DNA from: Neolentinus lepideus HHB14362 ss-1
Lineage: Eukaryota; Basidiomycota; Agaricomycetes; Gloeophyllales; Gloeophyllaceae
Assembly: GCA_001632425.1 (NCBI GenBank)
Contig: KV425565.1
Location: forward strand, 386,016 to 450,015
Length of the DNA: 64,000 bases
Reading direction: 5' to 3'
The notes under the pieces are model-generated. The model did not search any database. It had not been told where the DNA came from and worked only from the letters and a program-made list of their open reading frames with translations. Within the stretch, counting starts at the first letter, position 1. Each line of letters begins with the position of its first letter. Position numbers and translations under genes: made by a program. This document shows positions 1 through 64,000 of this stretch, in pieces.

Positions 1-1772
1 AGATCGTTGTCCGAAGGAGGGAGCTGTAATTGCAGGAAGATATAGTTCCCACTTGATAGACCAGGGACTTAGAGATCGACCCGTCAGGAGACACCAGAAA
101 GGCCGAGGGTGATCAGAGGTCGGAGACGTCGCCAGAAATCGACCTGTTGCAAGTCCAGAGACTAGACGCCAGAGAGAGCGGTATCTTGCACGAGACCTGC
201 AATGCTCGACCTACACAGCCCGTGTGCTAGACTATAGAATAGCACCAGAGCGAGAACGACCACTTGCTATATAGATCGGATATTGTTTCCAGAGGAGAGA
301 ACACCCATTAGACTATATGTACCTCGGTTCATATGAAAACAGTATAGTGCTGATGATAGCCGGGACGTATGGCATAGGGATCATATATAAAGTGACGACA
401 AAGAAGACCGAAGAACAGTGAGGGTCGAGAGGGGGTCCGCCTTGGACATGCAAGGCAGCCATCTTCGGTCGCGAAAGTGAAACGCACAGCCGATCGCGAC
501 TCCCCGATCGCTGACATACCTGATTTGGGGGACGCGTTATTTGTCCGTGTTGACGTGTCGCGTTCGACCGCCACGTCGTACATATATAATGACTCGGACT
601 CGGAGGATGCATGAAATTCTGTGATGATGGTATTCGCGGTCTAATGGTAAGGATGTCCGACAATAAGGGCGAGGCCCCGCGGGATGTCCATCGCAGCTTC
701 TAGATTGCCATCGATGTTCATAACACGGAGACGGTGTGTATATCATGATGATTGAAAGATCATTGATCACTAACTAGTAATGACTCGATAGACCTCAGGA
801 TGAGTCGCTTAGAAGATGTATCGCTCCGAGCAATGCTCGGATGAACTTGAAGAACCCGAGGACTTGGTCAGTATCGAAACAGTGCTTGGAAACCCGCGGT
901 ACCTAATACAAATGCCACAGCTGTATCAACACGCTGCAGCTAGAACACGCTGCCGGAAAGATGCAATGTCACCTCGCCTCATGCACACCCTGCCGTCTCA
1001 TTGTCCACTCGATCCGTGGCTGCATCGAAGCTACGTGTAAGTACAGCCGCAGGGCACACACAAAAGGATCTCGCCATTGTAATCTTCTGTGAGTCCCACA
1101 GATCCGCCTGCAGGCACGGGCTAGATCCGAGAGCCATATGGCATACATTGACTCAGGCAAAACTTGCGCTGGAGTACACCTTGGCAGTCGTAATCCCGCA
1201 CTGGATTGGAGTTGAGCCAGAATGGCATTGCGACTTCCAGGAAAACAAGATCGAATTCCAGTTCCATTCTACAGACTCCCAAAGAATATGTAGAATACCC
1301 GTCCTACAAAACAGAGGGAGGCGTTGTTGGGGTGAGCAATAAGAAAAGTACAGCAGATGTATACGTAACGTATAAGATATATGGAGATAAATGGGACAAA
1401 TGAAGCAAATGAGTTATATGAGCGTAGGTAATCGTACCAAACAAAACCCGCCAAAAGAAAGTGAAGTGAAATATGATGGGGGCGAAGGAAGGAGGAGGGA
1501 AGTTGCTATACGAGAGCGAGAGAGAGCAATAGACAGCTGCAGGCAGGAGTGTGTCCGTCTGAGAAAGTGACCTCAGCAATAATACACCGAATAATTTGCA
1601 TTTGCGAGTTGCATTGGTTTTGAGGTAAGTCGGATCCTAAGGTCGCGAATGGTGTTATACAAAGGAGAGAAGGCGAAGACCGAGGTTCTACGAGTCGCGT
1701 TTTGGGAGGGGAGGATGCATGGAGCATGGATTAGGAGGTGTATATATGTTATCACTTGTCGTCAGATCCTCG
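1..1772. other. Intergenic left edge, no gene recognised
   Basis: Only short ORFs occur on both strands, none with a recognisable domain or a convincing set of exon junctions. Purine-rich tracts lie near 1440-1530. I see no tRNA, repeat or transposon end here. It may hold the 3' region of the HMG-box gene to the right. Confidence 0.5.
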
Positions 1773-3563
1773 TTAGTTTGCAGGCACCTCCCAGGGCGCC
1801 GACGCCGATCGTTCCACAGGCGAATCAGGTAGGGCAAGTGCGCTCGGTCGCCAGGTGGCACCTACGTGCCGCCGCGACGCGTGCGCTGCACCCGCCGGCG
1901 GGATGTACGGCTGATGCTGAGGGTGGGATGGGGAGACATCGTGCGCTGGCGGCACAGAGTGACTTTGGTGATGCATTTGGCTGTGGTGGGGTGGTCCCGT
2001 CTGAGGGGCGTTGCATGATGGATCCAGGTTGAGGTATTGGAATAACTCTGACGAGCTGGACGCGTCGTACGAAGGGTGGTGCGAGTGCGACAGGTGGTCC
2101 GCGGAAGGGGCGTGGTGGGGTTGAGGGGCGAACAGAGGTAACTGCTCTCCACCATAGTTCGGTTCGGGAGCGTTTAAGAACGACATGTCGATGTTTCCAA
2201 ATAGCTCCGCGAAGGTTGCATCCATCGAAACGTGCCCCGTCTGGCCGAACGAAATCTCGATTTCGGTGCCAGGATTGGCAGCGAGCTGCGTGGGGTCGAT
2301 GCCAGAGAGCTCGAAGATGGACGGATCGCCAGTACCCGACAGCAACGCTTGCAACGAGTCTTGGTAGTCCGTGTTGCGAGACTGAGGTTCCCAACCTTGC
2401 ACGCTTGGTTCGTCACCAGACGGCATTGAGAATTCCACCACTGGTGGATTTGGCTGCCGATACGTCAGCAAAATGTAGATTGCCTTTGTGCGTATACAAC
2501 GTACCAAGTTGAGTGCCGGTGCCTGTCCTCCGCTTGCATTCACACCTGACCAATTGTTCTGACCACTGTGAGTTGGGGTACTAAGCGAGTGGCTGTTGGT
2601 GGCATGGCCGGACCAACTGGTTGAGCCACTCGGTGGCGTAGGGGAGGTGGTGGCAGGAGTAGAGGGTAATTTCCAGAGACTTGACGATGGCGTTGGGGTT
2701 TGTTCGGGAATGCTTGCAGGGGAGTTCGCTGCCGTGGGGATCGCGTCGATCGGGTTCATAGCGTAAGAATGAGACGATGCACGACTGTGAGGAGGTCCTG
2801 CAGATGAAGGACCAGGAATGGAGAGCGAAAGCGCGTTCCCAGGCGTATATGGTTGACCTTCCCTTTGTACTGGCACCTGATGTTGAACTTGAGTATCGAA
2901 CAAGGGTGTAATGTCAGGGAAGTGAAGATTGGTTGGCGATGGTGCAGCCGATAACGGTGGCGACGGTCCACAAGGCCCATACTGACTGTCTGCGGAGTAC
3001 GGGAGACCGGATGCGAATGTCGGTAGGACAATGGTGGTGGTGAGAGGGTCATGCCGACTACGCGTCTTCTTCTGCGCATTCCGCTCCCTCTCCTTCTCCA
3101 TACGCCTCTCATCCCGTAGGCGCTCCTTCTCAGCCTTGCTTATGGGATGATAGCGGTACCCTGGGTACGCGTTCTGGTGTTGGGCCTTTCGAACTTCAGC
3201 TAGCCGCTCGTATTCCGAGCGGACAACTTCAGATTCATTCTTCCACATCTGGGATATCTCGCGAGACACGTCAGCCTGCGCTCGACGCGGCATGCCAGGG
3301 GGCACTGGAGGCATTTCGCGTAGCTTATCCGACCTGTATAGAATCCACGCATTGGGTGGCCTGGGAGGTTGGACAATGGTGGTACGTGAGGGACCCGCCA
3401 TTGTCGACGACGACGGCGGCGACGGCGAAAGTGGGACGAGTTGGGGCGCGAAGAGTAACGGTTCCCCTCGAGAACGAGGGATAGATGTAGGTTGTGAATG
3501 AACAGGAACTGAGGGCAGCGCCGACTGCCTTTTAGGCTGCTGTGTGTCTCTGTGGGTCCCCAT
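1773..3563 (-). CDS. HMG-box (MATA_HMG-type) transcription factor
   Basis: Probable nuclear DNA-binding transcription factor. Near residues 68-139 is an HMG box that opens RPPNAWILYRSDKL and continues through MWKNESEVVRSEYERLA to YPGYRYHP, the form typical of fungal mating-type and Ste11/Prf1-like regulators. A basic Lys/Arg/Glu stretch follows, then a long Ser/Pro/His/Gln-rich low-complexity C-terminus, as expected for an activation region. I start at the ATG at 3563; the open frame extends slightly upstream but only to a TTG. One intron is inferred at 2454-2504 (GTACGT donor, CGGCAG acceptor). It is 51 nt, in frame and free of stops, so the spliced protein is 579 aa and the unspliced form 596 aa. 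The box identification is secure. The biological role (mating, fruiting, other) is not shown by the sequence, and no homeodomain or pheromone gene lies nearby. Confidence 0.85.
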   Translation of the reverse strand: MGTHRDTQQPKRQSALPSVPVHSQPTSIPRSRGEPLLFAPQLVPLSPSPPSSSTMAGPSRTTIVQPPRPPNAWILYRSDKLREMPPVPPGMPRRAQADVSREISQMWKNESEVVRSEYERLAEVRKAQHQNAYPGYRYHPISKAEKERLRDERRMEKERERNAQKKTRSRHDPLTTTIVLPTFASGLPYSADSQYGPCGPSPPLSAAPSPTNLHFPDITPLFDTQVQHQVPVQREGQPYTPGNALSLSIPGPSSAGPPHSRASSHSYAMNPIDAIPTAANSPASIPEQTPTPSSSLWKLPSTPATTSPTPPSGSTSWSGHATNSHSLSTPTHSGQNNWSGVNASGGQAPALNLVRCIRTKAIYILLTYRQPNPPVVEFSMPSGDEPSVQGWEPQSRNTDYQDSLQALLSGTGDPSIFELSGIDPTQLAANPGTEIEISFGQTGHVSMDATFAELFGNIDMSFLNAPEPNYGGEQLPLFAPQPHHAPSADHLSHSHHPSYDASSSSELFQYLNLDPSCNAPQTGPPHHSQMHHQSHSVPPAHDVSPSHPQHQPYIPPAGAAHASRRHVGATWRPSALALPDSPVERSASAPWEVPAN

Positions 3564-4262
3564 GTTTGGTCGGTCGAAGTTCAGATTAGACCACAGCTTC
3601 CACCACGGCAAAAGCTAGAGCGGCCAAAGCGCAGCGTATAGAAGAGCCGCCCAAGAATCTGCCACTCACAAGTGTTAGAGAACGCAAAGCATGACAACCC
3701 AGACAGTGGCGGGGGCGGGGGGCGGGCTGCGTGAGGCGGGGGTTCTCGCGCCACTCCCGCCCTTGCCAGAAATCATCCTGATATCTGATTTCCTCGTTCT
3801 AACCATCGTGAGTGGCCCTAGAATTGCGCGTCAAAGTCGTCTGATTAGTCACAGTGAACGTCGTGGTGAGGGGTAAGGCGTCCAGAAAAGTTATATCCCG
3901 ACGCGCCCTCTCCCGCGCTTCCAACAGGTTGCCGTACCAACTCCCCACAATAATTCATTACCCGACTCGATCACCTTCGGACCCACATCGTCTACATAAT
4001 ACTATGGATTATTCCCCTGCGTCGTATCTATTTACTCTGGAGACTTGCATACATCGCAGCGTCTAATGAGTCGACAACTCCCTGAGCCCGACTGGCGCTC
4101 TCCTGAGGCCCAAAATTTTTTCGCGCCTTATTCGCACTGCGTCTGACTGGTACATTCTTCGTTCTTCGATCGTATCAGATGAATGCAACTTTCCTTCCGC
4201 TTGTCGAAATTTACTTCACATCCTCCAGATGTACCTATTCAGGAAATTCCTTTCACTAGGAA
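3564..4262. other. Intergenic region, likely promoter of the HMG-box gene
   Basis: GC-rich sequence just upstream of the minus-strand HMG gene includes a G-run near 3709-3724. Short plus-strand ORFs (3691-4066) show no family signature. Confidence 0.4.
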
Positions 4263-4780
4263 ATGCGACAGATCCACGGTCGTCTTGGATGCCGCAGAGT
4301 CCGCCTCTGTGATGGAGTACGTCCTCCCAATCGCGACAAATGTATTATGTTGATCACGTTTATACCCTTTAGATCCACAACGTCGCGTACGAAAACGTTT
4401 CGATAAAGCTTGGTGAATGTTATAAGCATGAGATTCCAGAATGGAGCGAGAACAATAGAGTGACCTGGGAAGGTCTGGTGCTACTCCAAAACCAGGCGTC
4501 CAATATCATCTTCACGTGGCCTGTCTTGACGAGGACACCGTCTGTCTTTCCCGGACAGCAATTAGTCTGGATGCTTCATTAATGGTCGAGCCAGAGGATC
4601 CTTTCAGATAGTTTTTCACCGCGGAAGCCTCTTCTGACGACAAACATCTTTCATCCGGTGCTGGCCTATGCGTAAGATTTAAGCAGCCTACGCCCCTGAT
4701 AATCAGGTAATGCGCACTATCATCACTCTTCATTTCGTCAAGACAACGACTCAGCCACTTTTTCTTATAGTCCTGTGTAG
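4263..4780 (+). CDS. Doubtful spliced small gene
   Basis: Two stretches read as plausible exons but the whole is uncertain. One runs from about 4373 (begins IHNVAYENVSIKLGE) and the next from about 4611 (begins FFTAEASSDDKHL). Both are flanked by intron-like borders: a GTACGT donor near 4316, an acceptor TTTTAG near 4372, and an acceptor ending TTATAG at 4770. After that last acceptor a short terminal exon would end at a TAG (4778-4780). The first piece recalls the beta-strand pattern of C2-like domains, but this is a weak impression. The start at 4263 is only the nearest in-frame ATG. The donor before the second stretch is poor, so this could be a gene relic. Confidence 0.25.
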
Positions 4781-5511
4781 CTGTCGGACGCTGATCGTAG
4801 TAAGAATTGTTGCTTAGTGGGTTATCGTCCCAGAACCTGCTTCAGAAGATTGTAAACGCCTTCAGAATACACAGACAACTCGCAATGGGCGGACGAACGC
4901 CGCGTTTTGGATGCGGAACTGTCAAGTTTTACTTTCAAGTCTCTGGCACCGCGTACCGGACCTCTGTCTGATGCAGCATACCAGGCACCAATCTCGACTA
5001 ATTCTTCAAGTGCTGAATGGGCATCTGTCTGTAATTTTTATGTTGTCGTAAGAAGTGGTGAAGCAGACAAATGAAATAGACCGATCATGTATAGCGACAA
5101 CGTGCAGAACAGCCATCAAATTTTCTATAAATACACAAGTGGAAAAAAGCCCTATAACACCCATCCACAAAGCACGAAGGTAACGATACGGGAATGGCAC
5201 GATACAATGGAAGTCGTACTAGTACAAGGCGGATATTGCGACGACCGAGACCGAGACTTGAGAGAACGAACCAATGAGACGCTGGACCTGGGGTAAAGAC
5301 GGTAGGAAGGAGCTTCTGTGGACGAGAGCAGATTTTCTTGAGAACAATAGGTGAAATGGAAGAAAATGACGTGGACAGTGTCGTAAAGTAGACACTATCG
5401 AGATAAGCGCGCAGATGGAAAGCATACGTTACGAAACGCGAACGTCTGCGATGTGTCAACATATCAATCATAAACGATCCTGAAGAATAGCCCGCACCAA
5501 CTATGAATAAT
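4781..5511. other. Intergenic / 3' region of the RRM gene
   Basis: No recognisable gene. An open plus-strand stretch near 4840-4970 (includes FGCGTVKFYFQVSG) has no clear partner exons. The part nearest 5512 should carry the 3' untranslated region of the minus-strand RNA-binding protein. Confidence 0.4.
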
Positions 5512-6329
5512 TTAATAGCCACCAGCAGCACCACCGTAGCCGCTGTAGCCGCCCTGGTTGTAACCGCCCTGCGTGTAGCCACCGCTCTCCTGGCCGTAAC
5601 CTTGATCATAACCACCTGTCAATAACTTGTCACGTATAGTCACACCCCCATCTGCGAACGACTAACCAGACTGGCCATAGCCCTGGCCGCCATAACCACC
5701 CTGGCCGCCGCCACCGTAACCACCACGGCCTCCACCGTAGCCTCCACCACCGTAGCCACCACGGCCACCACCGAATCCTGTACAGTACGTTACAACTTGT
5801 CACGCTGTGTGAAAAGAACTGAGCATGCTGACCACCTCCACCGCCTCCGCCAGAGTTAGTGCGCGGATTGGCAAGGTTAACTTTGATTCTCCGACCATCG
5901 AGGTCCGACTCGTTTAAGCCGCTGATAGCAGACTCAGCTTCAGTGGTAGAGCTGTACGTGACGAATCCGAAGCCACGAGAACGACCAGTTTCGCGGTCAC
6001 GCATCACGATGGACTAAACAAAAGTCAGCACTCAGATTTGACAACACCATCTCAACGTCACGGGTAAGAAAGTAAGCACACACATCCAGAATCTGGCCGA
6101 ACTCCGAGAAGACCTGAAGCCAACAAACATGTTCAGAACGAGCCAGCGACAGCGCAAAGTACTTCATATCAAACTGACGGTGCGCAGACTGTCATCTGTC
6201 GTGTTCCAACTTAGATTGCTACACAGACATTAATCTATCAGTCGCGCTCCCCTACTACTACTAGAAGGGAAGCGCCCAGAGCAGCAGACACGAGCGCAAA
6301 ACTGACCCAACGTAAACTTTTGCAGACAT
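5512..6329 (-). CDS. Glycine-rich RNA-binding protein (single RRM)
   Basis: Small RNA-binding protein of the plant/fungal GRP type, likely acting in RNA chaperoning, splicing or stress response. Six exons join cleanly: 6307-6329, 6179-6218, 6084-6113, 5833-6013, 5667-5777 and 5512-5615. They sum to 489 nt, or 162 aa. The N-terminus MSAKVYVGNLSWNTT contains RNP2 (VYVGNL); RNP1 is RGFGFVTY near residues 43-50. The RRM ends near residue 78. The rest is a Gly/Tyr/Arg/Gln tail of GGYGG and GYGQ repeats that ends in GGY, an RGG-type low-complexity region. The first exon is only 23 nt and the third 30 nt, so simple ORF calling would miss the N-terminus and break the RRM. The family call is firm; the exact biological role is not determined. 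Confidence 0.93.
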
Positions 6330-6845
6330 GGTGATTGCTGTTAATACAGTAGGACCGAGATACTGCTACACAAGGACCTGAACGGACAAGCAGACGGAAC
6401 CGAAACAGCAGTACGAAACCGAGGGGGAAGAGCGGGAATGGGGTTCCCAGCGCCGGACGCAACCCTCTTATATGCTAGTCTCACATTCAGACTCCGATCC
6501 AAAAGATGATCTCCTCCTCTGCTTGCGGCAGATGCCAGGGAATCGCGAAGGCCTGGGCTCGAGTGCAATTCATATCGTGGAGTTCCGTGCCGCGTAGAAT
6601 GCGGCAGTGCCTCTGCGAAGAATAGTGTCGTGGGACACAAGGGCAGTGGGATGTCAGTATTCTCAGAAATCACAGTGCTCCATTGGTACAGACGGGGAAT
6701 GGATGATACAGAAGATGCTAACATGGATGTGCAACGACGAATGATGAAAATGTGCATGAGGATGTTCCAAAAATTACTACACTAAGGGAGGGGGATCATA
6801 ACGTGGTCATGCCAAGTCGTGAAATGTACTATACCAGTCGTAACC
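6330..6845. other. Intergenic, promoter side of the RRM gene
   Basis: No gene seen. It separates the 3' end of the ABC transporter from the 5' end of the RRM gene, both on the minus strand. Small ORFs here lack family features. Confidence 0.5.
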
Positions 6846-9800
6846 TTAGAACAGACTCTTCCTCTTCTTCTCCTTCTTCTGGAGCTTCCCTTTGCCACTA
6901 ACCTCACTCTGGACACTGGGAGCGGGACTCCCGGCGCTAACACTGTTTTCACCGCGAGCATTCACCTCATCTTTTGGAGTCTGTGCGGGCGAAGACTGTT
7001 CTCTCTTGAGACCAGGGATGGGGATCATAGAGCCCGTTGAACCTTGTCGGCGGGAAATAGATATCCTCCTGGCCAATCTCTGGAAGTTCTGAGAGGAGAT
7101 GCGCCGCCGCTTGGGTTCAGCATCGGTGTCCGGCGTGCCAGACCGAGGAGACGAAGATCCGACAGCTTCAGCGAACGTGACCCCAGGACTCTGAGATGCG
7201 GTAGCTTCCGTCACAGAAGGCGCTTGTTGAGAAGTAGTGTCATCAGATATAGGGAACGCAATAGGTGCTGGGCTCTCGACTGGGCTCTCGGACACCGGGA
7301 AACCAACAGCCACGGGTTCAGTGTGCTCGCTAGTAGTAGCAGCGTCATCAGGAGCGACCTCGGAGGAAACTGACGCAACAACTGCAGCATCCAAGGATTC
7401 CGGTTCTGCAACGTCGTCCTTTTTACCCTGCGGTTCATCGTGGTCGCCTTCGTCCTCGACTGGCGGAGGAACTTCGGCAGGGGCTTCCGTGGCAGGTTCA
7501 GCTACTTCAGCATCAATTGTCGTTACTGGAGTAGCTTCTGGGGCTACAGCCTCTGACTCAGACTTGGAAAGCTCATCCGGTCCGTCGATGGAATAACCAG
7601 TAATAGCTTCCTTCGTGGATCCAATCGTGACGTTGTCTTCGGTTCCCGAGACTTGATCGGCCCACATGGAAGCGAATAAGCCGCCTCGAGCAAGCAGTTC
7701 ACCGTGACTGCCATACTCCGCGATCTCGCCATCTTTGAGAACAAGGATGCTAGAGAAACTGTCAGCAAAAGAAGCATCGTGAAATGGATCTCGACGTACA
7801 TGTCAGCCGATGCGATGGTCTTGTTTTGATGAGGCAAACAGTATCAATACTGGCTCAGAGCAGAAAATAGCTCGACGTACCGATAGCCGATGCGCAATAG
7901 ACAAGGAAGAACGACCCTGGACCAGATTCTGCAGAGCTTTCTGGATGTCCTTCTCGGTGGAAGTATCCAAAGCACTATTTACGTATAAGTTATACATGAG
8001 AAAATTGGGTGCGATCAGAGCACACCTGGTTGCTTCGTCCAGAAGCAGGATAGGCGGGTTCTTCAAAAGTGTCCTAGCGATAGCGACACGTTGTTTTTCT
8101 GTGATGAATTGAGATGATTTCCAACAGATTTACCCTATGGCAAAACTTACCGCCACCACTCAACCGCACGCCACGTTCGCCGACCTTAGTTTCGTAACCA
8201 TCGGGGAAGGACATGATCCTATCATGCATTTGTGCAGACCGAGCAGCACCCTCGATCTCATCGAGAGACGCTCCAAACTTGCCGTATCTATCAGTGCAAT
8301 TATGAAGAGCGAGCGAGAAACCTGTTTCATAAGCTCGACGTACCCGATGTTATAGGCGATCGTATCATTGAAAAGAACAGAGTCCTGTGGGACGACGCCA
8401 ATAGCCTTCCTCAAACTTCCCTGCGTAACATTGCGAATGTCCTGGCCATCGATCAAGATCCTGCCTTCACCATCCTTGAGGTCATAGAACCTGTACAGAA
8501 GGCGAAGAATTGTTGATTTGCCCGAGCCAGATTCGCCAACAAGCGCCACCGATGACCCTTTCGGGACCGTGAACGAAACACCGCTCAAGGCAGTGGACCG
8601 GCCGTCGTATGAGAAGCTTACATTGTCTAGTTTCATAACGTAGGCATCCCATATGGTGAATATTGGCAGCAGACATACCGAATTCAATTTCACCACCAGT
8701 GACGATCAAATCTGGTGCGTTGGGCTTGTCGTGCACATCTACAGGTTCGTTCAACAACCTGAGTAGACGTTCCGCGTCGACCAAAGACTGGTTCACGGAT
8801 CGATAGATGTAACCGAGACTGTTCAAGGGTCCATAGAGCTATGATGACGGGAATCAGTCCTGCAAACAGTTTCAGACGCTGACATAGTCTTACCTGTCCA
8901 AGGTACGTGATGAAAATGACGAAATCGCTGGGATACAACTCGCCCCTCGTCACATGAAGAGCAACAATCAAGGAACCGACGAGCAGTCCAAAGGTCTAAT
9001 TGTGTTTGTGAATTATATTCCGGGCGATAGTGTCTCATGACTATTCCCACTCACAATAAGCAAGTTCTGGACTAAATTCAGAAGATTAAGAGATGCTAAA
9101 GAAAACCAATTTGAGATTAAACTCGAGTAAGAGCGGCAGAGATTAAGCGTACCGATCACTTTAAATTCCAGAGCTTGATACTGCCGGATAGCCTCCCTGT
9201 ATCTATCTCCTTCATGCTGCTCACCGTTGAAATACTTGACAGTTTCGTAGTTGAGCAAGCAATCAGTGTGGATACCACGAGTAACCTGTGGCATATATAA
9301 TTCATTATCAGATGATCTATGAATCTGACAGCGATCACACGCACGATGTCGCGCTCGTTCATTTGCCTACGCAGCTTGGTACGCCACCTAGTCAAGAGGA
9401 CGCTGGCCAGGACTAACAAAAGCATCAACACAGACGAAATCATCGAAAAAAATAGGTCCGCCATATACGCACCGTACAGGGACATAACGACAAATATAAC
9501 GACAGCAAGACTCCACTCGAACTTCCAGATGAAAATTCCGAGCGCGATAATCAGATCAAAGAAGGTGGGGAAGATGTTGAACAACAGCAACTGTCGAATT
9601 ACGGTCAACGTCATGTTATTGCGGTTCTCCGAATCTATCGTACCTCAAATGTGCGATTGATTGCCGAACCTCGGTCGAGGATACGCAGGACCTCACCGGT
9701 CTTACGCCGAGTGTGAAAAGCCAAAGACAGGTTCAGCAGATGGTCGAAAGACAGTTGTGACATCTCTGAAATGGAATGGTTTAGTCGGCACATCCTGGAT

Positions 9801-11201
9801 AGGTAGAAGGGTGAATCTTGCCTCGATCGGAGTATTGCATAACGGGAGCCCATAGAACCTAGGAATAGCCTGATCAAGACGGGTGTCATGGACATTATCA
9901 TGGGGCATACATCGCGAAGAGCAGCCAGACCCCCGCTGCCTTGCATGAACTTGAGGCCAACGTACGCAAAGAGATACGGCCAAGGCGAGCCAGTTCCTCT
10001 TTCAAATGTGGCGATTAAGGCACCGAGCACGAGAGGCAATGCCGCGTTCACGAAACGACCCGCAATGATCAGCAACAGGCAAAGACTCTGCGAAAATCGT
10101 ACGCTTTATAGAGAGACTTGGCAGGAAAAATGTGGAATACCTACAGCCAGGAACTGCAGAGCAATGCTCTTGGTAGGCCACAAATACGGTGTAATGCGAC
10201 CGATACGCTTGCAAATTTCTCGCCAGGATGGGTCCAAGTTAATTTCTGGCTTAGCAGAAGAATCCGTCTACCGACTACGCGGTTAGCTATATAGTTCCGA
10301 GAGCGCATTATAGCACGTGCCTTCACTGCAGGAAGCTGTACATGAGACAGAGCCGGTGTGCTCGTGCGGGTGGTGGGCCCGGAGCTGGGGGCAGAGCGGA
10401 ATGTACCATATTGACTCGTCTTACCCGCAACAGGAGATAAACCAGTGGATGGCGTAGCTCCTTCCTCAGCAGAGAGAAGTAAGGAAGTCGAATTGGGTGC
10501 AGAAGTCTGCACAGATTCACCGAAAGAGACAGGAGTGTATACAACCCGGGGATAGATGAGAGAGAACAACAATGGAACCAAGAAGAGTACACGAAGAACA
10601 GGGAAGACGAGATGTAAGAGGGCCGAAAGGTTGACGTTGATCGGAAGTTCAGGGATCTTAGGGACTGCGCAGTCATTAGATTAAACCAAGTCCTCGCAGC
10701 TCGACAAGCCCACTCACCATCCTTGTACAGCTTGACTGACAGAGCAAACATGACCACTTGGGCGATGTCCAATACAAGGGCAGCAGTAAGGCCAAGTTTC
10801 ACCCTCTTGAGCGACCAGACGTCAACACCCTTAACATCTTTCCATGAACCGAGCGCAGCCAGTCCACCAAATGCGATGAGCCCGATGACGGCACCAATCT
10901 CGATACCGGTCTTTTGTGGCCATATTTTGTCCAGGAGTGCGTAAATGGCGAAAGTAAGGCCATCAAGGAAAAATGTGAGTGCAGCTAGAGAAAGAAGAGA
11001 CAGGATAGCGCCGCGCCGGGGAACGCGAGTCGCTACGACGACAGACGTGATCTCCGAAGGAGGTTGAGAAGTGGGCCGAGTTGGGATGAGTGCCAGTGTG
11101 GCCAAGAGCACCAAAGCCGGGGATACAACTCGAACAGCGAACAAGGCCTCGGTGAGCGTCACATAGGATGCAACTGCCGCCGCCGTCAACGTCGCCGCCA
11201 T
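6846..11201 (-). CDS. ABC half-transporter, ATM1/HMT1 (ABCB6-like) type
   Basis: Multi-exon ABC exporter of the vacuolar/mitochondrial heavy-metal-tolerance class. Exon 1 starts at 11201 ([10 protein letters not shown]) and encodes several hydrophobic segments, an N-terminal extra membrane domain as in HMT1/ABCB6. It splices after ...KLYKDG at a GTGAGT near 10717 into [11 protein letters not shown]. Then come a Ser/Thr linker, [16 protein letters not shown], a six-helix membrane domain (about 10080-9060, including [19 protein letters not shown], typical of ATM1-like proteins) and the nucleotide-binding domain. That domain has Walker [11 protein letters not shown]-loop VVPQDSVLF, signature RLSGGE across an intron at ~8150-8100, Walker [10 protein letters not shown]-loop SALD and the switch His in IAHRLS. 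After [17 protein letters not shown] an unusual ~260-residue Glu/Ala/Thr/Val-rich tail follows and ends in a Lys/Arg cluster ([10 protein letters not shown]). The substrate is not evident; glutathione or phytochelatin conjugates are the known cargo of relatives. I did not resolve every internal exon border. Confidence 0.9.
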
Positions 11202-11746
11202 CGCCGTCCTCGACGTTGAAGAAGATAAGATGATGTCGTAAAGGGTCGTGGTGGGTGGAGAGCAGCGCGTTGAAGTAAGGTGGCCTCTTTATCCGGGTAG
11301 CCACGCCGAACACGAGTTCTTGGATCACCTTTCACGTTTCTCACCTCATTCCTCTATCAATCAGACGCTGTCCGCTTGACTTCTTTTGAACTTTCCTTGA
11401 TTGTGTCTCTCGATAAGCGCTATCTACATGCAGGTACTACACCCGTACACATTTGCAAACATCATACGGAGTAGCGTGCTTATGGGAAAACGGCCATCTG
11501 TATACTTCACAACATCAAGGCGTAAGTTGAGAAACTTTTGCCGAACTGCGACAGAAAATAGAAGCACTATCGGCCAGCGTGTCAGTCGGACTTTGGCAGA
11601 GAACCATCGTCCCATCCCCGAACTCGAGGAACTGAGGACTCCGGACGGAGGCATAAACACGAGGCGATCGCTCCCGCTATAAGCCTGGTTGTGAGACAAT
11701 CTTGCGAGCAGATGACACAGACTTGAGACTGATGCGTACCGTTGAC
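11202..11746. other. Intergenic, promoter side of the ABC transporter
   Basis: No convincing gene. Overlapping ORFs on both strands near 11400-11700 are mutual shadows without domains. Confidence 0.5.
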
Positions 11747-12073
11747 CTAAGGCTTGTCCTTCAACCCTTCCAACGCGTCTTCGAGTTTACTTCTGAGGTC
11801 CTCGACCCTCGCTCCTTGCGACTCAACATCCATCCTATCCTGCAGCTTAATTACGGCCCTTGCCTGGCGCACGAATTCGTACGATTTCTCCACAGAAGTT
11901 CTGATCTCTTCGTCACCGGCTCTGGCTTCAGGGCGACTGCAAGGTTTCTGTTCCGGATATCCAGTAGATGCCGCCAGTACTTTCGCCAAATCCACGTCGG
12001 AAGCTCTTAGAAGCGCGAGATCGCGCAACATCTCGCTCAAAGGGAGAGGACTGGCGTCAGGTTTGCCGGACAT
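11747..12073 (-). CDS. Small conserved helical protein, function unknown
   Basis: Intronless ORF of 108 aa starting at an ATG (MSGKPDASPLPLSEML). Composition and spacing suggest mostly alpha helix. An N-terminal segment has Leu/Asp patterning (LRDLALLRASDVDLAKVL) and a C-terminal segment rich in Arg/Glu/Leu (ARVEDLRSKLEDALEGLK) looks like a short coiled coil. There is no signal peptide or membrane segment. I do not recognise the family. I regard it as real because of its codon-like composition, the proper ATG, and the lack of a better reading on the other strand, which is also open. It is divergent from the chromodomain gene across ~660 bp and could share a promoter region with it. Confidence 0.6.
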   Translation of the reverse strand: MSGKPDASPLPLSEMLRDLALLRASDVDLAKVLAASTGYPEQKPCSRPEARAGDEEIRTSVEKSYEFVRQARAVIKLQDRMDVESQGARVEDLRSKLEDALEGLKDKP

Positions 12074-12733
12074 TCAGAAGATATCAGGCACTGTGGATGG
12101 TGATAATACGAGTCTGATGGTGTTTTTGAGTTGACAGAATGAAGCGTGACTGTGTGACCTAGGCTAATACAGCGACGCAGCTTAGTAGCGCGAGTACTTT
12201 GCAAGATATATACATAATACTTGCCATCGGTCAGTTGTCTTCATCAAGCGTCGACAATTTCCAGGACATGCTGTACAACCGGAGTCGGCCATAAGGCCAT
12301 CTTTTGAGGATCGGTGTGATTCCACCAAAGGTCTCAAGAAACGGCGTCCTCTGTACATTGCCGGTGTTCATTGGAAGAACAAGAACTACAGGCGTGTTCT
12401 TCTCAAAAGTGAATTCAAAAACGGCGGAGAAATCACACTGCAAGCACTATCCCGAGTATCGTGTCAATGCTGCCTCTAGCGTCCGGGGGCCCACTCCGTT
12501 CTTGTCCTTGTTTTCCGTCTCCTATTTCTCGCAAGATCTAACTTCGCTCGACAAACAATTAAAATAGGGTTGTCTGCGACCCTGCAGCGCCAGCGACGTG
12601 GTTCGCGACGCGTTGGACGCGTCTTTTACGTTAGCTGTTCCGCACCGAGGTACGGGGATCGTCTTGAGATCTGCCTAAATCCGTTTGGTCACGACGGACG
12701 CGGTACTGGTAGTTTTCCTTCTTCCCCTCCTCC
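12074..12733. promoter_or_regulatory. Divergent intergenic region upstream of the chromodomain gene
   Basis: About 660 bp between two divergently oriented genes, so it probably contains both promoters. ORFs on either strand (12231-12567) show no family signature. A pyrimidine-rich stretch (near 12715-12732) immediately precedes the ATG at 12734, as is common at fungal transcription starts. Confidence 0.4.
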
Positions 12734-14077
12734 ATGGCTGGTCCTGTTCGAAACGCGACTCTAGCTCATGCCCCTTATTCTCGACAGTCCGAGAAGAGTT
12801 GCATCGAAATCGAAGGGCGTGTCCTGTCAGTCTCGGCTGTCTTTGATACCCTCTTCTACTGGATGGCGGAGAGAGACGCGATTCGTCGAAGGAAGTTGGC
12901 AGGAGAGGCTGCCCCCTGGACGAAGGACCATATCCTCTGCGAGTACCAATTCACGAACGTCTTTCGTGTTTTCGATCGTACCTCGCAGTATATCTTGAGG
13001 AAGGTTATTAACCAAGGCAGCCAGGATGTGTACGAGACGTGCTTCCGAGTGATGCTATTCCGCACGTTCAATCGAATCAGTACCTGGGAGCTTCTGGATT
13101 CGGAACTTGATCTGACTTGGTCGAATTTCAACTTCAATGCGTACTGTCGCGTTCTAAGCAGGGCTGATGCCCCGCTGTACGGGCACGCATACATCTTGCC
13201 CGCCCCCAATGCATTTGGGAAAAAGAGGAATTATCAGAATCACCTCCTATTGTTGCGGCACATGCTGGAGGATGGGCTACCGGAAAAGTTAATGAGCGCT
13301 GTCAGTATGCGGGAAGCACAAAGCATTATCAGTACGTACATTGGCATGGGTCCGTTTCTCAGCTTCCAGTGAGTGACCTAGATAATCATGAATTATCATT
13401 GGCGCTAATTATGAAGACTCTTGCTGGATCTTAATATGAGCGCACATTTCCACTTCTCCGAGGACGAGTGGGTCATTTGTGGCCCAGGCGCTGAAGACGG
13501 ACTCCGCAAGATCTTCGGAGATGCGGTGAAGGGAATCGAACTCGAGGTTATGAAGTACCTCCGGGACACCCAGTTCGATCATTGGGCTCGACTGGGAATC
13601 ACAGACCTTCCGCGTCTGTACGAGGGGCGTACGGGCGTCACCCTTGTTGACCTGGAGCACTCTCTTTGTGAGTGCGAGAAGTACTCCCGGGTAAAGCACC
13701 CGAGTATCAAGGGCAAACGAAAGGTCATCAAGCAAGTTTACTCTGCCAGCAAGAAATCCTTGGATCTAGTCTTACCTGAGAAGTGGACACCGCGCGGCGG
13801 TACATCCAGCGCCCCGATATTTGTCACTCATCTACCTGACGAGCCACTGACTGAACTCGAAGAGTCGGACCCCGAATATGAGGTCTCCCATATCATCAAA
13901 GAGTCGCAGTTACCGGAGGGAGGCATGGAATACCTGGTGCGCTGGGTTGGGTGGGGGCCGGAGTGGGATCTGTGGCTCCCTGAGAGTCAACTCGGCGGCG
14001 CAACTGATGTCCTAAAGGATTGGTGGGATAAACGGGGTCGTAGGCGGCGACGTTTCAAGAAGACACCACAACAGTAA
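12734..14077 (+). CDS. HMUDK_hel (5-hmdU DNA kinase helical / thymine pyrophosphorylase-like) protein with C-terminal chromodomain
   Basis: Two exons, 12734-13368 and 13417-14077, joined across a 48-nt intron (GTGAGT donor), give 431 aa. Residues ~35-305 resemble the helical domain named after 5-hydroxymethyl-dU DNA kinase, also called alpha-glutamyl/putrescinyl-thymine pyrophosphorylase-like. The seed is ERDAIRRRKLAGEAAPWTKD (46-65), then ILCEYQFTNVFRVFDR and later DLEHSLCECEKY. Phage relatives act on hypermodified thymine precursors in DNA. Eukaryotic members, known mainly from fungi, lack an assigned reaction. Residues ~365-417 form a chromodomain: EYEVSHII, YLVRWVGW, a second aromatic patch EWDLWLP, then a helix LKDWW. 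These supply the Tyr/Trp/Trp needed for an aromatic cage that reads methyl-lysine. The C-terminus is a basic patch (RGRRRRRFKK), likely nuclear targeting or DNA contact. The fusion implies a chromatin-directed DNA-modification or base-recognition role; that is inference. No partner enzyme (TET/JBP, methyltransferase) is in the window. Confidence 0.82.
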
Positions 14078-14404
14078 GAGTGAGTGAAGTGGTCATTCTG
14101 ATCAATGATGGAATTATAATATGGAACATCAGATGGGCGCTGTGTAATTAATGTACCATATTTAGGCCTTCCTTCTTGTAGAATGACTCTGCCCCAGCGT
14201 TTATGACAAGGATCATATACTCAGGCTATCCACATCGAAGGACTGGGAATCTTCGCCTCAAATTACATTCCGGGATGTCCTTCCACATCTATTGGGAGGG
14301 GAAATTATAGGTAAAGATGGCGTGAAATCTACATTTTCTGCATTATATGGCCCGGTTACGAGATATATCCAGTGATGAGCAAGAAGATGGGAACAGCGAG
14401 TTGT
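14078..14404. other. Intergenic
   Basis: AT-rich 3' flank of the chromodomain gene; no gene seen. Confidence 0.5.
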
Positions 14405-14602
14405 CTATTTTGGGGTAGGCTTTGAGCTGTTCTGTGGCTCGGATGAAGACCAACCCTTAATGTCGGAGGGCTTGGGCTTGGGTTTAGGCTTCCCTGCCTT
14501 GACTGGCAGACGAAGCGGTCCTCGCGGGAATGGCTTGTCGTCCTCGACAATTACTCTGTTCCATTCGAAATCATAAAGTAAATCATAAAGTTGAAGTACC
14601 AT
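14405..14602 (-). CDS. Small ORF with Lys/Pro-repeat tail, possible gene fragment
   Basis: 65-codon ORF starting MVLQLYDLLYDFEWNRV and ending in a Lys-Pro repeat (GKPKPKPKP) plus a Ser/Pro tail. The start may really be an internal exon: an upstream minus-strand stretch (MQYDEGGVKEPLLRSE, near 14690) ends at a GTACTA that could be a donor. The tail resembles that of the ORF set at 15560-15916, so the two may be diverged duplicates. No domain recognised. Confidence 0.35.
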   Translation of the reverse strand: MVLQLYDLLYDFEWNRVIVEDDKPFPRGPLRLPVKAGKPKPKPKPSDIKGWSSSEPQNSSKPTPK

Positions 14603-15559
14603 AAAGCATAGTCAGTACTAGTACTGTGTCGTGGAGGTTGCGTTCGCTTCGTAGTAAGGGTTCTTTGACTCCTCCTTCATCGTACTGCATGGGGACGTCA
14701 GTACGCCGCTCTACTGTGAGCTACGAAGATGATGGTGACAAGCCTCTTCAGTTCAAGTAGAGATGTGACTTGAAGAACGAGGCAGGAGTCTGTGTGAGAC
14801 CGCTATAGTGGGTTCAGGTCTTTTTAATGACTTCTAAACAGCGCCTAGACATGCAGAGCTTGATCTACGGGCATGAAATGTCAGAAATTTCTGAACTGCC
14901 CTTGCAAGACCCTGCAACGCCCGCAAGACTAACTATTCTCTGAGAATGCCCGGATCATTGTAATGGTATTGCCATGGGCCTTGCCATGGACTTCTAAGGT
15001 CCAAATATCACGGAATTGCCTTGTCAGGTCATGGCAAGCCAGTCTCAAGGTCCCCAAGACTTTTCCCTTGCAAGGTGAATCGGGTTTTACCGACAAATGC
15101 TATGCATGTATTGCGTTATGACCGAGTTTGCGGCGCATCGAGGCAATTTGCTCTGCTCGTTAAATCAAACAGCTGTCCGGTCGTATTCCTTTGACAGAAC
15201 ACCCATATTCAAGCCTGCATCGACCCAAATGCAGCCCTTGTATTATAAAGAGCAAAAGTTCCTGATGATTTCCGTGTGGTGCAAATGCGCGGACTTTGGA
15301 AGCAGTGTTAGGGAAACACGTGAGAGAAGTGATCGACGAATCGTTGTGACCGAGGAACGATTGAAGGGAAGAGTGCAACACTAGCAGCTCTGCAGCACCG
15401 CCATTACAATAGGCAGAACCCCGGAGAAATGTTAATAAGCGTGTAATTTATCAATAGTCCGTACGCAACAATATATAATAATCTCGAGAACAATATAGTG
15501 TCTATAATTGACACTTCAGCGTATGAAAGGTCCAAAAGAGTGAGTCTACGACTATCCTC
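14603..15559. other. Gene-free stretch with short palindromic words
   Basis: No gene supported. Near 14890-15070 there are short self-complementary words such as GCCATGGGCCTTGCCATGG and repeated CTTGCAAG, possibly a transposon relic. ORFs on opposite strands at 15097-15384 are mutual shadows. Confidence 0.3.
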
Positions 15560-15916
15560 TCAAGCTTGTTTCGTTCCGCCATTGGGTTTGGGTTTGGGGT
15601 TACCAGGCTTGGGTCCGGGCTTGGGTTTGCCTGAATCAGTTTGATTAGCAGGTCCTCTGGGTCTTATCTTTCCAGCAAATCGCATGGCCTTTCTGTTGAT
15701 CGTCTTCATCGAATACAAATCCCGCACAAACTGGATCTGCCACGCACATATCACGCCCGGTAAGTCCATAAGGAGTCTTTACAGGATTCTCCTTGTCTTG
15801 GCCATTGACAGAAAGTAATCTGGAGCTTGCTTCAGTAGGACAAGGTGGTTTCCTCAGGTGCAACGTACTTGGCTTCAACGACCTTCGCTACGCTACAAGG
15901 GACCGAGGAGAGCGCA
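15560..15916 (-). pseudogene. Lys/Pro-tailed small protein, probably frame-broken duplicate
   Basis: An upstream exon-like piece begins at an ATG at 15916 (MNALSSVPCSVAKVV) and can splice through a GTACGT donor into a clearly coding stretch (SRLLSVNGQDKENPVKTPYG, then RDMCVADPVCAGFVFDEDD). That frame stops at 15645. The overlapping frame downstream encodes KIRPRGPANQTDSGKPKPG and further Lys-Pro units, like the tail at 14405-14602. No GT donor bridges the two frames, so I infer a one-base frameshift. Alternatively the first frame ends naturally and the resemblance is coincidence. Paired Cys residues hint at a secreted protein, but no signal peptide is visible. Confidence 0.4.
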
Positions 15917-18900
15917 TTCATTCTGAAGCTCTGAGTGTTCAATCCAGGGACGCACCTTGATGATTGGTCGTCGGTACATTTATCTACTGCCATTTCCCCG
16001 TTCTGTCCGCTTCCTTCGAAACTGAGAGTTCATAAGCACCCCGTACCGGCATATGAAGGGGACAATACGAACTGTTCCACTGCCCGTCTATACAAAGGGT
16101 CATATGCCATACTACGAAAGCGGTAAGTAGCCTGTGGGTACAGTGTTGATCCTTCAATACCTTGTCTCCAGGATAACGGCAGGTTGTTCAGTAAGCCTGC
16201 ATATGCAAAGTTGCAAACTTTCAACGGTTGACTCTACTCGATTGCGATGGTCAGCGTACCCGTTGGTAACGAGCTGGAGCTCTGCTTCGAGAGAAAGTTG
16301 ATTCCGGACGTTTGCCATAGTCCTGAGTGGGTTGTATATGGTTCTGGAAGTGCTAGAGATGAGTCGTTTCTGGATCTACGGCAGTCATACGAGCCCACTT
16401 TTATACGTTTAAATTCGAGCCACTGCCTGGTCAATCGGTAGAATCCGCGAAAATTTGTCAACATCAATACCTCTGTGGGTCTCGCCTGACATAGACTTGA
16501 ATAGCCCGTTACGACAGGATGGAATAGTTCAGCCTCGCAATCAAAAACACCTTGTCATACTGAGACGTGAGATACCACATAATCCCTGTTCGAGAAGCGG
16601 ATTTATTTACCATAAAGACTATCGAACCCAAATCAGACAGTCCTTTGCCATGCAATCTCAAACAATCCAGGTGACTATGGCACACGATTTGCACCGTTAC
16701 GAACGCAAAACAATCGATAAGCCCTAATATTGCGGTACCGCTCCGCCGGGTTTCAGAGGATCACCCCCACCCCTGATCGGAAACTTCCACCGTCAATTAT
16801 TGTACGGCCACTCTTGATCACAGATCCGAAGAGATCAAACAGATCTGAAGGATCAGAATGCAAGATACTCGGTCGTCTATAGACCTGGATGTTGAGTACA
16901 CCAAGTGCGAGCAGCCATTTGCCCATTGCGGACGAAGTTATCCTCGTGGCTAAGTCAGCTCAGGGGACTGCTCGCGCGGGATGCATTGTTATCAAAGTAT
17001 GCGACGGACGAGAGCGAGCACTGAGGCAGCCTATGAGAGAGTAGAGCCCCAGAGTGTATGCCTCAAACAAGTACGAACGCCTGTTCGGCCCTCTCGCACA
17101 TGACTTCAGCACATTCCACCTCTTTGCTGTGCGGGGAGGAACCGCGAGGAAGCGGCTGCTGGGAATGCCACACCCAACATAAGCGAATACTATCGATCCA
17201 GTGATGCCACTGCCTTCGACTACAGAAGACTGTGGCAAGAGACCATAGAAAATTCCATTATAACCTCGACGGTGCCACAAAGGACCAGACCTCAATCGAG
17301 TCGCCAAGTTCCGGACAGACCTCGTATGACAACGGTCAATCAGTAAGGTGCCACATCGCTCTGCCATCGAAGAAAGAGGGAGCTGGAAGAACCAACGGAA
17401 TTGATAGGCGAATTGCGGAGGTTTCCTCGCCGGTCGCAGTGCCTCCGCCCTCGATCCGGTGGGAGGTACATCGGAGGATATTCACTTGGCAAAAAATGCT
17501 CAAACTCCAACCGATATGCAGAAGGGGGGCCTAATGGCACCCTTCCGACAGCCTAAGTCACTGCGAATGCGCAGGTAGCAGTGAGACCACCGCCATTATT
17601 CCAAAAAACTGGGGAACAATTTCGAATTCATGACCCGAAACCGACACTGAATTTCCAACAGCCTCACCACGAAGTGGAATGGACGACTGCGTTGAAGCAA
17701 TTTGTGGCAACCCTCGGATTACCACTATGGCCGCGATGGATGGCTGCCAATGAAATGCGGGCCCAGCATTGCTCGCAACCGTAAAGAATGTGAGCCTCTC
17801 ACGAAAAGCAAATGTCAAACCTCACCTAGGTATAGCATCAGCAGGCGTCGGAACTTTCCTTGGGCTCTCGGTACTCGGTCAGTAGGAATTCGCAACAAGA
17901 TCTGACAGAGTTCCGGAGCCGTCAACCTTCAGCCCCATGCTGCCGAAATCATCGCGTCAGTCTGTCAGGGCCTGAACTGAGATAACAGTATATCATTCCT
18001 TGACGTATACCTGCTACCTCGCCAACAGAAGAGTATATTTTTGAGCGAGAGGAGCTCGCACCTGATGATTATACCAGAGACTGATCCGTCCTTCATAGCC
18101 CAAGCTCGAGCCGAAGTCATCGGAGACCCATATGTTTTAGACCAACACGACGACACTTCCACGCCATGAGCATACAGTCAACGACTGCTTTTGCAAAGAG
18201 AAGGTGCCCCATTCACAGTTTGGGGCTCTGCTCGAACACTAGAGGTCATCGGTAAGCGATGATAATTGGCCGGCGAAAAGACTCAACGATGCTACTCACG
18301 TTATCTGTGACAATCGATGAAAGCGTTGGGAGCTATTCCACATGTCGCCGAGACAAGTCCAAGGCACCAGTAAAATTGTATGGAACAAACCGAGATCATG
18401 CGGGGCTGGCAATCATTGCAGGTGAAAAACACTGGCAGTGCCTCACTTAAATGTATCAGGAGGTGATTAGTAAAGACGCCAGTGACGGGGACTTTACGGC
18501 ATTGTAATGTTCAGAACGATGCGTCCCGAGACCTCAGGCAGACAAGGTGAGATGGGAAGTAATGGAAACTGTACCCGCAACCGTACGTGCTGCCGGATAT
18601 GTCTTGGCTACCGCAGCACCTCCCATGACTATCGAGGTAAGGCGACATGTTTTGGATCTTCGCTCGGCCGATCATGATCAGATGTATGACATTGTATGTC
18701 CTAAAGCTGTGTAAGGAAGCGCGCGAATCCTAGTACGAGCTTGCCAATGCTGTGAGGAGGCGTGAGCCGGCAGAATGCAAGGCACACAGAGACCGGTGCG
18801 TACAAAGAAGGAAGCATCAAGAGGAACTTGCAGCTAAATGTCGGCTTCATACCAGGAGTGATCCAAGGCTTTCCGGTAGATTCGCCGTAGTACATAGCGG

Positions 18901-19191
18901 AAACCTTAGATGTTGCCAGATTAGCTGACCATGACAAGAGGGGTCTTCTTCATATCGAGTGCGTTCTAGCTCCGATTCGGAGTATGTACGGTGTTGAAGG
19001 CATAGAAGCTTGACACGCTCTTATAAGAACTCGGAGTTGGACTCGAGCTTCGTAGCTCTTCCTAGTCGTGGTACGACATTTCGTGTAGTCTCGGCGCCAG
19101 ATATGCAGATCAAACTCTGTTCTCGGCATGCGCGAATTCGGCCAAGTCTCGGCAACTTTTAATTTTGCTTTCGACTTCGGACTGAGGAGAG
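15917..19191. other. Degraded or non-coding tract with gene fragments
   Basis: About 3.3 kb without an intact gene. Short open stretches occur on both strands (for example plus 17980-18168 beginning ISFLDVYLLPRQQKS, plus 17581-17784, minus 16234-16467) but are separated by stops and lack consistent intron borders. I could not assign any to a family. This looks like relics of one or more genes before the first inverted-repeat element. Confidence 0.35.
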
Positions 19192-19689
19192 CAAGTAAGT
19201 CACTGGGAAACGACAGTCCGCGGACTGTCCGGCTTAGTCAGCAGTCCGAGACATATTCGATAGCGACGGTTTCAACCTGTGGCGTGGGTAGTTTGACCTC
19301 TATTCGGACTCACCGACGCGCAGAAAGCACTGCCACATTGATGCGCCAAGCATGAGTTGCAGCGCCGGCGGCACTCGAGAGTCGAACATCGTGCGATGGT
19401 GGCGACTCTGGCTGCACTCTTTGCCCGTGCTGAGCCAACTCAACTTTCATCTCTGTCATGGCTAATATTGTGCGCTTTGTGCGCCTTACGAAGCGGTGCA
19501 TTCAGCTCGGTCAACACCGACTTGATGTGTTTGGTAGCGGGCGGAGTTACCATAAGAAGGGAGGGCGGGACTCTCTTACACCACATGTAGTAAAAATAAC
19601 CGTCGCGCTGTCCGTAACCAACATCAAATACGGACAAATAAGTTACTCGGGAACGGACTGTCGTCTCCCAGTAACTTATTTGTTCTGGG
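19192..19689. mobile_element. Non-autonomous terminal-inverted-repeat element (MITE-like), copy 1
   Basis: Left end reads AAGTAAGTCACTGGGAAACG and right end CGTCTCCCAGTAACTTATTT. The right end reverse-complemented gives AAATAAGTTACTGGGAGACG, matching the left end. A CAGTCCGCGGACTG palindrome sits just inside the left terminus. The interior (about 19370-19600) is strongly similar to the copy at 33062-33546 in the same orientation, including the shared run TTGCCCGTGCTGAGCC. No transposase ORF fits. The right end of this copy also holds an extra inverted piece (AAATAAGTTACT before AGTAACTTATTT). Confidence 0.75.
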
Positions 19690-20506
19690 ACTGAGCCACT
19701 TATCGGATTCTCAGTCTAGTTGACTATGAGCCCAAGATCCGTACGAGTGCACCAATCCAGGCTCTTGCACGAATATCACAAGGCTTGAAAAGACATAGGA
19801 TTGGCAGCACGATTTCATTGGGAATCGTTGCAATTGATTAGCAAGCTAAAGCCATGGATGTAATCCTGCCGGTTTCCGTAAGTTGGTGCGGGTCAACAGG
19901 ATTCCTTAAGGCTGTTTCGCACCGAGGTCAAGTCATGGTGAGCGCGTTTCCAGAATCATGGTGGGCTGAAGTGCACACAAGGTCCGCGTTCCCCGCCTCG
20001 GCCCATGCGCGAACCGTGGGAATCCCGGGGGTATAATACGAACCCCTGCCAACGCAGAAAATTGCAGGTTCCGCTAGGTCCCTTTGTGTCCCCTCCAGCA
20101 ACGTCGTCGACAACGGCCAACTCGTAAAAGAAAGTCTTTCTCTGATCTATGAAAGCCGACAGACTGCTTTGGTACGTGTCTGTTGTCCACCATCCTTACA
20201 CTTAGGTGTCCTAATCTCCACTACAGTAGCACGAATCAGACGAACGAGATTCTCTTCGGACCCCTTGCTTTCCTTGTCGACACCGACAGGCCACCTTAGG
20301 ACCCGGAGGATTTCCCTCTTGACGAGACTTGCACATCTCTTCTGCCTTGGCTAATGGGATAATTGCACACGAGCGATCGGTCACATCAGGTTACCTATTC
20401 CTGTATCTTGGAACGTCATAGACACTAGACCGACTAGAAAACAAACGCACGAAGTCGCTCGACTACCCTAGAATTCAACAGTGATACCCACCTCGCACTG
20501 CCAACG
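19690..20506. other. Intergenic, promoter side of the 20.5-kb gene
   Basis: No gene recognised. Pyrimidine-rich sequence near 20200-20350 lies a few hundred bases upstream of the next ATG. Confidence 0.4.
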
Positions 20507-22193
20507 ATGCACGCGCTCAAGAGCCAGTCCTTCTTCCGCCCTTCCAGCAGGCCTTCTTCCCCAGCTCCAGGTATTACTCCCCCTTCTCGCTCTGATTCAG
20601 GTACCAGCCTGCGTGAGTCACGGCCCCGTACCAAGCTCTCTCTCAGCACTTTCAGGAAACCATCACCGGCGCCTCTCATCCCTGTTACACCCGCCACCCT
20701 CATCCAGGACGGCTCGTACTTGGATGCGCTTAGCCTCAAGCTGAGCGAGGGCGTCTCGAAGGCGCTGGCTCAACCCAGCGGTGCTACGAATCCCACAGAG
20801 ATACTGAATGGAAGGAGACCTATTCCTGCTGGCAGGGGTAAAGCATTGGGCAATTTGATCGCTTCGTACGTATACTTCTTATCAATCAGGATAGCCATAC
20901 TTATCAGATGACAGGGAATTCAATGCATCGAAGGACAATGCACATTTGCGTCGCGCCGTACTCCGCGCTTTGCAGCGTCCTTTGTCCGTCCTCCTGACGA
21001 ACATTTCCACGGACCTCTTACCACTCCTTTCATCTTCTGCCTTCGTTTCCCCTCCCGCTCCTACTATTCAAGCTCCAAATCCCAATGCTACCCAATCGCA
21101 TGCGCTGGCACTCGCCAATTTCGCCGGGGAGTTGTTGGAGACATTTGACGAGTTGGGTCTGGGTTTGGAAAGTGACAACAGGGGGGATAACTTGAAGTCC
21201 GTCCGTGAGGGCCTTGCGTCTGTCGTGCACCGAGTAGTCAATCCTCTGGTCACCGGTATCAAGAACGATTTGGCGCGAAAGGTAGAGGAGCTAGAACGTC
21301 CCGGCAACGCCCCCGGTGCTGTCCTAAAGGGTGGTGCGAAGACCGCGCTACATCCATCGATCGCTGCTATGCAACCTATCATGCTTATCTACGCCAAGGC
21401 CTTGATGCGGTATACCCCAACCGGTGCATCGCAAAGTTCCCTTGCGAGTCTCATAATCTCCATTGTGTGGCGGGGATTAGTGGCTATATCGCACCGTGCG
21501 GACATCGCTGGCTCGTCTCCTACCAGCTCTCCGCCTAGTCCGTTCTTGGGTGTATCTAAGAAGCGTCGTGGATCCTCCACTACACCGCCTATCACGCCTC
21601 CGGCTTCCAGGTTCACGATGAAGCTGCCTCCTTCTCGCCCGCCTTCTCCGCCTGCTCTTCTTGCGCCTCCCAGTCCTGTCGCTGATGCGCGCGCTCTATA
21701 TGAGTTGCTAAACATGCTTCCTCGTCCGGCTGCAGACAAGAAGGCGACCCGGATTGCACGCGAGGCTGTGGATGAAGCTTTCGATGGGTTGAAAGCGCTT
21801 GTGTCCCTCCTCGAAGCGGTGCAGGCTAACGGCACCCACGTCAAGACTGGCAGCGTGGAGGAGCTTGAGAAGGACTTGGATGTGCTTACTGCGGGACTGC
21901 CCCTCATGATCGCATTGCCTGTTCTGCTGCGCGCGTACGTTTACGCTCCCAAGGCCGATGCCCGCGAGCCAGTGCAGGTTCGCACTGTCGCGTCCATGGT
22001 CGGACTTTCCGAGGATGAGTATCGGAAAGGATGTCTCGCTGGATATGGCCGAGCGGAGGATTGTGAAGTCACGGTAGGTGAGCGCGTGTATAATGCCTTG
22101 CGCAAGGACGCGGGGTTACGGGCCCAATCGGAGTCTGGACACGAAGCCGTGCTACTGTGGTTGGAGGGTCGGATCAACAGGGAAGACGATTGA
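20507..22193 (+). CDS. Conserved hypothetical protein, Ser/Pro-rich, mostly helical
   Basis: Two exons (20507-20865 and 20915-22193, 49-nt intron with GTACGT donor) encode 545 aa. The N-terminus is Ser/Pro/Arg-rich and probably disordered (to ~residue 65). A helical core follows with FAGELLETFDELGLGLE and LHPSIAAMQPIMLIYAKAL, a hydrophobic stretch LIISIVWRGLVAIS, and a second Ser/Pro linker (GSSTTPPITPPASR). The C-terminal helical domain includes ADARALYELLNMLPRP, ELEKDLDVLTAGLPLMIALP and ends EAVLLWLEGRINRED. Hydrophobic segments look amphipathic rather than clearly transmembrane. I do not recognise a named family. Quality of splicing and length make it a confident gene of unknown function. 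Confidence 0.85.
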
Positions 22194-23046
22194 CTGTATG
22201 GACCTTTGTGTGTATGTATTTATCTTATCTATCTAAGGGATATCCACTGGGTTCTATGTCATACGCTGGGTCATCTTCGAACGTGAATAGCCCTCAATTC
22301 TAGCTGATAGCTCTTAAGAGGAAGAGAACGCTGTACAGCAGTGGAGCCAGCCTGCTACTTTATTTCCAGCGTCGTGCGCTGATATTCTTCCTGGGTATCA
22401 AGTTCTAATCGTGAGGTGAGCCAACAGGACGTGTTGTCTTATCATTGACGCTCAACAAGCTCAGGCGCCGGTGCGTAGCTGTCACGAGAGTCTCGCCATT
22501 GTCAGAGATCATGTCTCGATGAGTGTCTTCCCTGCATGTCTTCCCTGCATGTCTTCCCTACTTGCTCCATGCGAAAATGGGAAGCGAAAGGGACAGTCCT
22601 GCTTTGACTTCGCTAACTACGATAGGCCGAACTTGCACAAACAGTACCAAGAAATTACTGCTGTCTCAATTCACTACATGTCAGCGTTTGCATTGTACGC
22701 AAGGGTAAGTAGTATCCTCAGGGTAAAGGGTTGCCTTTTCGAACGATCTTCTCTGGGACCTGAGAATATATAGGCTCCTCAAACTTTCCAAGGCGTCTGA
22801 GATATGGATCCATGTGTACTCGGATCTTTCGAGCCAATGGTGGTCGTTCAGCAAGGAAGTTGCGCACCGCCATATCCTGTTTAGAGGACGAAGCAACTGC
22901 CTGAGGTCAAATTTATTCTTGTATCAAGCGCTTTGTCTGGTACGGAGATGATGTTAAGGGAGGCGCCTTCATTCAAAAAGGCCTCCTCCACAAGGTTTTT
23001 CTCCCCCTCAGCATTGAAAGGGCTGTAATCTGTTGCGTGCACTACC
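22194..23046. other. Intergenic, upstream of kinase 1
   Basis: No gene seen. A stretch near 22778-22825 resembles one at 25310-25360 upstream of the next kinase (shared words such as CCAAGGCGTC/CCAGGGCGTC and GATATGG), so the tandem duplication may include 5' flanks. Confidence 0.4.
22524..22559. repeat. Short tandem repeat, 13-bp unit, 2.8 copies
   Basis: The unit TGTCTTCCCTGCA is repeated twice exactly and followed by a partial third copy. No function inferred. Confidence 0.8.
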
Positions 23047-24409
23047 ATGCCCGATAATTCAGGTCACGTCTCGTCTCAGAGGCCCCGTTTACCTATACCT
23101 GACCAATGCCCTGTGAGTCGTTCCCCTTTCCTTCTGATAATGCTTCACGTCTTTTGATGATGATTCTAAGGATTTAACAGGAGAGATCACCTTGTCTAAA
23201 CAAGTACCTGTTGCTCAAGGTGGTTTCTCCGACGTGTACCTCGGGACATGGGAGCCAAAGAAAGGTGGAATATCCACTGTACGCGACATGGTATAGTTGA
23301 TGTTGTACTTGTTTCTTCTCATTGTTGTTCGTTGCCAGGTAGTTATCAAATGTCTACGTTACACTATGGCCCAGTCTACAACGGAAGCTGTGGAGAGCCA
23401 GGTGAAGGTTTGTCGTGTTCCCTTACTACATTGGCGAAGGATATCACTAATAGTCACTAGTCAACCCTGCGCGAGCTTAATGTTTTGTTCAACCTTCAAT
23501 ATCAGACACTACGACACGACAATTTACTCTGTTTCCATGGAATATGTCATGACGTGGGTCCTGCCAACCAATTGGCTCCTGCCTTGGTATCTCCATATTG
23601 TCAGAATGGCACGGTAGGGCAGTATCTTGAGGCTCTCAAGAAAAATAATGGGAGAGACCTACACAACATCAAAATCAATATTGTACGCACCTGAATATAC
23701 TACAACTTCAACATAGCCGTATGATGCAACTGATGCCATAGATCGCGGGTATAGTCCGAGGTCTCCAACACCTACACAATCACAAGGTCGTTCATGGAGA
23801 TTTGAAACCGGTAAGCCTCAGCCCCTTGGTCGTGGCACATGAAATATTACTGATAGGCGCCGGCACTGAATCCAGAACAATGTACTCATAAGTGACAAAG
23901 GAGAGTCACTCTTGACGGATTTCGGTCGATCTTTAATTCTGGAAAGTGAAGGTTTCACGCACACACTCGCCGTTGCTTCGACACGATACACCGCTCCAGA
24001 GATCTTGGTACCGATCTCCGATGACCACATTCCAAAGGCGGACTTCCGCAGTGATATCTACAGCTTTGCCGTGACAATATGGGAGGTAAGTGAGAGATAT
24101 TATCTGTTAAGAATGCCAAGATCCGCCTGCCTATGATCGCACACATAATGAATCACTTGTATTCTTTCCTTGATGAAATTCATGTTTTTCACTGACTTGA
24201 ATGTATCCAAGATTTATACCGGTCAGAAGCCATTCGCAAATATTTCGCACCCGACCAGGGTGTCTGTCGTCGTCGCGCAGCAGAAACGACGTCCTGATCG
24301 CGCTGGCGTCCCCGACGCTTGGTGGAACCTACTGCAGAGGTGTTGGGATCAAGATCCCCGATTGCGACCGACAGTCGAAGTGGTAGTCAATGATCCAGTG
24401 TTTCGCTAA
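23047..24409 (+). CDS. TKL-like protein kinase, family copy 1
   Basis: Seven exons (23047-23112, 23171-23278, 23339-23407, 23461-23682, 23742-23810, 23876-24085, 24212-24409) give 313 aa, nearly all kinase domain. Seen in order: glycine loop QGGFSDVYLG, VAIK-like lysine in VVIKCLRY, hinge region LAPALVSPYCQNG, catalytic loop VHGDLKPNNV, DFG motif LTDFGRS, APE-like TAPEIL, subdomain IX DFRSDIYSFAVTIWE, and a C-terminal RCWDQDPRLRP. The HRD arginine is Gly (HGD), as in many Agaricomycete TKL-type kinases; Asp, Lys, Asn and DFG are kept, so activity is plausible. It lies in tandem with the kinase at 25554-26893; exons 5, 6 and 7 are the same lengths in both (69, 210 and 198 nt). No membrane or ligand-binding region is attached. 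Substrate unknown. Confidence 0.9.
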
Positions 24410-25553
24410 GCGATGTCTGCAGAACGCCGTGAGGCAGCTTCAGGCAGGGATACTAGTATGCGTCCGTAAGTTAGATCAGGCTTGTCGATTTTCCTGGTCA
24501 TAGTATATTGAATGGTGGACTTATGTATCTAAGAATGTACGTGTGTATTCTTGGTGTACATACTTGCATATCATGTTCGTAGAAACGTATGTACACCATG
24601 TGGCGTGTTTTGGGGAGTGATCGCATATGCAGATTAATGTATTCATAGTCGGGCCGTTTTGATATACTCCAGAGCGACCGCTGAATTCTTCTACTTCGTC
24701 TTCGTGATCTCCTCCCGGTGTCACAGTCGCTCATAGATCAGAGTCAACTTTTTCTCTTATGAGTGTTCCTCAACCCAACGCACTATATATTCGGTCTCAT
24801 GCCATTCGTCGGGGCCGGCGGCATCTCCCGCGTGGCTGCAAGTGTGGCATCGGGTTGAGACGGGGAAGCCACCATCTTCGCGACACTGTTTTGGCTCATC
24901 CATATCTAGGATCAGACGGCAATTTGGACATATTCTTGGATATCAGCCTACAGTAGGCCCACTGTCAAGGAGGCTTGATTCCCTTATCATTGACGCCTTC
25001 CGAATCGCCGCTAACACGAGTGCCTCCCACACCTTGCAAGTGGTGGAGTATCTAGCATTTCCTTGTCCGTGCGAAGGCAGGACGAGGTACCGTCCAGCGC
25101 CGACTCCTGACAGCGCGTTTTTATCTGAAGGACTGGTCTCTCGTACTCCCCGGGCACAATGCCGATATTGTCATAAAATGCGTCGCTTTTCAATTAATCA
25201 TCAAGGTCTGAATTGCATAGGATGGATTAGAGGCATCGGCCTGTTGTTCTGGTAGAGCGCTTCCAACGCGCTTCTTGCTTACTTCTCCGCAACACCGAGA
25301 AGTAACTTATCCAAACTCTCCAGGGCGTCAGATATGGGTCAATATGTATCGGTCGGACTATGTGGATATGTTTGAAGTCCCAAAGAGGCCCTGACTCTCT
25401 TATTCAAGGGGGGGAAGGACTTTTTCGGTCGGCGTCTATCTGATAAATACATGGTTGATGGCGTGAACTGCGAAAGCCTTTTATAATGCAGGCGAATGTC
25501 TGCTACCCGCATCCCCACCTTTAACCAGGACTATCTATTTGGCAAGAGTCATT
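24410..25553. other. Spacer between the two tandem kinases
   Basis: About 1.1 kb with no gene I can support. Open stretches at 24759-25255 (+) have no family features. The right part near 25310-25360 resembles sequence upstream of kinase 1. Confidence 0.4.
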
Positions 25554-26893
25554 ATGTCGTCGCTCAGACAGCCTTTGCCTATACCTGACCACTGTCCTGT
25601 GCGTGTCAATAGCTTCTAAGTCTTTGATTATATCATCATATGGTACCTTGTCAGAACCTCAGTGGACAAATCGCATGGGATGACAAGGCCTTCGTCGGCC
25701 AGGGTGGCTTTTCTAACGTCTACCGCGGAACATGGAGGCGACCTCCCAGAGATGTCCCCGTATGTCCCGAGCGGTATACTTCCAGGTCCTTCGGACTCGG
25801 ACTCATTTATTCAGATCGTTATCAAGTGGATGCGCTTCAATGCGGATAATTCTGAAGAATCAATAAGCCAGATGAAGGTTCGACCTTGTACTCTTTCAAT
25901 CCTTCTTCGTCACTCCATGTTCTTAACGTACTGCTAGTCAACGCTCAGGGAAGTTAATGTGTGGTGCAATCTGCGACACGAGAACATATTGCCGATACTT
26001 GGCTTTTGCAAGGGGATAGCCCCAGGTATGCCCTACGAACTGGCACCCGCCTTGGTTTCTCCGTTCTGTGGGAACGGCATCATAAGAAAATATCTTGATG
26101 GGTACACGGGAAGTGCAGAGTTACAGGACATCAAGATACACTTAGTATGCAATCTTGTTTCTGGTGATCGGAACGTACTGATGTACACATGCCAAGATCT
26201 CGGGAATAGCCAAAGGTCTACACTATCTTCATTCACAAGGAATTGTCCATGGTGACTTGAAGCCGGTATGTCGCCCTATTTTTCAGGCGCTTGAACGGTA
26301 TTGAGTTGTGTCATGCCTAGAGAAATGTGCTGGTCAGCGACGAGGGGACGCCTCTGTTGGCTGATTTCGGTCGTGCCAAAATTCTAGGGAAGGAGGGCTA
26401 TACCCATACCCTAGTGGCGTATTCGCTACGGTACGCGGCCCCAGAGATCTTGGATCTAGATCATGATGACTCGGTGCCCGAGTTCAACCAACGTAGTGAC
26501 ATGTATAGCTTCGGAATGCTGATATATGAGGTGAGTGATGCCGGTAGCTCCTGCATATGAAGTGCTTGCCTTGCACCTGGTCCATTTCGGAATGCGACCT
26601 CCCGGTCCCGTGGTTCCTCTTCATAGATGATGTCGTTGACATAATAGAGCATTCTATTCATCTGTTCTGCATATACTGACTCGTCCTTCATGCAGGTTTA
26701 TACGGGCCGGATACCCTTCTACGAAATTACAACGGACCACAAGGTTTCATTGGAGGTTGTCTCGCACAGTCGTCGCCCACGTCGAAATGATATTCCGCAG
26801 GACTGGTGGGTCTTAATGCAGGGATGCAGGGATCAAGCTGCCAGATTGCGGACCCCCATCGACGCTGTAGTACTTTCTCCGCTGCTCATATGA
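25554..26893 (+). CDS. TKL-like protein kinase, family copy 2
   Basis: Seven exons (25554-25598, 25655-25759, 25815-25877, 25938-26144, 26197-26265, 26321-26530, 26696-26893) give 298 aa. Motifs: GQGGFSNVYRG, lysine in IVIKWMRF, hinge region ELAPALVSPFCGNG, catalytic loop VHGDLKPRNV, LADFGRAK, AAPEIL, QRSDMYSFGMLIYE and a degenerate end MQGCRDQAARLRTP. The exon 2 to 3 junction uses a GTATGT donor inside what otherwise reads as an open frame, so an ORF-only reading gives a wrong protein there. The usual Trp of the subdomain XI motif (CWDQDP in copy 1) is Arg here. N-terminus SLRQPLPIPDHCP matches copy 1 (QRPRLPIPDQCP), confirming common origin. Probably an active kinase; role unknown. Confidence 0.9.
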
Positions 26894-27174
26894 TTTGTAA
26901 GAAGTCGTAAACAAAGTCATGAACAACCAGCATGTGTATTTTTTATGTCCTGATCGCATCCGCCTCCAGCTGCCAATGCCCATAAGTCTGATAAGTATGT
27001 GTACCGGACTCCTGCAAGGACATTCTTAGTGTTAGCAGCTTGGAGGTGGCTATTACTATGTGCTAGCGGTTTCCTCCACTTGGAAGGAGGGACCCTAAAT
27101 AAGATTTACTTAGGCTGCCATCTCTTTCAATACAATCAAGGAACTCTAGCATGTCCGGGGACAATGTACGAGGC

Positions 27175-30100
27175 TTATACGCTTCTAGCACGATTCAAGA
27201 CGGTCCTTGCTAGTTCCACGTACTCCACCGCAGCGGATGGGTCCTTGCCTTCTACCTCCATAATTTTCTCCCAATGCGACAGTCCCCCATCAATCAACGT
27301 CAAAGCCTCCTCTTCTGAGTGCTCCTCTACCCACCGGACATACTCCGCCTCTTGCCACCCGTGAAGCGTATGAGGTAGGGGTATCGGTGAGCGAACAATA
27401 ATATGGTGTAGCACTATCAAGGGCGGAAGACCGATGGTGTCCTGCGTCGACGCCAAATGACCATTCTCTAAGAACAAGAGAGGCCTGGTGAACAAGATAG
27501 AGTCAACAAGTCTCAAGGATGGTGGTATGAGGCACTCCTAACCTCATGGCGCGCAAAGCGCGGTAGTCGTCGGCGACGGAAGACCAGTCTGCTCCACGAT
27601 TCTTGGACTGACTGTCCGTCATGAATGCGCTGACAGCAAATTCAAGCTCGGTCATATCGCTAGTCAATTGAAGTTTCCCACTCTCCCCGAGTGGCTTAAC
27701 AATCGAAACATGCAGGACGAACGTCCGAAGCACATACTTGACGATAGCGGTAGTCCTTGAAACTGATGTTCAATTTCTGGACAATATGTGTGAAGACTAA
27801 TGGGAACGAACCATTCCCGCATTTCATCACCCAAGTTGAGTTTGCTCAGTATCTCCATTTTGAGGAACGACAGTTTATCGGAAAGATCCTTCATGTAGAG
27901 ACTCGCACCGCCGCCCATGCCAGCCATGGGATCCACATTTTTGCCAAAGTCTATCCGATGTACTCTTGCGATAATGACGCCTAGCTCTCGCTTAATTGCC
28001 GTCAAAAGTGGGTCGGTGACCTTCTCGTACGCGGAGCGGATTTTCTGAGAGCATGTTAAATGGAGGCTAGAGAGGACCACCACGGACCTACGTTAAGCTG
28101 AGGCTTGAGAATACCTGTAACGCTGTCCTGATATTCTTCATCTAATTTCTGCAGGCGCGACCAACAGTGATGCAACATAGATGCAACTTGACCGTTCAAG
28201 ATCTGTTGCGGGGTGGCCGTGGGCCCCGCTAAGGTAAACGCGGACCTATCGCGGACCAGCTAAGGACTGTGTCAGTGTTAATCCAATTCGCACTACTGGC
28301 AACACCCACCATTCCATCCGCCCTGTTCAACATCAACTCGAGGCTCGAAATCGCATTACGCGCAACGGCTTGGAGGAGCAGCGGATCAAACTTGGCCGAA
28401 TCCAATTCATTCGCAATACTCCGTGAAATATTGACGCCCTCGTTTATGCCTGGAGGCGAGCGGCTGCCGCCAGCAAATGCCTGCCCAACTGTCTCATTAA
28501 GTTTATTCGAGACTCTGGCTAGGTAAAGACCCTCGAAGGTGGAGAGCGCTCGGAGTACTAGAATAGTTTCGGGGCTGATGATTTCGTTCAAGCATCGGTT
28601 TTAACTGTGAGGGAGATGTGAGGTAATCACCTTTGTGAAGCCTGACTGTAGACAGTATCGGTGTGCACAGCGATCTTCGCGAAGAACTCTTGGAAGAGCC
28701 TCAAGAGGCGGGGATACCCTGTGCTTAGTGTCTGCTGGATGAACGAAGATCCTACAGCTCCAGAACGTTAGACGGATATTTCACACGTCGTGCAGATATA
28801 CCTTTTACGGCATCTTTGCATTGTTTCTCCAATGCACGACCAAGCGAGGACCAAAAAGTCGCCCTAGGCAGATTCTCGAGGACCTTAAACACGCCAGTGA
28901 GCACCCGTTGCGCACTAGTAGGGAATAACTAACCTTCATGGCTTCATCGAGGAAGACGGTGCCCGTGAGAGGGTCTTTCTTCAGCTTCAGGACCTTTTCT
29001 AGCGCGTACACCTAGTAATGTTCTTTCTCAACACGTAAGGAGAAATGCACTGTTCGAACAAACCTTGATACAGCAACTAGTCAGTTCCTCTACAAGGTTC
29101 TCGAGCCTTGTCCACAACAGAGCAGTCCATTGTGGTGCGGTCAGGTTCGTGGGCTCGGTGCGAATGCGCGATTTATATATCAGACTTTGCGAGCTAGGAG
29201 CGGGGTCTATAGCGGGACATGGATGAATACCATCCTGTCGTGGCAAAGCGTCGTTCAACTAACCCTTTCCTAGTGCCTCTTTGGACAGCTGCGACAAATC
29301 AAACGCTGCACGTATCCGACTTTCCAAGGCGCCGGACAGATCCAGGACCAGGTTCTGGACTACTTCAGGCAAAACTCGGAGGTTATGTGCTGTCTGCAGG
29401 GATGACGCGAGGAGGGATTGGTTCTATATAGGTAGGTCATGAGACCGTCAAATATAGAGTAAAGTGACGATCATGGTTAGAGTGATGTAAGAGAGATATG
29501 AGATCAGCTCGATGAGCTAGAAGAAAGTAGGCATACCAGCGTAGCAAGCCCGGTGACTACCATATTCTCCATCTCCGTCGTGATCCGGGCCCGCGATGCC
29601 TCGATAAAGGGGACATGTGCTGCCACGGCATGAATAGAACGCAGTGGTACCATCGAGCCATCTATAGATTCGTTCTCATCGGCTTCGGTGGCAGCAGGAT
29701 CCGGCCTATTCTCGGGGCTGTACGATTTGTCTGTCTCTGCTTCTGGCGATACATCAAGCAACGCTGCTGTCGTCGCCACGCACACATCGAAACGCGTTAG
29801 GGTCACAGTATATCCATCGGGGACAGTAGCCGGTGGACTCACTTAGCTCGGCAATGCTGAGTGCTGCCTTGACGATAGTCCGCTCCTTTTCTTCCTCGTG
29901 ATCGGTCGCACGGGACGGTGTTGCTGTGCCATTTGCTGACGCCTCCGATACACCGTCAACGGCAGCCATCTCACTCATTTGGGACTCCAGCCTTCGAGCG
30001 AGCACGACGAATCGGGATATCCGACGCAGGACGTCCAGCGCCTGCTGTAAACGTTGCAAGCGATTGACATGACTCTGTAGAGATTGATAGGGTGTACGGA

Positions 30101-30720
30101 TTTTTAAACGGAGTCTAACCAGTCACAGTCAATTGGCTGAGCGATCTCGCAGAGGATGTGCGTACTTTTCAACAGACGACTCCAGCTCTCCTAACCCGCC
30201 TCTGACGGACGTCAGTGAGGTTTCTAGTTCATTGACCCCGGCAGCTTGAACTAAGAGCTCCTCATGATGAGTAGTGACCTAGCGTAATTCACGAAGTCAG
30301 GATCGGCAATACAGCGTCAACGCAGTAATCTCGGGAGCCACATTGCCCTATCAGAGTCACAAGGTCTGCTCGTCCGACCGATCCAGAGTAGAAGTCATCC
30401 GGTCCGATGGGTACTCACGACGTTCTTCAGCTGTTTCGAGACATCTTCGATTCCAAAGTCCAACTTGGATAATGCAACAGATATGTCCTCTTTTGCAGGT
30501 TCAATGCCTCCGAATGCCTTAGAGAATGTCTTGACGGATTTTGTGGTGGATTGCTGAGGAGGGTATGGCTCGCCCGATAGGATGGCATTGGCGTACTCGT
30601 GGGCATCGAAATCAGGGTTAGCAAAAACGGAATAGTCTGGCGCTCGGTGTCAACAAGATAAAGCCTAACATCGAACAGAGTGTGCAGACCGGTCATTCGA
30701 GTTCAGTCAGTGGGAATTCA
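27175..30720 (-). CDS. COG5: Conserved oligomeric Golgi complex subunit 5
   Basis: Multi-exon gene for the COG5 tethering subunit, which acts in intra-Golgi retrograde vesicle transport with COG6-8. The N-terminal exon (about 30640-30420) reads DYSVFANPDFDAHEYANAIL, then KAFGGIEPAKEDISVALSKL. Further exons give TTHHEELLVQAAGVNELE, the helical heptad region LQRLQQALDVLRRISRFVVL (about 30050) and the core RSIHAVAAHVPFIEASRA plus MENMVVTGLATL near 29530, a COG5 signature. The C-terminal exon ends in LHHIIVRSPIPLPHTLHG, YVRWVEEHSEEEALTLID and VELARTVLNRARSV. I did not fix every junction, and the first exon carrying the ATG (probably 30690-30760) is uncertain. All exons are open, so the gene appears intact. 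Confidence 0.88.
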
Positions 30721-31508
30721 CAGCATTTGCAGATACCTCAGTTACGTTCACGAGCAACGATCATATTAACATTCAGCTACAAGAGCAAGTTAGGCGCCCG
30801 CATTTAGCATTGGGAACGTCGGAGTACGAATCCGTGATCTCCCCTACCACTACTAGTAGTCGCCTTTCAACGGATCTTCGCGGTCCCGCTGACTATTATC
30901 GGGCCTGCCTCATGTCCACCTTGTTGCAAGACGCGCTATTCAAAACCCTGTTTCAATCAATGTAGGCGCTTTGGATGCTCGTATCAGCTACTAGCTCCAT
31001 GCCGTCAACCTCCGTGGTACGTGGAGAAGCTCTGCTGAAAACGAATGCGCAGCCTATACGACAGGCAGCTGTGGTTTCTCTCATAGGTCATTTATATGTT
31101 CCTTCGGATCAGCCACGTTTCAGGGCAATTGCAGCGGGGTCTGGCTCCTCAAACAGCCAGCGATGAGCAGGAGCATATGAATCCCGAGACCACCGCCTCC
31201 AGAGCCTTGCGAACAACGTCGCATCGAAGCCGCCCACCGCGTCGTATCTTAGATTGTCCGCGTGACGTCAGATCCGTCTTTATAAAGGCACACGCACACG
31301 AGTCCCATCTTCTGGTAGAACCGCCCTTTGCGCGTTCGTTTCATCTTGCTTTCGCTTACACGCGCCCAGCTGCCACATCGTGGACGGTCCCTTTCTGCTT
31401 ATGACCATTGTTCGCTGTACGCTATAAAGCGAGCGGTATTACGACAAGGCTCCACTTAAGATTCTCATAGTCAGGGTTCCGTGAAACGCGATCAGATAGC
31501 TCAAAAAC
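30721..31508. promoter_or_regulatory. Divergent intergenic region between COG5 and the 31.5-kb gene
   Basis: About 0.8 kb upstream of both genes. No coding feature. A TATA-like TATAAAGCG lies at about 31423-31431, some 80 bp before the ATG at 31509. It contains GC-rich islands but no motif I can assign. Confidence 0.35.
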
Positions 31509-32846
31509 ATGGCTTACGAATACTATCAAAGTCGGGGTCATGGCTGGGGGACGGACCAGGTATGCCCCTCAGCTCGCAGTTGTGCCTGCGACGCTAACAT
31601 TTGTTGAAGTACGAGTTTGTGCCACCTCCGCGGCCAAGCTTCCAACCCCAGCCGTCTTGTAAGTAGAAATACTCAAATTCCGTTGATAGTGACTCTAATG
31701 GTTTCACAAGGGGGAGGTTATGATTATTTCCGTGCCCATGCCATAAGCCCCGATCCGTGCGTGCACACTCATCCGAAACTGGTTGTCATGTCATTTCTAA
31801 TTAGCACTGTAGATCCTTGTATGATTACGCATCGAACCGAGTACGGGATTACCCCACCAGTGGAGCAGGTTATCATGAAGCCAAGATTTGGCATAATCGT
31901 GCATACAGCGGCCAGGTTAGTATTTGAATGTGACGTCTTATCTTACATTGACTGAAAATGGTTCCTTGCATCAGGTCGAGTTGTCACAGTTATCTCCCTA
32001 CGAAATCGGTCATGCTGCCGCCTATGAGGCATGCCGTAATTGGAGATACAACAATTCTCTCTACGAATCTATTGGTGGAGATTACGAAAGGCAAAGGGAG
32101 GCTTTGATAGGACTGGCCATGGCGGAAGGTATGCCACCCGTTCGATGTCTTACAATCCGCCGACTCATGATCACCCCACAGCTACACGGCTTTGGCACTA
32201 TTCAGGGCGAGCATTGGATAGAGGTGGCCGTGAAGCCGCCTGCGAAGCGGCAGCGGCAACTGCCCAAGCCATCTACGACCGCCAAAACCTCGACGACGTC
32301 GGTCCGCTCCCCCTCCGCAGGCGCAACTCCTACTCATCCTTTCCTTCGGCCGATCCCTATGATTACGATTACGATTACGACTATGACCCAGCGTACCCCA
32401 ATGACGGCTACTCTCCGACGGATCCATACCGCCCACCAGGCAGACGGTACTCGTCATCGTCATCGCGGCCACCGCCAATCCAATACGCGAGCAGCAGCAG
32501 CTCCATCGGATTCCCGCCCATGGGCGCCGCTGCACCCGTGCCGATCCAGCCCAGCCCCTCAGCGTATTCATTGCAGCGGAGGCCGTCGTTCAACGCGGGA
32601 TACTTGAGTGGTGGGGTGGCCGCCATGCCAGCAGTTCCAGCGTATGGACCTGTTTCGCCGACATATTCGCCGTACGGGAGCCCTAATCCTGGGGGGTTCG
32701 TGGCTCCGCCAGTTCAACAACAGCCGTATACGGTCTACAGCGGGGGTACTGGGTACCAAGTACCTGCGGGATCGACGGTCATTATACAGAATAGGTCGAG
32801 GAAACATAGCCACCGACATCGAAGGCATAGTACTGTGAAGTATTGA
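31509..32846 (+). CDS. Conserved fungal hypothetical protein, aromatic N-terminus and His/Arg-rich C-terminus
   Basis: Six exons (31509-31559, 31610-31658, 31711-31756, 31813-31915, 31975-32128, 32182-32846) give 355 aa. The N-terminus is Tyr/Trp/Pro-rich (MAYEYYQSRGHGWGTDQ, YEFVPPPRPSFQPQP). A conserved helical core follows: SPYEIGHAAAYEACRNW, QREALIGLAMAEATRLWHYSG, REAACEAAAATAQAIYD. The rest is low complexity: an Asp/Tyr repeat (DYDYDYDYD), Ser runs and Pro/Gly/Tyr sequence. The last ~40 residues contain GTGYQVPAGSTVIIQ and end in SRKHSHRHRRHSTVKY. The core pattern is one I associate with an uncharacterised Agaricomycete family; no enzymatic motif is visible. The basic His-rich end could bind nucleic acid, metal or membrane phosphates, which is speculation. 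Confidence 0.85.
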
Positions 32847-33061
32847 TTGCCTGTGGTCTCTTATATTATTTAATTCAGCGTGTGTATTGCATCCACTGTA
32901 CATACAACTGTGACCCTTGCCGTTTGTAGGATAATATAATGCTGGTTCAATGGCTGTTATCTCCTTCCAAATTTGTGCCATCGCCTTGTCGTCCCGCTTT
33001 CTGCTTTCATCCACTCCCATGTGTAACGTTATTATACCCTTTTTCGGATACATTATGTTCC

Positions 33062-33546
33062 GTTACTGGGAAACGACAGTCCGTGGACAGTCCGGCTTAG
33101 TCAGCGGTCGAGGCCACAGGACAAGTTCTCTGCCGCACCGACGCGACGCGTCGGCTTGAGGTTGCCACGCCGCAGCCGTGCATCCGAACGGAGCCTCGGT
33201 GACAGCACTCGAGAGTCGAACTCGTACAATGGCGGCGACTCTGGTTGCACTCTTTGCCCGTGCTGAGCCAACTCAGCTTTTATCTCTATCATTGTCTGAT
33301 CTTGAGCGCTTTGTGCGCCTTACGAAGCTCTCTATTCGTGCAATTCAACTCGGACAACTTGATGGCTGACACGGGCGGGGTTAACATAAGAAGGGAGGGT
33401 GGGATCCGGATCGCGGACCCCTTACGCCACATGGCGTAAATATACCCGTTGCGCTGTCCGTAACCAACATCGAATAAGGTCAAATAAGACGGACTGTCCT
33501 AGGAATGTCCGCGGACTGTCGTCTCCCAGTAACTTATTTGTTCTGG
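33062..33546. mobile_element. Non-autonomous terminal-inverted-repeat element (MITE-like), copy 2
   Basis: Left terminus GTTACTGGGAAACGACAGTC and right terminus GACTGTCGTCTCCCAGTAAC are inverted repeats with one mismatch over ~20 bp; similarity extends inward to ~30 bp (CCGTGGAC against GTCCGCGG). The interior matches copy 1 at 19192-19689 closely and in the same direction. No transposase. The last 22 bp (CCCAGTAACTTATTTGTTCTGG) are identical in both copies, so the element may extend past the CCCAGTAAC boundary on that side. It sits between two genes and breaks neither. Confidence 0.78.
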
Positions 33547-33908
33547 TTTAAAGTGACTTCGAGAAAACGAAGTGTGTCGCAATCACACTTTAAATTTGAA
33601 GGACTTCGACTTCACTTAGTGTCCAACACTACCGTCTGTCGGTACTTAGAGCCCTTTTTACATAAGACGAGAATAAGACTTTTTAAGCCAAGTCCGGCGC
33701 TTAAAGCTACAAAAAGCACTTTAAGACGCCGTAAGATGGATTGCTGTTTTCCTGATGCGCCGTTTCACTCTCCGTAGGAAGCGGCTCATGGCGGCCACGT
33801 GATTGCTTGCTTACATCATTGTCGGGGATGCGAAGGCCGATTCCGCTACCCCAGACATAAGGAGTAGACGCGCAAACGAGGAGTCGATCTATCAGCACAA
33901 CATTAAAT
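33547..33908. other. Intergenic with palindromic sequence, promoter of the hydratase gene
   Basis: It opens with a nested imperfect inverted repeat (33547-33594: TTTAAAGTG ... CACTTTAAA, with ACTTCG ... CGAAGT inside) directly against the MITE copy. No gene. Confidence 0.45.
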
Positions 33909-35053
33909 ATGGCCCAGTTCCTTCTACGCACTAGTGCTCGGTGCGCGACCTCCTCCTTCCCCTCATCGTCTCGAGTTGCATTTCGCCTTATGTCTGACAC
34001 CAAGCAGTATTCCAACATACTCACTTCCACGCCTGAGGCGGGCGTGGGTCTCATCACACTGAACAGACCGAAGGCGCTCAACGCTCTCAGTTCGCCGCTG
34101 TTCGCCGAGTTGAACGAAGCACTGGCGGACTTTGATGCCGATGATTCCATTGGGGCAATCGTGCTAACTGGCTCAGATAGAGCATTCGCAGGTGCGTAGT
34201 GGTACGCGAACGGAGCAGGAGGTCTGAACGTACCGCAGCTGGCGCGGATATCAAGGAAATGAAGGACAAGAAATGTAAGTCCTCAGCATCGCTTGTCTTC
34301 TCAGACCGAGCCCCTCATGAAACGCAGTCTCGGATGTATATAAGAACAGGTTCCTCGAGAACTGGACCACGATGACTCATTTGCGCAAGCCGTTGATTGC
34401 GGCTGTCAGCGGTTACGCTGTAAGTGGATCTTTGCAAGCCTGAAATGCGAAGCGGACTCGCGGCTCATCTCCATAAGCTCGGAGGAGGGTGTGAACTTGC
34501 CTTGATGTGCGACATCATTCTGGCCTCCCCCACTGCGGTCTTTGGCCAACCCGAGATTAACTTGGGCATCATCCCGGGAGGAGGAGGCTCGCAGCGTCTC
34601 GCCCGTGCCATTGGGAAGTCACGTACCATGGAAATGGTTCTCACAGGCCGCAATGTCACCGCGCAAGAGGCGGATAAGTGGGGTATGGTAAGCAAGATTG
34701 TAGGAGAGGGTGAAGGAGTGGTCGTGAAGGAGGCAGTAGACTTGGCCAAAAATATCGCGAGCAAGGGCCAGATTGCTGTGCAGGCTGGGAAGGAGGTCGT
34801 CAATGCTGGTAAGCATGAGCCAAACCTCTGCTCTATATTTCGTTTGAGCGTTGATGGGGGCCATGCAGCGTACGAATTGACGTTGGCTGAGGGTCTCCGC
34901 TTCGAGAGAAGACTGTTCCACGCCTTGTTTGCGACGAAGGACCAGAAAGAGGGTGAGTTCCCATCACATGCCCTTCAGCTTGCAATACTCATGTCGGACG
35001 CAGGTATGGCAGCCTTCGTAGAGAAGAGAAAGGCGAATTTCAGCAACTTGTGA
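33909..35053 (+). CDS. Enoyl-CoA hydratase, mitochondrial (short-chain crotonase)
   Basis: Six exons (33909-34191, 34239-34274, 34328-34419, 34478-34808, 34869-34952, 35004-35053) give 291 aa. It hydrates 2-enoyl-CoA to 3-hydroxyacyl-CoA in fatty-acid beta-oxidation. The first ~30 residues ([19 protein letters not shown]) form an Arg/Ser-rich amphipathic presequence, so the mitochondrial matrix is likely. Crotonase features: [16 protein letters not shown], the CoA/oxyanion-hole segment [27 protein letters not shown] with the first catalytic Glu, [13 protein letters not shown] with the second, then [14 protein letters not shown] and the C-terminal trimerisation helix region [18 protein letters not shown]. 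All key residues are present and the length is standard. Its stop lies about 250 bp from the 3' end of the convergent gene at 35300. Confidence 0.95.
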
Positions 35054-35299
35054 ACTGGATTGTGGTGTATTTCATACGAGACCGGTGCAGTTACAATGTA
35101 TATTAGTGCCTTCATTGCTGAGTTGAGCGTGGTTCGAGAGCATTCGATGTTCACTCTAGGAGATGAATCTCGCACACCACAGTACACCAAACCGTCGTCA
35201 GGTGGATTCCGTGTCTGACCTACTGATAAAATCCTTCGACAAGAGCCTTAAGCGTAGCGTGGACAGCTCACAGATGTCCATGGAAAAGAGAAGCATGTG

Positions 35300-35579
35300 T
35301 CATGACTTTGTCCAGCGGAGCACGCTTCCTACCAGAAAGCCTGATTCAAAACACTATCACAATGAGTGCATTCCCAGGAATCGAAAAATACTCACCCACC
35401 CCTAGAGCACCCATAACTCTCTTGCCCATGATCGACCCAGGATGATGCGCTCTAGACATATTTAGGGCGTATGCACCTGTAGCTGCTAGAGCACCTGAGC
35501 CAATAATACGGCACGCAAGACACTCCTGTTGAGACTGTTCTACAATGTCAAGTGTTTGCGATTTTTGACCGTCACTCAT
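35300..35579 (-). CDS. Small membrane protein, DMAC1-like (DUF4536-like)
   Basis: Two exons, 35396-35579 and 35300-35340, joined across a 55-nt intron (GTGAGT donor), encode 74 aa. The sequence shows a Cys pair in CLACRIIGSG, then a hydrophobic segment GALAATGAYALNMSRA, a linker HHPGSIMGKRV and a second hydrophobic segment ALGVGFLVGSVLRW. This two-helix plan with the CxxC motif is that of distal membrane-arm assembly (DMAC1/TMEM261-like) proteins of mitochondrial complex I; the role in the fungus is inferred by family. Without the second exon the ORF reads into the intron and gives a false tail, so the spliced form is preferred. Confidence 0.8.
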
Positions 35580-36837
35580 AGCGGAAGAGGGGAGGATTAT
35601 GAAGGGAGTTCAATGTTCAGCGCTGCAGCGCTTAGCAGTCGCGAAGTCCGGTCCAAGGGGCCAACGGCAAGAAAACGCGCGACGTCAACCCTGTAGAGTG
35701 AATGAGGACCCCGAGAGCCTTATGTAATGCAGAGACCACCCCCTAATTAGGCAATATGTGGCTGGAGTGATTACAAGGTGCGAGGAAACAAGTTGAATTG
35801 CAGGAGAACTGTGATGCTATGGTGCCCAGGCATCATTTAGATACAAAATAAAATTAACATACATGTTTTGAGATGCATATGAAAAGGTCTGAGTCTGTAC
35901 TATGGTGCGCAAAACTGAGACTCTTCGCACACTATAGATGTGAAATGGCTTACGGGGAGCTGGCGGATAGTCAACTTGTCGTCTGATGAAGTCTGTGCAG
36001 CGGTCTTGTCGTCTGTAGACTTGGATAATTGCTTTAATACTTAAACATTACTCTTTGGTATTATGACGATGATGGAGCACTCATTCACGGATGGTTATTT
36101 ATGATGAGTTTATGCGTCCGAGGAGGTTCAAACATGCACAGGATTATCTTTCTACATGTCTTTGGAATTGAGTAATCCAACACTTGCTTAGTTCTCATAT
36201 AATGCTACAACTCCAAGGTCTAGATCTGAAATGTACACTAATTCCCGCATCATGCATACCTTGTATCTCATTATGTGTACTACTCGCATCTGGGTTCACA
36301 GCACAGCAATAACAAGGTCTAAAAATGAGACTCCTCATTAGTGACACACATTGTTCTTCATCTTATGAGTAGAACGTACCAATATCTCGAGATGCAGCGG
36401 GCAGATTGATGCCACATGGCACAGGTGTCCAAATACGGTAGCTAGTGGCGGAGGCAAGTAGGATCGTTGCACACACCATATAATTTTGGCTTCTCATGTT
36501 AGAGATAATTGTATGCCAATGTTTTTCATATCATTTATGAGTATACTACACGCTTGTGGGGCGGCATGAAATGTTGTGGAAGGTGCCAGCCAAGATTGAA
36601 CGCTAACAGTGCAAGAAAGTGATAATATGGACCCCGGGGACCAGTCAGGGGGTTACCACCCGAGGGTTGACGTCGCCGGCAATACCCGCGTTGGCCCCTT
36701 GGTCCGGTCCAAGGTTACGCGTCGCGGCAAGAGCCGCAAGACTTGCTCTCGTTGATCATCTGGCCACCCGGTGCCCTTCGGACTGTTGGTTCGCCATCTG
36801 TAATTGAAGCATTCCAAGGATTATTCTTCAGCTACAA
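35580..36837. other. Intergenic, AT-rich
   Basis: About 1.25 kb with no coding feature; more AT-rich than its surroundings between 35820 and 36560. It may hold the promoter of the BTB gene. No repeat boundaries identified. Confidence 0.5.
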
Positions 36838-38455
36838 ATGGAGCGAATCACTCCGCCCCGCGGATCGATCGAGGAGACTTTCAAGGTGGACGTCGACCGG
36901 CTGAGAAGAACGGGCGATGAACGCATTTGTTCTCCTTATAATGAACTTGGCTGTCGTCTTGAACTTGGATCACGAGCGAACCCCAAACTTAAATTTTACT
37001 TCTACCGTAAAACAGCACAGGACTTAGGACCTTTATTCGTCTCTGTGGATCTCAGCGAAGGGGGTACGCTGCACTATCATAGCCTCGTTAGAGCCGTCCA
37101 GGTCAATCTCCCTTATGATCGCACTAAGGTTGGATCTTGGGACATGCAGGGATCATCCTTGACCATTCGCTTCACAGTAGCATGGGGAGTGGAGGGACAC
37201 CCTCACAAGGCACAACCGACTATATCCTCGGCTTTGCAGGAGTCTCTCTCCCAATCTATTACGAGAGGATTCTTTCTAGATACCAGGTTCTTTGCGTACT
37301 CTAGAAGGCAGTACTCCGGCAGGGTTGATCTGCCACGTCCTATTTACGCTAATGGCACACTTCTGAAAGAGAAAGTCCCCTATTTCGAGACCCGTAAGTT
37401 GTGTGTTTGATAGGTTCAAACAACGCGGACTGCTGATATGGATTAAAGTTCTTTCAAATGAAGGATTCTCCGAGTCTTCTCTTAGTTTGTTTGACCATGT
37501 TATCCCTGAAGGCGATCTTTTCGTCGATAACTATGATTATGCGTCCGATAGTGATCTGGAGGACGAGTTGCCTCACGAAGTCGACGTTCTTGAGGGAAGT
37601 GAGGAAGGAGAGTGGCGCTCAAAAGAGGCAAGGGACGTAGGCGGCGCAGCGGACACTGTCTTAGTTCATAGTTCTGACAGGTCAGTACGACTTCTGTTAG
37701 TGCGTCAGCTTAGTACTCATTGGCCATGCAGAGAAGATGGCTTTGAGGTTGACAGGCTAGGCATTGCTCAGCACACTGCGGCAGGAAGCGCTCCTTCTGC
37801 TCACGGTTCGCCCGGACAAACTGGTCGTACAGTGTTTGTGAAGGATGTGGCACATAAGACGTGAGTGTCACGACGCTCTGAAAACCTTCGTTCATGCTCA
37901 AACATCTTACTGTGATTAGATTTTGTGCCTTGGTACATTATCTTTACACGGGCAATGTCGAGTTCGCCCGATTAACATCTGAGGATCTCCCTTCAAATGA
38001 TACAGCAAGTAAAATCGGGAACGCCTCGCAATCTCCAACATGCTCTCCTAAGTCGATGTATCGCCTAGCAGACAAAGTAGGTCCAAGCCATATACGTAGG
38101 ATTTACTTACTCATGTTACCACAGCTTGGGCTCGAGGACCTGAAGCGACTCGCATTCGAGGGGATTCGAGCCGGTCTTTCGGAAAAGAACGTTGTGTCGG
38201 AGGCATTCACGAAGTTCACCTCGCTGTACGTCGGTCTTCGCATCGTCCCATTGACACTGACATCACTGACTCCTACACAACAGGTATGACGAGATCGCAA
38301 AGATGGAAGTCGACGTGCTGTATAAGCTGAGGCAAAGGCCGGACATCAAAGAACAGTACACGACAATCGCGCAGAAAATTGCTGAAGGCGAACTTCCACA
38401 CTCCGCCCCCATTCTCGCATCGATATTTGTCAAGATCATTGCGAATAATGATTGA
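36838..38455 (+). CDS. BTB/POZ-domain protein (Agaricomycete type)
   Basis: Five exons (36838-37393, 37449-37860, 37920-38076, 38125-38225, 38284-38455) give 465 aa. The N-terminal ~185 residues look like a beta-rich domain (PKLKFYFYRKT, LGPLFVSVDLSEGG, SSLTIRFTVAWGVEG) recalling the MATH-like region often found before BTB. Next is an acidic low-complexity loop (DYASDSDLEDELPHEVDVLE). The BTB-type end is TFCALVHYLYTGNVEFA, then MYRLADKLGLEDLKRLAFEG, followed by BACK-like helices to the C-terminus (VLYKLRQRPDI). BTB proteins usually dimerise or bring substrates to Cullin-3 ligases; the role here is unknown. Exon junctions are unambiguous and all frames close. Confidence 0.85.
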
Positions 38456-39172
38456 TACACTTGTCTCACCAGATCTTCCGTTTCTATTCTGTAGGTATTC
38501 TCAATAGCGCTCTCGGTGACCGACGTATGTACGATATCTATTTGTAACTTGCCGTGACTTCCGACGAGTGGCGTGCCGAATCCTCTCACATGTACTACTC
38601 CTTCCCTTGATCTCCAGTGCAACTGTCGAAAGCAACTTACTAGGACCTCAGTATGGGTTGATGATCTTTGACATATAGGCGCGTCTGACCGTTCTCATAT
38701 CGATCTAGGATCTGAAATATCATGGCACAACGGCATAATTTGGAAAGGTCATGACGTATACTCCGGTGCAGGACATGTTTCACAATCTTCTGGAGATATT
38801 CGATTCTCAATGATAATCTGAAGCTCAGTGACACTGGCTGCATTGCAGAACGCGAAACGAGGCCCTCAAAGATTGAGGTCGATCTAGAATAGAGGCAGAA
38901 TAATGATTGAAGTCCTTTGATGCTGCGGCATCTACGAGCAGGGGCACAAGCGTTCGAGAATTCGAGGTTCGTCACCCTGAGCTGAAATCACTCGGATTCC
39001 TACACACTCAATGTAGGTCTCCCAGGGCCGAAGACGCGACAATCATGCGGCAGTTATGGCATACCCTTCATAGACTAGCATAACGTGAGACAGTCCTGGA
39101 ACACACATGAACTTGGCGAGATATGGAGCCAAGGAATATATACGCACGACATGAAAACGATGGACGAAACAT
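38456..39172. other. Intergenic between BTB gene and RPL12 3' ends
   Basis: Minus-strand open stretches at 38263-38975 have no domain signature and partly lie opposite BTB exons. I see no supported gene. Confidence 0.45.
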
Positions 39173-39838
39173 TTACTCATCTGGCACCTCAATCTCCCCC
39201 GAGTTGATACCGTCGATGATATCGTGGGGAGGTTGGCCATCAACCGTGCACCCGACGCTCTGCGCCGTCCCAAGGATCTCCTTCGCCGCACCTGCCAAAT
39301 CCTTCGCTAATGACTTCGTCCGCATTGTCCGTGCAATCTCGAAAATCTCGTCAAGAGGAATGTTGCCAGTGTGTTTGATATTCTTGTCCTTCTTGCGGTC
39401 ACGGGGAGGCTCTTCATCGGAGTATCACGACAAGTAGCAAAATATGTACATATCACGTACCCTTCAATGCCTTAATGACAAGAGAGGATGCTGAAGGAAC
39501 GACAGACACGGCAGCTTGCCGATTTTGGATGGTGAGCTGGACAGTCACTCGCAGACCCTTCCATGCGCCGGTAGCCTTTGCGATATCTTCACCAACCTTC
39601 TTCGGTGACTACATCCGTCTCCATCCTCAGCTGTCCTGCTCTTTCCCGACCCATCTGAAAGCACGTACCAGACCAAGAGGACCGATTTTAGGTGCCAGGG
39701 CGGACGAAGAACCAACTTCACCCCCCGTTACACGGAGCTTGATGACCTTGATTTCATTGGGGTCCTAGCCGTTCACTAGATTCAATACCATCGTACAGTA
39801 GCTAGAATGGACGCAACACTCACTAACTTGGGGGCCAT
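39173..39838 (-). CDS. RPL12: 60S ribosomal protein L12 (uL11)
   Basis: Four exons (39827-39838, 39669-39764, 39461-39608, 39173-39411) sum to 495 nt, 164 aa, the usual length. uL11 sits at the base of the ribosomal stalk in the GTPase-associated centre. Sequence seen: MAPK, then [64 protein letters not shown], the C-terminal rRNA-binding helices [18 protein letters not shown] and [19 protein letters not shown]. The first exon is only 12 nt (ATG plus three codons), common in fungal ribosomal protein genes. The gene appears intact. Confidence 0.96.
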
Positions 39839-40375
39839 AGCTGCGAGTGTGTTTCCTGCCGAATGTCAGTACCAGACAAGGAGAGTGGGGAAATTATAGT
39901 TCAAACGCCGATTACCGAACTGTATAGCTTTGCTTTGAACCAGACTCCCTTTCTGGGAGCTGGTATTTTGTATTATTTGTATCCCTTTCCAATTCCAAAC
40001 CCTAACCAGAAGACAGGTATACGAGCCGCTTTGGTCAGCGCTAGACCGTACGACTATCCATTGCAAAACGAACAATAGTTTTATTTCAGGATGCTTGACG
40101 TGTTCGTCGACCGCTACCGATTGACTCTTATGTAACACAACGTTGTCCTCTTAGAATATTCCTACTTACGCCGTAGTTGACGCGGACTATCGGCCACATC
40201 TATTCTAGACACTGTCCGTTCATGCTTATTATCCCCTTTCGAGTCTTATACCCGTGCATGGGAGAGTGTCAGATTACGGTAACGTTGGTCTGGTGGCACT
40301 TTGATACACACAGTTTGTAAGTATTGATGCTTTATTTTGCCCTTTATTCACACAGGTTAGCCGAAACACAGGACA
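39839..40375. promoter_or_regulatory. Divergent intergenic region, RPL12 promoter side
   Basis: Lies between RPL12 and the aldo-keto reductase relic. A short open stretch at 39863-40078 has no domain. No element identified. Confidence 0.4.
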
Positions 40376-42156
40376 ATGCCTTACGGTGAGTGCGCCGTTG
40401 AAAATAAATGGAACAAGGCTCACTAGTTCTCTGACCTCAGTCCGTCTCGGACAGTCTGGCCTAAAGATATCCAAGATCATCGTTGGCATGATGTCCTATT
40501 GCCACAAAGGATGGGAGTCATGGGTCATTGATGACGAGCAAGAAGCCATCAAGCATGTCAAGACCGCGTACGCTGAGCCCTACACGTCTTTCAATTTGAT
40601 ACTAATGGAAGATTCGTAGGTATGAGGCAGGCATTAACGCCTTTGACACTGCAAACGTGAGTTTGTCTAGCAATCACCATCCTTTGCTCAAGCCTCGTAC
40701 AGATCTACTCCAATGGCCTATTCAAAGTTATATTAGGAAAGGGCATCAGAGAACTGAAGCTGCTCCGTGACAAAAATGTTGTCATGACCAAGGTTAGTAG
40801 CGCCCGCACGTCCTCCTGCACGCACTAAGATGGAATATGCCGCGTGTAGCTCTGTGGAGTGGTTGGAAGAACGTAGGATGAGGGTATACTAGCGAACGTG
40901 TTGGATCCCGAAGGCAACAGCTTTGTCAATCAGCATGGACTCAGTCGGAAGGTAGGTTTATTTTTAACAAAGCACATTTTCAAAATCTTATCTTCACCGC
41001 CTTCAGCCTCATTTGACTCTGTCAAACATAGCTTGGAAAGGCTTCAGCTAGACTACATAGATATTCTGCAATGTAAGTCTGCAAGTGGCCCACGCGTGTT
41101 CGTACCTACACACCTGATTATGCAGACCACCGATTTGACTGAGGAGACACCCATTGAGGAAACAGTAAGGCGCACCAAAAAGTTACAATGGATAAGAGAA
41201 GCCCACATATCTCTAGATGCAAGCTCTTCACGACGTAGTGAAAGCTGGCTACGTCCGTTACATTGGTATGAGTTCTTGCGATGCTTAGGAATGTATGTCG
41301 TCTCGCATGTCCTGTTTCAATAGTCGGATCTCACAATGCCGCTGTAGTCCACGTTATGCAGAGTGCGTGCTCGTCCCATCAGATCGCTCCCACTAAATTG
41401 ACGTCTCTTTAGACTACGCGATCAACAATAACCTGACGCCTTTCATCTCCATGCTGAACCACTATAACGTCGTCTACCGTGAGGAAGAGCGGGAAATGAT
41501 GCCAACCCTGAAAGTATGTCCCTAGACTGAAGAGGATCGTTGCAATACTTATGCATATGCGTAGCACTTTGGTGTCGGCGCCATCCCATGGTCTCCTCTT
41601 GCCTGAGGACTGGTGACCAGGCCTTTGGAGGCGCGGACCCTGACGGCACGGGGCGCCGTCGATATGTCAGTATCGTTCTCTGTGATTAGCTCTTTATTAC
41701 GATTCTCATTTCGATGAACGAAGCATACAATCTGGCTATATGGCTGGTTCCGGTAGTGCCGAGATTGTGAAACGGTCCACTGCCCTATCCTTCCCTATGA
41801 TTGCTTAGCATGTTTATGGTCCGGCATCGCAACAGCGTCGAAGAACTTGCGAAGAAGAAGGGTGTCACCATGGCTCAGATCTCGGCAGCGTGGGTGATGA
41901 GCAAGGACTGTTAGTGAATTCTACATTGGATACATTCTCCCGGAAGGTGTCGCTGCACCAATCGTCGGAACTGGAGGATATAATTAGCGAGTCTCGCGAA
42001 AGCATTTTCCTTGCAAAACTGACCTTGCTGTCTCATGTCGCAGGCGCCGTCTATATCAATCTTACTCCTGAGGAGACGGCATATCTCAAAGAGCCGTACA
42101 AGCCTCGAGAAATTTTCGGGCACGGGAAAGCCTTTAGGACTGCCTTGAAGAAGTAA
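40376..42156 (+). pseudogene. Aldo-keto reductase (NADPH-dependent, fungal) pseudogene
   Basis: Exon remnants follow a fungal aldo-keto reductase in order: VRLGQSGLKISKIIVGMMSY, YEAGINAFDTAN, IYSNGLFKVILGKGIRELK, DSVKHSLERLQLDYIDILQ, MQALHDVVKAGYVRYIG, FISMLNHYNVVYREEEREM, HFGVGAIPWSPLA, VEELAKKKGVTMAQISAAW and INLTPEETAYLKEPYKPRE. The frame is broken repeatedly: TAG at 40874-40876 in the loop after LCGVVGRT, a one-base insertion near 41138-41142 where an HRFD(D/E)ET motif should be, and TGA at 41604-41606 where relatives have Arg (PWSPLA-R-GL). A TAG at 41985-41987 may be a fourth lesion. Several intron borders remain recognisable, so this is a decayed genomic gene and not a retrocopy. It would have encoded a ~340-residue NADPH-linked oxidoreductase. 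Confidence 0.85.
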
Positions 42157-42377
42157 ACCGATAAGCTTCGATCCTCTCTTGTCACATCTTCGTATCCCCT
42201 TATTGACCTCGGCGATGTACTAGTGCGTTGTATTCGTTATGCTATATAATATATGGTACAGTTCTTCTTGAGGCAGGTAAGTCATGTGCACAGGCAAATG
42301 TGGAAGAGTGTTGAACCCCTCCGGGGAACTCGACCATTAGATGTCAAGAGACCTGCTCTTCTGATCAGTACAAACGA

Positions 42378-43042
42378 TCAAGCGCGGTATATTTCTGACT
42401 TGATCTTAATTCCCGTGAAATCGCACGTGGGGACAGTGGCATCTTCGACGTTTGCGATGCGGTCAGCGAAGCTGGACCCTCGGTCGTGGATGGCTTGAGG
42501 TAGCAGAGGCAACGTCGGCATAATATCACGTTCGATCATAAGCTATTCGAGCGCGTCAGAAATTCTGAAACTCATATCACGGAAAGGTTCACCTTGATAG
42601 CGTTACAAACCCACTGTTTTGCAGTTGACTCCTCTGTTTCTTTGGGGACTGGTACTTCTTTCAACAGTCCTGATAGCCCTATGCCCGTAGTCCCCGGATC
42701 GAGTTTAGAGATGAGAACGGCAGCTACCATCCGCTGGTCGTAGTTCAAGACTTGACTGCCTTCAAAGCACCAATATGGCATCCCTCCACGCATAACACAT
42801 TTCAGATGAAAGCGCCATGTCTGCAGCTTGTGTGGGTCTGGCTTCTTTGGAGCCATGGCCAGCACTGGGTGGAACTGTGCATTCCCTGGGCCACCTCTGT
42901 AAAAGATAAGATAGAGGCGTAGTTTGTTTCGTCGAATGCTCGATGGCTACGCAGGAGATTGAATAAAGAATGCTGAATATTCATGCAAAGAATGTCGCAC
43001 CCTTGTTAGAGCCGCAGCTTCGGAAGGCTCGGAGGGAGGCAT
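42378..43042 (-). CDS. DUF6914-like protein of unknown function
   Basis: Three exons (42951-43042, 42593-42896, 42378-42542) sum to 561 nt, 186 aa. The pattern is that of an expanded basidiomycete family I believe corresponds to DUF6914: GGPGNAQFHPVLAMAPKKP, TWRFHLKCVMRGGMPYWCFEG, QRMVAAVLISKL, LSGLLKEVPVP and KQWVCNAIK, then a tail with QAIHDRGSSFADRIANVE. No catalytic motif is known for it. The intron at 42901-42950 uses a weaker GTAGCC donor, so exon 1 (MPPSEPSEAAALTRV...) is less sure than exons 2 and 3. It lies tail-to-tail with the aldo-keto reductase relic. Confidence 0.72.
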
Positions 43043-43555
43043 GATTATGATGTCGTCAAGGTCTTGTCTGGATAAATCCAGGTGTTAACGGTAAGTGAAC
43101 GTTTAAATGGTCCATACAGCGCTTCCAGTTTAATAAGTATAGGGAGCAAGTCGTAATCCAATTGTCTATGGATCAGTTGCAGTGCCCTCCTGAACAATTG
43201 ACTTGATCGCCCTAATTGTATATAGATAGTCGGCTGGCGCTTGAGGCAACTTTCGATACAAAAGATGGAACAGCCTCCTTGACCATCCGGTTATACGGAG
43301 GCCTAAGTTCCGACTCTTCGTGATAGTTCTAGATCTTGGACCGAATTCACATTCAGTGCGCACATTCCTTCAAATCACCAACTCTATATAGCATTTCATA
43401 TGCCAAGTCGCTCATTATTATAGTTCAATTTCGGAGAAAGCTTGCTTGCTTCCGCGACGCAATAGAGTTCACACGTGCTGTGCCCGTACTAATAGCCCAC
43501 CAGCTCCCACTTCTCGAGAAAACCACTAGACCCCCACCTCTCATCAACGCCGGCC
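43043..43555. promoter_or_regulatory. Divergent intergenic region
   Basis: Lies between the DUF6914-like gene (-) and the nitrilase (+). No coding feature supported. Confidence 0.4.
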
Positions 43556-44633
43556 ATGCAAACAGGTACGATACGCGTCGGTGCCGTCCAAGCAGAGCCA
43601 GTCTGGTGGGACTTGCAAGGGTGCGTCGCAAAGACCGTCGAGATTATTCAAGAAGCAGGCAAGAAGGAGATCAAGATCTTGGGCTTCCCGGAAGTGTGGA
43701 TTTGCGGGTACGCATGGTAATATCTTCGCGAGCCTCTTCATATCCTTGCGGATTGCTGACGAGCTATAAGTCAGGCCACTCTGGGTATCGCCTGCAGTTG
43801 CAAACTTCCCGTTTACGTCGGAGTACATGCAGAACTCCATGTCTCGCGACTCGCCGGAAATGGAGCGCATCAAAGCTGCCTGTAGAGAAGCTGATGTCTT
43901 TGCGGTGGTGGGATACAGTGAGCGAGATGGGGGAAGCATCTACATATCTCAGGCCTTCATATCCAATGAAGGCAAGCTCGTCCACAACCGCCGAAAGATC
44001 AAACCAACCCATGTCGAGCGCACGCTCTGGGGTGATGGGCAGGCCGACTCACTCAAGACGGTTGTGGATACGCCTTACGGGAAGCTCGGCGCGCTGAATT
44101 GCTGGGAGAATTTCCAGCCGCTCCTGCGATACCATGAGTATAGCGAGGGTGCACAAATTCATGTAGCTGGTTGGCCGCCGTGCCCCTGGCATCCAAGGGA
44201 CGTAAAAGGTTCCTATATGTACAGCATGTCGGGAGAGGCCAACCAGAGAATTAGCCAGAATGCTGCGATGGAAGGACAGATGTTCGTTCTCTGTTCAACG
44301 CAGATCCTGAAAGAGAAGAGCCACGAGAAGCTAGACATGCAAGGAAAAGGCTTATTCCATGGCGTGAGTCTGCTTTGGGGCTGTGAGAATATTCAACTCA
44401 CCGATCGTGCGCAGGACGCAGGTGGATTCGCCATGATATTCGGACCTGACGGTTCACTCCTGGCGGAACCGCTGGGGCACGGGGAGGAGGGCATCCTCCA
44501 AGCTGATATCGACTTGAGGACCATCGACGCTGCTAAAAACCTGTGTGATGCCGTGGGGCACTATTCACGCCCTGACTTACTGTCCCTCACAGTTAACACT
44601 AAGCCCGCAAAGCAGGTCCGGTACACCGAGTAG
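43556..44633 (+). CDS. Nitrilase (aliphatic/aromatic nitrilase or cyanide-hydratase group)
   Basis: Two exons (43556-43716 and 43775-44633, 58-nt intron) give 339 aa, a normal nitrilase length. The enzyme hydrolyses nitriles to acids and ammonia. The Glu-Lys-Cys triad is present: Glu46 in LGFPEVW, Lys128 in [12 protein letters not shown] and Cys163 in [13 protein letters not shown]. Other family marks are [13 protein letters not shown] at the start, [14 protein letters not shown], and [19 protein letters not shown] before the C-terminal tail [13 protein letters not shown] at the catalytic Cys fits the nitrilase/cyanide hydratase branch and not amidases. Whether the substrate is an arylacetonitrile, beta-cyano-alanine or HCN cannot be told by eye. 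No signal peptide, so cytosolic. Confidence 0.93.
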
Positions 44634-45196
44634 CAAAAGCGAGTATAACGGTGCGCAAAACTGATCATGATCATTTACAAGGACTCTGGAGCAGTAGCTG
44701 ACAGATGAGAGGGGTGTGTAAGAGTAGCAAAATACCTTTGTAAATTCGCTAGTGACATGAATAAACACTTGACGCCGAAAGACGCAACATTCACGGATAT
44801 GTCGCATCGTACGATCGAGTTCGATGATCTTGGGTTGTCACCGGTATATGAGACATGGAGATGTGTGCAATCGAGGGATTCTAGGGATGGCATGCGCCAA
44901 CAGATTTGCCATGACTTGGGTGAATGAATCAAGAATGATATGCTGGAACAATTAATGTCTCTTCAACGCAACTTCAACAGATTAACTGGCCTGAAACAAC
45001 CATGCTTGCCTTTCTGTAGCTGACGCTGGTGTGTGGTAGAAGAAGACAGATATACGAATTGGAATTACGGAGCCAAAACGCCTGAGTGAGGTCTGACGTA
45101 AAGACCGCCCGGTTTGGCAGTCTTCAAAATCGCAGTAGAACACCTTTTTCATCAGGCCATCACTGCTTGGCTGAAGGCTCAGCTTGCGATGGGTGG
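44634..45196. other. Intergenic
   Basis: No gene recognised; short ORFs on the minus strand lack features. Contains the probable promoter of the cyclin gene. Confidence 0.45.
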
Positions 45197-46269
45197 ATGG
45201 AATCCTCAGAGAGGATCGAGTTGCCGGCTTCGTTTGAAGATGTTAGCATAGACCACTTGGTAGTTCTCATAGGTGCGTTCTTTTGGCCCTGATCTCGAAG
45301 GATTGTAATTCTAATACGCAACGATGAAGCCGACATGCTTGAACGATTAATTGCGCATAATGATCAAATCCCACTAGTTCCGTGCGTGTGTCCTTTATAT
45401 CACTTGCAGTGATGATACTCAGCATGTTCTTGAAGCAGTGAAGGTCTAACTCGATTCCACTCTCGATCATCCCCCAACATCTCGGTCTTGGAATATTTAC
45501 GGCGGATCGTCAGGTTCACCAACGTCGAGGTACGTTGTGTGTCCTTCGCTTCAGTGCTAAGCATTAATATAAGCGCACAGAAATTATGCTTGATACTCAC
45601 TTTACATTACATCGATCAAATATGCGCTCGGATGCCCCTATTCACCATCTCATCTTTGACCGCTCATCGGTTCATCGTCGCCTCAGTCACTGTATCAAGT
45701 AAGGCATACTGTGATGCCTTTTGTACCAATGCGTACTACGCAAAAGTGGGCGGAATATCAGTCGTTGAACTGAACGTCCTGGAGAGGGAGTTCCTCCGGA
45801 TAATCGACTGGCATCTTATGGTTAGCACCAATTTCTTTTCCCATCCCTCCACTTCTCCATCTTTTCAGCCTGCCCACCAAGTATCTGGCATATAGGGCTA
45901 AAATATATTGTCGGTCATTCCGGTCGTCTTCTCTTCTCCCCCTTTCTCTGTCAGTGCACCGGCGAATTGTTACAGGAATACTACGTCAATCTCGTCCGGA
46001 CGCACAGCAGCGGCAAATTCGTGATCCCAGTCACGACGCAGCAATCCTCGAGCGGCTCGTCCGATAGCGAAATCGAAGTCGACAGTAGCCATTCTCGGCC
46101 GATGTCTCCCATGGAGAGCAATGCTCCTGCGGGAGGCCACCAGGTGCCACACGGAGCGTCCACCATTTTAATCGACACTGTAACCTTATCACCACAACCA
46201 TCGCATGGACCCACCATCGAGCAAAACATGGCCTTCGCAGCGCTCCGCGAATCTATGGATCAATCATGA
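45197..46269 (+). CDS. Pho80/PCL-like cyclin
   Basis: Five exons (45197-45272, 45330-45381, 45439-45529, 45581-45820, 45955-46269) give 257 aa. The cyclin-box region of the PHO80 class is clear: DMLERLIAHNDQIP, LTRFHSRSSPNISVLEYLRR, LILTLHYIDQICARMP, SSLTAHRFIVASVTVSSKA, YAKVGGISVVELNVLEREF and IDWHLMCTGELLQEYYVNLV. Such cyclins partner with a Pho85-type CDK in phosphate sensing, glycogen metabolism or cell-cycle control. The last ~90 residues are Ser/Pro-rich and probably disordered. The open frame runs upstream of the chosen ATG (45197) to 45086, so a longer N-terminus is possible. The acceptor before GLTRF was chosen because only it keeps the frame. Confidence 0.88.
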
Positions 46270-46995
46270 CGGATGGTGCTAGAGTGGTGCGATAGATGCA
46301 AATGACTGTAGGAGACGCAATCAGTGGGAACGACTCATATCAGTTGATATGTTGGTCATCATGATCCGCTAGGAGGAAGGAACTCGAACAATTGATTACA
46401 GGTAATACAATGCACCCAGTATGTATCTGTATCGATAAGTAAAGCACATGATGAATGCAAGCAATTGCAATACGGTGACTGAGCAAGTGCAAATATTGAT
46501 GTATGCTACGTTTGGAGGGCTGTCTAAAGGCTTCAGGAAGGCAAATTAAATAGTCCGATGAGAAAAAGAAGAAAAACGATAGAGAACGACGTTTGCAGGT
46601 ATCAGAGATGCCTTTGGGATGAGAGAATAACTAGTGCACAACTTCATACTGAGGATGAAGAGAAGCGGTGGAGACCGACATTGACGATTATGAGAGACTT
46701 GACAGCCAAAGCTCTTCCGTTGACATAACACACCAACGTTGATCTCTCGGGACCGTAGAGTTATCAATACAACGCGATACGCGAATGCCAGAACCCGTAC
46801 CGCGCACATACAGCCCTCCAAAAAACACAACGCGACAAACGGACTTGCAATTTCGCTCACTTCATCACCACTACAAACGACGTAACTGCAACGGCTCAAG
46901 GAGGAGATTGTGGGATGAGGAGGGATTGAGAGTAATATGGATGTTGGGGGGCGGTGAGAGGAGAAGGTGTGAAACAAGGAGCAGGAGCGAGGAAT
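46270..46995. other. Intergenic between convergent 3' ends
   Basis: No gene supported. The minus-strand ORF 46546-46977 is low-complexity and lacks features; it lies in the 3' flank of the kinase gene. Confidence 0.45.
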
Positions 46996-49900
46996 CTAGC
47001 GCCGGAGGGCAGAAAGCATCTTGGCCAAGGCATTGATCTGCCCCTTCTGCACTTTCTTCGGGCTGCCTTCATGGAATTCCTCATCCCCAGGCGAAGCATC
47101 ACCGTGGAGATCGGTGGTGCTGGTGGACGCATCTTGCCTCTGGCTAAGGGGGCTCTTCTGGTGCCCAGGGCGCTCACTGATAGTGTCCAGGTTCGGGTTC
47201 GGCTTGCGAGTCCGAGCCTTACGGACGGGAGGTTGTCCGAATATATCACCGACTGGTTTGGGGTGTAGTTGACGGGGAAGCTCATGCAGCTCCCAAGGCA
47301 TACCTGTCATGACTGTGATAACAATTAGCCTAAGAGTCTCCAGAGGTTGCAGCTGATTATACTCACATTTGACATTGGGAGGAATATCCCTAGGCCGGTC
47401 TTGTCCGTAAGGTGACCTGCCTACAGGGGGTCCCTGAGGCTTAGGGGCGGGGTTCCTCCAGCTACCAGACGAAACGCTAGTCGCGACCGTAGACACACTC
47501 ACCCTGCTACCATTGCTGTAGCGGGTGAACGCAGACGTAGACATGCCAGCACTAGACGTCGATATCATAGAGCTGCGCCAGTTGCTCGAAGCCATCGAGC
47601 TCGAACTTGACGCAACCTGGCGACCACTGCGCGTGCTCGTCGGCGAGACCCCGCGCTTCTCAACGTTGCTGGACCAGCGTTCGATGTTGACCGAAGACGA
47701 GGACGCAGGACCCCAGGTGGCTGAGTTGCCTTCGTTGCGAACCGGAGGCTGAGGGGTGGAGAGAACAGGAGTCGAGTCCTTGATCCGGTTTTGACGGCCA
47801 CGAGACCAAGGCTCTTGACGATCCGCTGGCGCTGAATGATGAACCGGAGGTGCCTCCAATCCCATAATGAGACTCGTCACATTACTCGCAGTAGCAGACA
47901 TTACTTTGCCATTCCCATAGCTAGACGCAGTCTCCATCTCCACAGCGCGATCGGTCGAGGACGCTGTCGAAGTGGTCCTTCCAAAGCCCAGCTTCCACTT
48001 GCTCGCCTTCTTCGAGACGGCGGAGACAGCTGGGACAGCCGGGGTACTCGCATACGAGTCCGTCGGCGAATTGAAACTCGAAACGAACGACGAGGACCGG
48101 GACGTCCGGCTGAGCTCCCGCGCCAACGCCTGCGACGCACTCGCCAGCATCTCCGAGGTCCGATTTTCCTCCTCAACACCACTCACCACCCCCACCACGC
48201 TAGGCGCATTCGTAGCCAGCGGTGATGCCACACCCATGCCCTTACCCTTCCGACCCCGCTTCCTCCTCTTCGTCGTAGACGTCGATCTCGACGCAGTCTC
48301 TACCTCTGCCGATTCCATTTCTGCCTCCTCCTCCAACACCTCCGGCACAGTCTCCTCCAAACGCATCACCTCTGGCCTCTCCTCTTCCTCCAACGCCGGC
48401 CCCAGACTCGGCTGCCTCGACCCCAACGTGCCCGTCGCCCTGGAAAGACTTGCCTGCCTGCTCGCCTGCCTCGAACTCGGCCGCCTCGAGCACGGCACCG
48501 AGCTAATCGGATGGCCCTGCACACTGCTGACGCTCACGACACGCCTGTGACCGCTGCTCTCGCCATCGATGCCGAACAGCGCAGGTAAGTCCCGTGCCCA
48601 CTTCCCAAACGCCCTCGCGGACACCCGCTTTGTGTCATCCTGCGAGTCGTCGAGGATACAAAAGACGTTCTCAGCAAGGTACTTCGCAACGGGCTCGGTC
48701 ATGCCCGGGAAGCGGCCGAGGAGGAAGGGGACAGGGTGCTGGCGGAACAGCGTGAACGAAGAGCAGACACCCTCGGTCGTGTCTGTCCATGGATTAAAGT
48801 GATACAGCCTAGATTGTCGCGAATCCAGACATCGCGCCACAGACGTAAAACGTTGTAGAGATGGGAAAAAGAAGTCGAGAACGATGCGAGAAAGAGTATA
48901 GTTAGCTCAGGGTTCATATCTCTGCAGTCTGGTGACGAGCCCACGCACATATTAATCAGGACAATCCCGAGCGACCAGACATCGGAACCACGGGGCAGAT
49001 AGGTAGGTGCAACATTGTTTCTGCATTCTAAAAACAACCAGCCACAAACCCGCCGGTCAGCTCTCGTCCGCCGATCGTGCATAGCGACCGAAGAACAGGA
49101 ACTCACCGAAGCTCATGTACGGCGCGCTCCCACAGTCCATATCCGAGCTCTCCCAATCCCTCGTGCTGAGCCCAAAGTCGGTCAGCTTCACAATAACCTT
49201 GCGCTCGCGCTCTTTCCCGCTCTCCTTGTCCGCCCACCCGTCCGTGACGAGAAAGTTCTCCGGCTTGATGTCCCGGTGGAACACGCCCACGTCGTGGATT
49301 GCCGCGACCGCCTCGCACATCTGTGCAAACATGCTCGCGACGAGCTTCAGTCGCGTGCGCGACAGCAGCGTCGTGGGGTTGTGCGACGCCAAAAGACCAG
49401 GCGTCGGCGGTGTCGGCGGCGAGGGGGAGGGCCCACCCTCCGAGGTCGGGGTGAGAGGGGGTGTCGAGGGCGTCGAAGGTGGCTGCGGAGAGTAGTGGTC
49501 GCGCGATTGTTCCAAGAAATAAAACAGATCCTCGCCCGGGACAAACTCAAGAAGCAAGAGTAGGTAGGAGTCGGTTTCGAGAGTCCGGTGTAACGTGACG
49601 ATGTTCGGGTGAGGCGGGAGGGACTGGTGGATGGTCACCTGCGAGATCACAGTCGATTAGATTGTACGCTACTTGAAAATGAATGCATATATGCGCACCT
49701 CTGTCATCTGCGCCTCCAAAGCCTCCTCGTCGAGGTTCGCCTTGGACAGGCACTTGACCGCAAACTCTTGCCCATACTCCACTGACACCCTGCCGAGCGA
49801 TTTCGCGCTGAAACCATCATCGAGCTCCATCGCTCCGACGGCAGACACATGTCCGTGTCCGCTGTCGCTGGGCACGCTGCGACTAAGCACTTCTTTGACC

Positions 49901-50628
49901 AGATAGACGACTGCGTAGCTGCCAGTGCCGAGCCGGCGCACAACTTCGAACTCCCGTAAGGGCTCCTGGACGTCCGTTGGAGGGGCGGTGGAGGGGACGT
50001 TCGCACTGGCGTCGATGGGCACGAGCCGCACGGTCTCGCCGTCGAGCTGGAGGCCCTCGCCGATGCAGTCGCCCGGGTACAGGATGTCCTGCACGCCCGA
50101 CGAGGATGCGCTGGAGAACCGCCGGGCTGGAGGTCTCGGGCTGTCGACATTGCGAGGGACAGGAGAGGAAGTCTGGCGCGGCGAAGAGAGGTAGGGGGAA
50201 CGAGGAACATACTTGGGAACCTGTGGCGAGGGAGAGGAAGGGAAGGAAGACTTTGGGGAAGGAGAGATGCAAGAAGCGGGGGCATGACGAGGAATAGAAG
50301 ATACATTTGAAGCAGTAGAGATAGAAAGCGGGATTGCGTGGGGATGCGGAAGACATGCAAAAGCAGAAGTGGTGGGAATGGATTGCGAGCTGTGATTATC
50401 GTAGCTGGAAGCAGAAGAAGAGGGAAGACGCCTGATGGCGCTGCGCTGAAACACGCCCATGGGGCCACGACGCTCCCTGGGAGCGGTCACGACGGACTGC
50501 GAGTCATTATGGGTGGTATTAGTAGAACGCAGAGAGGAGATAGAGTCGCTGCTGATATTATCCTTGTCTTTGGGCTTGAGGGAGGGCTGGGAGGGGATGG
50601 GAAAAGGCTGGACGGTGTACTGCAACAT
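46996..50628 (-). CDS. Ser/Thr protein kinase, Ran1/Ksp1-like, with long disordered regions
   Basis: Five exons (49699-50628, 49107-49638, 48949-49027, 47367-48808, 46996-47303) give 1096 aa. Residues 1-~215 are Ser/Pro-rich. The kinase domain follows: glycine loop RLGTGSYAVVY, catalytic Lys in FAVKCLSK, HPNIVTLHRTLET, FVPGEDLFYFLEQ, HRDIKPENFLV, KLTDFGLST, the activation segment SAPYMSFE, and DVWSLGIVLINMLYHFNPW. The DLFYFLE / LINMLY.NPW pattern fits fungal Ran1/Ksp1 kinases, which act in nutrient and meiosis control. A Pro/Thr/Ser insert of ~45 residues sits inside the domain between the hinge and helix E. The C-terminal ~600 residues are low complexity and end in GQINALAKMLSALRR. The intron at 47304-47366 is 63 nt, in frame and stop-free. 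All catalytic residues are intact. Confidence 0.9.
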
Positions 50629-53210
50629 TAGCGAAGCGGTAGGGAGTCGAAGCCTTGCAAGCGCTCAGTTCTCAGCAAAGAGACGGCGGTTCTTCAGACA
50701 AGACCTGCTGATTGTCTGGGGTAGGAAACAAGGAACATGCAGCAGGCGACTCTCAGGGAAGGGGAGAGCCCCGTCGACGTCGCAGGCGATAGCAAGAAGA
50801 AAGCTGTGTGGGGTCAGAGGGCGGTGGTTATAAGAGAAAGGAAACTGACCGAGTTTCCAATTGCACGACCAGGTTGACGGCAACGACGGGCGAGAGCAGA
50901 TGGGGGAGGAAGAGAGAGGAGGGAAGGGCGGACTCGTAAATCAGAGGAGGCGGGAAGAGGTGACCATGTGCTTTGGAGGCTTCTAGTCCACGCGTGCTCG
51001 TCAACGTATCACGTTAAGTCCCGTCCCATGCTGCACTGCCCTTATTATTGCTCTGTTTTTATCACAACACCTCTCAACCGGACAGTCTTAATCCGAATGC
51101 AACAGCCGCTGCGATGCACCGCAGCATACCAGCAAATATCCTTCCAAATATCCCTCTTATCGCCCACATGCTGGACGGGCCACTGCGCAGCTCCTTCACC
51201 CAAGTTTAGCCACCAGATCAGCCGGAAAAGATGCTGTCCTCCTCTCCAACGTGCTTTCGGTGCTTTCGGTCCACGTCGGCGTCTAAACTGGACACGTATA
51301 CAGGACTTGCATCCGGGTACACGCCGGGTACAGGCACGTCTCCCAAACCTAGTCTTTCCGCATTGTTCTGCCCGTCTGACTGCACAGGTACCCGCCGGCG
51401 CTGTCTCCTCTCAGCGAACAATCTTTGATCCCGGTACAATGCCACACGTATCGACAACGCCGTTGGTTTCACGAATGTCTGGCTTCGACACGATTTTACG
51501 TATATTCCAAGCCGGTTTATACACTGCCTGCGCACGTTCTCTCTTTAGCATATGCTCCCGTGAAAGTATTGTTTCCACAATTCACTCTCCTGATCTTGTG
51601 AAAGTACCAGGGTCATATTAATGTTATTTGTGTCACTCATCGCATGTGCCCCACGTCAAACTCTGTCTACACCGTATCACACCGCCAAGGATGCCACTGC
51701 TATTCCGCCGTGTCGGCTCAATTCACTGAAAGATACGTTCTAGAGCCGGCACCTAACCCGATGCATCGCAGTACTTCCCTCGAAGAATGCAAGCTGAAGA
51801 ATAGACATATGCTCATGCTCTCGATCCCCGCTCTGTTTTAGACTTTTTGCCCGACTTGGTGCAAGCTGGGTCAAGTGTGGCGAAACACTCACAGAACACC
51901 CGTCTAGTTCACTACTTGGTATCCTTCTTGAGTCCTTCTACGGGCGGTCTGGCTAAATCACCTTTGTACAATCGTATTCATTCGCACACTGCGTCCCTTT
52001 CGCCGCGGTGCTCGGATTCCCCGGACAAGGCACTCCCCACCGCCCTAGCCAAACTGGATCCATCACTCGCGTCCCTGTCCATATGCGCCCAGCGCTGCAG
52101 CCCTTGCGCATCACCACGAGGCTTTACGACACAGTCTGTCGTAAACGCTAACCGTAATCCTTAGTCTGACTACAGTACGAAATACCTCTCCTCGTCTGAC
52201 GTCTTCCATCGGGATCTATATCCCTAGGCTTTGCAGGCATAAGCAAGCTGACGCCTCCTTGTAGAGTGAATCAAGCTTAGTGAATCAAGCTTGAGTTTGA
52301 TTCACTCTACAAGGCTGGGAATCATTAATCAAGTACCGTACACCATGTCACCCATGCCTAACGTCTTCCTGGCTTCTTACTAATATCGAGGTTACTCTGC
52401 CCCCGTCCTCGTCGCCCAAATTCGAACCATTCGCGTCTCCAAGGCCGCCTCGTGCATGCGCGTTCGCGGCGCTTGCATTCCCTTATAACCTTTGAGCTTC
52501 GTCCAGACTTCCTAATTTCCAAGCTTACGTCGGCTCCGTGGTCTTCTCGATTAGCCGCTGGAGCCTGTGGTCTTCTTTGCCAGCACAATTTGGACGATCC
52601 CGTTCGCGGCATCCGTATCCTCGACACCCGCTCTCCGGCCCCAACGAAGACGGAACCAGTGGTCACTGGTCACTTCCACGGCGCTCATTAATGAGCGTCA
52701 AGCCGTTCATGTATCAGCATCGAATCCCTTATCCACACCAGTGCTTCTCGGATCCGAGACCCTCATATCTGTGCGCCGCGCTTCTATGCTTCTATAATAT
52801 GCCAACGGTTTCTAAGATCGTCGCGCGTTGCAAGCTTTGGGGCACAGGGTTGCTATGCCTGCTGTAAGAATTCGATGCCACTTTGTATTAGTACCGGTTG
52901 TGATTATGTCCGGAGGGTGTGCACGTGTGGCCAGGCTCGTAGAGCAGTTGGCGGACATTCGAGTCGTTGGTGCGGTGTACATTCGTATCGCTGCCTTTGC
53001 TTCAGAACTCCTTGCAATGCTATTTTACTGCTGCCGATGATTCATTCGGTTGATGGTGTGTGACAGATGTGCCCAGGGCATTTTTATAATCGATACATAG
53101 GATTCGAGCAATACAATCATCAATTTACGAGAGGCTGATGTCTTGTAAATACTATCCAATAGCACAACAAACAGAGAACTCGCTCTCGCTCAGCGCTCAG
53201 CAGCCGCTGT
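50629..53210. other. Large gene-free region upstream of the kinase
   Basis: About 2.6 kb. Sequence near 50640-50960 is purine-rich and likely 5' leader/promoter of the minus-strand kinase. ORFs at 50968-51621, 51218-51535 and 52358-52867 sit opposite each other and have no domain or codon pattern I trust. The one clear structure is the inverted repeat at 52257-52314. Confidence 0.45.
52257..52314. repeat. Perfect 18-bp inverted repeat with 22-bp loop
   Basis: Left arm CCTTGTAGAGTGAATCAA (52257-52274) is the exact reverse complement of the right arm TTGATTCACTCTACAAGG (52297-52314). The loop repeats part of the arm (GTGAATCAAGCTT). It could be a small foldback element, a transposon footprint or a hairpin in a transcript. 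Confidence 0.85.
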
Positions 53211-55868
53211 CTACTCCTCAGCCCCCTCGTCCTCCTGCGCGCGCGGAGCATCCAGCACCTCCCTCCACCTCTCCTCCAACTCCGCCCTCCGTCCATCCCC
53301 ACACACCACCCTCCCCCTCGCGATCACCTCGCCCACCTTCTCCCCTCGTCCCCTCCCTACCAGCCACCCCGCATACTGCACACACGCGGCGACCGCGTCC
53401 ACACGCCGCCACTCCTCATGCACCGCCTCCACCGCCTCTGCGTCCTCGCACCCGCTTAGCAGCCTGAACACTTCTCCCCACACGCGCGCAGACACGAAGT
53501 ACTCCCGCGCCAGGCCGCGCACGAGCCTCGCGTCGGCCACCTGTGGCGGCTTCTGATGCAGCGCGACGTACCGCAGCAGCAGGTCGTCGTGCACACCGCG
53601 AAGGCGCTCGCCCCGCATGCTTTCTCGTAGCAGTGCCTAGAAGGAAGGGGAAGAGTGCATCAGAATCGTACTCCTAACCAGAGCGCGCGTGTCACTGCGG
53701 CCTGAGCTCACCTCGACCAATCGAATCTTCTCTGCCCTAGTGGCGGCGCTGTCCTCCTCCATACGCTCCAACCCCCACGCCCAGACCTGCTTCACGGCGG
53801 CTGAATCGGCTTCGTTTTCCCCACTCACCGCTTTCCTCGCTTCCTCCCACACCTTCAGCACCTCCTGGCCCCCGCTGAACTCGCTCTCAATTTCCAACCG
53901 TGCCAGCCAGACTTGTGGCCAGCCGTCTTGGTCTTGGCTCTGCTGCTGCTGCGATGCGTATTTTCTTGCGAGCTTTAGCAGTTTCTTGTCCGGATATGTG
54001 GACGGTCGAAGCTGCAGGAGGAGCCGAAGATGGGCGGCGAGAAGGATTGGTGATGGTGACGATGACTGGGAAACCAAGGAGTGTAAGGATGAGAGGAGGT
54101 ACAGTTTCTGTATTCGGAGTAGGATATGATCAACATCTCAGCATTAGCATGCTCGGCTGCAGAATGACTGGTGCCAAGACACGTACCAAGTTCTCGTCCA
54201 AATCCTCTTTATTGCACCAGCTCACAACAAACTCCACATACTCTTTCTCCATCGCCTGACCTCTATCCTCACCCTTCTTGCTGATCCGAACCTGCTCGGC
54301 GCCCCATATCTCCTTTACGCCTCTCGCCATCGCTTCATTGGCACTTCGCAGAGCATCAACCAGGTCGGCATCTTTGTCATGGAAGAATCTTTGTGCGAGA
54401 AGACGCACGGCGCCAGGCTCGGTGGATAACGTCTCTCTCAGTAGAGTATATAGATGCTCAAGAAAAGACGCGCGTAATGATGGTGGGGAGGGGTAAGCCG
54501 TGAGGAGATCGTGGAGAGAGGAGAATAGAGATAGGTTGGGGAGCGCTACGACGAGAATCAGCTGATGTGACTACTGCATGTTTAGTAGACGGACATACCC
54601 TTTACGGCGTTCGATATCACAGCTTTAACGATCGCGCCATCCAAAATCTGTCTCCTAGCTTCCTCGCTCTCATCTCCTCGCTCCGCCTCCCCTCCCCCAT
54701 CCTCGTCCATCCCATCCTCGTCCACTCCGACATCCTCTCCCACACCCTCCTTATCTCCACCAAGCACTTGACCAATCACTTTCCTCTGCTTCTCCTTCAC
54801 TTTGCCCTTCGTGTCGAGCCCAAGCACACTCCACCGTCTCCTGACGCTCTCCACCCACCCCATCTCCATTTTCACATACTCCCGCCACATCTCTACGCTC
54901 TCGGGATTCATCCGAATACCTCGCTGGAGTAGTGTACGCGCTGCAGAGGGTGAGAGCCGGGAAAGCTCATGCTGGGCGGCAAGAACATAGAGCGGTGGGT
55001 GGGTTGGATGCAACTGTAAAGCGCTATTTAACAACCGCACGAGTCCGTCAGTAATAGATAGCTAATAAAACGTTGAATATATAGTAGTTATTCATGCACT
55101 CACCGAGCAGTTATCCTCCCCACCAGCGCCTTAGCACCCTCTTTTTTAGCTAGCTCAATGTATTGAATCCATAGTCCAACATCTCCTTTGAATTTCTTCA
55201 GAGCACGTTCGAAGATGTGGAATTGCCGGCGAACGAGCGCATAGTCAGAGATAGATGGTTCTGACTTCTGTAGGTCTGGTAATCAAGTCAGAGCTATCTT
55301 TAAGTGGATCGCAACTTGGCATGTTGGTAGGGCAATATAAGGAAGTTGCTGAGAGGCATTGCAAGAAAAGGTAACCTATGTGGGACATTGAAAATGCACG
55401 GAATCAGCTCTTGACCACTCAGACGTGCAAAATGTCCCACATAGGGCACCAATCCGGGGAGAAGGGTGAGTTTAAAAACTGCACTTACTCAATCTCTCAA
55501 CTCTCTTCCTTCTTAATGTCTCCAGCCCCATCTCATACGCCGCATACCTCAGAAAATCTGCCTTCTTCGGAATACGCCTGACCAAAGGGGTTTCGTACGC
55601 GGTCCGCTTCTTCATGATGTGTTTTGTCTCATTCTGACATCCATCGAAGAATGTTGCGTTATTGGAGCGTAATAGGGAGGGGCATGGGTAAATAAGCCTC
55701 GTATTCGCAAACGTAAAGGTGGGTTCTGTTCACTCACTTGTGTGAAAAGACCTTTCTGGACCAGGTCCTTTAGCTCAGAGAGCATCTGAGGATATCATAG
55801 GACCATCTTCTACACGAAAACCAGAATTAACGGCATACCTGCTCTTGCTGAAATTGCACCCTCTCCAT
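53211..55868 (-). CDS. UTP6: U3 small nucleolar RNA-associated protein 6
   Basis: Component of the SSU processome (UTP-B complex) that matures 18S rRNA in the nucleolus. The start is firm: exon 1 55839-55868 and exon 2 55738-55785 give MERVQFQQEQMLSELKDLVQ, then KGLFTQ, joining exon 3 NETKHIMKKRTAYETPLVRR and FLRYAAYEMGLETLRRKR. The next exon (from 55275) is LQKSEPSISDYALVRRQF. These are the hallmark UTP6 N-terminal segments. HAT repeats follow (LHPTHPPLYVLAAQHELSRL, GIRMNPESVEMWREYVKMEM, a Lys/Glu/Asp-rich insert, LARLEIESEFSG, VKQVWAWGLERME) down to the end DAPRAQEDEGAEE at 53211. The intron 55276-55488 is 213 nt, about four times the local norm, and holds a hairpin. Internal junctions between 53.6 and 55.1 kb were not all fixed. 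Confidence 0.87.
55375..55445. repeat. UTP6: 15-bp inverted repeat inside a UTP6 intron
   Basis: CCTATGTGGGACATT (55375-55389) and AATGTCCCACATAGG (55431-55445) are perfect reverse complements. TGCACG/CGTGCA words continue the symmetry inward with a small mismatch bulge. They lie entirely within the 213-nt intron 55276-55488. Confidence 0.85.
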
Positions 55869-56240
55869 ACTGTAGAGCTATGATCCTGTATCGTAGTCTT
55901 GACCAAACGGTGCAAATTTTGGATGAGCCTGAAATAAAGGCAAGCGACTAACCCAGAGCGGGATTAGAGTACTTTTATAATTTGGCTAGCGAGCAATAGC
56001 GCAATAATACTGGGCGCCGCTGTGTGGAGTCGTTATCTGCGTCTGGCACGGAATCAGAAGAGGCTGAGAAAGTACATAAAGCAGAGTCCGTGAAAGCGCG
56101 CTGAAAGCCGGCTCTTGCTGTTGATGTGAACCTGAAACCGCCGTCGTCCAGCGGAGTGCCAAAATTGCCTACCGCTCAATTACCTCCTTATTCCCCTCCT
56201 TGACGTTGCCAGCGCGTTCTGCTTGTTTATTGAGTGTACG
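55869..56240. promoter_or_regulatory. Divergent promoter region between UTP6 and the 56.2-kb gene
   Basis: 372 bp separate two divergent starts, so it probably carries both promoters. No coding feature; no motif assigned. Confidence 0.5.
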
Positions 56241-57741
56241 ATGCCCCAGAAAACACAGAGACCTGGCTTGACTCGCACGCATTCTCGATCTTCGTCTGGC
56301 GGATCCTCCAAACTTGGGTTGAACTTGCAATTCACTCAGAAAGACCAGGCGCCACCAAAGTTTACCGATAAGAGCAAGAAAAACGGTCTGATGTATCATG
56401 AGGCAAGTATATTATGCGTTGTATCCCTCGATCGCTGTTATATCGGCAGTGCATCGATTTTGAGCTCGCCTAAGTTGTCCATCTAATCTGACTGGTATGC
56501 TGTAGCCGCCGCAACGGACAACATCTGCCTTTCCTCGGACAAACAGCAAGCAACGTGTTCGTTCGAAGGAGCAAATCCAACCCGTAATATTAAAGAAACA
56601 TGCGCCGCTGACGCATGATATCAAACCGCGTGCAGGCAAACACAAGGTCGATTTCTCGATCGCCAGTCCGAGTAGCGACGACGACGATGACGAGTGGGTA
56701 TCCAGCGGAGCGCCGAGTCGCCAGGACTCGGACGCGGAGACGGATAAAGTCTCGCAGGTGGTGAGGACGCCGGTCGCAACTCGGCCTCCCCAACAACTCC
56801 CATCCCCGCCTCCCCAGCCTCGCATCGAGTTATCTCGACCGCAGCCGCCACCGCCACTCCCAAAGATCGATGCACTAGGATTAGACACGCCACGTGCAGA
56901 GTCCTCTCTATCTCGAGTTCCGACCGCCCAGCCCAATGAGTCGTTAGCACAGGTAGCCCCCGCTCGTGTGCCCTCGGCGCCTCCAAGGTTCGAGGAGCAC
57001 GGAGAGGCGCAGCAGGAGCCGTATCTGGATGATCGCTCGAAGACTCCTACCTCCCTCTCGCATAACCGGTCAGCATCTAAGCGACAATCCTCCCAATTCA
57101 CCATGTCCCGCCCTCCATCCATGTACTCCATCACGAGCAGAGGCGACGGACCCCTCCGACCACACCCGCTCATCCGGGGGCACTCCTACGGCCAAGGCAT
57201 CCAGCCACTGAAGCCTACACCTCTCGCGCCCCTCACCGTCACTGCTGACACAGCTTCCGCGAAACTTTCGTCATCAACTTCCCCGCCTTCGTCCATGGTG
57301 GGAAAGTTCGCATCCTCCCCGTCCTCCCCCGAATCGGTCGGTTCGCCATCTCAAGCCTCTCTCCGGCGGACGTCCATCTCCTCAGCACGCTCCGTCGCCA
57401 CGCTCCCCAGCAGCGTCGCGCCCTCGCATACCGCAGGCCGATCAGGCCACGATCGCCATCGCACGCTCTCCACCATCTCCTCGTCTTCAACAGGCTCCAT
57501 GGCCGTGCTCTCTTCTCTTGCACATAATCATCTCCCTCCGGCTTCGCGCCCTGCAACCCCGTCGTTCGTTTCACATTTCCCTCCACCGCCACCCAATATC
57601 GAGTCGATCCATCCCTTACTTCCTCCGCCATACCTCACCACGCATCTCACCGTGGTCGCGTACCGGAATCCCATCCAGGAGTCTTTTGACCGAGTCGATA
57701 GGGCCAAGCAACAAATGGCGAGGTCAGCCTCGTCCCATTAG
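56241..57741 (+). CDS. Ser/Pro-rich protein of unknown function with GC-AG intron
   Basis: Two exons (56241-56402 and 56506-57741) give 465 aa. The intron uses a GC donor (GAG|GCAAGT) with a normal TGTAG acceptor; only this joins the frames (HE to PPQRTTS). The protein opens MPQKTQRPGLTRTHSRSSSG, then GLNLQFTQKDQAPPKF, an acidic patch SSDDDDDEWVSSGAPSR, and long Ser/Pro/Thr-rich disordered sequence (RPPSMYSITSRGDGPLRP). It ends in a conserved-looking C-terminal motif: LPPPYLTTHLTVVAYRNP, then FDRVDRAKQQMA. I do not recognise a named domain; acidic W patches and Ser/Arg clusters suggest a phosphorylated regulatory or adaptor protein, which is inference. Confidence 0.82.
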
Positions 57742-58458
57742 TCTTATTGTACATTTTTGTAATACTTGTGAGTGCCTTCTCTCTGTTCGTCTTTCAAACT
57801 CACGACTAACGGAATCTCCCAGGCATTTGAATCTGCTTTCCAGCATTCATGACATGCATGCCCCTTGGACGTTAGATAACGATGAAATTCTGGATCCCTT
57901 CTGTCTGTACTCGTAAATTGATGCATTATTTATCACGTCCCGGTAACCCCCATCCGAAATATAGACTATCGTGTTTGTTGTGCTAACCACCGCAGCCTCT
58001 GCTTCGTCGATCTCTCAATACCGCTATTCGGGATGTGCAGTTACAGGTGCGTGCGGCACTAGCATAGCCTATCATGCAGTTGCCAGTCAGTCTATCCTAG
58101 CCCGATGCGTCACGACGCCAGTAGCTCTGTTATACGGAAATGGAAGCAGGCCGGTCATTGAAGACGTCAAGTACTCACCGAAGATATACAGCATTGGAAG
58201 GTTTACAAGAATGACTGCGCTAACTCAAGATGATCTAGTGCATAGGTGTGCATAGGTATACTTGTCCTCTATATGTTTCCACCACTTTCTTGTCGGTACG
58301 TACTTCCGCTCGGGCAACAGGTAAGTGTCTCTTTTACGTTCATGCAGAGACTTTTGAAAAGTAGCAAGGCTACGATTCTTCAATGGGACACTGCGCGCAC
58401 ATTCACGCCTTGTCTCGCGAGGTTGAAGCCCAAAAATGATTGACTACTCTAATTTTAT
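57742..58458. other. Intergenic between convergent genes
   Basis: About 700 bp with no supported gene. The plus ORFs at 57971-58443 are short and featureless. Confidence 0.5.
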
Positions 58459-59542
58459 TCACTGTATCGATTGAACAGCATACTGTAAATTAGCCTGCCG
58501 CTCGTTATAATCCCATCTATCCATTCCTCCAAAATCGATCGTGATCGCGCCTGAAGCAATGTTTGCCTGCAACTCCGGTATGTGTGATGCGCGAGCGCGC
58601 CAGCTGTCGCCTCTGCAAGGACCAATGCGATGAGATTTAGCCCAATACCGGAATCGAAATACGACATACATACTCACGTTGCAGTACCATACGGCGCCTC
58701 CGCACTCTTCTGGCTCACAAGCCTGGCACACCCATCCAGATTACTCTTCCCATCGTAGATCCAAATTGTCTTGCCAACATAAATCTCCTGCCAGCCGTCG
58801 TGATCAATTAAGCGGTTTCCAGGCTTCAGGCGTTTTATGCCGGAGCCTATGGCAGGGAGAGGCGCAGGCCGGAGGGAGACGTCGTTGAGGAGGCGGAGGG
58901 CAGCGAGGTTGGAGGTGATGGTGGTTGAGAGGGAAGTGCGTGAGGACGGCGAGGGTGGGGAGAGGATGTGGAAGAGGATTGGCGGCTGGTTACTGGAGCC
59001 TTCGGGCTGTTCGTTGTCATCTGCATCCTCATCTTCATCTTCGTCGTCATCCTCGCTCTCCTGTTCCTCTACGCCCATCTCAGCGTCGTCGGGCGTCTCG
59101 AGGGATTCAGAAAATAGATCGTCCTGTGCTTTGTTCAACTTGTCGCAGAACTCATTCCAAGCCTTTTCGTCCGAGTAGTCTGTCCTGACTATAATGCCCA
59201 CCCCTGGTGCAGCGTTGCTAATTTCGTCGGAAGGGTCTCCATCGTTCAAAAAAGCATACGGTGTATTGGGATCAAATCCCTGTCCATTTCGTTCAGCAAA
59301 CAACCAACAGCAAGAATATGCACTGCTTACAGGAAGATCCTGTGCAGCCTTCTTCTTGTCATCCGGAGATAGATTCCAGAACTCCTGGACGACGCGCAAC
59401 TTGAGCTTCCTTCTTCCTTCTCCAGGGTGATTCGCTTTGATGGCGGCGTACCTGCTCTAAGCCGGCATGAGTGGATGGTGGTGGGCGACTTGGATCAGCC
59501 ACTACTGACCACACAGAGTCTAGCAAAGAGGGAATTGGACAT
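58459..59542 (-). CDS. DUF6924-like basidiomycete protein
   Basis: Five exons (59513-59542, 59331-59456, 58678-59279, 58459-58612, with a further intron at 59280-59330 splitting the second and third) are consistent: 30+126+602+154 = 912 nt, 303 aa. The order is SRYAAIKANHPGEGRRKLKL, VVQEFWNLSPDDKKKAAQDL, then GVGIIVRTDYSDEKAWNEFC, which resembles the DUF6924 opening (VVRTD(F/Y)SD..AW..(L/F)C). An acidic insert follows (ESEDDDEDEDEDADDNEQ), then IPELQANIASGAITIDFGGM at the end. Function unknown. The 51-nt intron at 59280-59330 (GTAAGC ... CTGAAC ... CAG) is in frame without stops, so a 320-aa form would result if it were kept. The first donor (GTGGTC) is weak. Note the listed exons number four. 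Confidence 0.75.
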
Positions 59543-60000
59543 GGAGGTTTGAGTTCTAGTACGCGCTATAGGCCGCGGACGCAGAGGTACTGGTAGCGCG
59601 CTGCGATATTTCAGACTCTATCACGCAGCTGAACGATGTTCCGATACCGTAAAACGGAACCAAAAGAACGAAAACATAGCGGACCGCCGCGTCACGAGCA
59701 ATGTTCGGAGATCGGACCGAAGTCAGCTCTGCAACGTGAGTGGCTGCCTCCAAGTTCGCGGACATTGTCGCGCTGGGCCTCCACAGAAGAGATCACTTGG
59801 GAGATCACTTGACTTCGCATCGTAGGTCATTCATTACCCCGCATCGGTTCTGCGGGGAATTGGCAAGTACCTTTCAGTTATGGTACCTCCCAGTTCGTGG
59901 TACTCGTTGGAAATATACACGGAGAGGCGACCCGCCCCATATAGTCTGGTAGACGTGAGACTCAAATTCTCGACTGCCCCCGGTCAATTTGGTTCTAACC
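59543..60000. promoter_or_regulatory. Divergent intergenic region before the permease gene
   Basis: Between the DUF6924-like gene (-) and the permease (+). Contains the inverted duplicate words GATCACTTGGGAGATCACTTG near 59790. No gene. Confidence 0.4.
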
Positions 60001-62224
60001 ATGGCGCCTCCAGCTGGAACGACAGGTCCATTCATTTCTCATCGTTTCCGCTCGAACAATCAAATCTGATTTTTTTTGGCAGGCACGCAGCTATCTCGTG
60101 GTCGATGGATGTTCGCGTTCGCCCTCGTCACGTCCTTATTCTTCACATGTACGTATCTTCCTCACAAAATCTTGACTATTCTCTCTGACGCCGTCTCATC
60201 AGGGGGCTTCGCCTATGGTCTCCTTGATGTCCTCAACTCGCATTTCCAGAAGGTCTTCGGCATTAGCAAGCTCCAGAGTACAATGTTGCAGCTGGCGTAC
60301 TTTGTAGGCGATATGTGCATCTAATTCCTCACTGCTGACCCCTTATGCCGGCATAGGGTGCCTATCTTGTCTACGCACCCATCGCTGGTGTCTTCGTGAG
60401 TCATTCGGCCTATGTAGATTGTAGACATGCGATGACCTTTGCGCTAGATGAGACGCTATGGCTACAAGGTACTTGCACGCCCTACCTCATCCAAACACCT
60501 ACCTCATGGCCTCTCAGAAAGGTATCCATATGGGTCTGGGATTATACTCTCTTGGTGCGTACCACACGACACATTCGCCGACGTATCCCCGTCCCCACCG
60601 CTGATCCCTCCATGTTCAGGCGCCATATTCTTCTGGCCTTCAGCCAAGTTCGAAAAATACGGCGGCTTCGTCGGCTCCACATTCGTCATCGGTGCATTCA
60701 CCTGTGTCAGCACTATTCTAACTGTATCGCTTACTCTCGCCTGTGTGACTCGGAACAGGATGCGGTCTCGCGACACTCGAAGTGGCTGCTAATTCCTACA
60801 TTGCCGTGCTCGGCTCTCCGAAGTACGCTGCTGCCCGCCTCAACTTTAGTCAAGGTTTCCAAGGGGTTGCGTCGTTCGCGGGTCCGCTCATCGCCAGTAG
60901 GTGGTTCTTCCAAGGAAAGAATGCGACTACTTTGGACACCGTGCAATGGTACGCTTGCTTACCATTAACATGATGCGTGTAAATGACCACCTTGTGCAGG
61001 GTATACCTCGCCGTCGCAGGTCTCGGTCTGGTCCTCAACATCTTGTTCTAGTGCGCAGACTATTTTATTATTCTGGTGCATGAAACCAACTGTCTCTTCG
61101 TAGCTTCTGCGCGCTCCCTGAAATCACCGAAGATGCCCTCGAGGAAGAGATGCATGGCGCAGGCATGTCGAAAGAGCAAGAACCATTCTCGAAACAGTAC
61201 CGCTGCATCTTCGGCTGGGTTGCCCAAACTTGTTACGTGTACGTCCCATCTCCTTCCCCATACCCTTCTCCTAACCCTCTGACCTCTTACACTCATAGGG
61301 GAGCCCAAGTCGGCGTGGCCTCCTTCGTAGTCAACTTCCTCGACGACCAAGGCCTCGGTATCACCCAGTCTCACGCTTCCACTTTGTTCTCCATCTGTCA
61401 GATCACATTCACCATCGGCCGCTTCACTGGCGTCGCGATCCTCAACTTCATCGACCCGGCGCTACTTTTGTCGCTCTACGGCATGTGCTGCATCGCGTTC
61501 TCCATTGGGGTGTCGCAGACCTCAGGATGGGGAGGCGTAGCATGTTTGTTCTGTTTGTTCTTCTTTGAGAGTATCTGTTACCCTGTAAGGCCCCTCATCT
61601 CCTTAGCAAGAGGTTTGTCCGTTGACCAGGCTTGCAAGTGTGTCTTTACCATCGGCACTAAGAACCTCGGCGTCCACACAAAGCGCGGATCGGGACTGAT
61701 CGTCATGGTGTGTCCTTCTTCTCACCGATTGGATCTCTGACTTAACCTCCGCGAGTATCAAGGGCGTTGGAGGCGGTGCATGGTTAGTCTCTTCTCGATA
61801 CCCGTCGGGTAGGCCGGGGAACTGAAGTTACCGCTGTTTCTCAGGTACCCGCCAGCACAAGGGGGCCTGGCTGATAATGTGAGTACGAGGGCCTCGTACC
61901 TGGTGCCGATGACTGGGTATATCGTGATGACTATCTATGCATTGTACGTCACTTCGCTGTTCGCCCCATCGTAGAGTCTATTTGCTGACACATGTAATCT
62001 GAATTTACAGGGGCATTGTGGGTCACCAGGCGGTCGAGGGCGGCTTCCGTATCCGCAACGTCGATGAATTGGCGGTGGAACGTGCCCCCATCGCTGAGGA
62101 GTTCCCGCCCACCACGATGCCAGACTTCGTCGCGAAGGAAAACTATCCTGATGAGGAGAGCACGCCCCCGTCGGAGACGGATAAGAATGCTGATGAGGAG
62201 TATGTGGAGGATGCTAAAGCGTAG
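60001..62224 (+). CDS. MFS sugar permease, FHS family (FucP/L-fucose:H+ symporter-like), possibly frame-broken
   Basis: Many short exons encode a 12-helix transporter, likely for a sugar at the plasma membrane. In order: MAPPAGTTG, RGRWMFAFALVTSLFFT, GFAYGLLDVLNSHFQKVFGI, LQLAYF|GAYLVYAPIAGVF (typical FucP AYFGAY), MRRYGYKKGIHMGLGLYSL, GAIFFWPSAKFEKYGGFV, CGLATLEVAANSYIAVLG, YAAARLNFSQGFQGVASFAG, VYLAVAGLGLVLNILF, LPEITEDALEEEMHGAGM, GAQVGVASFVVNFLDDQG, then FTIGTKNLGVHTKRGSG and a soluble acidic C-terminus (PPSETDKNADEEYVEDAKA). After LNILF an in-frame TAG occurs at ~61050. A good GTGCGC donor follows, but splicing to the CGTAG acceptor gives the wrong frame by one base in a CCC run near 61120. 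So the gene is either a recent pseudogene, uses an unrecognised splice, or has a sequence error. Confidence 0.8.
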
Positions 62225-62388
62225 AACGCCCTGCATTCGACTGTGTTGTTTTGTTAGCTTGTACACATATGGAAGGTTGAGACGAGATCTCCGATGTAAA
62301 AATATCAGCACGCATTTCATGACTGCGATACTAACATTTTCACCAGCGCCGTCGTAAGAAAGTGTTGCAAAGAAGATTAATAAACATG

Positions 62389-63039
62389 TCAAACTACCGA
62401 TGTTTGTGACCCTGCTAGTCGGTCTACAGCCTGTAAGTTCAATTTCAGGATAAAGTCACAGCGAGATAGCCGAAGACAATGAGCTCTTACAACTCGGATG
62501 TAAGGTAGCGATAATAGCTGGCCAATGAATGGCAGTTGCCGTAGGAAAGTCACAATAACAGGGAAGAAATCACTGTTTTCAAAGTTTAGAACAAGAAGCA
62601 GATGACGAGACGAACAACACACGGACGCACCCAAACAGGTTCAAGAATCCGAATGTCTCGATGATCACGCCAATGAACGGCCATTTGAGAAACACCAACA
62701 GAATACCCCCAGTAAAGCATATCGTCCCTCTTAACTTGTTTTTGCGCGCGAAGAAATAGACGGTTCGTTGTGGGCCGATGATTAGCGTGATTCCAATGAG
62801 GAAGGCAATCTGCACCTGACCGTCTAGCGGGAGACACGAAGTAAAGGGGAGCACGATACGTACGTTGCCCAACGCTAAAAGTGCACCATCGAAGAACATC
62901 AAGACCCCCAGGAGCATAAATACGACGCCAAAAGAAGTGGCGGCCACGCCAATTTCTATCAAAGTAACCAGGAATCAGGCATTGGGGAATCATCTGGAAT
63001 TACAGAACTCTCACTTTGAAGGTCCGTTAACCACATCAT
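62389..63039 (-). CDS. GOT1: Vesicle transport protein GOT1
   Basis: Five exons (63015-63039, 62864-62955, 62631-62809, 62491-62572, 62389-62430) sum to 420 nt, 139 aa, the normal size. GOT1 is a small four-helix Golgi membrane protein that assists ER-Golgi transport. The sequence begins MMWLTDLQKIGVAATSFG, then VFMLLGVLMFFDGALLALGN, IAFLIGITLIIGPQRTVYFF, ARKNKLRGTICFTGGILL, FLKWPFIGVIIETFGFLNLF, GDFFPVIVTFLRQLPFIG and ends VDRLAGSQTSVV, all classic. Two adjacent ATGs are possible starts (63039 or 63036). Fully intact. Confidence 0.95.
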
Positions 63040-63511
63040 TTTGGTGGATGTACTAGACTTAAAAAAATGTAGGGTAGTCGTTAGGAGAGGGTGAAGAGGA
63101 CTTGGACAGCCGACGTGTCGCAGACGTCAACCAGCAAGAGAGACGTGTCGAGGTCACGCGGAACTGGATGCGGTGCAAGCCACGTGGACGGTTATGACGA
63201 CGGTCACAACGTTCATGACAAGCGGCTCTTTCGTGGATACCAGCAACACAAAGTTCACAATTTCGATAGTATATATATTGCAGTATACGATGCGTTCTAA
63301 TCTACGCAACGGGCTGCAATCGACAATGATTTCTGTTTTCCGACTAGAGTAGACTAAGACTGCATCCTATTAATGTAATAACTGCCGCACTCAGGGCACC
63401 CGACTCTGACCTCCCACAGACCCAGTAAATTTGCGCCAAACGCTGGATGGCGTATTTTGTGTCGATTCCAGTTTCTTCTCTCATTCCCGTTGACTCCACT
63501 CCATCTATTCC
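63040..63511. other. Intergenic
   Basis: Between the GOT1 start and the 3' end of kinase copy 3; contains an A-run near 63060 and no gene. Confidence 0.5.
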
Positions 63512-64000
63512 TTATGCCAAGGACCGGACGACCGTATCAATCAAGGGCCGCTGCTCGGCGTCCTGATTCTAGCACCCCTGGATGAGATCCCGGACCCCCC
63601 TCTCAAAATGGTCAGGCATGTGAGGGCCTTTCTTGTATTTCGAGACGGACAAAGCAATTTGGAACGGATGTTTTCCTTCGAACGGTGGTTTACCGGCATA
63701 TATCTTGTAAAGCGCGATGGTGAGCGACGACGCGTTTTCAGCCTTCCGGGCATAAGTAATCACTGACTCACCGCCCACATAGTCATTCCGAGGCTATACA
63801 TGTCACTGCGTCGGTCAACCTCATTCACGACATCATCAACACCAGACCACAAGATTTCCGGTGCAGTGTATGCCGTTGAATTTGCTTGAAGAGAATGAGT
63901 AAACCCCTTAACGTCAAGGATCTTAGATCGACCGAAGTCAGCCAGAAGAGGCCGGCCATCTTCGCTGATGAGGACATTAGCCTATGCTCCAGGTTAGAGG
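63512..64000 (-). pseudogene. TKL-like protein kinase, family copy 3, partial at window edge, with premature stop
   Basis: Only the 3' part is in the window; the gene enters from the right edge. Visible exon 63772-63981 is 210 nt, the same as exon 6 of copies 1 and 2, and reads ANVLISEDGRPLLADFGRSK, TAYTAPEIL and DRRSDMYSLGMTMWA. The final exon starts at 63703 (IYAGKPPFEGKHPF) and runs RGVRDLIQGC to a TAG at 63569-63571. That TAG sits where copy 1 has the Trp of RCWDQDPRLRP. Beyond it the frame continues NQDAEQRPLIDTVVRSLA to a normal TAA at 63512-63514. The break removes only the last 19 or so residues. The protein might still fold, so pseudogene status is tentative. Confidence 0.72.

Follow-up and report, generated by a model that had tools for sequence, protein, structure and literature searches.

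The fusion gene and its domains

The window analysed here is a 64,000-nucleotide stretch (G000:C15:386016-450015) of the genome of Neolentinus lepideus, a wood-decay mushroom of the order Gloeophyllales in the Agaricomycetes. On its forward strand lies a gene that runs from an ATG at 12734 to a stop codon at 14075-14077, is interrupted by a single intron and encodes a protein of 431 aa. Exon 1 (12734..13368) is an open frame for residues 1-211 plus two bases of codon 212, and is followed by a GT donor at 13369. The intron (13369..13416) is a 48-bp GT-AG intron in phase 2, and exon 2 (13417..14077) carries residues 212-431 and the stop. The corresponding NCBI model, NEOLEDRAFT_1043203 (P0001), is recorded as partial; it is 100% identical across 88% of the query and has the same splice junction. 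Residue numbers used below are those of the full protein, and equal the P0001 number plus 33.

An earlier note, made from the sequence alone, had proposed that this protein joins an HMUDK_hel domain to a chromodomain, and profile searches with Pfam bore this out. HMUDK_hel (PF18723) was found at residues 35-311 (12836..13714, with the intron inside) with an E value of 2.7e-109 and 365.3 bits (cut-off 25), matching profile positions 2-281 of 281. The chromodomain, at residues 366-417 (13877..14032), was matched with an E value of 4.3e-6; at 27.0 bits versus a cut-off of 25.1, this match is narrowly above threshold. Between the two domains is a predicted flexible linker, residues 340-362 (13799..13867), where pLDDT is below 50 (P0001 residues 307-329). 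The expected methyl-lysine-cage aromatics are present as Y366 (13877-13879), W388 (13943-13945) and W391 (13952-13954), which we take to be the cage residues after HP1, and the sequence ends in the basic tail that had also been described (residues 418-431; 14033..14077 with the stop). At E values up to 1, the only other Pfam matches were Tudor-knot and MSL3_chromo-like, so that P-loop kinase, ADDT (PF18724) and HhH-GPD domains are all absent from the list. The name of the HMUDK_hel family suggests a kinase, yet this protein has no P-loop domain, and 34 residues precede HMUDK_hel. The C-terminal part of HMUDK_hel (residues 212-311) and the chromodomain share the open exon 13417-14077, so only a further split within this exon could assign the chromodomain to a different transcript.

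Twenty neighbouring open frames of the window were put through Pfam, and the eight that matched were all ordinary. Upstream of the fusion gene, a minus-strand frame of 108 aa (11747-12073) starts with Met and has no Pfam match. Downstream, two short minus-strand frames (14405-14611 and 15560-15778) each contain a GKPKP.. Lys-Pro repeat-like motif; the two may be small genes related to each other, or simple sequence.

Conservation in Agaricomycetes and probable origin of the chromodomain

A second copy of the fusion is found elsewhere in the genome. The paralogue NEOLEDRAFT_744437 (P0003; contig C55, G000:C55:195173-196356, minus strand) has the same HMUDK_hel-Chromo arrangement, with a Chromo match of 34.7 bits and an intron at the same position; its third cage position is Tyr where the window gene has Trp. 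A homology search with the window protein returned 70 proteins, and 50 rows were treated as fungal (P0001-P0049 and P0068). All three cage positions are aromatic in 46 of these 50, with Tyr and Trp exchanging between rows; three of the four exceptions are truncated records (P0005, P0048 and P0049) and the fourth, P0021, has an odd C-terminus. When eight other fungal members were searched with Pfam, Chromo scored above cut-off in P0003, P0006, P0025 and P0068 and below it in P0016, P0017 and P0028, with no match in P0021. Taxonomy was checked for six of the species, which represent six orders of Agaricomycetes: Gloeophyllales, Phallales, Jaapiales, Russulales, Hysterangiales and Polyporales. 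The fusion is thus conserved in Agaricomycetes; to our knowledge, no named fungus outside this class is among the best 120 of 325 matches of a wider search. One gene model from Lenzites betulinus (P0072) combines DnaJ, HMUDK_hel and Chromo in a single 949-aa protein, possibly through the merging of two gene models.

The fusion is already visible in precomputed Pfam annotation. A literature search, covering titles and abstract openings in partial listings, gave no recognised description of a fungal HMUDK_hel-chromodomain fusion. The abstract of Iyer 2013 reportedly mentions basidiomycetes, and the fungal fusion may already have been described there.

Structure prediction, which the earlier note had recommended, gave a chromodomain fold resembling the chromodomains of Chp1 and CDY1 (3g7l and 6v41), including the aromatic cage, with an rmsd of 1.3-1.4 and about 35% identity. 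Within the N. lepideus genome, the fusion chromodomains are closer to Tf2-like integrase chromodomains. There were 36 Chromo matches in this genome, of which 30 made loci and were compared. Outside the two fusion genes, the best matches of a profile of fungal HMUDK chromodomains formed one family, led at 46.7 bits by a locus (L218) with Integrase_H2C2, SH3_Tf2-1 and Chromo, that is, a Ty3/gypsy-type integrase. The fungal chromodomains were then scored against three groups of 11, 11 and 4 Chromo loci. Among the 47 that were long enough, 45 scored best against the L218 family, two against a second retroelement-like family and none against the 4-locus group. The preference is clear for P0006, P0014 and P0025 (108-121 versus 71-77) but slight for the window chromodomain (75 versus 74 and 59). 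At the DNA level, a 218-base query from the chromodomain region matched only its own gene, with no second copy in the genome. For the family as a whole, these scores make capture of the chromodomain from a retrotransposon probable, though not certain, given how short the domain is and that HP1-type genes split by introns may have escaped the search.

The HMUDK_hel domain and its bacterial relatives

PF18723 denotes the helical domain of 5-hmdU DNA kinase, formerly aGPT-PPlase1, and carries the JGI name alpha-glutamyl/putrescinyl thymine pyrophosphorylase clade 1. Examples are known from Bacillus phage SP10 (F8WQ30) and Delftia phage PhiW-14 (C9DG43). The fungal protein resembles this family in its fold, in its profile score and in many of the conserved polar residues, but lacks the P-loop kinase of members such as P0050 and P0054, and adds the chromodomain and a series of fungal-specific substitutions. 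The 637-aa SP10 protein presumably carries a P-loop kinase as well, judging from its name and length.

Alignment columns were compared between 66 bacterial, phage and environmental rows and 49 fungal rows (P0068 was left out, and some columns have 46-48 fungal rows). Fifty columns are at least 93% conserved in the non-fungal rows; in 32 of these, at least 90% of fungal rows keep the residue, and the other 18 have changed. Twelve of the kept polar residues, R47, N75, R78, D81, Q85, R105, Q212, D216, E227, D290, C296 and E297, show no change in any of 48 or 49 fungal rows. N218 and Y301 are also among the kept residues, as are R82 and N113 (46 of 49 rows each). At several of the changed columns the residue was replaced by another that is common to fungi. 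Y219 and N293, invariant in all 66 non-fungal rows, have become M in 47 of 49 and H in 48 of 48 fungal rows, respectively; F230 is replaced by W (49/49), Q292 by E (48/48), F295 by L (48/48) and K166 by N (40/49). Such retention combined with clade-wide switches looks, at the level of sequence, like a pocket under selection with an altered substrate or chemistry, and not like decay. The lysines lost in fungal rows are K166 and, to some extent, K317 and K334; their absence may reflect the loss of an anionic (phosphorylated) substrate.

The predicted fold of the HMUDK_hel domain is mostly alpha-helical and appears DNA-glycosylase-like (HhH-GPD/PUGT/QNG1-like), with matches to AlkA-like, MjOgg, Mag2, AGOG and EndoIII structures. 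When HMUDK_hel alone was used to search the PDB by sequence profile, the single match at E values up to 10 was to an aquaporin (E 1.9), which we attribute to chance and not to relationship.

The first tree was built from 84 of the 116 rows of the alignment (A2) and contained six long branches (L108, P0068, L096, L092, L100 and P0064), among them P0068, the most divergent fungal row. In a second tree of 58 rows, from which these six and 20 others had been dropped, the fungi and 11 actinobacterial rows were separated from 33 other bacterial and phage rows with branch support of 100/97. The 11-row group was picked after the first tree had been viewed, and its support taken alone is 89/72. The nearest kin of the fungal domain are thus actinobacterial and lie apart from the phage rows; the earlier note had connected the family with phage thymine hypermodification. 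This actinobacterial sister group resembles the fungal proteins in having a separate helical domain with no fused kinase, but it has no chromodomain. Its genes adjoin those for TS-like, ImmA/IrrE and XRE proteins, all three being present at L004, L005, L020, L022 and L025. We consider a pyrimidine-modification gene set of actinobacterial type to be the probable source of the HMUDK_hel domain in the fungal fusion.

Some further features of the bacterial loci may be recorded. A recurrent set (L004-L083) consists of genes for ACP-like, XRE, ImmA/IrrE and TS-like proteins followed by HMUDK_hel, which may or may not be fused to a dNMP kinase, and sometimes ends with a radical SAM gene; a second set comprises HMUDK_hel, TIR and Nmad2. 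Of 121 loci examined, 7 have a radical SAM gene as the first or second gene downstream of HMUDK_hel, and in P0057 a radical SAM/SPASM half is fused to HMUDK_hel. Neither PADLOC nor NCBIfam returned a match for P0003, P0058 or P0064, and their matches for P0050 and P0057 lie within the kinase or radical SAM portion fused to HMUDK_hel (for P0057, among the best 25 of 59 NCBIfam matches). A relationship between HMUDK_hel and the TS-like protein was considered and rejected (E 0.17).

Proposed function and comparison with known systems

The idea that this is a chromatin-targeted protein concerned with unusual DNA bases holds together as a hypothesis. The reading we favour, with a probability of roughly 0.4, is a horizontally acquired DNA-base-modification enzyme guided to heterochromatin by a methyl-lysine-reading chromodomain. 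The chromodomain would dock on histone H3 carrying a methyl mark, most likely H3K9me in heterochromatin rich in transposons, while the basic tail and the helical domain would hold DNA. The helical domain could then take a flipped, C5-substituted pyrimidine into a pocket presumably lined by the twelve invariant residues and N218, where the base would be altered or replaced by a protein with no P-loop kinase of its own.

The same domains could instead make a protein that reads two marks, histone methylation and a mark on DNA; HMUDK_hel would then have lost its ancestral reaction and would only bind a modified base. The changed lysines and DxQN motif (K166, Y219, Q292 and N293 are replaced, K166 in 40 of 49 rows) would suit such a protein, as would the scarcity of partners: the genome has one Thymidylate_kin match as its only kinase candidate, from a family that also matched 13 of 14 control genomes, and no match to the TS-like protein in a search run with no positive control. 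Twelve unchanged polar residues are more than a binding platform usually needs, and we regard the reader as possible but on the doubtful side. An enzyme acting on free (deoxy)nucleotides in the manner of QNG1, perhaps by removal or salvage of a 5-substituted pyrimidine base, with the chromodomain serving just to place it at chromatin, appears unlikely, since a chromodomain and basic tail would be odd on such a soluble-nucleotide enzyme and the predicted fold is matched about as well by proteins that act on DNA, namely PUGT and the HhH-GPD proteins.

Those fold matches would also accommodate a glycosylase that removes 5hmU, bases derived from 5hmC or deaminated bases from heterochromatin, for repair or active demethylation. 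The genome does contain DNA methyltransferase-like stretches (five DNA_methylase matches, counted exon by exon, in a family that also matched 10 of 14 control genomes), but with no Pfam HhH-GPD match to the window protein even at E values up to 1 we think a glycosylase quite improbable. That the gene derives from a retrotransposon or is decaying, and has no role in the cell, could be argued from the affinity to Ty3/gypsy integrase chromodomains; this we find very hard to reconcile with an intact frame, an intron shared by two paralogues, members in six orders and a chromodomain region that is single-copy at the DNA level.

Possible partners of the favoured base-modifying enzyme were sought in the same genome. 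The search for TET/JBP paralogues proposed in the earlier note was carried out, but the expansion on which it had drawn as background was not seen: Tet_JBP (PF12851) and 2OG-FeII_Oxy_6 (PF20515) gave 0 matches, in searches run with no positive control, and a TET/JBP partner thus gains no support. Neither Neolentinus nor Gloeophyllum nor Gloeophyllales is named in the main text of a recent survey of TET-bearing transposons in fungi (PMC12730594). ADDT did match phage M6 but gave no match in this genome, where the search had no internal positive control.

If the fungal protein does alter DNA bases, basidiomycetes would have a chromatin-directed modification whose enzyme came from bacterial, possibly anti-phage, gene sets, and prokaryotic base hypermodification would be linked to eukaryotic heterochromatin. 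If it is only a reader, it would represent a new reader fold for modified bases. A more speculative extension, which we hold to be rather unlikely, is that mushrooms domesticated a bacterial, probably anti-phage, pyrimidine-modification enzyme and coupled it to a retrotransposon chromodomain, to place or remove an unrecognised heterochromatin base mark that restrains transposons; this would be a eukaryotic chromatin-guided base modification outside cytosine-5 methylation, TET/JBP and base J.

Among known proteins, PUGT (the 5-PmdU glycinyltransferase of phage PaMx11, 8z2m), which we take to group with ADDT/aGPT-PPlase2, has 9% identity, and the window protein has no PF18724 (ADDT) match at E values up to 1; that profile matched 1 of 50 HMUDK_hel members (E 0.044). 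Human QNG1 (DUF2419, 7ugk) has 12% identity to the window protein, and its substrates are queuosine nucleotides, not DNA. A parallel in design is offered by the fungal DNA methyltransferase DNMT5, which has a chromodomain; plant CMT3 likewise combines a chromodomain with a DNA-base enzyme. The DNMT5 chromodomain is described as engaging H3 (PMC13297926). DNMT5 and the HMUDK_hel fusion thus share the pairing of a chromodomain with a putative or established DNA-base enzyme, but their catalytic domains are unrelated.
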